This document shows, in pieces, positions 1-64,000 of a stretch of DNA of 64,000 nt. The DNA comes from an uncultured Candidatus Poseidoniales archaeon (GTDB taxonomy: Archaea > Thermoplasmatota > Poseidoniia > Poseidoniales > Thalassarchaeaceae): the NCBI GenBank assembly GCA_905182515.1, contig CAJJBW010000001.1, positions 82,275 through 146,274 on the forward strand, in the 5' to 3' direction. The position numbers and the translations under genes were made by a program. Under the pieces are notes generated by a model, which had not been told where the DNA came from, searched no databases, and saw only the letters and a list, made by a program, of their open reading frames with translations. Positions within the stretch are counted from its first letter, which is position 1, and each line of letters opens with the position of its first letter.

Positions 1-124
1 AGAAGAGATGATAACAGGCAATAGATTTTGGGGAGTTTGATAAATTTTTTATATTTTTTTTAAATTGATTGGACTGATTCACAGATTAGAGAAGTATAAA
101 CAAAAAAAATAATAAATATTAGAT

Positions 125-1777
125 TTATTTTAATTGTTGTGCTTTACGTCTTATATAATCTGAATAATTACCAGGCCAAACGAATAAACTACCATCTCCA
201 GATAATTCCCATATTGTATCACAAACTTTGTCTAAGAAATACCTGTCATGACTTACGGTGATTATTCCCCCATCATAGCCAACTAAGGCTTCTTCTAATG
301 CTTCTTTAGCATCGGTATCTAAATGATTAGTGGGCTCGTCCAAGAGTAACATATTATTTTCTTCTAATAATAAACACAATAACGCTATTCTTGCCCTTTC
401 TCCGCCACTTAATTTTTCAAGCTTTGTTTTTGCCATATCAGCAGTAAATTGAAATTGGCCTAACAAGGAACGGATATCAGCATATTCCATTCTAGGTTTT
501 AAAAATTGTATTTGCTCAATTGGAGTTAAATTAAACTTTAATAATCTGTGATCTTGATGAAAATATCCTATTTGAACCCCTGGCCTTACATCTATTTCTC
601 CTGAATCCAAACTTATTTCACCATTTATTATTCTTAGTAGAGTAGTTTTTCCAGCTCCATTTGGCCCTATTATCCCTATCTTCTGGCCACGTCTGACCCC
701 TATTTCCAAACCTCTTATTATAGGGCGGTTCAAATTCTCAAAAGTAAAATGGGCTTTTTTGAAATCTAATACTTCTAAGCTACTCTTCTCTGTGGCTTTC
801 ATATTAAATCTTAGAGGTTTTCTTAGATTTGGTTTAATTGATTTGAGCCAACTTAATTCTCGTTGTGTACGGTTTATCATAACATGCTTTTGAGATACCG
901 ATTTATCAAATTTGTTTGAACTTTTCATTGATTGCATTGCACCCTTAACTCTCTTCAATTCTTTTTGTGTCTTATCTATTCTATCATTCAAAGTCTGTAA
1001 AAATAATTCTTTTTGCTTTAGATATGAAGAGTAGTTGCCATTATATCCTTTGGTATGTGCATCCTGAACTTCTACAATATTATTGCATACTTTATCTAGG
1101 AAGTACCTATCGTGACTAACAATGAGTAAAGCGCCACTAAATTCTGTTAGAAAATTTTCTAACCAATCTAATGTTTGTAAATCTAGATGGTTGGTAGGCT
1201 CATCTAAGAAAAAAACATCAATTTCATTTAATCCAACTAATTGCCGTGCCAAAGCTACTTTTGCACGTTCTCCTCCAGAAAGAAATGAAAGTTGTGTATT
1301 TAATTGATGATGTGCTAGATCCAGTGCTTTCAAAATTTCTTGAGCATGGCCTGCAACATCTCCGCCTCCAGAGCGGGCCATTAAGCTCTGTAATTCTTGA
1401 TATCGATCCATATCAGGTTGCCAGTTTCCATCATAAAATGAGGGGGTGGCCATTTTTGTTTCTAGTTGATTTATTTCATCCTCAATTTCCTGAAACTGGC
1501 GACCACGGCGATTTAATTCTTCGCCTAAAGTGGCATTTTCATCAATATCTCTTATTTGTGTTAAAAAAGCTAAACGTAATCCTGCTGCAAAGAAAATATC
1601 GCCAAGATCTTGATTTTGGTTACTTATAGTTCGTAATAGTGTAGTCTTACCTGCTCCATTATGGCCGACGATTCCAATTCTATCCCCTTCATCAATACGT
1701 AAGTTTACTCCTTCCAATACTTTCAAAGGACCAAACGCTCGGTGAACCTCCTCCAACCGTATGAGCTCCCTAACCAT
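125..1777 (-). CDS. ABC-F family ATPase (EttA/Uup type)
   Basis: Soluble tandem ABC ATPase with no membrane domain, the architecture of the ABC-F family, whose studied members act on ribosomes. Seen: Walker A GHNGAGKTT near residue 38 and GPNGAGKTT near 372, signature LSGGERA near 167 and 457, and LDEPTNHLD near 193 and 480. A charged linker of roughly 80 residues between the cassettes matches the ABC-F linker that enters the ribosomal E site in bacterial members. The start chosen is the ATG at 1777 (MVRELIRLEEV), because ABC homology begins there; the frame stays open 18 codons further upstream. It diverges from pcc1 across about 70 bases carrying an inverted repeat. ABC-F is mainly bacterial and eukaryotic, so acquisition by transfer is plausible. 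Family assignment is firm; the client process is not known. Confidence 0.93.
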   Translation of the reverse strand: MVRELIRLEEVHRAFGPLKVLEGVNLRIDEGDRIGIVGHNGAGKTTLLRTISNQNQDLGDIFFAAGLRLAFLTQIRDIDENATLGEELNRRGRQFQEIEDEINQLETKMATPSFYDGNWQPDMDRYQELQSLMARSGGGDVAGHAQEILKALDLAHHQLNTQLSFLSGGERAKVALARQLVGLNEIDVFFLDEPTNHLDLQTLDWLENFLTEFSGALLIVSHDRYFLDKVCNNIVEVQDAHTKGYNGNYSSYLKQKELFLQTLNDRIDKTQKELKRVKGAMQSMKSSNKFDKSVSQKHVMINRTQRELSWLKSIKPNLRKPLRFNMKATEKSSLEVLDFKKAHFTFENLNRPIIRGLEIGVRRGQKIGIIGPNGAGKTTLLRIINGEISLDSGEIDVRPGVQIGYFHQDHRLLKFNLTPIEQIQFLKPRMEYADIRSLLGQFQFTADMAKTKLEKLSGGERARIALLCLLLEENNMLLLDEPTNHLDTDAKEALEEALVGYDGGIITVSHDRYFLDKVCDTIWELSGDGSLFVWPGNYSDYIRRKAQQLK

Positions 1778-1807
1778 GTTTATTCGGGGACACCTTTCTG
1801 TTTTAAT

Positions 1808-1842
1808 ACCCGTACAAATCAAAAGAGACATGCGGTACGGGT
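1808..1842. promoter_or_regulatory. Inverted repeat between ABC-F gene and pcc1
   Basis: ACCCGTAC at 1808-1815 is matched exactly by GTACGGGT at 1835-1842, with a 19-base spacer. The right arm ends three bases before the ATG of pcc1. It may be an operator shared by the divergent genes, or an RNA hairpin that would cover the translation start region of pcc1. No binding protein can be named. Confidence 0.4.
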
Positions 1843-1845
1843 TTC

Positions 1846-2091
1846 ATGGAAAATGCAGAGGTGGAGATTGTTTGGAGAGGCACTAAAAGACATGCAGAGT
1901 TACTTCTATCATCCATATCTCCAGATGATCCAGAGTCTTTTTTTGCAGAAATAATTGAAAATGAAAGTGGTTCAGAATTAAAGATAAAAGTAGTCTCTAA
2001 AGATTTAAAGAGTATTAGAATAACTATAGATGACTTACTAGTTTGTTTGGCTGCAGCGGATTTAAGTTTAGATGTAATTGAAGAAAAATAG
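1846..2091 (+). CDS. pcc1: KEOPS complex subunit Pcc1
   Basis: Small 81-residue protein of the Pcc1/CTAG family, the dimerisation subunit of KEOPS, which makes threonylcarbamoyladenosine at position 37 of ANN-decoding tRNAs. Seen: an alternating beta pattern in the first half (VEIVW, LKIKVVS), then the family hallmark region SIRITIDDLLVCLAAAD around residues 55-70, where the Asp and the helix of small residues match other Pcc1 proteins. The length is typical of archaeal Pcc1. No other KEOPS gene (kae1-bud32, cgi121) is in the window, so the subunit is encoded apart from its partners. An inverted repeat lies directly upstream. Short length leaves a little doubt. Confidence 0.8.
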   Translation: MENAEVEIVWRGTKRHAELLLSSISPDDPESFFAEIIENESGSELKIKVVSKDLKSIRITIDDLLVCLAAADLSLDVIEEK

Positions 2092-2151
2092 TATTTTGCT
2101 TGGGAAAATTGAGATACGACTATTCAAGATACATGTTCGATACGGATTAAT

Positions 2152-3090
2152 ATGGTTGAGTTACCGCATGACCGTTCCAAACTTCTTTGGGACGGAAATA
2201 TTGTAACGGGTAAACCGACTTCTTTTTTCATCCAATCTATGGATGGTTGGCTCAACGCCATGGTATTTGATGAACAAGGAGGCGGCGACGGGTCTCAAAA
2301 ATTAGTAAGAGGAAAAGTAATTTTGAAGGAAGATGGAATAATTTGTGGTCAACCTGTAATAAATAGATTAGTTCAAAGGCATTTTCCTGCTTGTGCAGTA
2401 TCTTGGTCTGTTGTTGAAGGTGAAGAAGTAAAGAAGGGAGAAAACATATTAGATATAACTGGTAAATCAGTAGAGGTTCTTAAAATAGAACGAATATTAT
2501 TAAATATTTTAGGAAATATGTCTGGGATTGCTACAAATACAAATAAATGGTCAAAAAAGGCATCAATGTTGAAAGTAGCTGCAACTCGTAAAACGGATTG
2601 GGGACTATTAGACAAATGGGCAGTACACATTGGAGGCGGTTTGACCCACAGACTTAGCAGAAATGACGCCTTAATGTTAAAAGAGAATGATTTTATTTCA
2701 TTGAATACCAAAGATGAAACTAATTCTGAAACAATTAGAAGAGTTGTGAGTGAACTAAAAACTTATCAAGGAGATTTTATAATTATTGAAGTTCAAAATT
2801 TAGAGGAGGCTTTTATTGTCGTAAATGTTTGGAAAAACATACTAAACAAAGAAAATAGAATAGTATTATTATTAGATAATATTGGACATGATCAGGCAAA
2901 AATAGTATCAATATCTTTAGAAAAAAATGGTTTAAGAGATTATTGTATATTGGAAGGGTCTGGTAATGTTGGGTTTAACTCTCTTGAAAAATGGTCTAAT
3001 AGTGGGGTTGATTTAATTTCATCGAGTGCCCTAAATAGAGGAAATAGGCCTTTAGATTTGACTATGATATTGGAGGGAACTATTGTTTAA
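2152..3090 (+). CDS. nadC: Nicotinate/quinolinate phosphoribosyltransferase family (NadC-like)
   Basis: Type II phosphoribosyltransferase fold. NadC makes nicotinate mononucleotide from quinolinate and PRPP, with CO2 release, in NAD synthesis. Seen: N-terminal domain to about residue 115, helix ERILLNILGNMSGIAT, ATRKT near residue 146, IGGGLTHRLSRNDALMLKEN around 162-180, then IIEVQNLEEA and LLLDNIGHDQ, and a C-terminal SGNVGFNSLEKWSNSGVDLISS. Several family positions differ: TRKTTPGLR of typical NadC reads TRKTDWGLL, and the KDNH/KENH motif reads KEND. These residues contact the substrate, so a nicotinate phosphoribosyltransferase of the same fold, as known in Thermoplasma, is an alternative. 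It overlaps the next gene by one base (TAATG), implying translational coupling. Confidence 0.8.
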   Translation: MVELPHDRSKLLWDGNIVTGKPTSFFIQSMDGWLNAMVFDEQGGGDGSQKLVRGKVILKEDGIICGQPVINRLVQRHFPACAVSWSVVEGEEVKKGENILDITGKSVEVLKIERILLNILGNMSGIATNTNKWSKKASMLKVAATRKTDWGLLDKWAVHIGGGLTHRLSRNDALMLKENDFISLNTKDETNSETIRRVVSELKTYQGDFIIIEVQNLEEAFIVVNVWKNILNKENRIVLLLDNIGHDQAKIVSISLEKNGLRDYCILEGSGNVGFNSLEKWSNSGVDLISSSALNRGNRPLDLTMILEGTIV

Positions 3091-3875
3091 TGACTAAAAT
3101 ACCACAAAATCACCCTAGATACAAGTCTTTAATCGCTAGGAATAAGTTAGTTGAGGCATCAAATGATGGCCTACTAGCACAATCTGCAATGATAGCACAC
3201 GGGAGAGGAGAGGCTTTTGATTACCTGCTAGGTGAGAAAACCTCTGAATCTGCTAATTTGGCCATAAAAGAGGTTGCTTACAGGTTAAAGAAATCAAAAA
3301 AGCCAATAATATCAGTAAATGGAAATACAGTAGTATTAGCAGGAGAGGGTTTGATACGTATTGCAGCAGTTCTAAAATGTCCAATAGAAATAAACCTATA
3401 TTATGGGACCAAGGACAGAGTTGTAAAGTTATTAGAATTACTAAAGGCGCAGCAACTAAAGGTATCTAGAGAATTACCCCCAATTGGTTGGACTGGAAAT
3501 TGGCCCGAGTCGGTAATTTCTGTAAAAATACTGGGACAAGAAGAAGATGGGAGGATTATTGGTTTAGAGGGCCCTAGGTCTATTTGTTCTGCAGATGGGA
3601 TACAAGATGCAGACACTATATTGGTCCCACTAGAAGATGGCGATAGATGTGAGGCACTTGTCGCATTAGGAAAAGTGGTTTTAGTAATAGATTTAAATCC
3701 ATTATCAAGGACATCAAGAAAAGCTTCAGTTACAATTGTAGATGAAGTTGGGCGGGCCGTGGGCGTTTTATTAGATGAAATTGTTAATGAAAAATATATA
3801 AGAAATAAATGGAACAATGAATTAATACTCAAAGATGCGCTGGAAATCATTTCAAAATCTATGGAAATTTTTTGA
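3090..3875 (+). CDS. 4-phosphopantoate--beta-alanine ligase (archaeal PPS)
   Basis: Archaeal phosphopantothenate synthetase (formerly DUF137). It joins 4-phosphopantoate to beta-alanine with ATP in the archaeal route to coenzyme A. Seen: the N-terminal IPQNHPRYKSLIAR, the strongly conserved AMIAHGRGEAFDYLLGE at residues 32-48, SVNGNTVVLAGEGLIRIA near 75-92, and the C-terminal TILVPLEDGDRCEALVALGKVVLVIDLNPLSR-type region. The length, 261 residues, is normal for the family. The ATG overlaps the stop of the nadC-like gene, so the two cofactor genes form one transcription unit. It converges on rlmH with only 18 bases between the stop codons. Confidence 0.93.
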   Translation: MTKIPQNHPRYKSLIARNKLVEASNDGLLAQSAMIAHGRGEAFDYLLGEKTSESANLAIKEVAYRLKKSKKPIISVNGNTVVLAGEGLIRIAAVLKCPIEINLYYGTKDRVVKLLELLKAQQLKVSRELPPIGWTGNWPESVISVKILGQEEDGRIIGLEGPRSICSADGIQDADTILVPLEDGDRCEALVALGKVVLVIDLNPLSRTSRKASVTIVDEVGRAVGVLLDEIVNEKYIRNKWNNELILKDALEIISKSMEIF

Positions 3876-3893
3876 AATACTTTCTCCATTATA

Positions 3894-4328
3894 TTATTCT
3901 CGATGATAAGAACTACCCCTAACTATTTCAGTAGCACGGTATAATTGTTCCAGTAAAATAGAGGCTGCCATTTCATGTGTAAAAGTCATTTTAGAAAGAG
4001 ATATTGAATTATTTATTTTAGATTTAAATTCTTTACTAAATCCATCAGGAGGGCCGATTGCAAAATTTGTAGCTTGTGAATCGAGTAAAATTTGTGAAAC
4101 TAATTCAGATAATTTTTTACTTGTTATTTGGTTACCTTTTTCATCAATTAACATTAATTTACCAGGAAAGCTGGAAAGTAATTGCTCATAATCAAGTTTA
4201 CTTTTTTTATCAGAATGAAATTTTAAAGATACTCCTCGGCTTTGTAAACGATTGGAATAATCATCAATTATAGACGATTGAGAAGTGTCTTTGGGTTTAC
4301 CAAATAAGTGTACAACTATTCTACCCAT
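3894..4328 (-). CDS. rlmH: Ribosomal RNA large subunit methyltransferase RlmH
   Basis: SPOUT-class methyltransferase; in bacteria RlmH methylates pseudouridine 1915 of 23S rRNA in helix 69. Seen: N-terminal VVHLFGKPKD, a central segment ending LMLIDEKGNQITSKKLSELV, the SAM-knot FAIGPPDGFS and the C-terminal LSKMTFTHEMAASILLEQLYRATEI followed by a Tyr-His close to the end. The usual IGG reads IGP here. The start chosen is the ATG at 4328, giving 144 residues, close to the family norm of about 155. The frame runs open to 4433, but that longer form would overlap the divergent gene at 4394 and adds nothing conserved. Confidence 0.9.
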   Translation of the reverse strand: MGRIVVHLFGKPKDTSQSSIIDDYSNRLQSRGVSLKFHSDKKSKLDYEQLLSSFPGKLMLIDEKGNQITSKKLSELVSQILLDSQATNFAIGPPDGFSKEFKSKINNSISLSKMTFTHEMAASILLEQLYRATEIVRGSSYHRE

Positions 4329-4393
4329 TGATATTACGAAATGAAGGTTGGTAATAGTGGTTCGCAAAGCATCAAGAATAAATACATTCACGG

Positions 4394-4723
4394 ATGAATG
4401 ATATGAGTAGATGGCGACGTCGGCGTAAACCAAAACCCTTTGTCGAAGAACCTCATATGCGTGGCACGAGGATGTGGATACAAGATTTACGAGAAGTTTG
4501 CGAAAAGTCTTTTGATAACTACACAGAAGGTCAGCTTAAAGTCAGAGAGATGCAGATAGAATGGAAAGATGCTCATAAAAAAGGTGAAATTACAGATTTA
4601 TTACTAGAAGGACTAGATAAACGGGCTTTCAGGCTACTAAGATCTGATGCCAATGAATGGTTAGAATGGTTGGATGATGATAAGTTTTGGAATCCAGGAT
4701 GGAAGGGCGAAGTGATTGAATAA
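4394..4723 (+). CDS. Hypothetical protein, basic N-terminus
   Basis: Not recognised. The 109-residue product starts with an Arg/Lys cluster (SRWRRRRKPK), followed by a largely helical, Trp-rich and acidic body (WIQDLREVCEKS, WLEWLDDDKFW). No Cys pairs and no membrane segment are seen. Starts are possible at 4394 or at the fourth codon (4403); the basic stretch is kept either way. The stop codon overlaps the ATG of the membrane-protein gene at 4723, so they are probably co-transcribed. It diverges from rlmH. A nucleic-acid-binding role would fit the basic tail, but that is a guess. Confidence 0.65.
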   Translation: MNDMSRWRRRRKPKPFVEEPHMRGTRMWIQDLREVCEKSFDNYTEGQLKVREMQIEWKDAHKKGEITDLLLEGLDKRAFRLLRSDANEWLEWLDDDKFWNPGWKGEVIE

Positions 4724-5430
4724 TGATTTCGTTGGATTTTTGGATTTTTTTCTATATTATGATTGGGTTGATTATTCTTTATTATAGTAATTATCAACCA
4801 TTTCCAGAAATTGGAGGAAAGTATGGTTGGTTAGTAATATCATTTGGAGTGATATTTTGGATTTCTAGTACTGCACCTCGCGAGACCATGAGTGAAGTAC
4901 CAGCATTATTTTCAACCTTTTTAGGAGGGACAGGGGTTATTTTTGGAGTTAGGCACATGGTTATTACAAAGCATGATGTTATTTTGGCTCCTTTTAGTGG
5001 GGTATTATTTTGTTTAGGTTCAATAGATTTGCTTACAAAAGACTGGGCTTACACAACTTCCTCAGAACAAATAATATCTTTTATGATAGCAACTCTAATA
5101 GTAACATTAGAAATATATCTTGCTTTTAGGGGTTTAGTGGTTGGTGTTCCTGGAATATCTTGGTCAAAATCGGGACTGAGGCAGATAAATAGAGGGCTCA
5201 TCTACGGAGATAATGGTGCCATTTCCCACTTTGAGAAATCTTGGGACATGAATGACCCCTGGTTAAATGCAATGAGTCATGCTGTGCTAGTATTAATCTA
5301 TAAAAAAATTGGAAATAAAGAAGAAGGAGAACGCCATCTATTAGAATTAGAGAAAGAAGGTGGCTGGGAAGTTGTTGATAAATCTTGGATTGATGCAATA
5401 GAAAAATCATTGGCTGGTATATCTGTATAG
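4723..5430 (+). CDS. Integral membrane protein of unknown function
   Basis: Not recognised. The 235-residue product has about five hydrophobic segments in its first 140 residues: near 5-22, 34-50, 65-80, 86-104 and 115-140. A soluble C-terminal domain of about 90 residues follows, helical and rich in charged residues, with a pattern that could be a TPR-like helical pair (WLNAMSHAVLVLIYKK, then KEEGERHLLELEK). It starts on the overlapping TAATG of the upstream hypothetical gene, so the two should be translated together. Spacing to the cobalamin adenosyltransferase gene is 46 bases. Confidence 0.65.
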   Translation: MISLDFWIFFYIMIGLIILYYSNYQPFPEIGGKYGWLVISFGVIFWISSTAPRETMSEVPALFSTFLGGTGVIFGVRHMVITKHDVILAPFSGVLFCLGSIDLLTKDWAYTTSSEQIISFMIATLIVTLEIYLAFRGLVVGVPGISWSKSGLRQINRGLIYGDNGAISHFEKSWDMNDPWLNAMSHAVLVLIYKKIGNKEEGERHLLELEKEGGWEVVDKSWIDAIEKSLAGISV

Positions 5431-5476
5431 AAATGCACGAACGATTCAAAATATCATAGCCCATCGGAAGAACAAG

Positions 5477-6088
5477 ATGGTTCGTATAACTAAAGTTCAT
5501 ACAGGAGGAGGAGATACTGGAGAAACGTCTCTATTAGATGGAAGAAGAGTTGGTAAAGGCGACCCTCGAGTTGAATTATATGGTACAATTGATGAATTAA
5601 ATTCACAAATTGGAATTGTGAGAATGGAAATGAAAAGATACGAGGCGCCTTTAGAAGTTAAAGAAAATACTGATTTTGCGTTAGGAAGAGTTCAACAAGA
5701 ATTATTTGATGTAGGCGGAGAGTGTGCATGTACCCCAGGTAAATTGCCATCTATGATGGCATTAATTGGAATTTATGAAGGAGATAAATTAGTGAAAGAA
5801 ATGGATACATGGTTAGAAGATGTTGCTCCTCTTGAATCCTTTATTATGCCTACTGGATCACCACCTATTGCAACCTTACATGTTGCAAGAACTGTTGCAA
5901 GAAGAGCAGAGAGGCTCGCGTGCCTATTACGAGAAAATACAGGAGAAGATTCGGTCAGAGTAGAAATAATATCGTATCTTAATCGCCTATCTGATTGGAT
6001 GTTTGTTATGGGCCGTTGGATAAGTACAAAATGCGGAGATAAGGAAGTTCTCTGGACTCCACTTGGAATGAGGCATAAGAACGATTAA
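5477..6088 (+). CDS. Cob(I)alamin adenosyltransferase, PduO/MMAB type
   Basis: Transfers the adenosyl group of ATP to cob(I)alamin, making adenosylcobalamin. Seen: N-terminal VHTGGGDTGETSLLDGRRVGKGDPRVELYGTIDE-type ATP-binding region at residues 6-40, here with the conserved TGGGDTG and the following Arg, then the helical bundle with TLHVARTVARRAERL near 133-147 and SYLNRLSDWMFVMGRW near 168-183, which hold the conserved Arg and Asp residues of the active site. At 203 residues it is of normal length. The product is the cofactor of the class II ribonucleotide reductase encoded at 17001, giving a functional link inside the window. Its stop overlaps that of the convergent Nudix gene by four bases. 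Confidence 0.95.
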   Translation: MVRITKVHTGGGDTGETSLLDGRRVGKGDPRVELYGTIDELNSQIGIVRMEMKRYEAPLEVKENTDFALGRVQQELFDVGGECACTPGKLPSMMALIGIYEGDKLVKEMDTWLEDVAPLESFIMPTGSPPIATLHVARTVARRAERLACLLRENTGEDSVRVEIISYLNRLSDWMFVMGRWISTKCGDKEVLWTPLGMRHKND

Positions 6089-6498
6089 ATTGATTTTCCA
6101 ATACTATTTCTATAATTTAGCGCTGATTCAAGAAGTATTTTTTCTTGATTAAAAGTTAGTTGTTTTAAAGTATCTGAAAAATTCAACCATAAATAGTTAG
6201 TGTGCTCATGAGAAAGTTTTACCTCTAATTCCTCTGTTTCAGCCAAAAACCAAAAAACCTGTTTTAGTATTTTCTTTCCTTTCTTTTTGAAGGTATACTC
6301 AGTACGAAAACTCCAAGAAGTATCAATAATTATTTTTTCAATACCGGTTTCTTCGGTTAATTCTCTTAAAGCAGTTGAATGGTGATCAGAATCAGAATCT
6401 TCAATATGCCCTTTTGGAAAGCTCCAATGACCCTGAGGATATTGGAGGATAAGTATGCTGTCAAAGTTAATTAAAACAAACCCACAAGACGTTTCCAT
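6085..6498 (-). CDS. Nudix hydrolase, Ap4A-hydrolase-like
   Basis: Small Nudix hydrolase resembling diadenosine tetraphosphate hydrolases and other house-cleaning enzymes. Seen: SCGFVLIN strand, QGHWSFPKGHIE at residues 22-33 and the Nudix box at 30-53, ending ALRELTEETGI. The box is atypical: from Gly30 to Arg45 is one residue longer than the usual Gx5Ex7RE spacing, and the first Glu position is Asp or Ser. The catalytic REL-x-EE part (Arg45, Glu46, Glu49, Glu50) is intact, so metal binding is probably preserved. Substrate not determinable. Its stop overlaps the stop of the cobalamin adenosyltransferase gene. Confidence 0.88.
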   Translation of the reverse strand: METSCGFVLINFDSILILQYPQGHWSFPKGHIEDSDSDHHSTALRELTEETGIEKIIIDTSWSFRTEYTFKKKGKKILKQVFWFLAETEELEVKLSHEHTNYLWLNFSDTLKQLTFNQEKILLESALNYRNSIGKSI

Positions 6499-6614
6499 AT
6501 ATCTGCTAGGGAACGTTTGCCTATCGTAATTTTGTATAAAAATTAAAATTTCAACACTTTGAATAATCTGAATCTACGAAAGTACCATGTGATTAGTATG
6601 TTCGCTTCAATAAA

Positions 6615-7595
6615 ATGCATTCATCGGCTCTATCTCTAGACATTCGCCGAATAATAACTGATAGTGATTTAGATGGGGTTGTAACTGCTGCTATTCTAAA
6701 ACGGCATTGGCCTCATGCAGAAGTAATATTTGGACATCCTGGGGAATTACGAGCAGGAGTTTTAGATGGCTTAATAGATAATTTTACTGCGATTTGTGAT
6801 TTACCAAGACATTCAAAGTGTGGATTGAATATTGATCACCATCAATCAAATAAGCCACGAGATAATTTGAATTTTGATGGAATAGTTATTTGGGAAAATT
6901 CTCCTTCTGCTGCACGGATTGCTTATGATTTATTACACGAAGCTGTCGATTTGGAAGATTTAACAGAATTGTTATTATGGGTTGATAAAATAGATAGTGG
7001 ACAAATAACAAAAGATGAATATTTATCAGAAGAGCCTGTGTTATTATTAGGAAAAATAATTGGAATTGATCTTGATATAAATTTACATATATTAACTGCA
7101 GTTAAGAATGGCGAATCAGTAGAATCCATATTATCAAAAGAAGAATTGGTGCCATATTTAATTGAAATTCAAGATAATAAAATTAGGATTAAAGATATAA
7201 TTGAAAAAACTATGGAAATTGTCAATAGACTAGCAATTGTAAGGTTTGAAGGATCAGGGGTACGTTCCAACGGATATCATGTTACTGCCAAAGCAGGAGG
7301 AGATTGCGATGCTTGTATAATAATACACGGAGACATCGGAGGGACATTTACCGAAGAGGGTGGTTATCCTGTTTCAGCATCTTTTTATACAAATTCTTTT
7401 CTTCATAATGAAGGGGGAATATATGACTTAACACAAATGGCAAAAAGGTTTGATCCTGACGGAGGAGGTCATTCAAATGCATGTGGATGTAGGATTAAAC
7501 CTATAAAAAATGGTATTATTGAAAATAGAGATTTAAATGTGTCCGACATAGAAAAGAATATTTACGAATGGATTTCTATGTGGAATGATAAATGA
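6615..7595 (+). CDS. DHH/DHHA1 family phosphoesterase
   Basis: Metal-dependent phosphoesterase of the DHH superfamily (RecJ-like nucleases, nanoRNases, cyclic-dinucleotide phosphodiesterases). Seen: motif I ITDSDLDGVVTAAIL with Asp16, Asp18 and Asp20, motif II AICDLPRHS, motif III NIDHHQSN near residue 73, a later Asp in LLLWVDKIDSGQI near 125, and the DHHA1 substrate-binding signature DPDGGGHSNACGCR near residues 285-298. All metal-binding motifs are present, so it should be active. The substrate could be short RNA, nucleoside phosphates or cyclic dinucleotides; the sequence does not decide. Its stop abuts the stop of the convergent membrane-protein gene. Confidence 0.87.
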   Translation: MHSSALSLDIRRIITDSDLDGVVTAAILKRHWPHAEVIFGHPGELRAGVLDGLIDNFTAICDLPRHSKCGLNIDHHQSNKPRDNLNFDGIVIWENSPSAARIAYDLLHEAVDLEDLTELLLWVDKIDSGQITKDEYLSEEPVLLLGKIIGIDLDINLHILTAVKNGESVESILSKEELVPYLIEIQDNKIRIKDIIEKTMEIVNRLAIVRFEGSGVRSNGYHVTAKAGGDCDACIIIHGDIGGTFTEEGGYPVSASFYTNSFLHNEGGIYDLTQMAKRFDPDGGGHSNACGCRIKPIKNGIIENRDLNVSDIEKNIYEWISMWNDK

Positions 7596-8063
7596 TTAAA
7601 TTATTTGAAGTAGATATAAAAATCCTAAAAAAGCATGAATTATTATAAAAATGGCCATTATATCACTAATTCTTCCGTGTTTATCCCTATTTTTAGAAAA
7701 TGACTGTTTATTTTCCATTCTTTGTTTTGTAGAATGTCCAGAACGCCATAGGATTGTCATCAATAATAAGCCAAGTAAACCGCCAGAGGCATGAAAATTA
7801 TTAGGCATAATGTAAGTATAATATGGTGAATTATCAAGCATGGCCCTAAATATCTCTGCTAAAATTGCCAAAACGATAACAATGACTGTTGCGAGCATTA
7901 ATTTGTTACCATCTGAAACATGTTTTTTAAGGGCCACTTGAGTGTCATTACTTTTTAAAAACCTTCTTTTTTGACGCCATTTACGTTGTTTCATAAAACT
8001 CCAAATTAAAGTTAATGCTGCTATCGGATGAACAAGAATTACGATGGTTGGAAGTAATTCCAT
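7596..8063 (-). CDS. Four-helix membrane protein with conserved-looking histidines
   Basis: 155-residue protein with four hydrophobic segments, near residues 5-22, 55-73, 90-106 and 132-153. Histidines lie at or near the membrane edges: the HP pair in ILVHPIAAL, one in KKHVSDG, one in NNFHASGGLLG, one in KHGRISD and one in IIIHAFLGF. This spacing is reminiscent of cytochrome b561-like and DUF4079-type proteins, so haem binding is possible but unproven. It stands alone, convergent with the DHH gene with no gap, and diverges from the PIN-domain gene. Confidence 0.6.
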   Translation of the reverse strand: MELLPTIVILVHPIAALTLIWSFMKQRKWRQKRRFLKSNDTQVALKKHVSDGNKLMLATVIVIVLAILAEIFRAMLDNSPYYTYIMPNNFHASGGLLGLLLMTILWRSGHSTKQRMENKQSFSKNRDKHGRISDIMAIFIIIHAFLGFLYLLQII

Positions 8064-8155
8064 AGTACTCGAAAGTATGCATATGACTTGAGGTCTCTGT
8101 TGCCATATTATGTGTATGTGGGCGATGTATTGATGTATGAATGATTGAGGGCGGT

Positions 8156-8183
8156 CAATTGGAGGACTTCAACTGGAGGAATA
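8156..8183 (+). repeat. 14-base near-tandem duplication upstream of the PIN-domain gene
   Basis: CAATTGGAGGACTT at 8156-8169 is followed directly by CAACTGGAGGAATA at 8170-8183; the first 11 bases match at 10 positions. The unit is not a multiple of three. Removing one unit would join an ATG at 8141 in frame with the open frame that runs through 8239, giving MIEGGQLEEYLLECLDSL and onward. The repeat therefore looks like a frame-shifting duplication in the original 5' end of the gene. Confidence 0.6.
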
Positions 8184-8238
8184 TCTACTTGAGTGTCTAG
8201 ATTCATTATCTCAATCTGGAGATGATGTAATAAGGCGT

Positions 8239-11200
8239 ATGAGCAGAGTACAAAAAATTTCTGCTTGGTCTCTGATGACTAAAGAATGGCGAGCTTTGGC
8301 AGCCTTGGCCGCAAAAAAAGAAAATTTGCCGAAAATTGATATTGATGAAGACATCAATAACAAAAATCCAAATCGAAAAAATAACAGAAAAATAGGAAGA
8401 AGGGGTGGAAAGGGGCTCAGGAGGGGTTTTGAAGATAATTTGGCAACACCAGAAGAAGTTATGTCGTCACATGAAACACCAGGTTACAAGTTAGCAGTTT
8501 TGATTGCACAACAAAATAAAATGGGAAATAATTGGGATTCTAGCTTGAATGACTTAATGAACGAAATAAGAGTGGATTGCCAGAAAGGCCTTCATCCAGT
8601 TTGGAGTAAGCTAGCAAAAGAAGCGGGTCTTTTTGCAGAATTAAGTAGATTTAAAGTTAGTGAATCAAGTAAAAAGAATTCTGATTCTTCTACTTGGATT
8701 AATCAAGCTTACTTTGATCCAGAAGATACTTCCGAACTAAGAAAGTGGCTAAAAATCGAATTACCATTCAATGCTAAAACTGAGCAATTAAGAATTATTC
8801 AAAAAATAGAAAAAGATTTGGGGAAGAAGCCAAGATACGAAGATTGGGGCACCTGGATGGATCCTTCTCTAAAAAATCAAAAGAAAGAATTTGCACTTAT
8901 TGAAGGTATCTTAATGGCATCATCAAAGAATCCTGATGCAATTAAAATCTTGGAAGACATCTCTGAAGAATCCATGAAAGATCTTGCAGACAAGCATATA
9001 AGACTCTTGAATATTCGGTCAGGGAGTTTATCAAATTGGGATAAAGATTCTAAAATTAAAGGAGATGATAAGCTATCTGAAGCAATCAGAAGTTCTTCTT
9101 GGAAACAAATCAATAATATAGAACAAAATTTATCTATTAGTGATTTAAAATATGGGATTGAGGCATTATCAAAATCTGGAGAAAAAATGCCTAATTCACT
9201 TGGTTGGAAATTAGTTTCCGAACTTCAAATAAATGGAAAATTGGATGAAGTACATGAATTAACAAAAAAATTAGAAATTGAAAATAACTTACATCTAGAA
9301 ATTGCATTAAGATTGAATTCTGAAAATGACTCGATGATAGGTAGTTTGATTCTTTCTTCTATTCAAAATATAAATGATGAGGGTTTACTGATGATAACTG
9401 ATGATGAATTTTGCGATTCTAAGATAAAAGTTATTGCAGCAGAAAAATTATCAAATTTGGATTCTATAAGGTATACTAGCAAAATTTTAGATGTTTTTAC
9501 AGAAACTGCAGATATTGGAAATTTGTCACGTATTTTGATAAAAGACAGTTCGCTTACAAAAGCATATCCGGAACGTACCTTATTGGTTTGGCATATGATC
9601 TCAGCTGAATCTTCAGTAGGATTGATGCCCATTTTAGAAAAAATGAGGAGAAATGCATTGATTTCGATTTCTAATTCGCCGAAAGATTTGATTTTATCAG
9701 ATATATCAACTGAACTTATTGGATTACTTGATGGTATTCCTAATGGAATTAGTGCAATTCAGAAAAATCTAGATTCTGAAGGATTATTATCTCTAAATGA
9801 AGTACGTAGAGCATTGTCTCCAGAAGGAGATAGTATGGTTAGGCCAAAAACCGTTGAAAGATTAATACAATCTATTGAAAATGCAAATATTACTTATCTT
9901 GAAAATGCTCTGTTTCAATGTCTTGTTGATTCTTTATTACTAAATAGAGCTGCAATGGACATAGAAAGTGGGATGGAAAATAGAATCCAAGAAGCAAATA
10001 AAGTATTATCCACTCTAACTCAAAAAGAAAATGTATCTATGCAAACTATAAAATTTATTACTGAAATGGTTATAGAACATGGTAAAATTTTATCTGAAGG
10101 TATAGAACCTTTAGAAAAATGGTATAGAAAATATGATAATAATAGCCTAGAGTCTAAACTTGTTAGAGCTACTATACAGAGTTCAAAAAGTAATAATTTA
10201 GAAGCAGCAAGAGAATACAGAGATGCTGCTAATAGAGTAAAAGACGATTTTGAAAAATATGCCCTTATTATGAGAAAGGCTTTGATATCTTATGCCCATG
10301 GAGAAGGTTGGAAAGAAGCAGTAAATTTAATTGAGTCTGAAGATGCTTTGGCGGCTTCAGTAACAAAAAGATTTCAACTTTATCTAAATGTTTGTAATGA
10401 TGATTTAGAAAATAATAAAGATGTGGCCAGAAATAGATTAAGGCAATATGCATCTAAGGGTATAAAGGAAACAGATGAAGATTTCAAAGAAAACAAAGAA
10501 ATTCAAATAGAAGCTTTAGAAATGCTAATACGTTACCCTGAGGATTTAGATCCTCCATTACCTAAATCTCCATTCCAGGGAAGAGTTAAGGCTGCCATTC
10601 GAGGTTTACAAAGATTGGAGAACTCTAGACAATCCGATTTAGATTTAAAATTTGAACAAGAGTTATCTAGGGAAAATAAAGATATATTGGAGATTGTTAA
10701 GATAGTTGAAAAGATAGCAATTGAAAAACCAATAAGAGGTTTGAGGAAACTTGAACGTGCAATTGGATCGAATAAATTCACTGAAATACAATTGATTAGA
10801 CTGAGTAGGGCAGCAGAAGCAATGTTTGGAGGATACAGTCCCACAATACCTATTAGAGACAGAAAATCATTACGAAACCTTTCATTGAAGCCTGTCATTA
10901 TAGTAGATACTAATATCTTAATTGATGCATTAAAGGATGATTTGATCAGAGAAATTACCGATGATAATTTTGGGAGTCTTAATTGGAGTGTGGAACGTTC
11001 TTTCCATTGGATGTTAAGAAGGCGAAAGAAAGAGGGCAAGATATTAATGAATATTCCCCCAGTTGTAATGAATGAGTTTTTAAACCGCACAAAGAGCCCT
11101 CAAGAAGTATTAAATTTGTTTTCAAACAAAGTATATATTGATGCAAATGTTTGGAATAGTAAAATAACTGAGAGCTTACTATTAGAAACGGTAAATAAAA

Positions 11201-11565
11201 TTTGTAAGGAATTTGGAGATTGGGAATATGTATTTGATCAGAAGTTGATGAAAGAAATAGAACTTGAAAAATTCCTATTAAATCATAAGAATATATTTGT
11301 TGAAATAACAAATCAGAAAATAAAAAGAGATGAGTTTGCAGATAGAAGTATAATAGAAGGTGAAGAAATATACCCCGAAAGAGGAGATATGGAGATTATG
11401 CGTTCAGCAGCCTTAATTGCAAATTCATTTAATCCAGAAATAGGTAGCATAATGATTGCTACTAGAGATAGTGATTTCAAATTAATATCACGTTCATTAG
11501 AAGAAAAATATGGATTTGGAGTAGTTGGAGATGCCCAAGAATTAAACAGAAGAGTACTACATTAA
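8239..11565 (+). CDS. Very large helical protein with C-terminal PIN nuclease domain
   Basis: 1108 residues. The first 40 or so are basic (KNNRKIGRRGGKGLRRG), then about 800 residues of predicted alpha-helical, Leu/Ser/Glu-rich sequence with no recognised domain. The last 225 are a PIN ribonuclease domain. Seen in the PIN part: VDTNILIDAL near residue 889, VVMNEFLNRT near 945, GDMEIMRSAALIA near 1050 and IATRDSDFKLIS near 1075. These supply the four acidic metal-binding positions, so cleavage activity is likely. ATG 8239 is used here, but the frame is open back to 8149 and the translated upstream sequence looks protein-like; see the 14-base duplication. The gene stands alone with no antitoxin-like partner, so a classic VapC role is unlikely; RNA processing or quality control is a guess. 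Confidence 0.8.
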   Translation: MSRVQKISAWSLMTKEWRALAALAAKKENLPKIDIDEDINNKNPNRKNNRKIGRRGGKGLRRGFEDNLATPEEVMSSHETPGYKLAVLIAQQNKMGNNWDSSLNDLMNEIRVDCQKGLHPVWSKLAKEAGLFAELSRFKVSESSKKNSDSSTWINQAYFDPEDTSELRKWLKIELPFNAKTEQLRIIQKIEKDLGKKPRYEDWGTWMDPSLKNQKKEFALIEGILMASSKNPDAIKILEDISEESMKDLADKHIRLLNIRSGSLSNWDKDSKIKGDDKLSEAIRSSSWKQINNIEQNLSISDLKYGIEALSKSGEKMPNSLGWKLVSELQINGKLDEVHELTKKLEIENNLHLEIALRLNSENDSMIGSLILSSIQNINDEGLLMITDDEFCDSKIKVIAAEKLSNLDSIRYTSKILDVFTETADIGNLSRILIKDSSLTKAYPERTLLVWHMISAESSVGLMPILEKMRRNALISISNSPKDLILSDISTELIGLLDGIPNGISAIQKNLDSEGLLSLNEVRRALSPEGDSMVRPKTVERLIQSIENANITYLENALFQCLVDSLLLNRAAMDIESGMENRIQEANKVLSTLTQKENVSMQTIKFITEMVIEHGKILSEGIEPLEKWYRKYDNNSLESKLVRATIQSSKSNNLEAAREYRDAANRVKDDFEKYALIMRKALISYAHGEGWKEAVNLIESEDALAASVTKRFQLYLNVCNDDLENNKDVARNRLRQYASKGIKETDEDFKENKEIQIEALEMLIRYPEDLDPPLPKSPFQGRVKAAIRGLQRLENSRQSDLDLKFEQELSRENKDILEIVKIVEKIAIEKPIRGLRKLERAIGSNKFTEIQLIRLSRAAEAMFGGYSPTIPIRDRKSLRNLSLKPVIIVDTNILIDALKDDLIREITDDNFGSLNWSVERSFHWMLRRRKKEGKILMNIPPVVMNEFLNRTKSPQEVLNLFSNKVYIDANVWNSKITESLLLETVNKICKEFGDWEYVFDQKLMKEIELEKFLLNHKNIFVEITNQKIKRDEFADRSIIEGEEIYPERGDMEIMRSAALIANSFNPEIGSIMIATRDSDFKLISRSLEEKYGFGVVGDAQELNRRVLH

Positions 11566-11569
11566 CCTC

Positions 11570-11585
11570 TTAGAACACATTCTAA
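11570..11585. terminator. Short inverted repeat between convergent genes
   Basis: TTAGAA at 11570-11575 and TTCTAA at 11580-11585 form a perfect six-base stem with a four-base loop in the 16-base gap between the PIN-domain gene and the alpha/beta hydrolase, followed by a T-rich stretch. It could serve both directions. The stem is AT-rich and weak, so this is tentative. Confidence 0.25.
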
Positions 11586-12646
11586 ATCATTTTATTAATC
11601 CATTTTTCTAATATTTCTCTTCTTTCTAATACGTCTACTTTTGAAGTATGAGGCATTTGATCAACAACATGGACATCAGCTATATCTACGAAATGTTTGT
11701 TTAAAAGATCGAAATGCTGACTTCCTAACGTTTCATCTTCTCTGGCTTGAATCACTAGTAATGGGGTTTTTGGGATGCCCCAAAATGGAATTTGAGCATT
11801 AGAATAACCGACGTTTAAATCAGGATGTATACGTTGATATTCTCTCCTTAGAATATGGCGTACCCATGGATTTGCCATTATTGCTCTCCCGGGTAGATTT
11901 TGTTGTATTATAAGAGGGAAGGAGGTTACTGGTGATTCTAAAATTACACCTTTTAGGGCTTTTTCCCACCACCCTGAAGGGTGTGAAGAAAGTCTTATTG
12001 ATATAAATCCCCCCAATGAATGGCCATAAATCAAAAAATTTGTTGGTTTGTACCCCATAATTTCTGGAATTTGTTCTAATAGTAACTCAATATCCGCAAC
12101 TACTTTCAAAATAGTCCATTCATATTTTCCCTTTTGTTCACCAAATCCTCTTTGATCTAAACTTACTACATTTAGGCCCATTGAATTCATATGTTGGCAT
12201 CTAGATTCCCCCCTCCCAAGGGTAGAATTATATCCATGAAGATACAATATCATATCTTTACTTCCACTTTCTGATTTTAAAATATGCCCTTTAAGAGTTT
12301 CATTCCCCCAACCTTTGAATAAAAATGATTCCCATCGATTATTGGTAAGATTCGTTATTGTCCTAGGAGGAGTAATGAAAACTGATGCATATATTCTCCA
12401 TCTCATGAATAGCCATGCTCCAATAGGGATTGATGCCCCCAGTAATACCCATGCGACTTTATACGTCCGCCAAATAGGTAATAAAAATAAAGCTATGATT
12501 TCCAATAATATTGCTGCAGTTAGGACTTTAGGTTTACTTGGTAATAAAGGGGCTGGAGTTTTTTGATATACGGCCGCTTTAAATTTTGATGCTGCAAATT
12601 TTTTCTTATTTTTTGGAGTATCCAAGAATAATCCCCTCCTTAACAT
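11582..12646 (-). CDS. Membrane-anchored alpha/beta hydrolase
   Basis: 354 residues. Two hydrophobic segments near residues 42-60 and 65-82 anchor a C-terminal alpha/beta hydrolase domain. Seen: the oxyanion region LYLHGYNSTLGRG near 135, LDQRGFGEQKGKY near 164, the nucleophile elbow YGHSLGGFIS near 207-216 with its Ser, TPLLVIQAREDE carrying the likely catalytic Asp near 300, and PHTSKVDV with the likely His near 333. All three triad residues are in place. The fold resembles BEM46/YfhR-type serine hydrolases. The substrate is unknown; lipids or peptides at the membrane are possible. It lies convergent with the PIN-domain gene and diverges from the exporter. Confidence 0.85.
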   Translation of the reverse strand: MLRRGLFLDTPKNKKKFAASKFKAAVYQKTPAPLLPSKPKVLTAAILLEIIALFLLPIWRTYKVAWVLLGASIPIGAWLFMRWRIYASVFITPPRTITNLTNNRWESFLFKGWGNETLKGHILKSESGSKDMILYLHGYNSTLGRGESRCQHMNSMGLNVVSLDQRGFGEQKGKYEWTILKVVADIELLLEQIPEIMGYKPTNFLIYGHSLGGFISIRLSSHPSGWWEKALKGVILESPVTSFPLIIQQNLPGRAIMANPWVRHILRREYQRIHPDLNVGYSNAQIPFWGIPKTPLLVIQAREDETLGSQHFDLLNKHFVDIADVHVVDQMPHTSKVDVLERREILEKWINKMI

Positions 12647-12711
12647 GGGATATGAAATGGATTACATAAAGTAAATGGTGAAGATGATTACAACTTGTAT
12701 TATTATTCACA

Positions 12712-12746
12712 TTTAGTGTAATTTAAAACACTAAGATAACACTAAA
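12712..12746. promoter_or_regulatory. Inverted and direct repeats around a TATA-like box
   Basis: TTTAGTGT at 12712-12719 is matched by its reverse complement ACACTAAA at 12739-12746, and a second direct copy AACACTAA lies at 12727-12734. The central AATTTAAAA could be a TATA box. The block lies 40-75 bases before the MMPL exporter start and about 65 bases upstream of the divergent hydrolase, so a repressor site for one or both genes is plausible. Confidence 0.45.
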
Positions 12747-12785
12747 TAATCAAGTATTGAAATATGTTGATACTAGGGCGCGGGC

Positions 12786-15134
12786 ATGGAAGGAGCTACT
12801 GACCCGTCTGTTCTTCAAAATCGCCTTTATTACAAAATTGGGATATTTGTACATGATAATGCAAAAGTCGTATTAATACTAACCATGCTCCTATGTGCTG
12901 GCCTCGCCAGTTTGATGACATTGGAGCCAAAATATGTTGAAGGATACGGTGAAGGTGATTTGGAATCTGTCCATGGTTGGGACGCAATCACCCTTGGTTT
13001 TAGTTCTGAAGAAGAAGGCGTACAGGAAAGATTTTACGTACTTTTTCACCATCCTGGATATACAACTAATGATTCTAACGTCAAGAATGCAATTCAAGGT
13101 ACGTTACATATTTTAAATGAGTCTGATGCTGTAGTTCTGCATTATCCTTGGTTAACAAATGAAGCAAATCAATCGAAGTTAATTAGTACGGTTGACAGTT
13201 CCTGGTCTAGAGTCAGAGTAGACATAGTTTTGGACAGAGAGAATGCCAAAATTTTATTGAAAGAAGTTGTTGATGATATCGTACTTCCTGAATCGGCTCC
13301 TTTAGGAATGGAAAAATGGATTACAGGAAATTTAGCTATTGATGTTACATTTGATATGACATTAGAAGAGGAATTGATTAAGGCAGAAATGATTTCTGCA
13401 CCATTAACTTTAATCATATTAATATTTGTATTTGGAAGTTTAGTTGCTGCTGGATTACCAGTTTTAACTGGAGTTTACACAGTATTAGCAGCAATTGGTA
13501 TAGTAACTGGCCTAACCTACATATTCGATGATATTACAATCTATGCAAACAATATTGTATCACTTTTAGGGATAGGGCTTAGTGTTGACTATTCTCTTTT
13601 TATTGTAAACCGTTTTAGAGAAGAGTTAGCACGTGGCCATGACAGAAGAACTGCAATTGCAGTAACCAGTGCAACGGCTGGAAGAGCAATATTCTTTTCT
13701 GGAATGACAGTAATATCTGGACTAATGGGGATGTTATTCTTTGAGGATACTGGTTTGCCATCATTAGGTTGGGGGGGAATATGTGCAACATTTGTAGCAT
13801 TGACCTCATCCATTGTTCTTTTACCTGCAATATTATCTCTTCTTGGGGAAAAAGTAAATGCAATTAAAATCCCATTCTCAAGTATTGCCTCGGAGACTGA
13901 AAGTGGTTTCTGGCCGTGGATAGCACATAATGTAATGGAGCGCCCATTATCAGTTTTAATACCTGCAATAATAGTACTAATGCTGGCTGGGTCACCTTTT
14001 CTAAATGCCGAATGGGGGATAACAACTTGGAAGGCTCTAAGCCCAGATGATGAGGCAAGGAATGGTATGGAAATAACAGATGAAAAATGGCCTGGAGATA
14101 TTGCTAACACAGTTCAGATTGTTTTTGAAACAAACGAAGGAACGGATCCTCTTTCAGAAGAAAATCTAAGAAAATTATACGAATTTTCAGTTGATATTCT
14201 TGATATGGAAAGTACGAGTTATGTCTATAATTATGCACATTTTGATGTTAATATGACTGTGGATGAAGTAGTTTCATTCTGGGATGAATCAAATGATGAG
14301 AGTTTGTCTACTGAGCAGAGGCAATATATCACATTACAAAGAGATTTTCATAGAGATAGTTCAATAGGAAATAATGGAATTATTGTAGTTCATGTTGGCA
14401 TAGAAGGAGATCAAGCAAGTGAAAACTCAAGGAATGTAGTTAAGGATATTAGAAATTTAGATTCAAAGGAATCTCAATTTGGAGGCGATGTAAATGTATA
14501 CGTCGCTGGTTTAGCTGCATATAACCAAGATGTGTTAGATGCAGTAATAGAAAATATGCCTATTGCAATTGCATTTATTTTGATAACTAGTTATATTCTA
14601 ATTTTCTTACAAGTTAGATCTGTTATTCTTCCATTTAAAGCCTTAATAATGAATATTTTATCAGTAACTGCATCTTTTGGAGTATTGGTTTGGATATTTC
14701 AGGAAGGCAATGGATCAGAATTATTGGGCTTTACCCCTCAACCAATAGATCCGACTACTCCTGTAATGATTTTTGCCATTCTTTTCGGACTAAGTATGGA
14801 TTATGAGGTATTAATGCTATCTAGAATACATGAAGAATGGGAGAGAACTAAAGATAATACTCAAGCAGTTGCAGTAGGTTTACAAAAAAGTGGACGGATA
14901 ATTACATCTGCGGCCCTTGTGATGATAACGGTTTTCTCAGCTTTCGGCCTTTCATCGGTTTCATTAATGAAACAGTTTGGATTAATGTTAGCCCTTGGAG
15001 TAGCGGTAGATGCAACTATTGTTAGAGCATTGGTTGTACCTTCAACAATGAGGCTGATGGGGACATTGAATTGGTGGGCACCGTCCTGGCTGCAACAAGA
15101 TAGTTCGAGTGAAATTAATGATGTTGAAGACTGA
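12786..15134 (+). CDS. RND superfamily exporter, MMPL type
   Basis: 782-residue transporter with the two-fold RND layout: one membrane helix near 25-45, a large extracytoplasmic loop to about 195, five or six helices to about 360, then the same arrangement again (helix near 390, loop to about 590, helices to about 765). Seen: the family motifs GIGLSVDYSLFIVNRFREE near 260-278 and FGLSMDYEVLMLSRIHEEW near 665-683, each with the Asp-Tyr pair thought to carry protons in MMPL proteins. Members export lipids, hopanoids or other amphiphiles; the cargo here is unknown. It ends immediately next to the stop of icd with no spacer. The repeats upstream suggest regulated expression. Confidence 0.92.
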   Translation: MEGATDPSVLQNRLYYKIGIFVHDNAKVVLILTMLLCAGLASLMTLEPKYVEGYGEGDLESVHGWDAITLGFSSEEEGVQERFYVLFHHPGYTTNDSNVKNAIQGTLHILNESDAVVLHYPWLTNEANQSKLISTVDSSWSRVRVDIVLDRENAKILLKEVVDDIVLPESAPLGMEKWITGNLAIDVTFDMTLEEELIKAEMISAPLTLIILIFVFGSLVAAGLPVLTGVYTVLAAIGIVTGLTYIFDDITIYANNIVSLLGIGLSVDYSLFIVNRFREELARGHDRRTAIAVTSATAGRAIFFSGMTVISGLMGMLFFEDTGLPSLGWGGICATFVALTSSIVLLPAILSLLGEKVNAIKIPFSSIASETESGFWPWIAHNVMERPLSVLIPAIIVLMLAGSPFLNAEWGITTWKALSPDDEARNGMEITDEKWPGDIANTVQIVFETNEGTDPLSEENLRKLYEFSVDILDMESTSYVYNYAHFDVNMTVDEVVSFWDESNDESLSTEQRQYITLQRDFHRDSSIGNNGIIVVHVGIEGDQASENSRNVVKDIRNLDSKESQFGGDVNVYVAGLAAYNQDVLDAVIENMPIAIAFILITSYILIFLQVRSVILPFKALIMNILSVTASFGVLVWIFQEGNGSELLGFTPQPIDPTTPVMIFAILFGLSMDYEVLMLSRIHEEWERTKDNTQAVAVGLQKSGRIITSAALVMITVFSAFGLSSVSLMKQFGLMLALGVAVDATIVRALVVPSTMRLMGTLNWWAPSWLQQDSSSEINDVED

Positions 15135-16364
15135 TTACATATGTGAAATCATGGCATTACCAAATTCACTACATTTCAGGAGTATTGCATCATCCATTTG
15201 TCTTTCAAAATCATAAGTTACAGTTTTGGCAGAAATAGCACCTTCCATTCCTTTTATTATCAAATCTGCTGCCTCACTCCACCCCATATGACGGAGCATC
15301 ATTTCAGCAGATAGGATTAACGAACCTGGATTGACTTTGTCTTGGCCGGTATATTTTGGCGCTGTACCATGAGTTGCTTCAAATATTGAAATCCCAGTAT
15401 CATAATTTATATTTGCCCCTGGTGCGATACCAATTCCTCCAACTTGAGCAGCAAGTGCATCTGAAATATAATCACCATTTAGGTTCATTGTAGTTAGAAC
15501 ACCATATTCTTTGGGCCTAGTTAATATCTGTTGTAGCATAGCATCTGCAATTACATCTTTGATAATAATTTCAGTTCCTGTTTTGGGATTTAACATTGAA
15601 CACCATGGACCCCCATCGATCTCAGTGGCTCCAAATTCATCTTTCGCCAACTGATATCCCCAATCTCTGAATCCCCCTTCTGTAAATTTCATAATATTTC
15701 CTTTGTGTACAATAGTTACACTAGATTTGTTTTCATTTATCGCATGATTTATTGCCGCCCTTACAATCCTGGATGTGCCTTCCATGCTAATTGGTTTTAT
15801 TCCTATACCGCTAGTGTTTGGGAATCTAATTTTTGTAACACCCATTTCTTCACGTAAAAAATCTATTACTTTCTTAACTTCTGGGCTTCCGGCTTCCCAT
15901 TCGATCCCTGCATATACGTCTTCGCTATTTTCACGGAAAATAATCATATCTACATCTCCCGGGGATTTTACTGGGCTAGGAGTACCTTCATACCATCTTA
16001 CTGGACGTACGCATGCAAAAAGATCAAGATTTTGACGAAGTGCAACATTGAGGCTCCTGATTCCCCCCCCTACAGGTGTCGTAAGTGGGCCTTTTATTGA
16101 AATTAGTCCAGTTCTCATAGACTCTAGGGTTTCCTCAGGGAGCCATTCACCTGTCTCATCAAAGGCTTTTTGTCCAGCTAAAACTTCTTTCCAGAAAATC
16201 TTTCTGTCATCATCATAAGCATTTTTCACTGCTGCATCTACAACATTAATCATAACAGGCGTGATATCGATGCCTATGCCATCTCCTTCTATGTAGTGAA
16301 TAATTGGTGTATTAGGTACTACTAATTTTCCGCTGTTTAATGTAACTTTAACGCCCTGTGACAT
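15135..16364 (-). CDS. icd: Isocitrate dehydrogenase (NADP-dependent type)
   Basis: Oxidises isocitrate to 2-oxoglutarate in the TCA cycle. Seen, numbering from the ATG at 16364: [13 protein letters not shown] near 25, [30 protein letters not shown]-type substrate region near 90-120 with the SxNxxLRxxLDL residues, [16 protein letters not shown] near 140, the catalytic Lys region [16 protein letters not shown] near 215-230, and [20 protein letters not shown] near 325-344. HGTAPKY is the pattern of NADP-using bacterial-type enzymes. The start at 16364 aligns with other Icd N-termini; ATGs at 16373 and 16412 are in frame. The aconitase-family enzyme at 27219 could supply its substrate. Confidence 0.95.
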
Positions 16365-16438
16365 ATCTATCATATACCCCACTGAGCAGTCATTCAAGAA
16401 GCCAACCCTCATGACCTAGTTACTTACAGGTTACAATT

Positions 16439-16837
16439 ATGCAAGGTATGGTTCGATGGGTAGAAGGTCAAACAATGGAAGGCATTACTTCAGGCGGGAA
16501 ATCGTTTGGAATATATGGAGAAGAATATCCAAGCCCCATGGAGTTGGTTTTACACGCTCATGCTGCATGCTCATTCATAGATTTAATAGGGGGCCTCAAA
16601 GGTCGTATGGAAGGCGTAAGATCTGCCCATATTGACATCAATGCAGAAAGAGCAACTGAAAAACCCAAAGTTTTTACGGATGTACATTTAAAATATGTTA
16701 TTGATGGAGACGTACCAGAAGAATTAGTTCGACGAATAATCGAATATAGTCATAAAAAATTATGCTCAGTGGGGATAATGTTAACAGGTTATGGTGTAAA
16801 ATTAACATGGGAATTGTTACTAAAAAATTCTCAATAA
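16439..16837 (+). CDS. OsmC/Ohr family protein
   Basis: 132-residue OsmC-fold protein. Bacterial members are thiol peroxidases that reduce organic hydroperoxides. Seen: N-terminal beta region MVRWVEGQTMEGITSGGK, YPSPMELVLHAHAACSFIDLIGG-type helix with the first Cys near residue 42, a beta strand region AHIDINAERATEKPKVFTDVHLKYVID, and the second Cys in HKKLCSVGIML near 105. The two Cys positions match the catalytic pair of the family. It reads divergently from icd across about 75 bases. Substrate and electron donor cannot be told from sequence. Confidence 0.88.
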   Translation: MQGMVRWVEGQTMEGITSGGKSFGIYGEEYPSPMELVLHAHAACSFIDLIGGLKGRMEGVRSAHIDINAERATEKPKVFTDVHLKYVIDGDVPEELVRRIIEYSHKKLCSVGIMLTGYGVKLTWELLLKNSQ

Positions 16838-17000
16838 TAATTGTCATCGGCGAAGTTAGAAATATATTAAAATTCCATTAATTGCGTTATTTAGACAGGA
16901 CTCTTCCTCAAGCATTAAACACCCTCCATTCAGAAGATGAATTCCTGCTATGTGGGAGACTAGAGAAATCGTCCATTAAAATTTAGGAGTTGGAATAATA

Positions 17001-20000
17001 ATGCAGTCAAAAATTAAAAAAATTAATTCATCAATTGAACAAGAAAATGGCATGGTCATTGAAAGACGTTTTACTGCTGCCGGTGAAGATCCTTTTGGAT
17101 CGTTTAATTGGATTGAGATGGATGTTGAGATACGAAATCCTGATGGTTCAATGGCCGAATCAATACAAGGAGTTATGCTTCCTTCTGGCTTTTCTGGAGT
17201 ACCAGGAAAGGTACTTGCTCAAAAATATCTACGTAAGGCTGGTGTTCCATTATTTCTTCGAAAAGTACCTGAAGAAGATGTACCTATATGGCTCCAAAGA
17301 AGTGAGCCCGATTATGAAAAACTTCAGACTGTAGATAAGAATGAAAGAATGGGGGGAGAAATAGATGGAAGAGATTTATTTAGACGCTTAGCAGGTACTT
17401 GGACATATTGGGGATGGAAATATGGATACTTTGCAAGCGAAGTCGATGCGTTAGCATATTTTGATGAAATGTGTTATTTGATTGCTAGTCAGAGGTCTGC
17501 CCCGAATAGCCCTCAGTGGTTCAATACAGGATTACATTGGGCATATGGAATAGAGGGTCCTGCACAAGGTCATCATTATGTTGACCCTTCCACAGGTGAA
17601 TTGAATTTGTCAGTGAATGCATATGAGCATCCTCAACCACACGCTTGCTTCATTCAATCAGTTTCTGATGAATTAGTAGGTGGCACTGGGTCAATTATGG
17701 GATTATGGAATAGAGAGGCTTTATTGTTTAAATATGGTTCCGGAACGGGATCAAACTTCTCTAAGATTAGAGGGAAAGACGAACCTTTATCCGGGGGTGG
17801 AAAATCTTCCGGTTTGTTATCATTCTTAAAAATTGGAGACAGGGCTGCAGGTGCCATAAAGTCAGGAGGGACAACGCGTAGAGCTGCAAAGATGGTGACA
17901 CTTGATTTAGATCATCCAGACATAGAAGAATATATTGACTGGAAATCCACTGAAGAAGAGAAGGTTTCTGCACTGGTGATAGGTAGTAATATCTTACAAA
18001 AACATGCAAATACCATAATGGATTCTATTTGGGCCCATGAGGGAGATACAAAGTTTGATCAAAGTACAAATTTAGAACTCAGAAAATCTATGGTTCAAGC
18101 GATAAAAGATTGTGTGCCACAGCCTCACATACAGAGAATTATTGATTTAGCAAAACAAGGATGGAAGGGTGTTGATTTCGATGTTTTCGATACAGACTGG
18201 CAGGGTGAGGCTTATATGACAGTTTCAGGCCAAAATAGTAACAACTCAGTCAGAGTTCCAAATGAATTTATGGATGCTGTAAATAATAAAGAAGCTTGGA
18301 ACTTGTACTGGAGAACAGAATTAGACAAGGCCGAAGAAGAAGGAAGGAATCCAGAACCTTGCAAAGTTCTTGATGCTGGAGAGCTGTGGAATAAAGTAGC
18401 ATACACTGCATGGGCATGTGCTGATCCGGGAGTACAATTCGATACTACAATAAATGAATGGCACACCTGTCCCGAGGGAGGGAAGATAAATGGTTCAAAT
18501 CCATGCTCAGAATATATGTTCCTTGACGATACCGCTTGCAACCTTGCAAGTATAAATCTCCTAAAATACTATGATATGAATACTCAGACTTTCAATATAG
18601 AAGATTTTCGTCATAGTGTAAGATTGTGGACTACTACGTTGGAAGTTAGTGTTTTAATGGCACAATTCCCATCCGCTGAAATAGCAAAAAAATCATATGA
18701 CTATAGGACACTAGGACTTGGTTATTGTAATATTGGTTCTTTGTTGATGCACATGGGAATCCCGTATGATGACGAACGTGGATATGCTATTTGCGGTGCA
18801 ATGACTGCAATTATGTGTGGCGAATCATATGCTACCAGTGCTGAAATAGCATCAATATTAGGCCCTTATCCAGATTATGACAGGAACAAAGAACATATGC
18901 TTAGAGTCATGAGAAATCATCGCAGAGCAGCGTATGGCAGTAGTGCTGAAGATTACGAAGGCCTGTCTGTTGCACCAATGACCATAGACCCTAAGAAATG
19001 TCCTAAAGATCTTTTAGAAGCTGCTAGGCATGCCTGGGATAGGGCGTTAAGAGAAGGAGAAATCCATGGATATAGAAATGCGCAAACTACTGTAATTGCT
19101 CCGACAGGGACAATTGGTTTGGTAATGGGCGCTGACACTACTGGAGTAGAACCTCAATTTTCATTAGTACAATACAAGACTTTAGCAGGAGGGGGATCTT
19201 TGAGGATTGTGAATGGAGGAGTTTCGAATGCATTGAAACGACTAGGATATACGGACAATGAGACTAAAAGTATTGAAGAATATATAACAGGCAGTAAAAC
19301 TCTGAATAACTGCCCTCATCTTTCTGCAGAAAAGTTATCAGATTTAGGGTTGGATAACAAAATTGTCAAGAGAATTGAAAATAGTTTTGCTGATGTGTTT
19401 GATATTCGCTCTGCATTCTCTCCCAACATTTTAGGTGAAGAATTTTGTAAAGAAAAATTAGGGATGACAAAAGAAAATTATGAAAATCCTTTCTTTGACG
19501 TTTTAACTCATATGGGTCTTTCCTCAAATGAAGTTGATACTGCAAATGATTATGTGTTTGGATACAATATGATTGAGGGTGCACCTGGGTTAAAAGAAGC
19601 GCATTTGGCTGTATTTGATTGTGCAACTCCATGTGGGAAATATGGTAAGCGATCTATTGACTGGAAAGCGCATGTTATGATGATGGCGGCAGCGCAGCCG
19701 TTTATATCCGGAGCAATTTCTAAGACAATAAACATGCCATCTAACTCAACAGTGGAAGAAATAAGGGAGGCATATAATTTGAGCCATGCAACTATGAACA
19801 AAGCATGTGCAGTTTATAGAGACTGTTCGAAACTTTCACAGCCATTGATGAATCAATTAGTTGATTCAAGCGCAATGGAAGAAGAAGTTGAAGAATTGAT
19901 TGTTACAAAAATGGTAGAAGAGGTAGTTAGAGTATTACCAGTTGCTGAAGAGGTTGCTAGGCCGGTAGCTGTATCTATGGTTGAATATATTGCTACAAGA

Positions 20001-20636
20001 AGACAATTACCCAACAAGAAAAAGGGTGATAATATCAAAGCAAGAATTGGAGGGCATAGCGTACGGCTAATTACAGGCGAGTATCCTGATGGTAAATTAG
20101 GAGAAATTATACTTGTTACATCTAAAGAAGGAGCTGCATGGAGAGCAATGTTGAATCAGTTTGCTATTGCAGTATCTATTGGTTTACAACATGGAGTACC
20201 ACTGGAAGCGTTCGTAAAGGTATTTACTTTCCAAAAATTCGAACCTAGTGGAATGGTGGAAGGAGGTAGCGGAAGAGTCAAGATGACATCCAGTTTAGTA
20301 GATTGGATATTTAGAGAGTTGGCAATTGAATACGCTGGAAGAGATGATTTGGCACATGTAAGCGTTGAAGAATCTGATTTTGATCCATACTCAATTAGTA
20401 GGCCTGAAATTACTGAAATGGGAGTTTTACGTACCCAGGGAGAAAAGAGAGAATTACAAATGACTCTGGATTCATCAGTTAACAGTGTAGAAGATGCAGG
20501 AATGAAAGAAAGACGAATGGCAAGAGAAAGGGGTTATACTGGAGATATTTGCGCATCTTGCGGGAGTAGTCAAATGAGAAGAAATGGAACTTGCCTAAAA
20601 TGTGATTCTTGTGGCGAAACTACTGGTTGTTCATGA
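17001..20636 (+). CDS. nrdJ: Adenosylcobalamin-dependent ribonucleotide reductase (class II)
   Basis: Makes deoxyribonucleotides using adenosylcobalamin to generate the thiyl radical, with no oxygen requirement. Seen: SQRSAPNSPQWFNTGL near 165-177, YGSGTGSNFSKIRG near 245, GQNSNNSVRVPNEFM near 410, NPCSEYMFLDDTACNLASIN near 500-520 with active-site cysteines, the PTGTIGLVMGADTTG phosphate loop near 701, and a C-terminal zinc-ribbon-like tail with CASC, CLKC, DSCGE and a final Cys pair region (residues 1184-1210), likely to relay reducing power. The size, 1211 residues, is at the long end but normal for the NrdJ group with the C-terminal extension. The ATG is preceded by TAGGAG. About 160 bases of leader separate it from osmC; no cobalamin riboswitch could be recognised there. 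Confidence 0.96.
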   Translation: MQSKIKKINSSIEQENGMVIERRFTAAGEDPFGSFNWIEMDVEIRNPDGSMAESIQGVMLPSGFSGVPGKVLAQKYLRKAGVPLFLRKVPEEDVPIWLQRSEPDYEKLQTVDKNERMGGEIDGRDLFRRLAGTWTYWGWKYGYFASEVDALAYFDEMCYLIASQRSAPNSPQWFNTGLHWAYGIEGPAQGHHYVDPSTGELNLSVNAYEHPQPHACFIQSVSDELVGGTGSIMGLWNREALLFKYGSGTGSNFSKIRGKDEPLSGGGKSSGLLSFLKIGDRAAGAIKSGGTTRRAAKMVTLDLDHPDIEEYIDWKSTEEEKVSALVIGSNILQKHANTIMDSIWAHEGDTKFDQSTNLELRKSMVQAIKDCVPQPHIQRIIDLAKQGWKGVDFDVFDTDWQGEAYMTVSGQNSNNSVRVPNEFMDAVNNKEAWNLYWRTELDKAEEEGRNPEPCKVLDAGELWNKVAYTAWACADPGVQFDTTINEWHTCPEGGKINGSNPCSEYMFLDDTACNLASINLLKYYDMNTQTFNIEDFRHSVRLWTTTLEVSVLMAQFPSAEIAKKSYDYRTLGLGYCNIGSLLMHMGIPYDDERGYAICGAMTAIMCGESYATSAEIASILGPYPDYDRNKEHMLRVMRNHRRAAYGSSAEDYEGLSVAPMTIDPKKCPKDLLEAARHAWDRALREGEIHGYRNAQTTVIAPTGTIGLVMGADTTGVEPQFSLVQYKTLAGGGSLRIVNGGVSNALKRLGYTDNETKSIEEYITGSKTLNNCPHLSAEKLSDLGLDNKIVKRIENSFADVFDIRSAFSPNILGEEFCKEKLGMTKENYENPFFDVLTHMGLSSNEVDTANDYVFGYNMIEGAPGLKEAHLAVFDCATPCGKYGKRSIDWKAHVMMMAAAQPFISGAISKTINMPSNSTVEEIREAYNLSHATMNKACAVYRDCSKLSQPLMNQLVDSSAMEEEVEELIVTKMVEEVVRVLPVAEEVARPVAVSMVEYIATRRQLPNKKKGDNIKARIGGHSVRLITGEYPDGKLGEIILVTSKEGAAWRAMLNQFAIAVSIGLQHGVPLEAFVKVFTFQKFEPSGMVEGGSGRVKMTSSLVDWIFRELAIEYAGRDDLAHVSVEESDFDPYSISRPEITEMGVLRTQGEKRELQMTLDSSVNSVEDAGMKERRMARERGYTGDICASCGSSQMRRNGTCLKCDSCGETTGCS

Positions 20637-20663
20637 GTTAACAAAATAGCCACTCATCTAAAT

Positions 20664-21515
20664 ATGTACCACTACCTCGTAGAGGGCGTGGAATTGGGAG
20701 TAGATGTAGTAATACCTACTTTTCGCCGACCGGAGGCATTGGCAAAATGCTTGGCTTCACTTGAAAATCAAAGCATAATGCCAGACTCGATCGAAGTAGT
20801 TGATGATTCAAGTACTGACTATGGCCCAGGAGTATCTAGAAATATTGGATGGAAAAGGGGTAAAGCAAATATTGTCGCATTTCTTGATGATGACTGCATA
20901 GCCCCTCCCAATTGGGTTGAAACAATAAAAAAATTATTTCAAGATGAAACTATTAGCGGTATTGAAGGTGCAATGACTACCGTGGATAAAGAAGGGAATA
21001 TTGTAAAATATAATCCCCCAAATAGATTCAAATGGGATCGTTTTAAAACTGCTAATTTAGTTATTAGAAGAAAAGCATTAGAAGAAGTTACTGGATTTGA
21101 TGAAAGGTATCACCTACATAGAGAAGATACAGATTTAGCTTGGAAAGTTATTGATGCTGGATATAGAATTATTTGGTCGCCAGATTGTATAATGCACCAT
21201 CCCGAACCATTGGGATCAATGGGGATTTATGCTCCTTATCCCAGATCGGAGCAACTACTTTTCCATTGTAATTCTAATAAATATATTGAAAGTGCGGCAG
21301 GATTAATTTCTTTTAGGAGTATATTAAGTGGTGATTTGTGGAGGTTACAAAAAAATCTAAGAACGATTCAGAAACCAGCTGATGTTACGCCTTTAACACG
21401 TATTCAATCATGGAATCTTTGGACTCGGGCTTGGGGAATTGCTTTATTTTGGTTAATTAGAAAGAATACCTTTGGTGAACCAAAAAAGGTAGCTAAGCAT
21501 TTAAGAAATAATTAA
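20664..21515 (+). CDS. Family 2 glycosyltransferase
   Basis: GT-A fold glycosyltransferase of 283 residues. Seen: nucleotide-binding start VDVVIPTFRRPEALAKCLASL at about residues 14-32, DDSSTDYGPGVSRNIGW, the metal-binding acidic triad in VAFLDDDCIAPPNW near 77, and FDERYHLHREDTDLAWKVIDAG near 145-165, where the ED pair is the likely base. The C-terminal 60 residues include a hydrophobic segment (WGIALFWLI) that could touch the membrane. It opens a patch of sulfotransferase genes, so glycan building for a sulfated surface polymer is a reasonable inference. Its stop overlaps the convergent sulfotransferase stop by four bases. Confidence 0.9.
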   Translation: MYHYLVEGVELGVDVVIPTFRRPEALAKCLASLENQSIMPDSIEVVDDSSTDYGPGVSRNIGWKRGKANIVAFLDDDCIAPPNWVETIKKLFQDETISGIEGAMTTVDKEGNIVKYNPPNRFKWDRFKTANLVIRRKALEEVTGFDERYHLHREDTDLAWKVIDAGYRIIWSPDCIMHHPEPLGSMGIYAPYPRSEQLLFHCNSNKYIESAAGLISFRSILSGDLWRLQKNLRTIQKPADVTPLTRIQSWNLWTRAWGIALFWLIRKNTFGEPKKVAKHLRNN

Positions 21516-22453
21516 TCTATTATTATTGAATTTGGGATATACTCTTCTAAGTTTTTGAAAAATTCAATATCATCACTAAATTTATCTCTTATTTTATTTT
21601 CTAATTCAGGTGGAATAATGTCTTTTGAAGAGGAGACGTGTTTCCATCCTAATCTTCTTATTGGATCGAGGATCATCTTACGTAGTGCACGGCTAGGTAG
21701 GATTATTCTAGCCATAGTAAATATAAAATCTGGAGGTTTGCGTAATAATCTTCTGAGAGGATTGTTTGATAGTCTCCCTCTGACATTTTTGACAACTAGA
21801 TCTTGTGGCATCTTTTTAGGGTCTATTCCTAACCATTTAGAAATAGATTCTAAGACTTGTACCGGTTTTTTTGCAATAGTTGATAATTTTATGACCCTTA
21901 CTCGATCTTCTCCGAGCATTTCAATCCAGGATCTAATAAAATTAGAATATTGAGGGTATGTTAAAAATGACCATGTGGCTTCATCTTCGTCATCAATCAC
22001 CCAATTTTTATCATCTAACTTTTCTAATAATTGATTAAAGCTTGTATCATAGTTTAATCCTTTGTTCATTTCACCATGCCACGAAATTAACAAATCAAAA
22101 GGATCTCTGATAGTAATAATAATTTTTGCATTTGGTAATAATTCACGTACTGTATCTAATGCCTTTTTTGAATAGAGATGTTGTGGAGACTTGTCAATAA
22201 TCCATTTTTCTTGTCTATATTTAACCATATTAATTTCATTAGGCATTAATAACGTCCCCTTTGGTTTAGTTGGGCTAAATGGTATGTCGCTAATTCCTCC
22301 TAATAAAAATCCACTTTCAGAAGCACTAATAGGCATCTTTTCCCAAGGGTGATAAATTTCAGGGTGTTTACGCATCCAAGTTAGAAGAGAGGTGGTTCCA
22401 CATTTAGGACCTCCGATTAATAATAAATTTGGAACATTGGAGATTGATTGCAT
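21512..22453 (-). CDS. PAPS-dependent sulfotransferase (1)
   Basis: Transfers sulfate from PAPS to an acceptor, probably a carbohydrate. Seen: the 5'-phosphosulfate-binding loop LLIGGPKCGTTSLLTWMRKHP with Lys17 and Thr20-Thr21, and the 3'-phosphate-binding segment IIITIRDPFDLLISWHGEM near residues 110-126 with the Arg and Ser. VIDKSPQHLY near 92 fits the region before it. The C-terminal part is typical of the P-loop sulfotransferase fold (Sulfotransfer_1/3). It begins with an ATG at 22453 and is followed upstream by a second sulfotransferase on the same strand. The acceptor is unknown. Confidence 0.9.
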   Translation of the reverse strand: MQSISNVPNLLLIGGPKCGTTSLLTWMRKHPEIYHPWEKMPISASESGFLLGGISDIPFSPTKPKGTLLMPNEINMVKYRQEKWIIDKSPQHLYSKKALDTVRELLPNAKIIITIRDPFDLLISWHGEMNKGLNYDTSFNQLLEKLDDKNWVIDDEDEATWSFLTYPQYSNFIRSWIEMLGEDRVRVIKLSTIAKKPVQVLESISKWLGIDPKKMPQDLVVKNVRGRLSNNPLRRLLRKPPDFIFTMARIILPSRALRKMILDPIRRLGWKHVSSSKDIIPPELENKIRDKFSDDIEFFKNLEEYIPNSIIID

Positions 22454-22485
22454 AATATTCTGTAACTCCGTGTGATATTTTTATA

Positions 22486-23388
22486 TTAAGATATTTCATT
22501 AATATTTAAACAATGATGGTTAATTTCCTTTACCCAATGAGCAGTTGAAAAGCCCGTTATTTTTTCAAATATTTTTAAATCACTAATTATTATGTCAGAA
22601 CAAGTCGGGTAATGATTATTATTAGTTTTTTCCAGAATAGGTTTTTTGCTGATTATTGGGATTGAGTATACATTTATATCTCTTGATTGTAAAATTATAA
22701 CTATGGGTTTTTTAATTAAATTGGGTATATTGGCAAAAATAAATCTACATATCTTACCAAAATGGGTGAGGGGTCTACGATTAGTAGCACTGTTCGTATG
22801 TTTTGATAAATTAATAGTGTAATCATTTGGTTTTAATTTAAGAAACGAATCGATTTGGGATAAAATCTTATTTGGATTATCTTTCATTTGTTGGCTATCA
22901 ATAATTAAAAAATTATCTATAGAAAAATATTCTAACCATCTAGTCATAGATTTTCCATACATAGTATCATCTTTCAGTCGAGCATCCGACCATGCAACAG
23001 AAAAATCTGTCCAATCTACATTATTATCGGCATCTGATTGGGTGTCCTTAACCATATTCCAATGACTAATTGTTCTAGAAACGGGTTCTCTTAGGCATAA
23101 TATAAATTTCATATTAGGTATTTTTCTAAATATTCTCTCGGGAGATAGCGGACACGCAAATGTATGAACTGATGCATCTATACGAAGGCCGGGGCGAGTA
23201 AAGCAATTATCATAATCTGACCAATCTGGTTCTTTTGTTATTCTATCAAAGGTGCCTTTGTGTGAACTTACAATATTAGGTTCTTTTGGATTTGAAAGTT
23301 GAATATCTGGATGTTGAGATAAAGTATTAGCTAGCCAAGTAGTTCCGGCTTTTGGAACACCAACAATAAAAGCATCAATTGGCTGCAA
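22486..23388 (-). CDS. PAPS-dependent sulfotransferase (2)
   Basis: Second P-loop sulfotransferase, 300 residues, with low similarity to its neighbour. Seen: AFIVGVPKAGTTWLANTLSQHP at the N-terminus, Lys13 and Thr16-Thr17 in the 5'-phosphosulfate loop, and FILCLREPVSRTISHWNM near 95-112 with the Arg and Ser that bind the 3'-phosphate. The only start that keeps the essential loop is the TTG at 23388; there is no in-frame ATG or GTG upstream. It lies 32 bases upstream of the sulfotransferase 1 start on the same strand, so the pair is probably co-transcribed. The acceptor is unknown. Confidence 0.88.
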   Translation of the reverse strand: MQPIDAFIVGVPKAGTTWLANTLSQHPDIQLSNPKEPNIVSSHKGTFDRITKEPDWSDYDNCFTRPGLRIDASVHTFACPLSPERIFRKIPNMKFILCLREPVSRTISHWNMVKDTQSDADNNVDWTDFSVAWSDARLKDDTMYGKSMTRWLEYFSIDNFLIIDSQQMKDNPNKILSQIDSFLKLKPNDYTINLSKHTNSATNRRPLTHFGKICRFIFANIPNLIKKPIVIILQSRDINVYSIPIISKKPILEKTNNNHYPTCSDIIISDLKIFEKITGFSTAHWVKEINHHCLNINEIS

Positions 23389-23486
23389 TGAAAAGTTCTC
23401 CGTTAAACTATACCTCGTTGAGAGGTACTATATGTTGCGGACGAGACCGTCTGTATGAAAAGTACGTCGTTATGTGAAGTGATATA

Positions 23487-24260
23487 TTGAATAATAAAAA
23501 GGAATATCACTTAATTTGGTTTCAACATTTACATAAATCTGCAGGTACTTTTATTGTAAATATGGCCATAACAAATGGAGAGTTATTATTCAATAAGCAT
23601 AATAATGGAAACCCTACAAATCAAGAAGGGGATTTATTACCAATTTGGGAATACAATAAAATTGAATTATTAGATTTCATAAATAGGTGTGAGGAAGCTG
23701 GTGTAACGTTTGTCGCAACTGAATATGGTTCTCCTGATTTTGAATTTCTTTCTAATGATCCACGAATAACACTAATCACTTGTATTAGAGACCCTAAAAA
23801 AAGGATGATATCTAACTATAATTATGATTACTATTCAGGATATACTGATGAGAAAAGTATAGCAGAATTTATAGAAGTGCCAAACGTTTATACTTCAGAT
23901 AATTATTATGTTCGAGTTTTTTCTAGAACTACAAGTATACCCCTAAAAAAATTAACTGAGTTTGACTTTCAGATGGCAGTAAAAAATATTGGTATGTTTG
24001 ATATTACTATTAAAACAGGGCATAATAACTTAGAAAAAAAATTATTTGAAAGTTTTGGATGGGACAAGTTGAGTAATAATAATCATAGTACTTTTGGAGA
24101 TAAATGGAGAATCATTAATTTGATAAAAAGACTGCAATTTATAAGATTGATTAACTATATTAAACAAAAGAATATGGTTATTGATGAATCATGCTTAAAC
24201 AATAGATTTGATTTGGATTATAAGTTATTATCAATGATTATAGATAGTGATGTTAGTTAA
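23487..24260 (+). CDS. Sulfotransferase-family protein (3), HKSAGT type
   Basis: 257-residue protein of the sulfotransferase family 2 type. Seen: WFQHLHKSAGTFIVNM at residues 11-26, where HKSAGT is the PAPS loop of Golgi-type sulfotransferases, and LITCIRDPKKRMISNYNYDYY near 92-112 for 3'-phosphate binding. The frame opens only at 23478 and the sole initiation codon ahead of the loop is TTG 23487, so translation from TTG is implied. It is divergent from sulfotransferase 2 and more AT-rich than most genes in the window. Its last eight bases overlap the end of the convergent methyltransferase remnant. The acceptor is unknown. Confidence 0.83.
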   Translation: MNNKKEYHLIWFQHLHKSAGTFIVNMAITNGELLFNKHNNGNPTNQEGDLLPIWEYNKIELLDFINRCEEAGVTFVATEYGSPDFEFLSNDPRITLITCIRDPKKRMISNYNYDYYSGYTDEKSIAEFIEVPNVYTSDNYYVRVFSRTTSIPLKKLTEFDFQMAVKNIGMFDITIKTGHNNLEKKLFESFGWDKLSNNNHSTFGDKWRIINLIKRLQFIRLINYIKQKNMVIDESCLNNRFDLDYKLLSMIIDSDVS

Positions 24261-24749
24261 TTATATTCTTGAAATTAGCCCTATATCTTTGGTTGTCACC
24301 GTCGTTCAAGTCAACAATTGAATTATACCCAATTAGTGTAAATTCAGAGAACCAATTTTCAAGCCATGTTTTTTTTAAAGGCCATGGTGGTCCGGTTTTG
24401 TTTTCTAAATTATCATTTTCCAATCTTGTCCTGCCTATGCATAATAAATCTCCGTCTTTTGCTAGCAAAGGAATCAGTGCTGCAGCCAATTCATCACGAA
24501 TATCAGTATGGACCGCCTGCAAGATATGAATTTCTACAACTAAATCAAAGTATTTTGTCCAAGACTTGGGTAGATCTAGTAAATTATATACATATTAGTG
24601 TTTGGCGATAGCGCAGCCCATGGAATATTACTAGAGTTACCATTTGCATCTGAATAAATATCTTCAAACCAAGAAAATGGAGAACCGTTAATACGTGCAA
24701 TCTGGGCATTTAGTTTAATATCAAAGTTATTTTGAATATCTTCTGGCAT
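24253..24749 (-). pseudogene. Class I methyltransferase pseudogene with its core deleted
   Basis: Two fragments of one gene lie in different frames. The N-terminal fragment starts at ATG 24749, one base after the TAA of the next gene upstream; it contains GSPFSWFEDIYSDANG and IPWAALSPN and ends at a TAG at 24576-24578 after 57 codons. The C-terminal fragment is open from about 24594 to the stop at 24253 and reads LLDLPKSWTKYFDLVVEIHILQ and onward, the end of a SAM methyltransferase. The part that should lie between, with the glycine-rich SAM-binding motif and the following strand-acid motif (roughly 45-50 residues by comparison with this family), is absent. An internal deletion near 24576-24595 best explains this. 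Neither piece could bind SAM alone. Confidence 0.82.
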
Positions 24750-24750
24750 T

Positions 24751-26106
24751 TTATTTTCCTTCTTTGATTTTTTGTAATAACTCTTGAGTTTTCATATCTC
24801 TCATTCCAACCCATCTGTAAAGCTCTTGAAATGAGTTATGATCTTCATTTGATATGTTTTTTGATATTTTTAAAAATGATTCGGGATTTACCCTGGCTAT
24901 CTCTAACATGAAACTAACGAGTTTTGACCTTGAAGTTTCATTGCACAATATCCATAATTTTGGTAATAGATTTATTCTATCAAAAATATCATAATTAATA
25001 TATTCTCGTATACTAGAATTAATTAATATCTGCATTGCTTTTTGGTTTCCTTTTTCTATTACTTTAGGGGCTCTTATCAAAAATAAATTTATATCCATTC
25101 TAATTATAAATCCTAGTGCGGATGTAGCAACTACACAACTAGTTTCATCGTTATCAATTAATAGGATATCCAATAAGTGGAGTGTTAGTTTTGAATCATA
25201 GGAGTATAGTTTGGGAAGAGAAGTTGCAATGCTTCTTCTTATTGAGTGTTCATTATTGTGAACTGCATAAATTAATATTTCTTTTGATTGTTCAGGAAAA
25301 TCTGAAATTAAATTCACGGTTGCCCTTATTAGTGCTTCAGATTGTACACCTGTAGATTCATTTAGAGTGGTTTTTATTCTTAAAAATAAGTTTAAATGAG
25401 CGGTTAGCATAGAATATGTAGTTAAATTTTCTATCCAAAATGGAAGAATTAGTTTAGACGAATGCGTTGATAACGACAAATAATCAAGTATGAGATTTGT
25501 TGCTAATACTCCTGAGGGATGTGGTGAAATATCCTCATAAACTGTTTCTGAAGATGGGTCCCATCCAATATGATGGGGGCCTGATGATTTATGTTTTCTA
25601 TTAAAAGATGGAGATTGGGCCATTGAAATAGATATAAGAAAACTAAAACAATGATTCTTAGCAACATCAGAAGCTTCAAAGCACATTCCAATAAATGTTG
25701 ATATCGCAAAATACCATCTATCTGTATCTGGTGCGGATTCGTCCAATCCTGCTAATAGCCAATCCCTAATTTGTAAAATTAAGATTCTTTTAGATATTGT
25801 TTCTATATTTTTTCCTGCCCATTTTTCTCTTTCTGATTCAGGGTCTATGTGTCTCTTTACATAATCTGGTTCGATTAAATCAAATATTTCTGATAATTTT
25901 GATTTAAATCCGGCTTTATCTATTGAAAATAGCCCTAGTGTTTGAGATACTAAAATATCTATTGACTTTGGTGGTTGGGCAGGAAAATCTGGTAATTCAA
26001 GAGGAGGATTTGGCAATTTACCTTGATTGAAGGAATTTTTAACATATTTTTCTAAAAGTATTGTACAATTTTCCCATATCAAAGGTTCGGCATCACGGCG
26101 TACCAT
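24751..26106 (-). CDS. Helical-repeat protein of unknown function downstream of tfb
   Basis: Not assigned to a named family. The 451 residues are predicted almost wholly helical. From about residue 240 the pattern of paired helices (ALIRATVNLISDFPEQSKEILI, HSIRRSIATSLPKLYSYD, ETSCVVATSALGFIIRMD) resembles HEAT-like repeats with a period near 40 residues. No catalytic motif, signal peptide or clear membrane segment is seen. It begins 11 bases after the stop of tfb on the same strand and is followed one base after its own stop by the methyltransferase remnant, so the three form a unit. A scaffold role linked to transcription is only a guess from position. Confidence 0.7.
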   Translation of the reverse strand: MVRRDAEPLIWENCTILLEKYVKNSFNQGKLPNPPLELPDFPAQPPKSIDILVSQTLGLFSIDKAGFKSKLSEIFDLIEPDYVKRHIDPESEREKWAGKNIETISKRILILQIRDWLLAGLDESAPDTDRWYFAISTFIGMCFEASDVAKNHCFSFLISISMAQSPSFNRKHKSSGPHHIGWDPSSETVYEDISPHPSGVLATNLILDYLSLSTHSSKLILPFWIENLTTYSMLTAHLNLFLRIKTTLNESTGVQSEALIRATVNLISDFPEQSKEILIYAVHNNEHSIRRSIATSLPKLYSYDSKLTLHLLDILLIDNDETSCVVATSALGFIIRMDINLFLIRAPKVIEKGNQKAMQILINSSIREYINYDIFDRINLLPKLWILCNETSRSKLVSFMLEIARVNPESFLKISKNISNEDHNSFQELYRWVGMRDMKTQELLQKIKEGK

Positions 26107-26117
26107 GCGTACACCAA

Positions 26118-27044
26118 TTAAATCTCAAGTTCAATATTTAAATTTTGTATTAATTCTTTGTAACGGTTACGAATTGTAACTTCAGTAACCCCTGCTACTT
26201 CTGCTACTTCTCTTTGAGTTCTACGCTTTCCACAAAGAACGCTGGCGATATAAATTATAGATGCTGCAATACCTGTTGGACCTCTTCCGCTAGTAAGTTC
26301 TCTTTCCTGCGCTGCTGCAATTAACTCGTATGCCTTTGCCTGTACTTCAGCATCTAAATCTAATCCAGAACAAAAACGAGGGATATAATCTTCTGGTTTA
26401 GTAGGGGGTATCTTCATTTTTAATTCCCTAACCATGAATCTATATGTACGTCCAATCTCTTTTCTTCCAGTACGACTAGCTTCACCTATTTCGTCAAGAG
26501 TTCTTGGATTTTGGCATTGTCGACATGCGGCATACAAACTTGCAGCGGCAACTCCTTCAATCGATCGTCCTCGAATTAATCTAGCTTCTACTGCTTTTTT
26601 ATAATTAACAGCTGCTGCTTCCCTTATTGATTTAGGTAAATCTAATCGGCTAGCCATTCTATCTAATTCAGCTAATGCCATAGCCAAGTTTCTTTCTGTA
26701 GCATTGCTTACGCGTGATCTTTTTTGCCATTTCCTCATACGATAGAATTGGCTTCTGTATCTACTAGAAATTGATTTCCCAGAATAGTCTTTATTTTGCC
26801 AATCAATATCTGTAGAAAGCCCTTTATCATGAAGCATTACAGTCATTGGTGCGCCTGTACGCGCTCTTTGATCTCCTTGCTCAGGACTAAAGACTCTCCA
26901 TTCAGCACCTTGGTCTATGACATTGTCTTCTAAGACAAGTCCACAATCTTGACAAACTATTTCACCTCTAGTTTCATCTTTTATGAGGTTTCTACTTGCG
27001 CATTCTGTACATTTTACTGTGTCTTCAATGAGGTCGTTTACCAT
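26118..27044 (-). CDS. tfb: Transcription initiation factor TFB
   Basis: Archaeal TFIIB homologue; it recruits RNA polymerase to TBP-bound promoters. Seen: N-terminal zinc ribbon with CTEC near residues 11-14 and CQDCG near 31-35, the B-reader region [11 protein letters not shown] and RARTGAP near 47-67, then two cyclin-like repeats, the first with [18 protein letters not shown] near 160-177 and the second with [18 protein letters not shown] near 253-270. It ends with the recognition helix [13 protein letters not shown] that reads the BRE. The length of 308 is normal. A 15-base palindrome sits just before its ribosome-binding site GGTGGAG, suggesting control at its own promoter. It diverges from the aconitase-family gene. 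Confidence 0.97.
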
Positions 27045-27057
27045 AATATCACTCCAC

Positions 27058-27072
27058 CTTTCCTAAGGAAAG
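27058..27072. promoter_or_regulatory. 15-base palindrome upstream of tfb
   Basis: CTTTCCTAAGGAAAG is a perfect seven-base inverted repeat around one central base. On the minus strand it ends directly before the GGTGGAG Shine-Dalgarno-like sequence of tfb. A one-base loop cannot form an RNA hairpin, so a protein-binding site on DNA is the likelier reading. Confidence 0.45.
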
Positions 27073-27148
27073 ATAAAATACTGCGAAAGCCCATCTTATT
27101 TAAGACTGATAGTAAATATATCATACAATTAATAATTTGGAATAGATG

Positions 27149-27162
27149 AAAATATATAATTA
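27149..27162 (+). promoter_or_regulatory. Candidate TATA box for the aconitase-family gene
   Basis: An AT-only run containing AATATATAATTA lies about 60 bases before the ATG at 27219, in the intergenic region divergent from tfb. The position and composition suit an archaeal TATA box. The gene also has GGGGAG shortly before its ATG, a probable ribosome-binding site. Confidence 0.35.
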
Positions 27163-27218
27163 ATTATCAAAAATTGTGATATAGGGTCAGACCGTGCCAA
27201 AGAGCGACGGGGAGTAAA

Positions 27219-29216
27219 ATGACAGAAAAACAGTGGCCTCCAAAAAAAATAAGTCTTACTGATGGAAAGAGAGTTCTATTTTTAACAAAGAACTTAGAAT
27301 TGATAGGGAAGCAACTTTATGAAGGTCTTAATCTGAAAATGGAAGATTTAACTATTGATGATTTATTAGATGACATAAATACAGATGTGATGACCCCTGC
27401 ATGGGTATGCTTTGATCATGAACCTGCCAAAATAGCAGAGAATGCTTATGCAGGATTAATGCATAATGGACGTCGTGTTTTTGAAAAAAATGCACTAATT
27501 AATGGTAATTTTGAAGTTATTGTTTCTGGCCATAGGAAAGGTACAGGATCCAGTAGAGAAACAGCAGCACAATGTGAGAGGTGGTCAGGCATAAGATTAA
27601 TCATAGCTGCTTCTTTTGCTCCAATACATGAAAGAAATAACATAAATTTGGGTCAATTGATGGGAACATACTCTATGTTGGAAAAATTACAGAAGGGAGA
27701 ATTTATTTCCTTGGCTGAATTCACGTCTAAATATGATCCCGTAACACAATTAATTTTGGAAAATGGTGGTATATTTCCTTTTGCTAAAAAATTAGATAGT
27801 GGAGAAATAATATTACCTCATTCACCTACTAATCGGCGCCCTATGACAATGGCAGAGAAAATAATTGCTAAAAAAATGTTGGGAGAACAATCTGAAAAAT
27901 ATGTGAAACCTGGAGATGCAGTGTTGGCTGAAGTAGATGGAGGGTACTCTCATGAATTTACTACAGCACAAGTACATACATTTTTAGAAAAGGAATATGG
28001 TAAAAATTATTCTCTACCAAACTCTGTAAAATTTGCAGTATTTGAAGATCATTTATTGTATGCAACAGGTGTTCCAAAATTTAGTCCTCATACTGAAAAA
28101 ATTGAAACTTTGAGAAGGCTGCAAAATGTTTTTCAAAAACATACAGGAGTTAGAGATTATTCCGCTGTAGATGGTGTTAGTCCTGGAATTTGTCATCAAA
28201 TTGCACGTGAAGAATTTATAGATGTTGGAGATTTTATTCAAGCAACGGACTCACATACCTGCATGGGAGGGGCTTCAAATGCACTTACTTATGGTGTGGG
28301 CTCTACAGAATATGCAAACTTAGTTCATAATCAATTTGCGTTTGTAAAGGTTCCAGAAAGTATACGATTTGAATTAGAAGGACATTTAGACTCTGGCTGT
28401 ACTGCAAAAGATGTGATTTTGCATATTTTATTACACTATGCATCAAAATCAGAAACATTAGATAGAAGTATGGAATTTGGTGGACCGGGGCTATCTAGCC
28501 TATCAATGGACGAACGAGCTACTCTTTGTAACATGGCTACAGAATGTAGTGCCAAAACAGGAATATGTGAACCCGATGAACTAACCATAAAATGGTTATT
28601 AAAAAGAAGGTCAAACCTTACTGAACAACAGATAAAAGATTCTTTTGTAACTCCGGATGATGGTGCAGTGTATAATGGAGGGGTGCATAAAATTAATCTT
28701 TCAGAAATATTACCAATGGTTGCCCATCCAGGCGATCCAGACAAGGGAATACCTTCAGACCCTACGAATGGGGCGTTTGTTCATGATATTGGAGATATTA
28801 GTATAGATATTGCTTATGCTGGGTCTTGTACCGCAGGTAAAGATGATGATTTTGCATATTATGCAATGGTCACTAAAGCAGCCTTAGACGCCGGGTTAAA
28901 GATTCATGAACATGTAGAATGTTATATACAATTTGGATCAATGGCAGTGAAGGAATTGTCAATAAGAAATGGATGGACTGAATTATTTAAAAGGGCAGGA
29001 ATTAACGTTATTGATCCTGGATGTGGTGCTTGCATAGGTGCTGGACCTGGAGTTAGTGATGACCCTTCGCAAGTTACCGTATCTGCAATAAATAGAAATT
29101 TTCAAGGAAGGTCTGGCCCTGGTAAATTGTATCTTGCTAGTCCTTTGACTGTGATGACTAGTGCATTTACTGGTAAAATATCTTCTTGGAATCCTGACAT
29201 ATTCCAAAAAAAATAA
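27219..29216 (+). CDS. Aconitase-superfamily hydratase, swivel domain N-terminal
   Basis: Iron-sulfur hydro-lyase, probably aconitase; 3-isopropylmalate dehydratase or homoaconitase cannot be excluded. Seen: an N-terminal LeuD-like swivel domain (residues about 35-190) with VSGHRKGTGSSRETAAQCERW near 108-128, then a LeuC-like catalytic part with FEDHLLYATGV, GICHQIAREEF, the TDSHTCMGGASNALTYGVGS region near 342-361, SCTAGKDDDFAYYAM near 535 and DPGCGACIGAGPGV near 600. The last two supply the three cluster cysteines. Most single-chain aconitases carry the swivel domain at the C-terminus; here it is first, as in AcnB but without the AcnB HEAT domain. With icd in the window, a TCA-cycle role is favoured. 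Confidence 0.88.
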   Translation: MTEKQWPPKKISLTDGKRVLFLTKNLELIGKQLYEGLNLKMEDLTIDDLLDDINTDVMTPAWVCFDHEPAKIAENAYAGLMHNGRRVFEKNALINGNFEVIVSGHRKGTGSSRETAAQCERWSGIRLIIAASFAPIHERNNINLGQLMGTYSMLEKLQKGEFISLAEFTSKYDPVTQLILENGGIFPFAKKLDSGEIILPHSPTNRRPMTMAEKIIAKKMLGEQSEKYVKPGDAVLAEVDGGYSHEFTTAQVHTFLEKEYGKNYSLPNSVKFAVFEDHLLYATGVPKFSPHTEKIETLRRLQNVFQKHTGVRDYSAVDGVSPGICHQIAREEFIDVGDFIQATDSHTCMGGASNALTYGVGSTEYANLVHNQFAFVKVPESIRFELEGHLDSGCTAKDVILHILLHYASKSETLDRSMEFGGPGLSSLSMDERATLCNMATECSAKTGICEPDELTIKWLLKRRSNLTEQQIKDSFVTPDDGAVYNGGVHKINLSEILPMVAHPGDPDKGIPSDPTNGAFVHDIGDISIDIAYAGSCTAGKDDDFAYYAMVTKAALDAGLKIHEHVECYIQFGSMAVKELSIRNGWTELFKRAGINVIDPGCGACIGAGPGVSDDPSQVTVSAINRNFQGRSGPGKLYLASPLTVMTSAFTGKISSWNPDIFQKK

Positions 29217-29352
29217 TTTGTGGTATGTGATTCAAAGTTGATTTTTCGCAATATTTTATATTTATTTCCACTCATAGTTAAGGTGGGTCTGTGTTCCCAG
29301 TGTTCCAACCATAAGCAGGCCCCGTGCCAATAGGGTATTGGGAGGACCTGCT

Positions 29353-29359
29353 GGAGGAG
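29353..29359 (+). promoter_or_regulatory. Strong Shine-Dalgarno sequence of top6B
   Basis: GGAGGAG at 29353-29359 stands five bases before ATG 29365. It decides the start of the topoisomerase VI B gene, since the open frame extends further upstream to a TTG at 29338 without added homology. Confidence 0.75.
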
Positions 29360-29364
29360 TAATC

Positions 29365-31440
29365 ATGAGTAATGCAGAAGAAATTTCTAGTAAGCAAAAG
29401 CAAATAGCTGTAAGTGAATTTTTTGAAAAAAATAAACACTTTCTTGGATTTGATTCTCTTCAAAGGTCAATTATAACTGCAGTGAAAGAATCTGTTGATA
29501 ATTCTTTGGATGCTTGTGAAGAGGCCAGAATACTACCTACTATCCATGTTGAATTAAATCGGCAAAAAGGAGATACAATTGAATTAATAACTCAAGATAA
29601 TGGTCCCGGGATACCCAGAAATTCAATTGAAGATGTATTTGGAAAATTTTTACTTGGGTCTCGTTTCCATGCCATTAGGCAAACGAGAGGTCAACAAGGG
29701 ATTGGAATTACGGGTGTAGTAATGTACAGTCAATTGACAACTGGTTCTAAAACAAATGTGATATCAAAGATAAAAAAAGAAAGCTCTGCAGTATTTGTTG
29801 AATTAGGACTCGATACAAGGAAGAATAGGGCTTTAAAAACTAGCGAAAATAGAGATGTTTGGATAGATAAACGAACAGGTGAAGAAATAGAACAAGGTTT
29901 GGGCATTAAAACAGTAATGAAGGGTAAATATCAGAAGGGTAAGCAATCAGTTTATCAGTATCTTAGAATGACTTCAATAGTCAACCCTCATGCTAGTATT
30001 TCATTAATAGTAAGAGATAAGGATAGGAATATTATTGATGAGGGAAATTGGATAAGAACCTCTGAGAGATTACCTCGGATAGTATCCGAAATTAAGCCTC
30101 ATCCTCATGGAATACACCTCGGTACACTTCAAAGGATGCTCAGAGAATCTGAGGAAAGAAAAATGACTTCATTTTTACGGCACAATTTTTCAGGCGTTAG
30201 TATGCGTGCGGCAAGGGAAATTCTCTCAAAAGCCAAAATAGATGAGAGTAGGGGGCCAAGAAGAATTAAAGCTGAGGATGCTCAAGAAATACTGTTAGCT
30301 TTTCAACAAGTAAAATTACTTTCTCCCCCTATGGATTGTCTTTCTCCAATTGATGATTTATTGATCAAAAAGGGTCTTTCTAAAGCCATTGACTCTAGGT
30401 TTGCATCGACCGTAACAAGGGTCCCTAGTGTTAGTCAAGGAAATCCATTTCAAGTTGAAGTTGGATTAGTTTTTGGAGGAGATTTGAGTGCTGATGGCCC
30501 TATAGAAGTATTGAGATTCGCTAATAGAGTCCCATTAATGTATCAACAAGGAGGATGTTTGTTGACAAAGGCACTTGAGTCGATAGATTGGAAAAGATAT
30601 GGATTAGATCATCCAGCTGGACGCGGTGTTCCTAAAGGACCTGCAGCATTACTTATCCATTTGGCTTCTACAAATGTTCAATTTACTAGTGAAGCAAAAG
30701 AAGCAGTAGCAGAAAATGAAGAGGTTTATGAAGAAATAAGAAAAGCATTATTAGAAGTGGGAAGAGGTTTAAAAAACTATTTAAAGAAAAGTTCACAACG
30801 GAAAAAAGCACAAGAAAAATTTGAATTAGTAAACATAATATTACCTGAAATATCAAGGAAAAGTTCTGAAATATTATCAAGAGATGAGCCAGATTTAGCG
30901 CCTGTAATAACTAAAATAATGAATGCTGTATTTTGTGAAGAAAAATTAGATTGGGACAAAGAAAGGCAGACTGCAACCTGCTCAATAAAAATATACAACT
31001 ATACTGCAAGAGCAAGGGCATACACAATACTAGTTAAATGGCCCGAAAATACCACTATTAGTATTGTCGATAACGAAAGAGGAGGAAGAAAAGAAACTCG
31101 TGGCATCTGGGCATGGAGATTGGATGCACTGAACCCTGGAACATGCACTACAATTGAATTTGGTGTTAGTGGGCTAGTCAAAGGAGAATGGACAGATACA
31201 GATGTTTTCTTCCGAGGAAATGGAGATATAATTGGGGCATCTAAAATAGATGAGACTTTATTAAATGAAATACGTAAATCAGAAGCATTAGATGCTGCAG
31301 AAAGTGAAATATTGAACGAGTCAGGAAGTTTAGAGCCGTTAATTGACAGGGCTGAAACCAATGAAGTTGAATCATTACAAAAAATTATACCAAAAACAAA
31401 CAATGAGCAACTTTCTTTATCTGAATGGGAGGTAGAATAA
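29365..31440 (+). CDS. top6B: DNA topoisomerase VI subunit B
   Basis: ATPase subunit of the type IIB topoisomerase that relaxes and decatenates DNA. Numbered from ATG 29365. Seen: GHKL-fold motifs ESVDNSLDACEEA near residues 43-55 with the metal-binding Asn, QDNGPGIP near 80, FLLGSRFHAIRQTRGQQGIGITG near 97-119 and GLGIKTVMKG near 182. The H2TH-like and transducer parts follow, with the ATP-contacting QVEVGLVFGGD-type strand near 365. The C-terminal 150 residues contain the extra beta domain found in many archaeal B subunits (YTARARAYTILVKWPENT). The length of 691 agrees. The stop overlaps the ATG of top6A (TAATG), so the two subunits are translationally coupled. Confidence 0.96.
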   Translation: MSNAEEISSKQKQIAVSEFFEKNKHFLGFDSLQRSIITAVKESVDNSLDACEEARILPTIHVELNRQKGDTIELITQDNGPGIPRNSIEDVFGKFLLGSRFHAIRQTRGQQGIGITGVVMYSQLTTGSKTNVISKIKKESSAVFVELGLDTRKNRALKTSENRDVWIDKRTGEEIEQGLGIKTVMKGKYQKGKQSVYQYLRMTSIVNPHASISLIVRDKDRNIIDEGNWIRTSERLPRIVSEIKPHPHGIHLGTLQRMLRESEERKMTSFLRHNFSGVSMRAAREILSKAKIDESRGPRRIKAEDAQEILLAFQQVKLLSPPMDCLSPIDDLLIKKGLSKAIDSRFASTVTRVPSVSQGNPFQVEVGLVFGGDLSADGPIEVLRFANRVPLMYQQGGCLLTKALESIDWKRYGLDHPAGRGVPKGPAALLIHLASTNVQFTSEAKEAVAENEEVYEEIRKALLEVGRGLKNYLKKSSQRKKAQEKFELVNIILPEISRKSSEILSRDEPDLAPVITKIMNAVFCEEKLDWDKERQTATCSIKIYNYTARARAYTILVKWPENTTISIVDNERGGRKETRGIWAWRLDALNPGTCTTIEFGVSGLVKGEWTDTDVFFRGNGDIIGASKIDETLLNEIRKSEALDAAESEILNESGSLEPLIDRAETNEVESLQKIIPKTNNEQLSLSEWEVE

Positions 31441-32546
31441 TGACAATTGGTAGAACAAAAACAAAAGAAGAAGTGATTGAGGCCTTGCATAGTGTAGCTG
31501 CGGAAATGCATGATAAAATGATGAAAGGAAATCCGCCATCTATGACTTTACCAGTTAGAACAAAAACTAATATCACTTTTGATAATAAACTACAAGTTTA
31601 CAAATATGGTAAAAAGAAAAGTACTAGAGATGCTACTGCATTAGGTTCTGCAAGAGTATTATTGCGCTCTCTCCACATAACAGAATTTATACAACAAATG
31701 ATAGAAAGTGGTAAATCTTCAACTTTAAGAGAGATGTATTATATTTCTGAAGGATGGGGAAATGGCAAATTTAGTACCCAAAACGAAAGTAATAATTTAG
31801 CTGAAGATTTAGAAATAGTTACAAAGTGTATTAGGGAAGATTTTAAACTACGTCCAGAAGAAGATGGGGCTAGAATAATTGGGAATGTAACATTTGAAGA
31901 AAAAAATAGAAAAGGAGAATGGATGAGAATAAATTGTAGAGACGATGTTGGTGATTCTGGTTATGGGGTGCCATATAATGTCGAAGCAGAAAAATTAAGA
32001 TTAATAGATCAAGATATTGATTTTGTAATGGCCGTAGAAACTGGTGGAATGTTTGACAGGTTAGTTGAGAATGGATTTGATGAAGAAGCAAGGTGTGCAT
32101 TAATCCATCTAAAAGGACAACCTGCTCGATCTACACGACGTATAATGAAAAGAATGAGTGATGAGTGGAAGAAACCAATTTTAGTATTTGCTGACTGTGA
32201 TCCTTGGTCATTTAGAATCTTTGCTAGCATAGCATATGGAGCAATAAAAACTGCACATATATCAGAATATCTTGCAACCAGTGAGGCTACTTATTTAGGA
32301 ATTACTGCTGACGATATACTTGCGTATGATCTTCCTTCTGATGACTTAACAAAGTCAGATATAGGGGCTTTACAATCAGAATTAAGTGACCCAAGGTTTT
32401 CAACAGGTTGGTGGAAAGAGCAAATTAATTTGATGCAAGAAATAGGTAAAAAGGCTGAACAGCAATCATTAGCTAAGTATGGTTTAGATTTCGTTACTGA
32501 TACTTATTTACCAGAGAAATTAGGCGTACTTGGTTTGAATTATTGA
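31440..32546 (+). CDS. top6A: DNA topoisomerase VI subunit A (Spo11-like)
   Basis: DNA-cleaving subunit, related to Spo11. Seen, counted from ATG 31440: the CAP domain with the catalytic tyrosine in [11 protein letters not shown] (Tyr100 or Tyr101), [10 protein letters not shown], then the Toprim metal residues Glu200 in [15 protein letters not shown] and Asp252/Asp254 in [12 protein letters not shown]. The full length of 368 residues is normal. An in-frame ATG at 31425 exists, but ATG 31440 has GGGAGG just before it and overlaps the top6B stop, so it is preferred. B then A in one operon is the common archaeal arrangement. Confidence 0.96.
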
Positions 32547-32584
32547 TTAATAAGTCTGATACCTAATGACCGTTTCGACAAGCC

Positions 32585-33313
32585 GTGGGTAGTAGACTAT
32601 TGCAAATTGCAAAGTGGTTGACACTAGCATCTTTCTTATTGCTTTTAATTGGAGCAATAGGGATTGCATTGATTGATGACGATAGCCTAAATATTTTAGA
32701 TCCAAGTGTTACGAACATGGCTGAGTTGTCTCCCGACAGTAGTAAATCAATATCTCTAGAAAATCGCGGAATTTATGTTGCACTTAGAATACCGGGTGAA
32801 GAGACAGAATCAAATTTAAGACTGATTGATAGTTTAGGAGAAGAGGAGAGGGGGCGAACCGCTAATTGGTATGATTTTCCTCGAACTGGTACAGATGGTA
32901 CCATTTATGATACCGTTAGAGTATTTGAAATAAACAATGATGGGGATTTTATTTTATATAATGAAGGTAATAATACCCTTTGGCTTGTTGATGAGACTTC
33001 AAATCAAGCCGATATATTAGGTGAGTTTTCTTTTTTAATTGTTAGCCTAGGATGCTGCCTTGGTATAATAACTGGGATTTTAGCATTATTATTAGCCCTA
33101 ATAGGTTGGAGAAGAAGATCAAAGGAAACTAATGTAAAAATTGGCATAGTTTCAGATATTTTAATCGAAAACCAGAATACAAAAATAAAAATTATTAAAT
33201 CAGAAGGAAAAATACCCGATCCGTTCATAGATAATAGGAAAAATACCGAATCAGATACAGTGAAAAATAACGAGAAAGATAATTTTTGGCAAGATTGGGA
33301 CAATCAAGAATAA
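32585..33313 (+). CDS. Membrane protein of unknown function, two helices
   Basis: Not recognised. 242 residues starting at GTG 32585. One hydrophobic segment lies near residues 10-32 and another near 145-173; between them are about 110 residues of extracytoplasmic, beta-looking sequence (ENRGIYVALRIPG, DGDFILYNEGNNTLWLVD), and after the second helix a charged cytoplasmic tail. No catalytic motif was seen. It follows top6A by 38 bases and precedes the ArsR-type regulator by 52, all on the same strand, but a functional link is not evident. Confidence 0.65.
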   Translation: MGSRLLQIAKWLTLASFLLLLIGAIGIALIDDDSLNILDPSVTNMAELSPDSSKSISLENRGIYVALRIPGEETESNLRLIDSLGEEERGRTANWYDFPRTGTDGTIYDTVRVFEINNDGDFILYNEGNNTLWLVDETSNQADILGEFSFLIVSLGCCLGIITGILALLLALIGWRRRSKETNVKIGIVSDILIENQNTKIKIIKSEGKIPDPFIDNRKNTESDTVKNNEKDNFWQDWDNQE

Positions 33314-33340
33314 TAATTGGGTTTTTAGAATACCACCCAC

Positions 33341-33360
33341 TACCCAACTCCGGGTTGGTA
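33341..33360 (+). promoter_or_regulatory. Hairpin just upstream of the ArsR-type gene
   Basis: TACCCAAC and GTTGGTA are complementary (seven pairs with one bulged C) around TCCGG, ending five bases before ATG 33366. It covers the place of the ribosome-binding site, so it could be an operator for the winged-helix product of the same gene or an RNA structure affecting its translation. Confidence 0.4.
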
Positions 33361-33365
33361 AGTGT

Positions 33366-34103
33366 ATGGTAAGTTTTGATGAGGCTTTAACTATATTAGA
33401 AAATTCTATTAGAAGGCAAATTTTAGTGTTATTGGTCAAAGAACCACATTATCCATTGCAGCTTTCTGAATTGATTAACGTTAGTCAACAAGCAGTCATA
33501 AAACACTTAAAAGTATTAGAAAAGGCAGATTTTGTTACATCTGAATTGGTCGCTTCGGAAAAAGGAGGCCCGCCAAAAAAAATGTATAAGGTAGATCAAT
33601 CTTTTTCAATAAGATTGGATTTAGGCCCTGATTTATTTCGTGCAGAACATAGAAGAATGCCCAGAGGAGGCGCCATGAAACTTTCAGAAAAATTACCCAA
33701 GGAGTTAGAAGGGGTCATAAAAAAAATTGGTACAAGAAGAAAATTAGAAATTGCAGAAGCAATTGGGGTTTTGGAAGAATTAGATACAGTTCTTGAAAGA
33801 ATTGATGAGCAAAGAGATGCTGTTATCGCCTTACATCAACAAGTAAAGAAGAAAGTTGCATCTAGCGTATCAGATCATTCTGATTTGTATGAAGAAAGGC
33901 AGTTGGCCCATGCAATTATGAACCAACCAAGAAGGCCGCTAGATTTGGATTTATTTTCACAAGGGATGAGAATACAATCTATGGATGCTGAAGAAATGAT
34001 GGAAAATCTTCGTGAACGGTTGTTGAGAGATCTTGGTGCAAATAAAGGAAATTTTGTTGCTGCCAAAAAAGGAACTCCTCTTCCTTGGTGGTTAGCTCGT
34101 TAA
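33366..34103 (+). CDS. ArsR-family winged-helix transcriptional regulator
   Basis: 245-residue regulator. Seen: an N-terminal winged helix with IRRQILVLLVKEPHYPLQLSE near residues 16-36, recognition helix SQQAVIKHLKVLEKADFV near 39-56 and the wing KGGPPKKMYKVD near 64-75. The central part is a long helical, coiled-coil-like stretch (KLEIAEAIGVLEELDTVLERIDEQ) that probably mediates dimerisation or sensing, and the C-terminus is LPWWLAR. No metal-binding Cys cluster is present, so metal sensing is unlikely. A hairpin directly before the start suggests autoregulation. It is convergent with the giant surface-protein gene, with three bases between stops. Confidence 0.88.
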   Translation: MVSFDEALTILENSIRRQILVLLVKEPHYPLQLSELINVSQQAVIKHLKVLEKADFVTSELVASEKGGPPKKMYKVDQSFSIRLDLGPDLFRAEHRRMPRGGAMKLSEKLPKELEGVIKKIGTRRKLEIAEAIGVLEELDTVLERIDEQRDAVIALHQQVKKKVASSVSDHSDLYEERQLAHAIMNQPRRPLDLDLFSQGMRIQSMDAEEMMENLRERLLRDLGANKGNFVAAKKGTPLPWWLAR

Positions 34104-34106
34104 ATC

Positions 34107-37100
34107 CTAAAATCGTATATCATCTTCATCTGGCTTGGACATCAGACTAGTTTTTTCTGCAAATGACTGTAGAGCTTCAATTCTCCTTCCATACATAACA
34201 AATCCTGCCACGCCAACCAATGAGAATGTGGCTCCAAGGATGATGGTTGGAACAGAATAACGAGCTACAACATCAATTACAACATCGCCAAATCCTAGAT
34301 TTGAGCTCATTTCACCACCTGGGATTTTCATTATGTTGTTTGTCTCATCGGTTTCAACGATATCATTACCTGAATCAACTACCACCACTACATCATGATT
34401 TCCTGCCGTAACAGTATAAAGTAGAGTGATGGGGTCGGGGTTTTCTAAACCTCCATCGCCTATTGGCATAATTGCCTTAATTAATTGTGTATAGACAATG
34501 TTTTTCTCATCGCATCCATTTTTCTTAATATCACTAATTGATTGATCTTTACATAAAATAACGTTTACATCGGTTGCATGAGCATTTCCACGATTAACAA
34601 TTTTGACACTTACAGACAGCATTTCTCCAATGTTTCCTTTTTTAGACCCTATAATAACTTCTAAAATTTCTAAATCAGGAGCCCTTAATCTTAATTCTAA
34701 AATCTGCTCGTTTGTATCGCAATCAGGTGAAAAATTATCAGGTAGGCCGTCTTTATTAGAATCTAATGTACAAGAATCTTCCCATCCGGGCGTTTCATCA
34801 TGATCTCCTTCATTTTCTGAAGAACCATGCATAGAAAGTGCTTTGATTCCTATTTCCCTATTTTGTAATGCTGCATCTGGAGCAATAGAAACAATTACAA
34901 CTATTTGTAAAGTTGTATATGCTTCCATGATAGGTAACGTGAGAGCCCCAGTTTGTGCTGAAAGATAACATCCTTCGGTTGGTATTGGGTCTGCTAAAGT
35001 CAAGAAATTTGGAGATTGCCCTATACACAAGCTTTCAACAGGGTATTCCGTGTTAAATCCTTCTAAAAGTGCAAATTGTATTTCCCAATTTGACAATGTA
35101 TTCATTCCGGGCATGATACCCCATCCTCCAGCAGCATCAATTGTATGATTATGCAGTGTAGGTTGGTCTGCAACATTTCCAAAATTAGTAACATTCAATG
35201 TAAATCTAACAATTCTACTTGGTGCAGTGGTTTTTATTTTACTTTCTACAGCAGGGTCTAGAGAGATTCTCATGTCGTGGAATTCTATTATGTTTATATT
35301 TAGAGAGATAGTATCTCTTAATCTAGTGCCTTGATATTCTTCTTCACTATATATGTTGAAGGTAATCGTATATTGGCCTGCTAATGTCTTATCTGGAACG
35401 TTGATAATTATAGGATATTCTCCTATTTCATCCCTATCTAACTCTCCAAATAATATTCTTGGTATCTCAATATCCCAAACGTGAGAATTGCCTTGAGAAT
35501 CAATTATAGATTCTATAGTCATATCAAATCTGTCTGGCCCATTACCTAGATTTTCTATGTTAGTATCCATTTGATATGGCTGACCTGGATATAAATCTAA
35601 TATGTTTTCAGAAACTGTGCCATCTAAATCATATCTTTGGATGATGTTTGTTAAAATTACAACAGAGTCTCGAATTTTGGGTTGCCCTTCTAAATATGAC
35701 CTGACAGTAATAGAATCCCCCAAGCCAGCTGTCGCATTGTAAGGAGCGCACATTATTGCGGTTACAGTATAGGGTGTGTTAATTTGTGCCCAATATCTTG
35801 GTGCATCATCTGCTGGACCATTGCCCCCTGGTGCATTTGTAAAGTCTAAATCTACGGTCCAATGATCATATCGCCATGTTTCTTCGGTCCAATTAGATGG
35901 TTTTTCATCTGGTGCACCGGGAAGAGTAAATACTAGATATCCTGGTGTAAAATGTTTGGTAACTTCTATATCGAATTCAGCACATTCACCAGGTAAAACG
36001 TATTGTGTAGTATCCCCCATAGAGAAGACGATGTTGCCAGTAGATCTGGTTGAGACATTTATCCAGAGCTCTAAAATGTCATATGTCCCTCTATCCACAG
36101 AAAGTACAGGTTCCCCTGTTGACCATCCTTTTAGATATATAACAAATGTTCCGGGTTCCTGTGATGATGGTACACTAACTTGTAAATTTTTAGTTACAGA
36201 CTGCAACGGATCTAAGGATATTGAAGTAGGAAAATCAATTCCCCAGCCGAAAGGTAAGGCCCATTCATTTTGGCCCTCTAAAGTAGAAGGGTCATAGAAT
36301 GCAAATGTATCAAACACATTACCTGTATTTTTAATAGACACAGAAAATACAGCTGATCTGCCTTGCTCGATATCTACTTGAAAGTGGCTTGTGTCTAACT
36401 CAATTCCATGAACAACATCCATAAGAGTTAAAGTTATTCTTTCATTTCGAATTGCTGGATCTTTATATGAGATTGCAGATATTGTTACCTGGGCTAATTC
36501 ATCTTGTTTCGCTTGATATATTGTCGGTGCTCTTAATCTCATATATATTGGAACAACTTCACCTCCATCCAAATGAAAAGGAGTAGAGTCGAATATTGGT
36601 GTATTATTAGTGGCATAAAATAATGTGGCACTCCAATTTGTTGGAACTCCTTGCATAGTTACAGTAAAGGTATCTTGGACTAATTCTGCTGGCCCAGGTG
36701 TAGGGTTAGCTATTGTCATATTATAGGTTGTTAATTCACCAGGGTATATTGTATGATAGAAAGTCTCTGCATCAGCAGGACAATCGTAAGGATGGCCTTC
36801 TAAATTTGGGTTAGCAATTACTTTCTCATCACATGCTAAAGAAATATCCACTAAACCTGTCAATACATGAACATAACATAATGTATATTTTCCAGCATTG
36901 GTTTCTTCGCTACATTTGTTAGTATCTGACCAGCCAAGGTGTGCGCCACTTCCTAGGTCATTGGAAAATGCTGGTGTTTGCCCTAAGTCAGGGGTGGCGG
37001 GCGAATTTGGCCCTAATTTGTCTGATTGCCAAGTAGTAACGGGAATAATTGTCCATGGATCAAATATTGATGATGCTATAGAATTTAGAGGGAAGCCATC

Positions 37101-39281
37101 TGGATGTGCATTATTTGTATGATTTAAACGTGTATAAACGATAGTCTCTCCTTGCGTTTCGTTATAATTATCCAACCATGCTAAGTGCACATTATCAAAG
37201 GAGTCTGTGATTATAGAAGGTAAATGAGAGTTGGCCCCAAATGGTCGATCTGGATCCAAACCAGCAAGTCCTTCTACTTCTGATATAGCGGCATCGGCTA
37301 TTTGTTTTATGCCAAAAGTTGGTAATCCTTCTGCTGCTCCATCCCATTCTGCTGATCCCCTTAATTTTAATCTAGTATAATATATTTCATAATTAACATC
37401 AATGTCAAAACCATAAGATCTTCCATCTTGCCATGCTAGATGGGTTAATCCAGAGGAATCTAAAGCAATTGCTGGATGTAAGCTATATGCATCATTTAAA
37501 GTAATTCTAGTATCATTTACGACTACTAAATGGCCATATCCTGAAATATCTTCAGATGGACCAAGATCTTCGGTATATGTGTTAGTACTAGAATCACTTT
37601 CAGTCCCAGAGTCTCCTTTAGTCCAACCTGGCCAAGGTCTGTCAATAAGTGAAAGTGGATCTAATACTGTCATATATATTTCTCGAGAATTATTTGTTGC
37701 CAAATAAACCATTGCTTCAACCATTATTTCCAGCTCTGTTGAGCTAGTTGACGAAGTAGGAAAACTATACATTTGGCCACCTGCATTTGTTAATCTTAGG
37801 TTATTACCGTTACAAGTTCTTGCATTTAAACCAGATCCGTTTGGACACTGTGCCATATCCATCATGTATGATCCAACATCAGTATCCGAACCAGCCCACA
37901 AAGGAGTGGGAATTACATCTGCTTCAACACAAGCATCATGAGATTGTGCTATACTTTGAGTATCGTCGTTATCTTGTGGCGTTCCACCATATGGTCCTTC
38001 ATCAGAAATTGGTATTACAATTTTTGTAGCATTTGGATTCCAATGATGATCTTTTTGTGTTGGTGGATTACCGGGAACGTTGCCATTAGCATCTTTCCAG
38101 GATAAGCATGCCCATGTAGCAGCAGGTCCCCAAAATTCACTAAAATAACCGCCATCAGCGGGTAAATCCACTGCAGCATTATTGTAAACTACTTCATCTA
38201 AGTACCTAATTCCGCCAGAATTATCGCTTGGAGATGATCCCAGTGGCGTATTTCTAGGTCCATTGCTACCTGATCCACCAGTTTGGTATGCATTTGCGCA
38301 AGCACCGCTTTGAGATGCTGCTGGCCAATTGCCACTTAATGCATATAATGTTTCGTAAACAGTCATATTTGCACTTTCAAGTAGTGGTTTTAATCCGGGG
38401 AAGGCCCCGCCGCTTGCAAAATTACCTCCATAAAATACAACGCACATATCGGCCCATTCAGTATTCATTGATCCTGATGTATCAATTGGAACGACCATCT
38501 CTACCTTACCACCTCGCGTATCATCCCATACAATTTGTACAAAGTTATCTACGTCTACTGCGATATCTGGGTGCCCTTTATGACCTAAAATAGGGGTTAA
38601 TAAAGTGCTGTCAATAGCTGTTAATGCTTCTCTAGAAACGTGATCTATTTCAAGCATTTTATAATATATTTGAGGTTGTTGATAAAATTTTCCCAGTGGT
38701 TCAAATGAATCTTCCCAAACTATATGGGCATCATTATTAGAATCTACATCGATAGCAGGATAATCTCTATTTTGAGGATTATTTGAAACTTCAAAATCAT
38801 CTACAATAGAAATTACTGAGTCTAAGGCCGCATCTCCACTTCTGTCATCTAAATATGGATCTAAGAGTGTATACATTATTGAATATTGTCCTGCTTTATC
38901 TGTCCAGACGATGTGGACTTTATCATCGTTATCAACAGTAATATCAGGATGCCATGCACGATGATTACCAGGGTTAGAAATTTGAGTAGCAGAGATTACG
39001 GTTTCTCCTCTAGGATCCTGCATCTGATAGAAGAGATGTTGGGTATTACGGCTGAAAACCAAATGTATGTTACCATTAGAATCCGCATCTATAGCCATTC
39101 CTCTATCATTGTGTGTACCGCTATTTACAATTTGTATTGCATCAGTAAGAACGACATCGCTTGCCTCTGCCTGTGGTATCTCTAATGCAGAAAAAAGGCT
39201 TAATACCATTATAAAAACCATAGTTATACTATTTCTAACCTTGATAGAATCTTGGCTTCGACTATGCTGATGCTCGTACAT
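34107..39281 (-). CDS. Giant surface protein: beta-propeller with inserted vWA, CARDB, C-terminal anchor
   Basis: About 1724 residues from ATG 39281 (TTG 39302 is also in frame). A basic start and hydrophobic run near 20-40 ending in QAEASD form a signal peptide. Residues about 50-800 carry repeated motifs of the form HIVWxD followed by IxYxxL (IHLVFSR, HIVWTDK, HIVWEDS, QIVWDDT, HLAWQDG, HLAWLDN, HLGWSDT), like propeller blades. Within the fourth blade sits a von Willebrand A domain with the MIDAS motif DTSGSMN (Asp267) and PISDEG near 427. Beta-sandwich repeats follow, then a CARDB-like domain near 1570-1660, a membrane helix near 1688-1710 and a short charged tail. Many N-x-S/T sequons are present. 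It is probably a glycosylated adhesion or envelope protein; the ligand is unknown. Confidence 0.88.
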   Translation of the reverse strand: MYEHQHSRSQDSIKVRNSITMVFIMVLSLFSALEIPQAEASDVVLTDAIQIVNSGTHNDRGMAIDADSNGNIHLVFSRNTQHLFYQMQDPRGETVISATQISNPGNHRAWHPDITVDNDDKVHIVWTDKAGQYSIMYTLLDPYLDDRSGDAALDSVISIVDDFEVSNNPQNRDYPAIDVDSNNDAHIVWEDSFEPLGKFYQQPQIYYKMLEIDHVSREALTAIDSTLLTPILGHKGHPDIAVDVDNFVQIVWDDTRGGKVEMVVPIDTSGSMNTEWADMCVVFYGGNFASGGAFPGLKPLLESANMTVYETLYALSGNWPAASQSGACANAYQTGGSGSNGPRNTPLGSSPSDNSGGIRYLDEVVYNNAAVDLPADGGYFSEFWGPAATWACLSWKDANGNVPGNPPTQKDHHWNPNATKIVIPISDEGPYGGTPQDNDDTQSIAQSHDACVEADVIPTPLWAGSDTDVGSYMMDMAQCPNGSGLNARTCNGNNLRLTNAGGQMYSFPTSSTSSTELEIMVEAMVYLATNNSREIYMTVLDPLSLIDRPWPGWTKGDSGTESDSSTNTYTEDLGPSEDISGYGHLVVVNDTRITLNDAYSLHPAIALDSSGLTHLAWQDGRSYGFDIDVNYEIYYTRLKLRGSAEWDGAAEGLPTFGIKQIADAAISEVEGLAGLDPDRPFGANSHLPSIITDSFDNVHLAWLDNYNETQGETIVYTRLNHTNNAHPDGFPLNSIASSIFDPWTIIPVTTWQSDKLGPNSPATPDLGQTPAFSNDLGSGAHLGWSDTNKCSEETNAGKYTLCYVHVLTGLVDISLACDEKVIANPNLEGHPYDCPADAETFYHTIYPGELTTYNMTIANPTPGPAELVQDTFTVTMQGVPTNWSATLFYATNNTPIFDSTPFHLDGGEVVPIYMRLRAPTIYQAKQDELAQVTISAISYKDPAIRNERITLTLMDVVHGIELDTSHFQVDIEQGRSAVFSVSIKNTGNVFDTFAFYDPSTLEGQNEWALPFGWGIDFPTSISLDPLQSVTKNLQVSVPSSQEPGTFVIYLKGWSTGEPVLSVDRGTYDILELWINVSTRSTGNIVFSMGDTTQYVLPGECAEFDIEVTKHFTPGYLVFTLPGAPDEKPSNWTEETWRYDHWTVDLDFTNAPGGNGPADDAPRYWAQINTPYTVTAIMCAPYNATAGLGDSITVRSYLEGQPKIRDSVVILTNIIQRYDLDGTVSENILDLYPGQPYQMDTNIENLGNGPDRFDMTIESIIDSQGNSHVWDIEIPRILFGELDRDEIGEYPIIINVPDKTLAGQYTITFNIYSEEEYQGTRLRDTISLNINIIEFHDMRISLDPAVESKIKTTAPSRIVRFTLNVTNFGNVADQPTLHNHTIDAAGGWGIMPGMNTLSNWEIQFALLEGFNTEYPVESLCIGQSPNFLTLADPIPTEGCYLSAQTGALTLPIMEAYTTLQIVVIVSIAPDAALQNREIGIKALSMHGSSENEGDHDETPGWEDSCTLDSNKDGLPDNFSPDCDTNEQILELRLRAPDLEILEVIIGSKKGNIGEMLSVSVKIVNRGNAHATDVNVILCKDQSISDIKKNGCDEKNIVYTQLIKAIMPIGDGGLENPDPITLLYTVTAGNHDVVVVVDSGNDIVETDETNNIMKIPGGEMSSNLGFGDVVIDVVARYSVPTIILGATFSLVGVAGFVMYGRRIEALQSFAEKTSLMSKPDEDDIRF

Positions 39282-39342
39282 TAGTCTTTTCACATTTTTC
39301 AAATACTTAACTCAACCCCCTTATGGTCACTTCTAATAAAAA

Positions 39343-39351
39343 TATTATAAA
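39343..39351 (-). promoter_or_regulatory. Candidate TATA box for the giant surface protein
   Basis: On the minus strand TTTATAATA lies about 62 bases before ATG 39281, within a short gap between two genes on the same strand. It is a good match to the archaeal TATA consensus and implies the large gene has its own promoter. Confidence 0.4.
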
Positions 39352-39357
39352 TGTTGG

Positions 39358-39981
39358 TTATATCCACTCAGATGGGTCAAAATCTTTACCGAAGCCACCT
39401 GTTTCATCGGTATCAATTTGAGTAGTTTTTGATTCTTGAATACTTGTTTTCTTAGATTTTTTTGCAATCCAATCATCGACTGGCCCTGGTTTTCCAGTTC
39501 CCGAACCATATCCATATTTTATTTGATGAATTAGAGACAGTTTTGTCAACCATAATTTTCTCATAGTGTGCATAAATTCATTCTGAGTTAAACCATCGAA
39601 CCAAATTGGACGTGATAAATTAAACGCTTGAAGTGGGCCGGAATCCTTATCTTTTTTGTGACCAATATGTAATACCCAATCTAAATCACTAGTTGTTAAA
39701 TCAATTCTAATATTATGAAGCCAATTTTCCCAATCTTCTGATTCCTGCTTTGATTGATCGGTCATTAATTTTTGCTGCCCTATATCAACTCTAGTTATGG
39801 AATATATCAGTACTAGATTCCTATTTTTTGGAACAACTATGTTGAACATGTGTCCTTGTCGAGTAGGAGGATATTTGCAATGTAAATGAATAAGCGCTTG
39901 GGGGTCTTGAACTTCTTTGAATTCTAATCGTTCACTTTTAAGCCAATTCTTTATAGAATTGATTGCATCTTGTGACTCCAC
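39358..39981 (-). CDS. DUF2299-like protein
   Basis: 207 residues from GTG 39981. The first 140 residues look like the small alpha/beta fold of DUF2299-type proteins: an amphipathic helix (SIKNWLKSERLEF), strand pairs (ALIHLHCKY, FNIVVPKNRNLVLIYSI) and a helical segment WENWLHNIRIDLTTSD followed by WVLHIGH. The C-terminal 50 residues are low complexity, Lys/Thr/Asp-rich and probably disordered. There are no catalytic residues that I can point to. It is the downstream neighbour of the acyltransferase gene with 22 bases between them, so shared transcription is likely. Confidence 0.55.
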   Translation of the reverse strand: MESQDAINSIKNWLKSERLEFKEVQDPQALIHLHCKYPPTRQGHMFNIVVPKNRNLVLIYSITRVDIGQQKLMTDQSKQESEDWENWLHNIRIDLTTSDLDWVLHIGHKKDKDSGPLQAFNLSRPIWFDGLTQNEFMHTMRKLWLTKLSLIHQIKYGYGSGTGKPGPVDDWIAKKSKKTSIQESKTTQIDTDETGGFGKDFDPSEWI

Positions 39982-40003
39982 AATACACTAAGGGTAGGGG
40001 GGG

Positions 40004-41506
40004 CTATTTTAGTGCGTCTAACATTGGCTCTAAATTCTCTAATAAATTTTTTAATTTATCCGCATTTGTAGATTTAGTTAGGATTTTACAGCGCCTAGAA
40101 GTTTGATAATCTGACCAAAAATCATATCCATATAAAAATACGATATTTGAAGTGTGATAAATAACCATTGATATAAATAAGTATAAAGGAAATATAAAAA
40201 ATGAAATTGGAAATATCATTTCGCTAATTATTAGAAAACTGATTAGAGACAATATAGGCCAAAATATTAACGGCGAAATTAACGATGCTAGCATATGATA
40301 AGTGGTTCTAGCATCAATTCCTTCATCTGTATTATTTCCCAAATACCAAGCTAAAAAAATCTGTATTCCAGTTGAATAGATGGTTATAGGAGAACACAAT
40401 AACATGATTGCTAATCCTAAAAATCCCTTTATGTAATTTGATTCTGATTTGATGGACAAATCTGATTTGATTACACGCCCATCCAAATCATAAGAATGGA
40501 GTATTTCTGCTGCTAATTTTGCATGTTCAACCATCTCGTCGGAATCAAAGGATCGTGTTTTATCTCTTATGGCCCTAGTAGCATGAACTTCTTCTTTGTA
40601 TGATTTAAGATTTATATTATTAATTTTAGCAGTCAAATGGGCCAATAACTGCCATGACCTGTAGGTTTGCCAATTTGGTGCATCTCTTGAAATATAAGCA
40701 AGTTTATCTGATAATTCATCTCTTAATTGTATAACTAAACCTTCTGGAGGTTCGACCCATGTCCCTTGCATTAATTTTTCTCTTTGTTCTTTATTTGGGT
40801 TATATGGGACCGAAATTGGTTCAATTTGTTCAACGTATAAATCAGTTCTAAACCAATAATGAACTCTAAAATGTAATCCTATTGGCTGAAATACTGGAGG
40901 AGGGATATTGCGTTCTTTGGATATAGATGCCGCATTTATTGCAGAACGCATAGAACCCGTCCTCAAATGGCGTAATCTGGAGTCTTGATGACCTGTGCCT
41001 TCAGGCATAATAATTGCACGATAACCTCCTGATAAAGCATGGGAAACCGTTAGCATACTTCGTTCGTTTAATTTTTGGGCAAATTTTATTTCGGCTATTC
41101 CTTCTATTTGTTCTGCTTTCCTAATAACAGGCTGGGAGCCAATTCTTCTAGCAATCCAGCTAATAACTGGAACAGAGGTAGTTAAATCATGTCTCCCTAA
41201 CGTTACCATTCTCTGTTTTGGATGGCTTAACGTAATTGCTATTGGATCAACTAATCCATTTACATGCGTAGCAACACAAAGCCTCCCTCCATCTGTAGGA
41301 TATGGTTTTTCTACTTCTTTTTTACGAAATAAATATGACCAAGGAAACATAAGTAGGATGATGAGAAATTTCCAAAACCAAGGAGAACTGGGATGAGATC
41401 CGTCATGAGCCCAAGGGACGCTTTCTAATTTACGTATATTGATTTTTTTAGCCCTTTTAGATAATTCTACGGCTACATCTCTTGGTACATTGGAGCCATC
41501 TTCCAT
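40004..41506 (-). CDS. PlsC-type acyltransferase with C-terminal membrane helices
   Basis: 500 residues. The N-terminal half is a glycerolipid acyltransferase domain: ATHVNGLVDPIAI near residues 85-97 (the His-x5-Asp form seen in glycerol-3-phosphate acyltransferase-like proteins), LGRHDL, RIGSQPVIRKAE and the acceptor-binding IIMPEGTGHQDSRL near 168-181. The C-terminal half has three or four hydrophobic segments between about 360 and 460. A hydrophobic segment near 45-60 may also enter the membrane. Archaeal membrane lipids are ether-linked and do not need PlsC, so the substrate is an open question: ester lipids, lipoproteins or another alcohol. It is transcribed with the HIT-protein gene on one side and the DUF2299-like gene on the other. 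Confidence 0.85.
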   Translation of the reverse strand: MEDGSNVPRDVAVELSKRAKKINIRKLESVPWAHDGSHPSSPWFWKFLIILLMFPWSYLFRKKEVEKPYPTDGGRLCVATHVNGLVDPIAITLSHPKQRMVTLGRHDLTTSVPVISWIARRIGSQPVIRKAEQIEGIAEIKFAQKLNERSMLTVSHALSGGYRAIIMPEGTGHQDSRLRHLRTGSMRSAINAASISKERNIPPPVFQPIGLHFRVHYWFRTDLYVEQIEPISVPYNPNKEQREKLMQGTWVEPPEGLVIQLRDELSDKLAYISRDAPNWQTYRSWQLLAHLTAKINNINLKSYKEEVHATRAIRDKTRSFDSDEMVEHAKLAAEILHSYDLDGRVIKSDLSIKSESNYIKGFLGLAIMLLCSPITIYSTGIQIFLAWYLGNNTDEGIDARTTYHMLASLISPLIFWPILSLISFLIISEMIFPISFFIFPLYLFISMVIYHTSNIVFLYGYDFWSDYQTSRRCKILTKSTNADKLKNLLENLEPMLDALK

Positions 41507-41542
41507 GGTGGCCTCAAGAGGAGTTAGATTTAGACTATGACG

Positions 41543-41965
41543 TCAATTAGAAAGTAATTTAGATAATCTATCTGCCATTATAGTTGCTTCATCATGGTTA
41601 ATTGGACTAGATTTGAACGGATACTGTAAACCTCGTCCATCATCGAATTTTGGTATAATATGAAAATGAACATGGAAGACTGTCTGGAATGCATTAATGC
41701 CATTATTTTGAATTATATTAAACTCTTTAGCACCTACAACTTTCAAAATTGCATTGGATATCCTAGGTAAAACCCTACCTATTGCAGCAGCTGAGTCATC
41801 TGATAGTTTATCCAAAGTTGATGCTTTTTCTTTTGGTATTACTAGAGTATGTCCCGGACTAAAGGGATTTATGTCTAAAAATGCTAATACTAAATTATCT
41901 TCATATATTTTATGACAAGGTATTTTATTATCTAAAATCAAAGAAAATATAGTTTCTTCAGACAC
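41543..41965 (-). CDS. HIT-family nucleotide hydrolase/transferase
   Basis: Histidine-triad protein of 140 residues starting at GTG 41965. Seen: SLILDNKIPCHKIYEDN near the N-terminus, LAFLDINPFSPGHTLVIPK near 28-46, NIIQNNG near 83 and the triad HVHFHIIP near 97-104. The Hint-like layout suggests hydrolysis of adenosine phosphoramidates or similar AMP conjugates. It is of normal length. It stands between the flavoprotein and the acyltransferase genes on the same strand with gaps of 17 and 36 bases, so it probably belongs to the same transcript. Confidence 0.93.
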   Translation of the reverse strand: MSEETIFSLILDNKIPCHKIYEDNLVLAFLDINPFSPGHTLVIPKEKASTLDKLSDDSAAAIGRVLPRISNAILKVVGAKEFNIIQNNGINAFQTVFHVHFHIIPKFDDGRGLQYPFKSSPINHDEATIMADRLSKLLSN

Positions 41966-41982
41966 AGACTATCCTCAAAATA

Positions 41983-43404
41983 TTATTTTACCATTTGATC
42001 TAATAATGCAATCAATCCTTTTATTTGTAAAGCTGTGCTAAGTTCCGTGTTCATAACCTTTGATTTGTCTGTTAATTTAATGCCATTTTTCTTAATTTCG
42101 GAAAGTGTTTTTGATACTGAATTGATAGTAGCCTCATTATTATTATCTTGTAAATTATTTATTAATATCATCAGATTTGAACAAATTTGGCCAACAGATT
42201 TGCCTGTATCTTTATGCAAGTTTTTAATATCATTAAAGGTTTTATTTTGTTCTTGTAGAATTAGGCTTGAGTTAGCAAATTCTTGATCTAAGGCCCAGTG
42301 TGATGCTTCTTTCCCTGCTACTTGGCCAGTAAATAAATCCTCTAAAAGAATATTGCCAGATAAAATCCCTTCACCATGCATTCCTGTGTTAGAAGACCTT
42401 CCTGCAGCATACAATCCTGTAAACCACATCTTACCATCATCGAAAATAACTCTACCTTTTTTATCAATTGGGATACCCCCGGTTGTAATAATTCCTGCGC
42501 TAATAGGTATAACATCAGTCTCAATATTCAGGCCTGTACGATTTTTTATTGTAGACAATATATTAGAAAACCATATTTTCGAATCGTTATTCAGTTCTCT
42601 GAGATCAAGGATGCAGGTTTCTTCATTCACATCAAATGGTTCGGCTTCATCTCCATTCGCTTTTCTTATCCTCCCTCCTTCGCTAAGCAATTCTATTGGC
42701 ATATGTATGTTTGTTCCTTTAATAATTAAAGGATGGTTTGAGAAATTTGACATGCCAACGAGAGGAATGTCGGATTTTGCAGCCAATGCTGCACCAGTTC
42801 CTGCACCTTCCACCGGTGTAGACCATAGTCCCTCATATCCTTCAGTTGCAAGGATAATGCTTTTTGCTTGAATTGAGTTGACTTCTCCAGTTAATATATC
42901 TAAAACATTTAACCCTCGTATTTGCTTATTATCAGATACTAAAGAAATTGCTAAGTTATCATATTTACGTGTTATTTTACGCTTAATTACTTGCTCTTCT
43001 AATATTCTTGTGATTTCTCTAATTGTTGAGTCTCCGCATCCTGTCAGTCTTGGTTTAGAATGGCCGGGAGTTTTCGACATATGAGGTAATCCTTCTTCTC
43101 CTCGTCGAAAGACCAAGCCCCATCTTTCTAATTCTGAAACGATAGATACAGCCTCTCCACATATTCTTGCAACTACAACATTATCTGTAGTATCTCCGCC
43201 TGTAATTATTGTATCCTCACGATGAGATATAGAATTGATTTCGCCTAAGCTTGCAGCAATGCCTGCCAATGAAGGCGCGCCTTGTCTAGATCCTATGCCT
43301 GCGCTATCAATTAATATCGTGGTTGCACCACCATCTGCAGATGCTATAGCAGCACGAAGAGCGGCCGGTCCGGCACCTACAACAACTACTTCCCATGACT
43401 CCAT
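41983..43404 (-). CDS. FAD-binding protein of the fumarate reductase/aspartate oxidase fold, atypical active site
   Basis: Flavoprotein of about 473 residues. Seen: the FAD motif VVVVGAGPAALRAAIASADGG near 5-25, SIILATEGYEG near 183, a NHPLIIKG segment in the place of the FQFHPT motif, LLSEGGRIRKANG, ITTGGIPIDKKGRV near 305 and GLYAAGRSSNTGMHGEGIL near 330-350. However the His-Tyr of PxxHYxMGG reads Ala-Gly (PISAGIITTGG), and the Arg of the HGANRLG motif is Leu-like (HGEGILSG). Both normally bind the dicarboxylate. So it is neither a standard SdhA nor a standard NadB, though NadB would fit with the nadC-like gene at 2152. The start chosen is ATG 43404; GTG 43419 is in frame. Confidence 0.75.
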   Translation of the reverse strand: MESWEVVVVGAGPAALRAAIASADGGATTILIDSAGIGSRQGAPSLAGIAASLGEINSISHREDTIITGGDTTDNVVVARICGEAVSIVSELERWGLVFRRGEEGLPHMSKTPGHSKPRLTGCGDSTIREITRILEEQVIKRKITRKYDNLAISLVSDNKQIRGLNVLDILTGEVNSIQAKSIILATEGYEGLWSTPVEGAGTGAALAAKSDIPLVGMSNFSNHPLIIKGTNIHMPIELLSEGGRIRKANGDEAEPFDVNEETCILDLRELNNDSKIWFSNILSTIKNRTGLNIETDVIPISAGIITTGGIPIDKKGRVIFDDGKMWFTGLYAAGRSSNTGMHGEGILSGNILLEDLFTGQVAGKEASHWALDQEFANSSLILQEQNKTFNDIKNLHKDTGKSVGQICSNLMILINNLQDNNNEATINSVSKTLSEIKKNGIKLTDKSKVMNTELSTALQIKGLIALLDQMVK

Positions 43405-43468
43405 GCCCTTGCCAAACACAATAATGTCATGAACATGACGCTTAAAAAGGGTCTAATTTAGTATTAAT

Positions 43469-44950
43469 TTACTCTGCGAAACTAAGTGCTAATTTTCTTA
43501 CAGATGCTGCTGCATCAATCATCTTATAACCTGCACTTTCAGCATGTGCACCAGCAGAAATAGATGTATGTAAAACGGTGCTCAATAATGTTTCGCCCGA
43601 TGCCAGATTTAAATTAATTTGTACCGGACGGCTTCCAGAAACCGTATTTGGCCAAGCTAGACCAACCCATAAAGTAACACAGGAATTTAATTTTTCAGTT
43701 AATGCATTAACGATATCTTCTCCCTCAATGCCGAGTGCTACTGCAGATTTCAAACGTTTTGAAGATGGAGATTGTAATCTTATTATTTGAGAAGTTGGTT
43801 CTCCTTCTGCTGATATTATTTCAATTTCTATTGTTTGATTTCTACCTGAAAAATTGTGTACCATTGCTATAACATCAGTCTGACCCTCCGATGCTACAGG
43901 AGGTATTTCTAAATCCATTCTCCACTTATCCTCAATTATTGAGCTATGTCCTCTTTGAACATCACCGACTAACCTATCAATTACTCTAAAAAAAGATGGT
44001 TGCCAGCTTTTTGTATGTTGCAACAGTATTTGTAATGATTCTAAATTAAATTTATTATCTGATTTCAAATAATCAGTTGCAGATACCTTGAATACCCTAT
44101 TAATTTCTCTAAACATTCTATCTCGATCAAGTAATTTTAACGAATTGAGGTGAAGTATTCTCAATAAATATTCAACTGCTTCTTCAGGGTTTGTGTGCCT
44201 TCGAACTTTTTTTTCCAATGACTTAATCCATTCTTCAAAGTATGATGCTGTTTCAGGGTCTAAATGGGCAACCAATATCTCAGTAATCACTTTTTCAAGT
44301 GCACTGTGGTGTAATGTGGGTGCATGCAATGATAATAGTGGAAATAAATTATCCCGCATTGGTATCTCTCCTGAATCCAATGAAATTGATAACAATAAGC
44401 AAAAAATACCCAATACTATTGCTGCGCCAACTATTATTGAACCTAATATTGCACCTGTTTGAAAAGAAGTAATAAAATATAATAAAATTGCACTGACCAT
44501 GGTAGATGCTAGTCTTGTTGTTTCTAACACCCTTCTCTCTCTGAGAGTATTTAGGATACGTTCGGTTCCTGGGATTGAATTTATTGATTTCTTATTATCT
44601 GTGGTTTTCAACTGAAGTCTATCTCTTGCGGACATTTGAGCAAAGATAATCGCAAAAAAACTAGGTATTAACAATAAAAATAATAATATAAATAAAAAAA
44701 TGCAAATTTTAATACTCGTATATTTTAACTCAAAGTAACTGAATGTTAAATATATTGGAGTTAAAAGTGCTAAAAGAATACGAAATTGTTGTAAAATTTG
44801 ATAAGAAGCAATTTTTGTCCATAGTTTCCTTCCAGTATCTCTTGCCTTGACTCGACGATATAAAGAGTTTTTATTTCCTGATCCATAAGTACTACCAATC
44901 CCATAAGGTGTAGGTAGTTCCTGAGGCTTATTCACATGTCTCCGACCCAT
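43469..44950 (-). CDS. Membrane protein with large cytoplasmic domain, unknown function
   Basis: Not recognised. About 493 residues from ATG 44950 (an upstream in-frame ATG at 44983 is possible). The N-terminal 45 residues are polar and Gly/Arg-rich. Hydrophobic segments lie near 60-78, 80-105, and as a pair near 145-190. Residues from about 200 to the end are soluble: a helical section (YFEEWIKSLEKKVRRHTNPEEAVEYLL) followed by a beta-rich module (DVIAMVHNFSGRNQTIEIEII). No catalytic motif was found. It lies between the flavoprotein gene and the tRNA-Arg gene, with little space either side. Confidence 0.65.
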   Translation of the reverse strand: MGRRHVNKPQELPTPYGIGSTYGSGNKNSLYRRVKARDTGRKLWTKIASYQILQQFRILLALLTPIYLTFSYFELKYTSIKICIFLFILLFLLLIPSFFAIIFAQMSARDRLQLKTTDNKKSINSIPGTERILNTLRERRVLETTRLASTMVSAILLYFITSFQTGAILGSIIVGAAIVLGIFCLLLSISLDSGEIPMRDNLFPLLSLHAPTLHHSALEKVITEILVAHLDPETASYFEEWIKSLEKKVRRHTNPEEAVEYLLRILHLNSLKLLDRDRMFREINRVFKVSATDYLKSDNKFNLESLQILLQHTKSWQPSFFRVIDRLVGDVQRGHSSIIEDKWRMDLEIPPVASEGQTDVIAMVHNFSGRNQTIEIEIISAEGEPTSQIIRLQSPSSKRLKSAVALGIEGEDIVNALTEKLNSCVTLWVGLAWPNTVSGSRPVQINLNLASGETLLSTVLHTSISAGAHAESAGYKMIDAAASVRKLALSFAE

Positions 44951-45040
44951 GTTTAATCCTTGATGGCATCGGCGATTTAACAAGAATATCCTTCTTTCAT
45001 CAACAATACCTTTCTTGAAGCATGTCCTCTCGCGAGGGTT

Positions 45041-45117
45041 GGGCGATTAGTGTAGTCTGGATATCACCTTGGCCTCCTAAGCCGAGAACCCGGGTTCAAA
45101 TCCTGGATCGCCCGCCA
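45041..45117 (+). tRNA. tRNA-Arg (anticodon CCU)
   Basis: A full cloverleaf is seen: acceptor GGGCGAT pairs perfectly with ATCGCCC, discriminator G and an encoded CCA (45115-45117). The anticodon stem TTGGC/GCCGA encloses loop CTCCTAA, anticodon CCT at 45076-45078, reading AGG. The T stem CCGGG/CCTGG encloses TTCAAAT. No intron is present. It is transcribed toward uvrA, whose stop codon lies six bases beyond the CCA on the opposite strand. Confidence 0.95.
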
Positions 45118-45122
45118 TCATT

Positions 45123-48101
45123 TTATAATAATTCTAAAAGATGTTTGCCAGTATAACTTTTAGAGCTTTTTGCTATATCTTGAGGAGTTCCTTGGGCGAC
45201 TATGTGCCCACCTCTTTCTCCTCCTTCCGGGCCTAAGTCGATAACCCAATCAGCACATTTTATTACGTCTAAATGGTGTTCTATTATTATTACAGTGTGT
45301 CCAACTCTACGAAGTCTAAGTAATACTTCAATTAATTGATGCACATCAGATAATGAGAGTCCAGTAGTTGGTTCATCTAGTATGTAAACAGTGTGTTTTT
45401 TGGCGGGCCTATGTAATTCTGTAGCAAGTTTGACCCTTTGTGCTTCACCTCCTGAAAGAGTAGTTGCAGGTTGGCCTAGCCTTATGTACCCTAATCCGAC
45501 ATCCTGTAAAGTGGATAAGATTCTATAAATTGTTTTTTGGTTCTTAAAAAATTTGCATGCTTCATCAACATTCATATCCAGAACATCATGTATTGTCTTA
45601 CCTCGCCATAAAACTTCAAGAGTTTCTCGTGTGTATCTTTTACCTTTGCATACTTCGCATGTAACCCATACATCTGGTAAAAAGTTCATTTCTAATTTTG
45701 ATGATCCTGCACCACTACATGCTTCACACCTTCCACCCTTTACATTGAATGAAAATTGCCCTGGCATATAACCACGATTTTTTGAAATAATTGTTTGAGC
45801 AAATAGTTCACGTATAGGGCCAAATAATCCTGTATATGTAGCAGGATTAGATCTAGGCGTACGTCCAATTGGAGATTGATTTATGACTATGGCTTTGTCC
45901 ACGTTTTCTATCCCTTCGATCCCACTATGTTGCCCTGGTGTATCATCTGAACCATGGAGTTGACGGAGAAGTGCAGGTGCTAATGTCGCGGTAACTAAAG
46001 ATGATTTTCCTGAACCCGAGACTCCTGTAAATGCCACCATACATCCCAAAGGAATGTCGACATCTATTTCTTGTAAATTATTTTGCTTTGCGGATTTAAT
46101 AGAAAGCCAGTAATCATCTCTGGGTTTCTGCCTATCTTCGGGAATAGGAATACTTAATCTTCCGGATAAGTATGCTCCAGTTATACTTTCTTTATTTTTT
46201 AGTAAATCCTTTACTGGGCCACTAACTAATATTTTACCCCCTTCTTTCCCTGCACCTGGGCCAATATCGACAACCCAATCTGCTTGCCTCAGTGTAGCTT
46301 CATCATGTTCAACTACAAGTAGAGTATTTCCTAATCCAGTTAACTCTCTGAGTGTTTCTAATAATCTATTATTGTCACGTGGGTGTAAGCCTATACTTGG
46401 TTCATCTAGTACATACATTACCCCAGTAAGACGTGTTCCAATTTGAGTTGCAAGACGAATTCTTTGAGATTCTCCTCCTGAAAGAGTATTTGCACGACGA
46501 TCTAGTGTGAGATAGTCCAAACCAACTAAAGCCAAGAATTCTAGTCTAGACTCGATTTCTTTGATAATATCTTGCCCTATAAAAATAGATCTGTCATCTA
46601 AATTTGTAGTTTTATTTATTATTTTTGATTGTGGTTTATCACGCCCTAATTTTATCCATGTTTCATCAGTCTTTACGGTTCTCCAATGCTGAACAACAGC
46701 TAGGGCCTCTAAAACGCTACATGAGGATATGTCAGGAAGAGATATGCCGCCTACGATTACTTTACTCACAGCAGGATTTAATTTTTGGCCATTACAATCT
46801 AAACAAGGTTCATCAGTCATATATGATGTTAAACGAGTGCGTGTGCGATCAGAACTTGTATCTGTATAAGTTCTATTTAATCTAGAGAATGCCCCCTCCC
46901 ATGGTTTAGCCATTTTATAGGAAGATCCTCCGTCTGAATTAAATTCAAAATTTATTGCAGTACTACCTGATCCATATAACAAAATATCTTTATCATCATC
47001 ATTGAGTTCTTGAAAAGGGATATTGGTTGGTATTTGATAATGGTTACAGGTTTGAATCATTTGTTTCCTGTACCATCCTGACATCATCGATCTTCGGAAT
47101 GGAATAATGCATCCTTCTTCTACTGAGTTGAATTTATCAATTACTAAATCTGCCGAAAATGTTCGTTGAATTCCAAGTCCCTGACAAGAAGGGCAAGCCC
47201 CTAAGGGGTTATTGAATGAAAATACACGTGGACTCATTTCTGGTAGAAATGCCCCATGTAATGGACATGCAAACTCTTCTGAATATGCAATATTCTCACC
47301 ATCTTTTGTTAGGAATTTTTGCTCTTTTGGATTATCTTTTTGAGTAAATTTTGGTTTTTTTAAACTCTCAACTGCTACTGTCCCTCCGCCTAATCTTAGC
47401 CCAGCATCAATGGCTTCGGTCAAGCGCTGCCGGTTTTCTCTAGAGAGTCTTAATCGATCTACTCTTACATCTATATCATGCCTTAGGTTTTTTTCTAACT
47501 CTGGAGGTTTGTCAAAACTAACTTCCCGGCCATTAACTCTTCCTTCTAAATATCCTTGTTCAACAAGTGCTTTGAACAAATCTGCATGTGTCCCCTTTCT
47601 ATTTCGTATAGCGGGACTCCAGACAACCAATGCATGCGCTTCAAAACGCCACAATATGTCATCTACAATTTCCTGTATAGTTCTTCGAGTAACCTCATTG
47701 CCACATTCTGGGCAGTGGGGCAAGCCCACTCTGGCCCATAAAAGGCGTAAATAATCCATCATTTCGGTTACAGTGGCCACAGTAGAGCGTGGATTGTGGC
47801 TACCTTGTTTCTGATCAATACTTATGGCGGGAGAAAGCCCTTCAATTGAATCGCAATCTGGTTTTTTCATTTGACCTAGGAATTGTCTGGCATATGAGCT
47901 CAGACTCTCGACATACCTCCTTTGCCCTTCGGCATATAATGTATCAAAGGCCAATGACGATTTTCCTGATCCTGAGACACCAGATAATACAACAAATTTT
48001 CCTCGTGGTATGCTAACATCAACATCTTTCAGATTGTGAGTACGTGCACCTCGTACTTCTATCCAGCCATTTTTACTGAAGTTTTCTTTTTTTGATGGCA
48101 T
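45123..48101 (-). CDS. uvrA: Excinuclease ABC subunit UvrA
   Basis: DNA damage recognition ATPase of nucleotide excision repair, 992 residues. Seen: first Walker A SGVSGSGKSSLAFDTLYAEG near residues 38-57, RYVESLSSYARQFLGQM, LSPAISIDQK, zinc motifs with CPLHG and CPSCQGLG near 275-305, LSGGESQRIRLATQIG with LDEPSIGLHPRDN near 545-580, second Walker A TGVSGSGKSSLV near 690, the second zinc module CEACSGAG...CEVCKGKRY near 790-820, LSGGEAQRVKLATEL and LDEPTTGLS near 885-915. Bacterial-type Uvr repair occurs in mesophilic archaea by transfer. uvrB and uvrC are not in this window. moeA follows upstream on the same strand after 82 bases. Confidence 0.97.
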   Translation of the reverse strand: MPSKKENFSKNGWIEVRGARTHNLKDVDVSIPRGKFVVLSGVSGSGKSSLAFDTLYAEGQRRYVESLSSYARQFLGQMKKPDCDSIEGLSPAISIDQKQGSHNPRSTVATVTEMMDYLRLLWARVGLPHCPECGNEVTRRTIQEIVDDILWRFEAHALVVWSPAIRNRKGTHADLFKALVEQGYLEGRVNGREVSFDKPPELEKNLRHDIDVRVDRLRLSRENRQRLTEAIDAGLRLGGGTVAVESLKKPKFTQKDNPKEQKFLTKDGENIAYSEEFACPLHGAFLPEMSPRVFSFNNPLGACPSCQGLGIQRTFSADLVIDKFNSVEEGCIIPFRRSMMSGWYRKQMIQTCNHYQIPTNIPFQELNDDDKDILLYGSGSTAINFEFNSDGGSSYKMAKPWEGAFSRLNRTYTDTSSDRTRTRLTSYMTDEPCLDCNGQKLNPAVSKVIVGGISLPDISSCSVLEALAVVQHWRTVKTDETWIKLGRDKPQSKIINKTTNLDDRSIFIGQDIIKEIESRLEFLALVGLDYLTLDRRANTLSGGESQRIRLATQIGTRLTGVMYVLDEPSIGLHPRDNNRLLETLRELTGLGNTLLVVEHDEATLRQADWVVDIGPGAGKEGGKILVSGPVKDLLKNKESITGAYLSGRLSIPIPEDRQKPRDDYWLSIKSAKQNNLQEIDVDIPLGCMVAFTGVSGSGKSSLVTATLAPALLRQLHGSDDTPGQHSGIEGIENVDKAIVINQSPIGRTPRSNPATYTGLFGPIRELFAQTIISKNRGYMPGQFSFNVKGGRCEACSGAGSSKLEMNFLPDVWVTCEVCKGKRYTRETLEVLWRGKTIHDVLDMNVDEACKFFKNQKTIYRILSTLQDVGLGYIRLGQPATTLSGGEAQRVKLATELHRPAKKHTVYILDEPTTGLSLSDVHQLIEVLLRLRRVGHTVIIIEHHLDVIKCADWVIDLGPEGGERGGHIVAQGTPQDIAKSSKSYTGKHLLELL

Positions 48102-48183
48102 AAGTTGTCTCCAATTCTATTTATCCGGTACAACAATTAGACTTGAATTCATGGTTCAGAATTTGGGACAAAATAAAAGCGAA

Positions 48184-49392
48184 TCATCTAAACCATAATG
48201 CTTCAATTTGATCGCCTTCAATTGCATCTGTATCTGGAGGTAAAAGACTAATTGCATTGTGAACTAACATACTATGAATGTTTCCACTTCCCTGGTGGGT
48301 ATGTGTTTTGGCAATCAGCTTGCCATTTTGATTTGTTATTCTAATTCTTCTGAGGCATAATTTATTAGGGGCTCCTTTTAGAGGTTGTTGTAAAATTACA
48401 CTAACCCTGTCAGCAAGTTTTGGGCCATATTCAGGGTGCATTCCTAAAGATTGGGACATCCATGGAGCAACTAACATTGTAAAAACAACATGACTGCTGA
48501 CTGGATTTCCAGGTAACGCAAAAAGAGGTTTATTTTTCCATTTTCCAAATAAAGGAGGGCCCCCGGGCCTCATCAAAACTCTCCAAAATTTTATGTCGCC
48601 TTCGTCTTCCATAATTTTTCGTACTAAATCCCAATCTCCCATGCTAACTCCTCCGCTGGTTATTACAGCATCACACGTCAAAACAGCAGAATTTAATGCA
48701 TTTCTAAGTCCTTCTAAGGAATCTTGTACCGCATTGAACCTTATTGGTTCCCCGCCCATCTTTTTTATTAATGCAGAAATACCAAAAGAATTTGATTCAT
48801 ATATTTGCCCATCTGATAGACTTAATCCTGGTTGTATTAATTCATCCCCGTTACTGATGATCGCAATTTTTGGCTTTGAGATTACTTCTAATCTATCGTG
48901 ACCCATGGTTGCAGCTAATGAAATAGCTGAAGAATTGATTAATGTTCCAGAAAACATTGTAACCTGGCCTTTTTTAATATTTTCACCTTTTTTCCTGATA
49001 TAATCTACTCTTGCTGGGCCATTAATTGAAACAACATTATCGTTTATATTTGTATCTTCAACCATTACAATTGCATTGGCTCCATTTGGTATTGGTGCTC
49101 CAGTCATTATTTTGCATGCTTCGCCCCTTTCAATTGATATTTTTTCTAATTGACCGGCTTTGCTTACTCCTTTAATTTTTAATTTAGTATTCATTGTTAA
49201 GCAATCTTCAGAATTGACAGCCCACCCGTCCATGGATGAGTTATCAAATCTAGGATCATTGACTTTTGATATAAGATCGGTAGCTAAAATCCTATCTATA
49301 GCTTCATCTAATAATTTTATTTCTGTTAACTTACTTAGCGGACTTTGGCATGCGATTTCGATGGCTTTTTCAACCGTGACGCCTGTTTCCAT
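48184..49392 (-). CDS. moeA: Molybdopterin molybdotransferase MoeA
   Basis: Inserts molybdate into adenylated molybdopterin. 402 residues. Seen: N-terminal domain with DEAIDRILATDL and the conserved NSSMDGWAV near residues 50-58, MTGAPIPNGANAIVMVED near 93-110, the MPT-binding domain with ISNGDELIQPG near 178 and SGGVSMGDWD near 243-252, RPGGPPLFGKWKNKPLFALPGNPVSSHVVF near 275-305 in short pieces, and the C-terminal beta barrel. LPGNPVS is a hallmark. No other molybdenum cofactor gene is present here. Divergent from the TauE/SafE permease gene across 50 bases. Confidence 0.95.
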   Translation of the reverse strand: METGVTVEKAIEIACQSPLSKLTEIKLLDEAIDRILATDLISKVNDPRFDNSSMDGWAVNSEDCLTMNTKLKIKGVSKAGQLEKISIERGEACKIMTGAPIPNGANAIVMVEDTNINDNVVSINGPARVDYIRKKGENIKKGQVTMFSGTLINSSAISLAATMGHDRLEVISKPKIAIISNGDELIQPGLSLSDGQIYESNSFGISALIKKMGGEPIRFNAVQDSLEGLRNALNSAVLTCDAVITSGGVSMGDWDLVRKIMEDEGDIKFWRVLMRPGGPPLFGKWKNKPLFALPGNPVSSHVVFTMLVAPWMSQSLGMHPEYGPKLADRVSVILQQPLKGAPNKLCLRRIRITNQNGKLIAKTHTHQGSGNIHSMLVHNAISLLPPDTDAIEGDQIEALWFR

Positions 49393-49442
49393 GTTTATTC
49401 AGGAGAGGAAGTTGTTAAAGTTCTCTTCCTTTAGCAAATACT

Positions 49443-50204
49443 ATGAATACAGAATTAGTGATTTTGATATTTGGCCTATTTTTAATGGCTATTTTGTTCT
49501 CATCGATTGGTCATGGTGGTGCATCGGGTTACTTGGCGTTGTTATCATTAACGTCTTTTTCAACAGAAGGCCATATTTGGTTAAAGCAATATGCATGGTC
49601 ATTAAATCTAATAGTAGCAGGTATAGCATTTTTTTATTATTATAGAGCAGGTTACCATAATTTTAAATTGACGTTGCCATTTGTAATTGCAAGTGTCCCA
49701 ATGGCAATTATAGGAAGCTATGTATATATTAGTACTGAGATTTATGATTTTTTACTTTCTATATTTTTGATACTTGCAGCTATCAAATTATTGTTAAAGA
49801 AAGAGAATGTCGAATCAATAAAAACAGAGATTCCTAATATTAAGAACACAATATTTATTGGCTCTACAATAGGATTTGTGAGTGGAATTATAGGAATAGG
49901 AGGAGGAATTTTATTAACGCCTATTCTAATTATTAACAAATGGGCTGATCCTAAAGCTGCTGCTGCTACATCTGCAATTTTTATTTGGTTAAATTCTGCC
50001 TCAGGATTAATTGGTTCAGGACTATCTAATCAATTAGTGGGGTTTGATGACATCTTACCTTTTGGTATTGCAGTCTTGGTTGGCGGTTCAATTGGTTCTA
50101 TTTATGGTTCAAAAATAGCCAAGGAAGAAAGTTTAAGAAATATTTTGTCTTTGGTATTAGTGATTGCAGCCTCAAAAAGGTTACTCCAAATAAATATTTT
50201 CTAG
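49443..50204 (+). CDS. TauE/SafE family permease
   Basis: Membrane protein of 253 residues with about eight hydrophobic segments. Seen: the N-terminal FSSIGHGGASGYLALLSL near residues 17-34 and the second-half repeat GIIGIGGGILLTPILI near 145-160 followed by ATSAIFIWLNSASGLIG, the two-fold repeat signature of the TauE/SafE (DUF81) family. Members move sulfite, sulfoacetate or related organic anions. With cysD/cysNC and sulfotransferases in the window, a sulfur anion is an attractive cargo, but position alone does not show this. It is followed after 38 bases by a hydrolase gene. Confidence 0.88.
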   Translation: MNTELVILIFGLFLMAILFSSIGHGGASGYLALLSLTSFSTEGHIWLKQYAWSLNLIVAGIAFFYYYRAGYHNFKLTLPFVIASVPMAIIGSYVYISTEIYDFLLSIFLILAAIKLLLKKENVESIKTEIPNIKNTIFIGSTIGFVSGIIGIGGGILLTPILIINKWADPKAAAATSAIFIWLNSASGLIGSGLSNQLVGFDDILPFGIAVLVGGSIGSIYGSKIAKEESLRNILSLVLVIAASKRLLQINIF

Positions 50205-50242
50205 TTAAAATTAAAAAATATAGATGTTTGTCAAAAAGTTGT

Positions 50243-51037
50243 ATGCCTACTATTGAAATAGACGGACATAGATTCTATTATTATGAAACAGGGGTAGAAA
50301 AACCTACTATACTGATGCTATGTAGTACTGGATTAGACTCTAGGCAGTGGGAAAATGTTTCAAAAATTTTGCCTAATAGACATTTGATTGGTTTACATTA
50401 TCTTGGATATTTCCCTTCTGAAGAATGGGATAAAAATAATCCACCTAATATTAACATAGACTATATGGCTGCAGAATATCTGCTACTTCAGGAGGAGGGG
50501 GAAGTAGATATTTTGGGACATTCTTATGGAGGTTTTTTAGCCCTTAAACTAGCTATTGGGCACCCCAATAAGATACGGAAAATATCCTTACATGAACCCA
50601 TAGTTTGGGGGTGCTTGGATCATACAGATAAGGATGAATTAAAAAATGAGTTCGGCAGTGTTGTTGAAACATTCTTTACCGAGGGATTAGGGGCAGAGGA
50701 TTTTCTAGAGGATTTTGTAGATTATTGGAACAAACCTACTACTTGGGCACAAATGTCAGAAAATAGAAAGAAAAATTGGAGGACTTTACAACCAAAAATA
50801 CTTGCTGAGGTTAGATTATTATGTTATGACAAAACTGACCCGGCTCATTGGAGGCAAGTGAAACATCCTGTCTTGATGACATACAGTAAAGATACTCCCC
50901 CTCATCATCTCGAGGCTTGTAGGATATTATCTTTAATGATTCCAAATATAATCACTAAAGAGGTCCCTGGGGGCCATATGGGAATAGTGACTCATAGTGA
51001 AGAGGTTTTGCCGGCCCTAACTACTTGGTTAAAGTAA
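50243..51037 (+). CDS. Alpha/beta hydrolase
   Basis: Soluble alpha/beta hydrolase of 264 residues from ATG 50243 (TTG 50228 is also in frame). Seen: LMLCSTGLDSRQWENVSKIL near residues 23-42, where HG is replaced by CSTG at the oxyanion site, LIGLHYLGY near 49, the nucleophile elbow DILGHSYGGFLALKLA near 90-105 with its Ser, and a C-terminal VPGGHMGIVTHS region carrying the likely catalytic His. The acidic residue probably lies in VLMTYSKDTPPHH. The substrate is not known. The stop converges on the degenerate receiver gene with 15 bases between. Confidence 0.85.
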   Translation: MPTIEIDGHRFYYYETGVEKPTILMLCSTGLDSRQWENVSKILPNRHLIGLHYLGYFPSEEWDKNNPPNINIDYMAAEYLLLQEEGEVDILGHSYGGFLALKLAIGHPNKIRKISLHEPIVWGCLDHTDKDELKNEFGSVVETFFTEGLGAEDFLEDFVDYWNKPTTWAQMSENRKKNWRTLQPKILAEVRLLCYDKTDPAHWRQVKHPVLMTYSKDTPPHHLEACRILSLMIPNIITKEVPGGHMGIVTHSEEVLPALTTWLK

Positions 51038-51052
51038 CTAGAAATGTAAATT

Positions 51053-51670
51053 TTATAATTGTATAACTTCAAAAAGTATTAACCCCGTTATTACAGCAGT
51101 AATTCCTGATATAGTTAAAATTCCAATTTTTATCATTCTTAAGAAATTTCGTTTCTTTTTGGGTTTTACAACATTTAAGTTTTCATTTATAGGTAGTGGC
51201 AACGGCAGTGGAGGAAGGATTTGTGGCAGTATATCTCTTTGAGGTAGGTCCGGATATAATTCATCAAGATCTGCTACTCCGGGTGCATCTGGTATTTCAG
51301 AGAATAAACTATTCCAAATATAATCAACTTTAGAAAGAGTCAGTGGCGTTGTTAAAATTCCTACGGCACCAGCAGAATATGCTGCATCTTCAGCTTTCAG
51401 TAGTCTTGTTTTACTAGTTACAAATACTATTCTAGCATTAAAGTCTGTCTCCCTAATTTCTAAAGCTGCTACATGGCCATTAATTATAGATAGGTCCAGG
51501 CTAAGAAATACCAAATGTGGTTTATTTTGTACGTAACTATCTACAGCTTGATCTCCATCTGAACAGATATAAGAATTCCATCCCTTTTGTTTCATAATGG
51601 TTTTAATTCTACCTGAAGTGATTGGATTACTAATCGCAATCAAGGCAGTTCTCTGGTTCTCGGTGACCAT
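51053..51670 (-). CDS. Degenerate receiver-domain protein with C-terminal membrane anchor
   Basis: 205 residues from ATG 51670. Residues 1-125 follow the CheY-like fold (helices and strands such as TALIAISNP, HLVFLSLDLSIINGH, ARIVFVTSKT, GAVGILTTPL), but the functional residues are missing: the acidic pair after strand 1 is Ser14-Asn15, the phospho-acceptor position is Ser57, and the Lys of the usual KP motif is Thr108. A Pro-rich linker (ILPPLPLPLPIN) leads to a basic stretch and one membrane helix near 182-203. It cannot be phosphorylated in the usual way, so it is probably a protein-binding module at the membrane. It follows ftsY on the same strand. Confidence 0.75.
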   Translation of the reverse strand: MVTENQRTALIAISNPITSGRIKTIMKQKGWNSYICSDGDQAVDSYVQNKPHLVFLSLDLSIINGHVAALEIRETDFNARIVFVTSKTRLLKAEDAAYSAGAVGILTTPLTLSKVDYIWNSLFSEIPDAPGVADLDELYPDLPQRDILPQILPPLPLPLPINENLNVVKPKKKRNFLRMIKIGILTISGITAVITGLILFEVIQL

Positions 51671-51719
51671 CGCGTTTATCTCACAATCCTTCTTATTCAA
51701 GAACAGTACGGTATAGACA

Positions 51720-52988
51720 CTAGCCAAGTATTGAGTTCAAAAACCAATTAGGATCAAATAATTCCAAATCCTCATAGCGCTGACCAACACCTGCTAACAC
51801 TATTGGTTTACCTGTTGCATGAGAGATTGACAGGGCTGCTCCTCCTCTTGCATCTGTGTCTAATTTTGACAATACTGCTCCATCAAAAGCCAATATTTTT
51901 TGAAATTCTTTGGCTTGCATGACAGCATCATTACCTGCCAAAGCATCTGCAACAAAAAGGACAAGGTGCGGTTCTGTAACTCTGTACACCTTTAGTAATT
52001 CATTCATAAGGTTGGTCTTATTTTGCATACGCCCTGCAGTATCAACAATAACAATATCATCTCCCTTCGCTTTTGCACTTTCAATTGCATCTCTTGAAAC
52101 TGCTGCTGCATCTCCTCCTCGTTGACTCTTGATACAACGTACTCCCAATTTATCAGCATGCAATGCTAATTGATCAATTGCGCCTGCCCTGAATGTATCT
52201 GCAGCTGCTAAAACAACAGAATATCCGGCATTCTTTAATCTATAAGCAATTTTAGCAGCTGTAGTGGTTTTACCTGTACCATTAACGCCAACCATCATTA
52301 TTATTATTGGAGTTTCTTCTGAGGCAAACGCGCTTATTGTTTCATCAAAATCCCAATATCCAGAATTTAACAAAGAAAGTAAAGAATTCTTAACTGCTTT
52401 TTCTATTATTGATTCTAAATTAACTTTTTTGTTTATACGGGCTCCAATAAGGTGTGTTCTCAATAAATTTAGTAATTCTAAAACAGAATCATGACCAATA
52501 TCTGCAGAAAGAAGGTCTATTTCGAGTTCTTCCAATATTTCATCTAATACAGGGCCCCCTTTTACAATTCTACCTCCTCTCTTGACTTCTTCCTCTGAAA
52601 AATCGAAACTAAATTTAGCATTACTATGTGGGACTAATTTTTTCCCTTTAGCATTATGCATATTTCCAATATTTTTAGACTTATAACTTTTATTTGTTGC
52701 TTTTTTTATAGATTTTTCTCTATTGGCTATTTTTCTTTCTTTTGAATTTTGCTGACTTGAGAATGGATTATTTATCAGCTTATCATCTATTTCATCCCAT
52801 TCCTCAGTGACTATTTCGGGAGAATGTATAATTTCTTCTTTATTTATATTTTCTTGTTTTATTTTCTTAAGGTTTTCTTTACGTTGTGCAATTGCTAATT
52901 TTGCTTCTATCGTATTGTCTTCACTGGTGATTTCATGTTCTACCTGTGTCTCTTTAACACGCTTCTTAAATTTATCAAATAAGCCCAT
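51720..52988 (-). CDS. ftsY: Signal recognition particle receptor FtsY
   Basis: SRP GTPase that docks ribosome-SRP complexes at the membrane. 422 residues. The N-terminal 115 residues are highly charged and probably disordered, then come the N domain helices (LDEILEELEIDLLSADIG) and the G domain: VGVNGTGKTTTAAKIAYRL near 232-250, AADTFRAGAIDQL near 261-273, VDTAGRMQNK near 313, and LSKLDTDARGGAALS near 370-384 (the SRP form of the NKxD region), ending GQRYEDLELFDPNWF. pfdA lies 12 bases upstream, the standard archaeal pairing. Confidence 0.97.
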   Translation of the reverse strand: MGLFDKFKKRVKETQVEHEITSEDNTIEAKLAIAQRKENLKKIKQENINKEEIIHSPEIVTEEWDEIDDKLINNPFSSQQNSKERKIANREKSIKKATNKSYKSKNIGNMHNAKGKKLVPHSNAKFSFDFSEEEVKRGGRIVKGGPVLDEILEELEIDLLSADIGHDSVLELLNLLRTHLIGARINKKVNLESIIEKAVKNSLLSLLNSGYWDFDETISAFASEETPIIIMMVGVNGTGKTTTAAKIAYRLKNAGYSVVLAAADTFRAGAIDQLALHADKLGVRCIKSQRGGDAAAVSRDAIESAKAKGDDIVIVDTAGRMQNKTNLMNELLKVYRVTEPHLVLFVADALAGNDAVMQAKEFQKILAFDGAVLSKLDTDARGGAALSISHATGKPIVLAGVGQRYEDLELFDPNWFLNSILG

Positions 52989-53000
52989 AAGAATCCCTCG

Positions 53001-53531
53001 TTAATCATCTAAAGTAAATTCGGTTCCTCTTTTCCTTCTATTTCTTTTTATTGAAATTGGTTTATTTTCTTGGAGAGGTTTTTCTAATGGTTCAGAAGCT
53101 TGTGTTTCAGTTTTTTGAAGTTTGTCAACCCCAGATGTGAATTGATGGGCTAAAGACACAACATATTGCTCTAAAACAGCATGCTCTGATTTTATTTTAT
53201 CTAAAATATTATTTAATTCTTCGTTTCTTTTACTTAAGATTAATATGGCTTCCTCACGCGTCTTTTCTGCTTGAATTCTTGAGCCGATATCAATCACCGT
53301 CCCTGCATTTTCAGGTATATTTGCTAATATTTGTACCCCAGAGCCCAAAGGAATCATGACATCTGCTTTACCACCTTTTGGTATTGATATTAGAGCTTGA
53401 ATTGCCTGATTTTGTTCTGACTTAACTTCTTCTAGACGTTGAATTTGTTGTTCCATTGATTGTAATCTCTCCCTACTTATCTCTACTTGTTGGGCGATCC
53501 TCTGTAATTCTGCTTGGTCAATGGCAGCCAT
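53001..53531 (-). CDS. pfdA: Prefoldin subunit alpha
   Basis: Hexameric chaperone subunit with two coiled-coil arms and a central beta hairpin. Seen: an N-terminal coiled coil (ELQRIAQQVEISRERLQSM) through residue 45, the beta section ALISIPKGGKADVMIPLGSG-type strands near 47-90 with ILANIPENAGTVIDIG, and the C-terminal coiled coil near 95-140. A tail of about 35 residues rich in Lys/Arg/Pro after residue 140 exceeds the usual length. It sits directly upstream of ftsY. In many archaea the LX ribosomal gene comes just before it; here the cys genes intervene. Confidence 0.93.
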   Translation of the reverse strand: MAAIDQAELQRIAQQVEISRERLQSMEQQIQRLEEVKSEQNQAIQALISIPKGGKADVMIPLGSGVQILANIPENAGTVIDIGSRIQAEKTREEAILILSKRNEELNNILDKIKSEHAVLEQYVVSLAHQFTSGVDKLQKTETQASEPLEKPLQENKPISIKRNRRKRGTEFTLDD

Positions 53532-53608
53532 CAGTCATTGCGCGTTTGTCGTATATCAAGAAGCCGTCGCAAAAAGATTGTTATTTTTGCTAAGTGGAGT
53601 AATAATTT

Positions 53609-55498
53609 CTAATTAAATATATAATTAATGATTTGATTTGCAGCTTCTTCTGCTGAAACTATTGTGGTGTCTATTCTCATTTCTGGATTTGACGGGTTTT
53701 GAAAAGGGCTTGAAATACCAGTAAAATTAGGTATTTCCCCAGAGCGTGCTTTTGCATAAAGGCCTTTGACATCTCTCTCTTCACAAACAGAAAGAGGCGT
53801 GTCTACAAAGACTTCAACAAACTCATTATCAGAAAATAGTGTTCTTACCATAGAACGCTCTGATTCAAATGGAGAAATGAATGAAGTAATACAAATTAAA
53901 CCAGCGTCTATCATAAGTTTTGCAACTTCTCCAACTCTTCTAATATTTTCAACTCGATCGGCTTCATTAAAGCCTAAATCTCGATTTAGCCCGTGCCGAA
54001 TATTGTCGCCGTCAAGTGTTATTGTATGCTTACCCAATGCTTGTAACTTCTTTTCTACAATATTTGCAATTGAGGATTTTCCCGAACCAGATAGTCCAGT
54101 AAACCATACTAGTTTCGGAATTTGGGATTTTTGCTGCGCTCTAGAGTCTTTTGATACATCCATTTTTTGCCAATGGATATTTGAAGAACGACGAAGTGCA
54201 AAATCAATTAAACCCATTCCAACTGTATTGTTCGACATCCGATCAATTATGATGAATCCCCCCATGGTTTGATTATCTACATATGAATCAAATGCAATCC
54301 GCCGATCAAGAGATATATTACATACTCCAATTTCATTCATTTCTAATATTTTTGCAGGTAAATCACTAAGTGTGTTGACATCTACCTTGTGTTTTAATTT
54401 ACCTAATGTTAACATTGCTGATTGGGTATTTGATTTTAGGATATATTGCCTACCTGGTATCATTGGCTCACCATTCATCCATAAAATATGGGCCTGGAAT
54501 TGGTCTGCTTCGTGACAAGGATTTGATATCTCAGATATTACATCTCCCCGGGAGATATCTATCTCATCATGTAAAATAAGTGTTATTGATTCGCCGGCTG
54601 ATGCAGTTTTTTCTTCATTATTTCCAGTAATAATACTTTGAATAGAGGTTGTTTTACCTCCGGGAGATACTCTAACTTCATCTCCAATTTTTATTTTCCC
54701 ACTTGCTACTAAACCAGAAAATCCACGAAAATTTGAATTCGGGCGATTTACCCATTGAACTGGTAGCCTAAATGGGCTGTTTAATTTTTGGTTTGAAACT
54801 TCCACGGATTCAAGATATTCCATGATGCTTTGGCCATTATACCAAGGAGTGTTTTTACTATTTTTTACAACATTATCTCCCATTAATGCGGATATCGGGA
54901 TAGGTGTTATTTCTTCAATGTTTAATGCATTACTAGCAAATTCCATATATTCAGTTACGATATTATTGTAAATCTGTTCAGAATAATCAACCAAATCTAA
55001 TTTATTTATTGCCAGTAATACTTTTTTTACCCCCACCATCGATACAATAAATGAATGTCTGCGTGTTTGTGTTAGTACTCCTTGTCGAGCATCAACTAAA
55101 ATTATAGCTATATCTGCCGTTGATGCGCCAGTAGCCATATTGCGAGTATATTCTTCGTGACCTGGAGTGTCTGCAACAATATATTTTCTTTTATCGGTGG
55201 AAAAAAATCTGTAAGCTACATCTATTGTTATTCCTTGTTCTCTTTCTGCTGCTAAACCATCGACTAATAATGCAAAATCTATTTCGGAACCTTGGGTACC
55301 TAATTTCTTAGAATCTGCCTCCAATAACCTAAGCTGGTCATCAAAAAGCATGTGTGATTCATATAACATTCTTCCAATGAGTGTGGACTTTCCATCATCA
55401 ACAGAACCACAAGTGATGAACCTGAGAATACTCTTTTTTTGATGTGATATAAGATATGAATCGATATCTGTTGCAATTAACTCGCTGATGTGCGCCAT
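53609..55498 (-). CDS. cysNC: Bifunctional sulfate adenylyltransferase subunit 1 / APS kinase (CysNC)
   Basis: CysN half: GTPase that drives APS formation with CysD. CysC half: phosphorylates APS to PAPS. 629 residues. Seen: GSVDDGKSTLIGRMLYES near residues 31-48, DTPGHEEYTRNMATGAS near 113-129, AINKLD near 167, two beta-barrel domains, then the APS kinase P-loop FTGLSGSGKSSIAN near 465-478, LDGDNIRHGLNRDLGF near 495-510, FISPFESERSMVR and FVDTPLSVCEERDVKGLY. Both halves are complete. Making PAPS rather than stopping at APS fits use by sulfotransferases. It overlaps the stop of cysD (TAATG), so the two are coupled. Confidence 0.96.
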   Translation of the reverse strand: MAHISELIATDIDSYLISHQKKSILRFITCGSVDDGKSTLIGRMLYESHMLFDDQLRLLEADSKKLGTQGSEIDFALLVDGLAAEREQGITIDVAYRFFSTDKRKYIVADTPGHEEYTRNMATGASTADIAIILVDARQGVLTQTRRHSFIVSMVGVKKVLLAINKLDLVDYSEQIYNNIVTEYMEFASNALNIEEITPIPISALMGDNVVKNSKNTPWYNGQSIMEYLESVEVSNQKLNSPFRLPVQWVNRPNSNFRGFSGLVASGKIKIGDEVRVSPGGKTTSIQSIITGNNEEKTASAGESITLILHDEIDISRGDVISEISNPCHEADQFQAHILWMNGEPMIPGRQYILKSNTQSAMLTLGKLKHKVDVNTLSDLPAKILEMNEIGVCNISLDRRIAFDSYVDNQTMGGFIIIDRMSNNTVGMGLIDFALRRSSNIHWQKMDVSKDSRAQQKSQIPKLVWFTGLSGSGKSSIANIVEKKLQALGKHTITLDGDNIRHGLNRDLGFNEADRVENIRRVGEVAKLMIDAGLICITSFISPFESERSMVRTLFSDNEFVEVFVDTPLSVCEERDVKGLYAKARSGEIPNFTGISSPFQNPSNPEMRIDTTIVSAEEAANQIINYIFN

Positions 55499-56391
55499 TA
55501 GAAATACCCCTCTTGCTTCTTCTTTTCCATTGAGGAATTGCTATCATGATCGATTGTTCGACCTTGTCTTTCTGATGTTGTTGTAAGTAGCATTTCCTGG
55601 ATAATTTCAGGTAAAGAAATTGCATCTGATTCTACTGCTCCAGATAGAGGATAGCAGCCTAATGTCCTAAATCGAACGTTTTTCATCATTGGAGTTTCTC
55701 CTTCGATTAAAGGTAACCTGTGGTCATCAACAAGAATGAGTGCTCCATCTCTCTCCACTACTGGACGCACTTTTGAGAAGTACAATGGAACTATTGGGAT
55801 TTTTTCTAGATGAATATATTGCCATATATCTAACTCAGTCCAATTTGACAATGGGAATACTCTGATTGATTCTCCCTTATTTGTATTGGAATTAAATATA
55901 TTCCATAATTCAGGTCTTTGATTTTTCGGTTCCCAGCGGTGCTTTGAGGTTCTAAAAGAAAATATTCTTTCTTTGGCGCGAGATTTTTCTTCGTCTCGGC
56001 GTGCCCCCCCAAATGCAACGTCGAATTTATTTTTATCTAATGCTTGTTTAAGGCCTTCAGTTTTCATCATATTTGTATGTTTAGATGACCCATGAATAAA
56101 CGGGTTCATGCCGATTTTTTTACCTTCAGGATTAATATGAACTATTAATTCTAAGTCGGACTCTTTGGCGGTTTTATCTCTAAAATCTATCATTTCTGAA
56201 AATTTCCACATTGTGTCAATGTGCATTATTGGAAAAGGAATTTTTCCCGGAAAAAAAGCTTTTTTTGCTATATGTAGCATTACAGATGAGTCTTTACCAA
56301 TTGAGTATAACATTACTGGGTTTTCTGCTTCAGCCACTACTTCACGCATGATGTGAATAGCTTCCGCTTCCAATGCTGCGAGGTGGTTCAT
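55498..56391 (-). CDS. cysD: Sulfate adenylyltransferase subunit 2 (CysD)
   Basis: PP-loop ATP pyrophosphatase that forms APS from sulfate and ATP with CysN. 297 residues. Seen: [12 protein letters not shown] at the N-terminus, the PP-loop [20 protein letters not shown] near 28-46, [15 protein letters not shown] near 53-67, [22 protein letters not shown] near 127-148, the C-terminal [15 protein letters not shown] near 180-194, and [18 protein letters not shown] near 248-265. All are standard CysD motifs. Order cysQ, cysD, cysNC on one strand makes a compact PAPS-synthesis cassette. Confidence 0.96.
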
Positions 56392-56437
56392 TGCTTTCGC
56401 GTATGTTATTGTCTATTTCACTTCGACGGGAGTAGGT

Positions 56438-57238
56438 TCAAACAGAATTGTTTTGGTAAATCCAATCTTTTGTCCATCTATCATCAGATGTTACTAAAAA
56501 ATAAGGATTCAAGATTTTATCTATTATGTCATAATCTAATGTTTTCCCTTTAGGATCTAAAACTGAGCCCCCTGCGCCCGACACGACTGCATGTGCTGCG
56601 GCAATATCCCAGCATGAAGTTGGGCCAAATCTTGGATATAGATCTGCAGAGCCTTCTGCAACTATGCAGGCCTTAAGTGAAGATCCCATTCTTACTAAAT
56701 CATAATTTCCAAGTCTTTCTGCAAATTTTTCATCATTTTCCCCTCTGTGCGTCCCACTTGCTACTAATCTTACAGGAGCAGGGTATTTGGAAGGATTAAT
56801 TATGATTAATCCAGAGCCATCTTGCCCTCTTCTTTCGGAAGGGATCATTATCCCTCCAAACCATGTTATTTTAGTTACTGGAGCGTGTACGACGCCAAAG
56901 ATTGGTTTCCATCGATTTTTGTCTCGTAGCATTAATGCTATATTTACAGTAAACATACCATTCCTTTTGATGAATTCCTTTGTACCATCTAATGGATCTA
57001 CTAACCAACAAGTTTCACTACTTAGAGGGTTGCCTACTCTACCTTCTTCGGATATAATTGGTGTATCATCAATGGATTGGAGGCCTTTTATGATTATATC
57101 GTGTGCAGCTAAATCTGCCTCTGTTAGTGGCGAGTTGTCATCTTTATGTGATACCTGTAAATTGTTATTTCGGTTATATATTTCGAGTATGGCATCCCCT
57201 GCTAATTCTGATATACGTATAATTTTTTCATGGTCCAT
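56438..57238 (-). CDS. cysQ: 3'(2'),5'-bisphosphate nucleotidase CysQ
   Basis: Li-sensitive inositol-monophosphatase-fold enzyme that hydrolyses PAP, the by-product of PAPS use. Numbered from ATG 57238. Seen: SPLTEADLAAHDII near residues 34-47, PIISEEG near 58-64 with the metal-binding Glu, WLVDPLDGTKEFIKRNGMFTVNIAL near 78-102 in the DPLDGT core, and the C-terminal SCWDIAAAHAVVSGAGG near 206-222 with WD. The length of 266 is normal. ATG 57238 is preferred to the in-frame GTG 57247 because AGGTGG stands just before it. Position next to cysD supports PAP as the substrate rather than inositol phosphate. Confidence 0.93.
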   Translation of the reverse strand: MDHEKIIRISELAGDAILEIYNRNNNLQVSHKDDNSPLTEADLAAHDIIIKGLQSIDDTPIISEEGRVGNPLSSETCWLVDPLDGTKEFIKRNGMFTVNIALMLRDKNRWKPIFGVVHAPVTKITWFGGIMIPSERRGQDGSGLIIINPSKYPAPVRLVASGTHRGENDEKFAERLGNYDLVRMGSSLKACIVAEGSADLYPRFGPTSCWDIAAAHAVVSGAGGSVLDPKGKTLDYDIIDKILNPYFLVTSDDRWTKDWIYQNNSV

Positions 57239-57254
57239 TATGCCCACCTAAATA

Positions 57255-57809
57255 CTAATAATCTTGAATTTCTTTTGCGGCTGCTTCCAGATTTTCTCTA
57301 GTTTGCCCAGATAAATGGAATAAAAATGGATCTTCGTCCCCCACTATTTCCTTCCATGAGGACATGCTCCGGGCCCAAATTTCCTGATTTGCATTCCAAT
57401 CAAGCCACCTATCAATAAAGTCGCAGTGCCTTAAGATATCTTTATCTTCCTCATCTGAAAGTTTTCTCAAAATCATATTGGTTTGGGCCAAGAGTATTCC
57501 CCATGGAGCGTTCACTTTGTAGGTAGTAAAAGGGTTACGTTCTTGCACTACAGTTAGATGTTCGCGCCAAAGTCCCAAAACAACATCATAAGTCCAGCCC
57601 AATAAAATTACTAAAATTAATACGGTGCTTGCAATTGTTGAAAGACCCCAATATGTCAGAGATATACCGAGTAATTCTTGATTTGAATCAAATCTCCAAC
57701 TAACATAAGGCCACATCAATAACGTCAATGTTGTAATCCAAAAAACCATAGAAATCAAGGTTTGGCTTTGTTGAATTCGCCAATACTGGCGCATGAAAGC
57801 TTTCTTCAT
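57255..57809 (-). CDS. Membrane protein of unknown function, two helices
   Basis: Not recognised. 184 residues with two hydrophobic segments near 18-36 and 52-74, then a soluble C-terminal domain rich in Trp and acidic residues (WGILLAQTNMILRKLSDEEDKD, WLDWNANQEIWARSMSSWKE). No catalytic motif or Cys pair is seen. It lies between the LX ribosomal gene and cysQ on the same strand, with gaps of 58 and 16 bases, inside a gene order that is otherwise conserved in archaea. Confidence 0.62.
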   Translation of the reverse strand: MKKAFMRQYWRIQQSQTLISMVFWITTLTLLMWPYVSWRFDSNQELLGISLTYWGLSTIASTVLILVILLGWTYDVVLGLWREHLTVVQERNPFTTYKVNAPWGILLAQTNMILRKLSDEEDKDILRHCDFIDRWLDWNANQEIWARSMSSWKEIVGDEDPFLFHLSGQTRENLEAAAKEIQDY

Positions 57810-57867
57810 ATTAGTTCCTCAATGCACCTATGCTTTCACAATTTGTGTGGAATAAGTCTAAAGAACC

Positions 57868-58095
57868 TCATTCATCTCTAAAATGTGCAAGAACAACTGC
57901 TGCAGTTGATTCTGAAGGATCAATAGTTTTCAATGTTTCAATTTGAACAAATCTGCGAGGGACAGCGTGTCTACTTCCAAAATTAGAATATACGCGATGC
58001 CTGGCATCTTCTTCATCAGAGGCCACGATATCTAATGTGTAGGCTTGATCATGCTTACCATTCCGGAATGTGCCTATTGCCCTATATGCCTTCAT
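57868..58095 (-). CDS. rpl18a: Large-subunit ribosomal protein L18ae (LX)
   Basis: Archaeal LX/L18a/L20ae protein of 75 residues. Seen: the start MKAYRAIGTFRNG, a pattern shared by LX proteins, DIVASDEEDARHRVYSNFGSRHAVPRR near 25-52 with the GSRH motif, and IETLKTIDPSE. Start at ATG 58095 agrees with other LX N-termini; the frame continues to 58110. In many archaea this gene directly precedes prefoldin alpha and ftsY; here a membrane-protein gene and the cys cassette separate them. Confidence 0.92.
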   Translation of the reverse strand: MKAYRAIGTFRNGKHDQAYTLDIVASDEEDARHRVYSNFGSRHAVPRRFVQIETLKTIDPSESTAAVVLAHFRDE

Positions 58096-58188
58096 AAATC
58101 GGGCCAACAAGGGTTTTGATATAAACGCGACGTGTTGAACATAAAATTAATATATTAAATATTTTCTTTATTTTGTTGTTAAAAAATT

Positions 58189-58210
58189 CCATTAATTTTT
58201 AATCCGGAAA
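58189..58210. promoter_or_regulatory. Motif shared with the DDAH-gene promoter
   Basis: CCATTAATTTTTAATCCGG followed by AAA lies about 90 bases before the coiled-coil gene at 58299 and about 95 upstream of the divergent LX gene. The pairing of ATTAATTTT with AATCCGGAA recurs at 58785-58809 ahead of the DDAH-type gene, suggesting one regulator for both promoters. Confidence 0.35.
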
Positions 58211-58298
58211 TTATTATATAGTTGAAATATAGCAGTTTTAGGTCAAAGATACCCTCAAGGTTCAAATGGTTATGATGAAGGATGATTGTTGACTGCGA

Positions 58299-58754
58299 AT
58301 GGAATCCCATAAAAGTGACCATGATGAAGAGGAGTTTACCTCTATGGAAAATAGTAATCTTGCAGATAGACTACGAGATATTTCACAAGATAGACTGGTT
58401 GAAGAAGTAATTGCATTGTGGGACGAAATAAATAATATGGAAATTGAATTGGCAGCAAGTAGACGGCAAATGCGATCTATAGAATTAGAAAAATATTCAC
58501 AAAAAGATTCTGGTAGACCATTAATAGCAGAATATGAAGAAAAACTGAGAATTGCAAATACAAAGATAACCCAATTAGAGAAAAAGATTGAAAATGCAAA
58601 AATGCGAAACTCGGCATTTGCATCGGATCAAAATAAACTTAAAAAATTAGAGCTAAAAAATGCAAAACTATTACAAAACGAAGAAGAATTATTAATGTTA
58701 GTTCTTGATATGGAAATGCATATAGAAAAACTGATTAAAACTATTGAAGAATGA
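58299..58754 (+). CDS. Coiled-coil protein of unknown function
   Basis: Not recognised. 151 residues, acidic, with heptad patterns nearly throughout from residue 25 to the end (LADRLRDISQDRLVEEVIAL, ITQLEKKIENAKMRN, LELKNAKLLQNEEELL). No Cys and no membrane segment. A second ATG 15 codons in (SMENSN) would shorten the acidic head. The 5' end of the gene is divergent from rpl18a. Coiled coils of this length often act in structural or adaptor roles; nothing more specific is visible. It may share a regulator with the next gene. Confidence 0.65.
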   Translation: MESHKSDHDEEEFTSMENSNLADRLRDISQDRLVEEVIALWDEINNMEIELAASRRQMRSIELEKYSQKDSGRPLIAEYEEKLRIANTKITQLEKKIENAKMRNSAFASDQNKLKKLELKNAKLLQNEEELLMLVLDMEMHIEKLIKTIEE

Positions 58755-58793
58755 TATCATATTCATCATATAAAATAAATGTCAATTAATTTT

Positions 58794-58827
58794 ATTCCGC
58801 AATCCGGAATATGTATTCCTAATTCCG
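58794..58827. promoter_or_regulatory. Array of ATTCC/GGAAT half-sites before the DDAH-type gene
   Basis: In 34 bases there are four half-sites: ATTCCG at 58794, CGGAAT at 58805, ATTCC at 58815 and ATTCCG at 58822. They form ATTCCG-5-CGGAAT and GGAAT-4-ATTCC inverted repeats. The array lies just after an AT-rich TATA-like stretch (58770-58779) and 33 bases before ATG 58861, the expected place for a repressor operator. Confidence 0.5.
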
Positions 58828-58860
58828 AAGTTTTATCAAATCTCACATACTACGGCGTAC

Positions 58861-59655
58861 ATGCCGGGAGCATACGACAGAGAGAAAAAAAGTGCGATAA
58901 CTAGGAGTATTTCTTCTAGTTATTACAAGGCTTTGTCATCATATTTTGGAAGTGGGAAACCAGATTTAGAATTAGCAAAGGGGTCCCACCGTTCTTATGT
59001 AGCGGCCTTAGAAGCCCACGGCACAGACGTGATTGTTCTGCCAGGTTTAGACGAACATCCCGACTGTTGTTTTGTTGAAGATACTGCAATAATGGTTGAT
59101 GATAAAGCCGTTATTTCAAATATGGGTCATGATTCCAGAAAAGGCGAAGAAGTGGCAATAAAAGAATATTTGTCTAATGATTTTGAAATAATAAATATGC
59201 CAAAGAAGTGTTCCATAGATGGTGGTGATGTAGTATTTTTTGATGATAGGTTCTTGATAGGGATTTCAACAAGAACTAATCAAATTGGGGCTAATTTTCT
59301 GGGATCATGTGTAAAAGATAGCGGGTATGATGTTGAATATATTGATATTCCATCTTCAACACTACATTTAACCACTGTTTGTTCAAGCCCTAGGCCTGGG
59401 ACTATGATATTAGCTGAAGGGCATTTGAATGCAGAAAAATTCGATTTTGTAGATGAAATAATTACAACTCCAAATTCAGAAAGTTATGCAGCAAATGTGC
59501 TCGGTTACTCTAATGATAGAGTCATAATTGCTGGTGGTTTTCCAGAAACCCGTAAAATACTTTTAAATAATGGATTTTCAATTACTTCTGTCGATATGGC
59601 GCCAATAATGGAAGCTGATGGTTCTCTAACTTGTTTATCCGTATATATCAATTGA
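58861..59655 (+). CDS. Dimethylarginine dimethylaminohydrolase-family protein (DDAH)
   Basis: Guanidino-group-modifying enzyme of the amidinotransferase fold, 264 residues. Seen: GSHRSYVAALEAHGTDVIVLPG near residues 41-62, the substrate-binding CCFVEDTA near 69-76 (Glu73, Asp74), CSIDGGDVVF near 117-126, the catalytic SSTLHLTTVC around His169, and the nucleophile GSLTCLSVY with Cys258 near the C-terminus. The whole pattern matches DDAH more closely than arginine deiminase, which is longer. Expected products are citrulline and a methylamine from methylated arginine, or ornithine-related products from arginine. It has its own operator-like array and converges on the GGGP synthase gene. Confidence 0.9.
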   Translation: MPGAYDREKKSAITRSISSSYYKALSSYFGSGKPDLELAKGSHRSYVAALEAHGTDVIVLPGLDEHPDCCFVEDTAIMVDDKAVISNMGHDSRKGEEVAIKEYLSNDFEIINMPKKCSIDGGDVVFFDDRFLIGISTRTNQIGANFLGSCVKDSGYDVEYIDIPSSTLHLTTVCSSPRPGTMILAEGHLNAEKFDFVDEIITTPNSESYAANVLGYSNDRVIIAGGFPETRKILLNNGFSITSVDMAPIMEADGSLTCLSVYIN

Positions 59656-59666
59656 TTTTCTAATTT

Positions 59667-60479
59667 TTAATACTTTGTCATCTCAACTATAAATTGGGTC
59701 AGTTTTTTTTGTAACTCGTCAGCGTCATCATATTCTTCTGCTAAATTCCCAGTTACTATCCAATCCGCGCCGGCTTTGGCCGCAATTCTAGCTGTTTTAC
59801 CATCCCTGATTCCTCCGCCCACAACTATTGTGAGGTTGCAGGATTCTTTAGCAGATTCTATTAAATTAGGAGAGACTGGTGTTTCTGCACCACTCCCTGC
59901 TTCTAAGTAAATTAATTTAAATCCATAAAATTCTGCTGTTGTTGCATAGGCAGAAACTCTGTCTAAATCTGAAGGTTGGATTAAATTTGCCTTACCAACT
60001 TCTCCAACCTTTCCTCCCGGTGCACAAACTAAATATCCCATAGGTAAGGGTTCTATTCCGCTTTTTTTAATATGAGGGGCCCCAAGTACTTGCTCATCGA
60101 TTAAATATCTAGAGCTTGTGCTATTCATGAGCATCATAAATGTTACCGCATCTGCTTTTGTTGATAATGCTGCAGCACCCTGTGGAAATAATACCACTGG
60201 GATATTTTGTTCCTCTGAGGTGATTGCGTCTTGTGTCGCTGCCCATTTTACTAGCTCTAACATCTCTTTGATTGCAGATACTGTGGCTTCAACATTTTTC
60301 ATATCTGTATCCGAAGATCCGCCAACTAATATCATACTACTACCGGCATTTGCGGCTGCTAAGCATCTTTTGGCTGCAATGTCGGGAGTTTGGTCTGCTG
60401 GATCTATTAGAATAGCGTGTCGCGCGTATTCCTTTTTACTAGTAATATAATTCAAAATGCTTGTTTTATCATTGTTCAT
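59667..60479 (-). CDS. Geranylgeranylglyceryl phosphate synthase
   Basis: Forms the first ether bond of archaeal lipids by joining geranylgeranyl diphosphate to sn-glycerol-1-phosphate; TIM barrel of about 270 residues. Seen: HAILIDPADQTPDIA near residues 18-32, SSMILVGGSSDTDM near 47-60, VVLFPQGAAALSTKADAVTF near 96-115, LPMGYLVCAPGGKVGEVG near 145-162, LIYLEAGSGAETPVSPNLI near 187-205, VVGGGIRDGKTARIAAKAGADWIVTGN near 216-242 in short stretches that match the phosphate-binding loops. Family and key residues are clear (the group II, longer type). Followed on the same strand by a small unknown gene and a ferredoxin. Confidence 0.94.
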   Translation of the reverse strand: MNNDKTSILNYITSKKEYARHAILIDPADQTPDIAAKRCLAAANAGSSMILVGGSSDTDMKNVEATVSAIKEMLELVKWAATQDAITSEEQNIPVVLFPQGAAALSTKADAVTFMMLMNSTSSRYLIDEQVLGAPHIKKSGIEPLPMGYLVCAPGGKVGEVGKANLIQPSDLDRVSAYATTAEFYGFKLIYLEAGSGAETPVSPNLIESAKESCNLTIVVGGGIRDGKTARIAAKAGADWIVTGNLAEEYDDADELQKKLTQFIVEMTKY

Positions 60480-60500
60480 TTAATCCCTCAGTAAGTTTAT

Positions 60501-61136
60501 TCAATTTGCGTCGGTTTTAGTCAAGAAATTTGTGGCTGTTTGTGTTCCTATCTCTATTTCTGAGTCAATTGAAGTTTTTGGGTCTTTTCCTTGCCAAACC
60601 ATTTGCTGTATCCAATGATTGTGAGATGGGAGTTTGTCTTTAGACCATACTTCAATAGTGGAGTCGGCCCTGCGCCCAATGATGTAATTATTCATTTTTA
60701 AGGTGCCTTTAGTAGTTATCCCTCCATACCAAGTGTTATGTTCTGGGTTATGCTTATTCCGAAAAATTTTATCAAAATGAATTTTACCAGAGCTAATAAT
60801 ACCACCTCCGATAAATTTGACAAAATCATTATTTTCCTCAATTATTCTTGTCTTTAAATGAAATATGGTCCCTCTTTTTGCTAAAGAAATAGCTATTGAT
60901 TTCTCAAACCAAGAGCGTCGAACAGCATTGAAATTATTATTAGGTTCTTGAGAATATAAAGAAGTTTTCCACGAAAGAGGCAGTAACGGCCATTTGGATA
61001 TTATTCCAGGAGATTCGTCAAATAATCCTATTTCAGCATTTATAGAGAAAAAGTGGATTTGACAGTTCAAATTATCCAAGATTTGATGCGCTGCACAAAG
61101 AGATTTGAGATTTGAATCTAAAAATGCTATTTTCAT
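60501..61136 (-). CDS. Uncharacterised protein with a degenerate Rossmann-like N-terminus
   Basis: 211 residues, not assigned. The first 45 residues (KIAFLDSNLKSLCAAHQIL, then QIHFFSINAEIGLFDES) follow the strand-helix-strand order of FAD/NAD-binding oxidoreductases, with NAEIG resembling the end of such a fold, but the GxGxxG loop is absent. The rest is beta-rich with several Trp and no Cys pair. It lies between the GGGP synthase and ferredoxin genes on one strand. A remnant or partner of a ferredoxin-linked reductase is possible, such as lipid saturation by a geranylgeranyl reductase; this is inference only. Confidence 0.55.
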   Translation of the reverse strand: MKIAFLDSNLKSLCAAHQILDNLNCQIHFFSINAEIGLFDESPGIISKWPLLPLSWKTSLYSQEPNNNFNAVRRSWFEKSIAISLAKRGTIFHLKTRIIEENNDFVKFIGGGIISSGKIHFDKIFRNKHNPEHNTWYGGITTKGTLKMNNYIIGRRADSTIEVWSKDKLPSHNHWIQQMVWQGKDPKTSIDSEIEIGTQTATNFLTKTDAN

Positions 61137-61145
61137 TACTATTCC

Positions 61146-61352
61146 TCAATTTTTTAATTGAATCGATAGTGCATGAACAGGACATGCTGGAATGCATAAA
61201 TTGCAATGTGTACATACGGGTTCCTCTACTATAGCTAAAATATTCACAAGAGATAGCGCATTCACGGGACACAAAGCGACGCACGCTGCACACCCAAAGC
61301 ATCGATCCTCATCCACGATAAACTCGTGATAGACTAGCCGTGCCATGGCCAT
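61146..61352 (-). CDS. Ferredoxin with two [4Fe-4S] clusters
   Basis: Low-potential electron carrier of 68 residues. Seen: two cluster-binding sites, CFGCAACVALCP near residues 18-29 and CTHCNLCIPACP near 47-58. Both give C-x2-C-x2-C-x3-C-P. The first site is preceded by the FIVDEDR strand typical of bacterial-type ferredoxins. Starts at 61352 or 61346 (second Met) are possible. The neighbouring gene has a Rossmann-like start, and GGGP synthase follows, so electron supply to a lipid reductase is conceivable. Confidence 0.93.
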   Translation of the reverse strand: MAMARLVYHEFIVDEDRCFGCAACVALCPVNALSLVNILAIVEEPVCTHCNLCIPACPVHALSIQLKN

Positions 61353-61557
61353 CGGAGTAGGTTTACTCTCTCAAACTTCCCCCAACCCCTTTGTTTCTAC
61401 TGTAGTATCAAAATAGAAGTTCTAATGTTTGTTTAATTCTTAAAAATATATTATACGCAAGTATTCATTGTCTCTGTGTTTTAGGAAGTAAATAAATATT
61501 CTTTAACTTTTATTGATATTAAATTAATTTTTTAAAAAAATAAGACAATACTACATT

Positions 61558-61617
61558 GTCCAGTGGAAATCACAGGGTCCCCCTTCCGCTTTGTTCAAAG
61601 ACGACCCACACTGGGAC
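61558..61617 (+). promoter_or_regulatory. Structured leader upstream of purL
   Basis: Three nested stems can form: GTCCAGTG (61558) with CACTGGGAC (61609), one bulged G; GGGTC (61575) with GACCC (61603); and CTTT (61589) with AAAG (61597) around GTTC. The block is GC-richer than its surroundings and ends 26 bases before ATG 61644. It may be a cis-regulatory RNA. Alternatively it is coding, because the purL frame is open back through a GTG at 61563. Confidence 0.4.
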
Positions 61618-61643
61618 ATACATATCGGGAGAGACACGAGGCA

Positions 61644-64000
61644 ATGATATCTGTAATTGATAGTGTTGAAGTAACTACGAGAAATCTACCTGATTTACCC
61701 GATTCGCGTGGAAATAGTATTAAAAAATTATTCTTGACTGATCATTCGATAAATATTGATACTGTTCGTATTGCTCTCCGTTACGATATTAAGTCTAATT
61801 TAAATAATTTACAAATTAAAAGAGCAGTTTCAGATTTATTTTCAGATCCTATAATAGAATATGGGGTATCGAATTCCCAAGTTTTAAAATCTAATTCCGT
61901 TTTTCCAGTCAAGCCGAATTTGGTCATTCATGTGGGATTCAAACCAGGAGTCACCGACAATGCGGCGCAAGCAGCCTTGGATGGACTGATAACGTTATAT
62001 CCTGACATAAGTCAATCAAGCCAAATATTTACATCTAAGGTGTATATGTTTTGGGGAATACCTGCAGATATAACACCTGAAGAGATAGCTATAAAACTCC
62101 ATAATCCGATGATTGAACGGGCTTTAATCTCAACTAAGAATGATTGTGATATCAATAAATGGAATATATTGAATATTCCTATAAGAAAATCATATTCATT
62201 TACTAAACCCAAAAGTATAAATTTAGAAGTTTCTGATGATGAATTAATAAAAATAAGTGAAAAGGGATTATTAGCCCTCAACTTAATTGAAATGAAAACA
62301 ATCCAAACCCATTACCGTTTGGTGGAAGTACAACAAGCTAGATCGAAATTAAACCTTCCAAAAAATATGCCTACAGATGCTGAATTAGAATGTTTAGCTC
62401 AAACATGGTCTGAACATTGCTCTCATAAAATATTTGCTGCCAGCATCCATCATGTCGATGATGAAACAAAAGAAGATACAAAAATTGACTCATTATTTAA
62501 GACGTACATCATGAATCCTACCCTAGACATGCAAAAAAATGTTGAGTGGCTTCTTAGTATATTTCATGATAATTCAGGAGTCATAGCATGGAATGAACAA
62601 TGGAGCCTTTGCATTAAAGCAGAGACACACAATTCCCCTTCGGCCCTAGATCCATTTGGCGGGGCTATGACGGGTATTGTAGGAGTCAATAGAGATATTT
62701 TAGGTACCGGCTTAGGGGCTAAACCAATAGCAAATACTGATATTTTTTGTTTTGGACCCCCTGATTATGATGGGCAAGTACCAAAGGGTCTATTCCATCC
62801 AAGAAGAGTATTCCGAGGAGTACATTCTGGAGTAAGGACAGGAGGCAATGAATCCGGAATTCCTACAGTGAATGGTGCCATAGTATTTGATAATAGGTAT
62901 ATTGGAAAGCCCTTAGTATACTGTGGAACTATAGGCATTATGCCTAGAATTTTAAATGATGGCCGGCAAAGCCATATCAAAACACCCTCTATTGGCGATA
63001 TAATATATACCGTAGGTGGAAAAGTTGGAAGTGATGGTATTCATGGTGCAACGTTTTCTAGCTTAGAATTAACAGAAGAAAGTCCTAGTTCAGCAGTTCA
63101 AATCGGTGATCCAATCACTCAAAAAAAGATGATAGATATGATACTAGAGGCTCGAGATTCTGGACTGATTCAAGTAATAACAGATAATGGAGCAGGCGGA
63201 CTTTCAAGTAGTGTAGGTGAATTAGCCGAATTGACAAATGGTGCCTATTTAGATTTATCAAAAGTCCCATTAAAGCATCCCGGGCTTAGCCCTTGGGAAA
63301 TTTTAGTGTCAGAATCTCAAGAAAGAATGACTGTGGGGATAAGCCCAGAAGATTGTGCAGATTTCGAAAGCATTGCTGAATTGCATGAAGTTGAGGCAAC
63401 AATCATAGGAAAATTTACCAGTTCTGGAGCTTTCGAAGTATATTTTGGTAAAGAACCAGTTGCGTATCTGCCTATGCAGTTTCTACATGAGGGGTGCCCA
63501 CAATTAGAATTAGAGTCCGAGTGGATAAAACCAATACACACAGTAATCAAATTTCCTACTCATGATAAAGAATCTATGGGAGATATTCTTTCAAGATTAA
63601 TGGCGAGACCAAATGTTGCAAGTAAAGAATGGTGGGTTCGTTCATACGATCATGAAGTTATAGGCCAATCTGTAATCAAGCCCTTTTGTGGCGTTAATCA
63701 TGATGCGCCCGGTGATGCCGCTGTCATTGCTCCGATACAAGGCCAAACACAAGGAGCAGTCATCTCTAATGGAATAGTACCAAGATATTCAGATATTGAT
63801 ACATATGCTATGGCGGCGGCATGTATCGACGAAGCATTAAGGAATGCAGTTTGTGTGGGGGTGGATTTAGACTTAATCGCAGGACTAGATAACTTTTGTT
63901 GGCCAGATCCAGTGGAATCATTAAAAACACCCGATGGAAGATATAAATTAGCCCAATTGGTAAGAGCAAATAGGGCCTTAGATGAAGTTTGCAGGGCATA
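61644..64000 (+). CDS. purL: Phosphoribosylformylglycinamidine synthase, long form (partial at 3' end)
   Basis: FGAM synthase of purine synthesis; 785 codons are present and the frame is still open at the window end. Seen: an N-terminal part of about 230 residues with two PurS-like modules (the second with VKPNLVIHVGFKPGVTDNAA near 90-110), then the PurL domain: LAQTWSEHCSHKIF near 249-262, KAETHNSPSALDPFGGAMTG near 326-345, FRGVHSGVRTGGNESGIPTV near 390-410, VGSDGIHGATFSS near 455, ITDNGAGGLSSSVGELAE near 511-528, and SESQERMTVGI near 552. This PurS-PurL fusion resembles a long form known in some bacteria. A C-terminal glutaminase domain cannot be judged because the window stops. ATG 61644 is taken as the start. 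Confidence 0.93.
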   Translation, partial: MISVIDSVEVTTRNLPDLPDSRGNSIKKLFLTDHSINIDTVRIALRYDIKSNLNNLQIKRAVSDLFSDPIIEYGVSNSQVLKSNSVFPVKPNLVIHVGFKPGVTDNAAQAALDGLITLYPDISQSSQIFTSKVYMFWGIPADITPEEIAIKLHNPMIERALISTKNDCDINKWNILNIPIRKSYSFTKPKSINLEVSDDELIKISEKGLLALNLIEMKTIQTHYRLVEVQQARSKLNLPKNMPTDAELECLAQTWSEHCSHKIFAASIHHVDDETKEDTKIDSLFKTYIMNPTLDMQKNVEWLLSIFHDNSGVIAWNEQWSLCIKAETHNSPSALDPFGGAMTGIVGVNRDILGTGLGAKPIANTDIFCFGPPDYDGQVPKGLFHPRRVFRGVHSGVRTGGNESGIPTVNGAIVFDNRYIGKPLVYCGTIGIMPRILNDGRQSHIKTPSIGDIIYTVGGKVGSDGIHGATFSSLELTEESPSSAVQIGDPITQKKMIDMILEARDSGLIQVITDNGAGGLSSSVGELAELTNGAYLDLSKVPLKHPGLSPWEILVSESQERMTVGISPEDCADFESIAELHEVEATIIGKFTSSGAFEVYFGKEPVAYLPMQFLHEGCPQLELESEWIKPIHTVIKFPTHDKESMGDILSRLMARPNVASKEWWVRSYDHEVIGQSVIKPFCGVNHDAPGDAAVIAPIQGQTQGAVISNGIVPRYSDIDTYAMAAACIDEALRNAVCVGVDLDLIAGLDNFCWPDPVESLKTPDGRYKLAQLVRANRALDEVCRA

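Follow-up and report, generated by a model that had tools for sequence, protein, structure and literature searches.

A vWA domain with a complete MIDAS nested in blade 4 of a seven-bladed propeller in a predicted core surface protein of Poseidoniales

We describe a protein encoded on the minus strand of the window, by which the whole analyzed stretch of 64,000 nucleotides from an uncultured Candidatus Poseidoniales archaeon is meant. A domain of the vWA fold occupies residues 266–538 of this protein. Its metal-ion site (MIDAS) is complete, and in the predicted structure the segments on both sides of the domain belong to one seven-bladed propeller, the fourth blade of which is split by the insert. 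The reading that we prefer, with a probability of about 0.62, is that this is a core surface protein of Poseidoniales, that the nested vWA serves as a cation-dependent binding head via its MIDAS, that it was inserted in the stem of the order, and that the architecture is convergent with that of the integrins with an alpha-I domain. Also new here is a case in another genome in which, as judged from sequence comparisons, a paralog appears to have received the vWA alone as a copy of that of the core gene. No description of the protein was found in the literature searched.

The features of the gene and its product are collected in Table 1. The ATG at 39281 is codon 8 of the TTG-started open reading frame 34107–39302. 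The nearest named relatives are found in assemblies of Candidatus Thalassarchaeaceae (Marine Group IIb), and full-length core copies across Poseidoniales have 47–92% identity to the window protein. The initial annotation had described a long surface protein anchored at its C-terminus, and both the length and the hydropathy peak near the C-terminus agree with this. A tail of the RR...EKSS kind, resembling that of the window protein, is present in the f1 orthologues. Stalk residues 1212–1330 give a sub-threshold match to choice-of-anchor T. The signal-like N-terminus and the C-terminal membrane helix would together display the propeller and the stalk at the cell surface.

Table 1. Coordinates of the propeller-vWA gene and of the parts of its product within the window.
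Feature	Position	Strand	Residues	Remarks
Propeller-vWA surface protein gene	34107..39302	minus		1731 aa from TTG 39302; 1724 aa from ATG 39281
N-terminal hydrophobic stretch, likely signal peptide	39171..39230	minus	25–44	hydropathy peak
Propeller part 1: blades 1–3 and strands 1–2 of blade 4	38508..39155	minus	50–265	
Inserted vWA domain	37689..38507	minus	266–538	splice scan, AF2 model, Foldseek
MIDAS motif 1, DTSGS	38469..38483	minus	274–278	
MIDAS Thr318	38349..38351	minus	318	invariant in 88/88 aligned homologues; assigned as the MIDAS threonine by sequence pattern
MIDAS Asp434 (PISDEGP)	38001..38003	minus	434	invariant in 70 non-paralog homologues and in 17/18 paralogs
Propeller part 2: strands 3–4 of blade 4 and blades 5–7	36825..37688	minus	539–826	
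Putative beta-rich stalk	34683..36815	minus	830–1540	'beta-rich' suggested by weak family matches
CARDB domain	34332..34682	minus	1541–1657	Pfam PF07705, E 1.4e-8
C-terminal transmembrane stretch	34188..34253	minus	1684–1705	highest hydropathy peak of the protein
Putative short cytoplasmic tail RRIEALQSFAEKTSLMSKPDEDDIRF	34110..34187	minus		topology suggested by charges

Blade motifs were searched for with the pattern [HQ][IL][VAG][WF]x[DR] over residues 46–830. All seven motifs that had been claimed for the first 800 or so residues were found, at residues 80, 130, 193, 256, 621, 706 and 788, while 5000 composition shuffles yielded 0.008 motifs on average and never more than one. The fourth motif lies in QIVWDDTRGG (residues 256–265) and is followed by DTSGSM (residues 274–279), and REIYMTVLDP starts at residue 540. 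The structure of residues 46–850 was predicted by AlphaFold2 (AF2) from an alignment of 64 sequences, with pLDDT 86.1 and pTM 0.84. Blade 4 of the model contains strands 242–249 and 255–261 before the insert and strand 541–547 after it (model numbering plus 45). In Foldseek searches single seven-bladed propellers align over approximately 800 columns across the insert (5mvh, TMt 0.61; 7esl, 0.59; 5uam, 0.50). The closure of the ring, like the propeller face assigned to the insert below, is judged from the secondary structure, the pTM and these whole-fold alignments.

The exact borders of the insert were determined by a splice scan. The flanks of blade 4 were joined artificially in 960 ways, and each join was scored against a blade profile for which only insert-free propellers from other families had been used. 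The top join, G265 to S539, scored 31.3 bits, compared to 22.6 bits for the native sequence and 24.9 bits for the 95th percentile. Given this best join, the insert comprises residues 266–538, that is, 273 residues. The homologous junction is also top-scoring in four of the six homologues tested; it is not the best one in the other two, which are distant paralogs. The claim that a vWA with a full MIDAS interrupts the fourth blade, which resumes at REIYMTVLDP, is therefore upheld by the join, by the AF2 model and by Foldseek. Taken alone, the sequence is also compatible with two separate folds on either side of the vWA, but a pTM of 0.84 over the whole span, the alignment of single-propeller structures across both parts and a single, sharply defined join that restores a canonical blade leave very little room for this arrangement. 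The initial annotation had named structure prediction as a check, and the prediction returned one propeller, not separate folds.

Uninserted surface propellers with blades of the RIVW/HIVW type and with Asp-boxes occur in archaea and bacteria; they differ from the window protein in having no vWA in blade 4. They are found across the phylum, and the blade motif [H]xVWxDxRxGxxEIYY is common to them and to the window protein. In these relatives the Asp-box comes after the EIYY strand (e.g. EIYYANSTDSGQSW). In propeller blades the Asp-box is positioned between strands 3 and 4; by this register the vWA is placed, on sequence grounds, in the loop of blade 4 that leads from strand 2 to strand 3. The loop between strands 3 and 4 was considered as the insertion site and ruled out by the position of the Asp-box after EIYY in the relatives. 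The strand 2–3 loop is on the propeller face that carries the ligand-binding loops of integrins, and the insertion is likely to be on that face as well. The search for insert-free homologues, proposed earlier, was successful in part: uninserted propellers were found in the phylum, but an uninserted orthologue was not. The NCBIfam family PDIAV_lipo matches the window protein below its threshold (46.7 of 90 bits).

The PF00092 profile has no match in the window protein, nor across the genome to which the window belongs, and neither the whole protein nor the vWA profile found a match in sequence searches of PDB. The domain is identified as a vWA because of its MIDAS, its Foldseek matches and its relatives elsewhere, some of which pass the PF00092 cut-off. 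The AF2 model of the isolated domain has pLDDT 82.8 and pTM 0.86, and nearly all of the 50 PDB matches listed by Foldseek for it are vWA or I domains, including integrin beta I-like, collagen VI, TRAP and LapA. TMt was 0.52–0.54 for the integrin alpha-M I domain and 0.53 for VWF A1. The E-values are modest: the best among the matches listed is 0.003, and none is below 0.001. The profile of the domain finds surface proteins in another Thermoplasmatota family, with E-values down to 1.5e-14. In giant surface proteins of that family (L154–L158) the vWA is of the same subtype and has the motifs WGPGTSW(C) and PISDE; it differs from the window vWA in being situated among non-propeller domains and in being about 80 residues shorter. 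Two of four such non-propeller vWAs pass PF00092 (25.3 and 23.9 versus the cut-off of 23.8).

The gene was matched in 95 of the 98 genomes of the order, and the position of the vWA is identical in every near-full-length copy aligned. Both families keep the gene order DUF2299 gene – propeller-vWA gene – ArsR-type regulator, and in many genomes topoisomerase VI follows outside this conserved trio; an acyltransferase gene also belongs to the conserved neighborhood. Two further conserved neighbors, at 43469–44983 and 32585–33313 of the window, have no Pfam match. In the family sampled from the same class, the vWA had no match and the propeller matches were all weak. Given the order-wide presence, the synteny and the absence of vWA matches in the same-class family, we consider the gene to be a core gene of Poseidoniales. 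The design had been called unusual for a planktonic archaeon; within its group it is the rule. The insertion dates most simply to the Poseidoniales stem, where the propeller may have acquired a vWA of a subtype that surface proteins of Thermoplasmatota already had. We infer the direction of insertion only indirectly, because no uninserted orthologue was found. One genome has a contig-cut second copy (L088, 7260–8912), 66% identical to the window protein, in tandem just downstream of a full copy (1982–7108), which suggests a duplication in that genome.

The MIDAS residues D274, S276, S278, T318 and D434 do not vary among the 70 aligned non-paralog homologues, and six cysteines of the vWA are invariant in 88 of 88 homologues. 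Metal-dependent adhesion by the domain is a plausible function. The vWA would bind a conserved ligand via a divalent cation held at the MIDAS, and the propeller would be its rigid platform. In the main alternative, the same architecture would be mainly a structural, surface-layer-like element of the envelope, with the vWA making self-contacts between copies. Such a role would fit a gene that almost all genomes of the order have in synteny and that is conserved, not hypervariable; it would also fit the invariant cysteines and the loss of the MIDAS tolerated in some paralogs. We nevertheless regard it as rather unlikely, since the core gene keeps all of its MIDAS residues, the several paralogs per genome suggest diversified binding, and Pfam recognizes no lattice-forming family in the window protein.

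The paralogs share the insertion site, and the identity is 50% in the vWA versus 26–31% in the propeller parts, a constraint that we count in favor of the binding-head reading. At least five of the 18 paralogs have damaged MIDAS residues, so in some members the fold is kept without the full site. In L106–L109 and L121 the damaged motifs read DSSTGM, DSSGGM, GSSTGM, DSSYWDGM and PNPTNGYM, and the insertion site is retained. In eight paralogs (L111–L116, L122 and L177) an extra 150–270 residues separate the core of the vWA from its last helix. This segment has no Pfam match and adds a third level to the nesting: a domain is set in the vWA, which is itself set in a propeller. One group of paralogs contains TSP3-like repeats (a sub-threshold Pfam match). 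Adhesion in Poseidoniales was earlier inferred from archaellum, thrombospondin and flotillin genes (PMC6461757), and these paralogs may be part of that 'thrombospondin' count.

The vWA appears to be exchanged between genes. The paralog L110 of genome G074 is 85% identical to the core gene of the same genome (L173) in residues 266–520 of the window-protein numbering and only 20–37% identical to it outside the vWA, with change points near 265 and 510. Where the two proteins have identical residues, the same codon is used in 71% of cases inside the vWA versus 40% outside (Fisher p 1e-11), and selection on the protein does not account for this difference. The propeller tree places L110 far from the core gene, and a tree in which the core vWAs of the family stand together with L110 excluded was rejected (AU p 0.003). 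The best reading of these observations is that only the vWA was transferred, by gene conversion or recombination, with the core gene as the probable donor, so the vWA can apparently move as a cassette. A second candidate, L119 of G027, shows 80% identity in the vWA versus 19–34% in long flanking segments (AU p 0.002). Its synonymous signal, 0.61 versus 0.50 (p 0.018), is no larger than that of two orthologues, 0.68 versus 0.58, and in a 30-row tree it possibly stands beside its sister paralogs. The case for cassette copying is therefore counted as strong for L110 alone, the codon signal of L119 not being decisive. Mis-binning is a caveat for both, as G074 and G027 are binned assemblies. A second core-like copy in G027 (L089, contig C14) resembles another genus, which points to mis-binning or transfer.

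Copying between paralogous propellers would change the binding head and keep the scaffold. A broader proposal would make the nested vWA an exchangeable head cassette: in a family of propeller surface proteins maintained by Poseidoniales, gene conversion would repeatedly copy it from the core gene to paralogs and so re-equip their scaffolds with a binding domain, and the integrin-like design would have an independent origin in archaea. We advance this proposal tentatively and give it somewhat less than even odds. With its paralogs that show MIDAS loss, further nesting and cassette copying, the protein would allow one to test by comparison how nested heads come about and function. A conserved surface protein of these archaea is now named, and it is a candidate for their attachment to particles or cells.

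PilY1, a bacterial surface adhesin, likewise combines a vWA with a seven-bladed propeller, the vWA being N-terminal to the propeller (PMC11891296). The window protein resembles the PilY1/PilC pilus-tip proteins in this pairing on a surface protein, and differs from PilY1 in that its vWA is nested and that the conserved neighborhood, in which ten genes were compared, has no pilus genes. By analogy it might be a sensor of force or surface contact, with deformation of the vWA transmitted through the propeller and the membrane helix to the tail. In the AF2 model just a few residues lie between the last vWA helix and a blade strand, and a short tail does follow the membrane helix. We consider such a sensor quite improbable, given the different position of the vWA and a conserved neighborhood (DUF2299, acyltransferase, ArsR-type regulator) with neither a pilus gene nor a signaling partner.

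Integrin alpha subunits have a stalk, a single membrane helix at the C-terminus and a short tail. These three features, together with seven blades and a nested vWA with a MIDAS, are shared by the window protein and the alpha subunits with an alpha-I domain. In the latter, the vWA sits between blades 2 and 3 of a seven-bladed propeller and gives a precedent for a nested vWA that binds its ligand through the MIDAS (PMC3192720, PMC12422189). The window vWA splits blade 4, whereas the integrin insert follows blade 2; the FG-GAP repeats of integrins have no Pfam match in the window protein, and its propeller has a single Ca-loop-like match. With no FG-GAP repeats recognized and another insertion point, the window protein is outside the integrin alpha subunits. 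Their alpha-I form is still its closest architectural parallel, and the likeness is probably convergent. A key step in how chordate integrins evolved was that a propeller gained a MIDAS-type vWA, and the protein described here represents a second, apparently independent case, fixed across an abundant uncultured order of ocean archaea.
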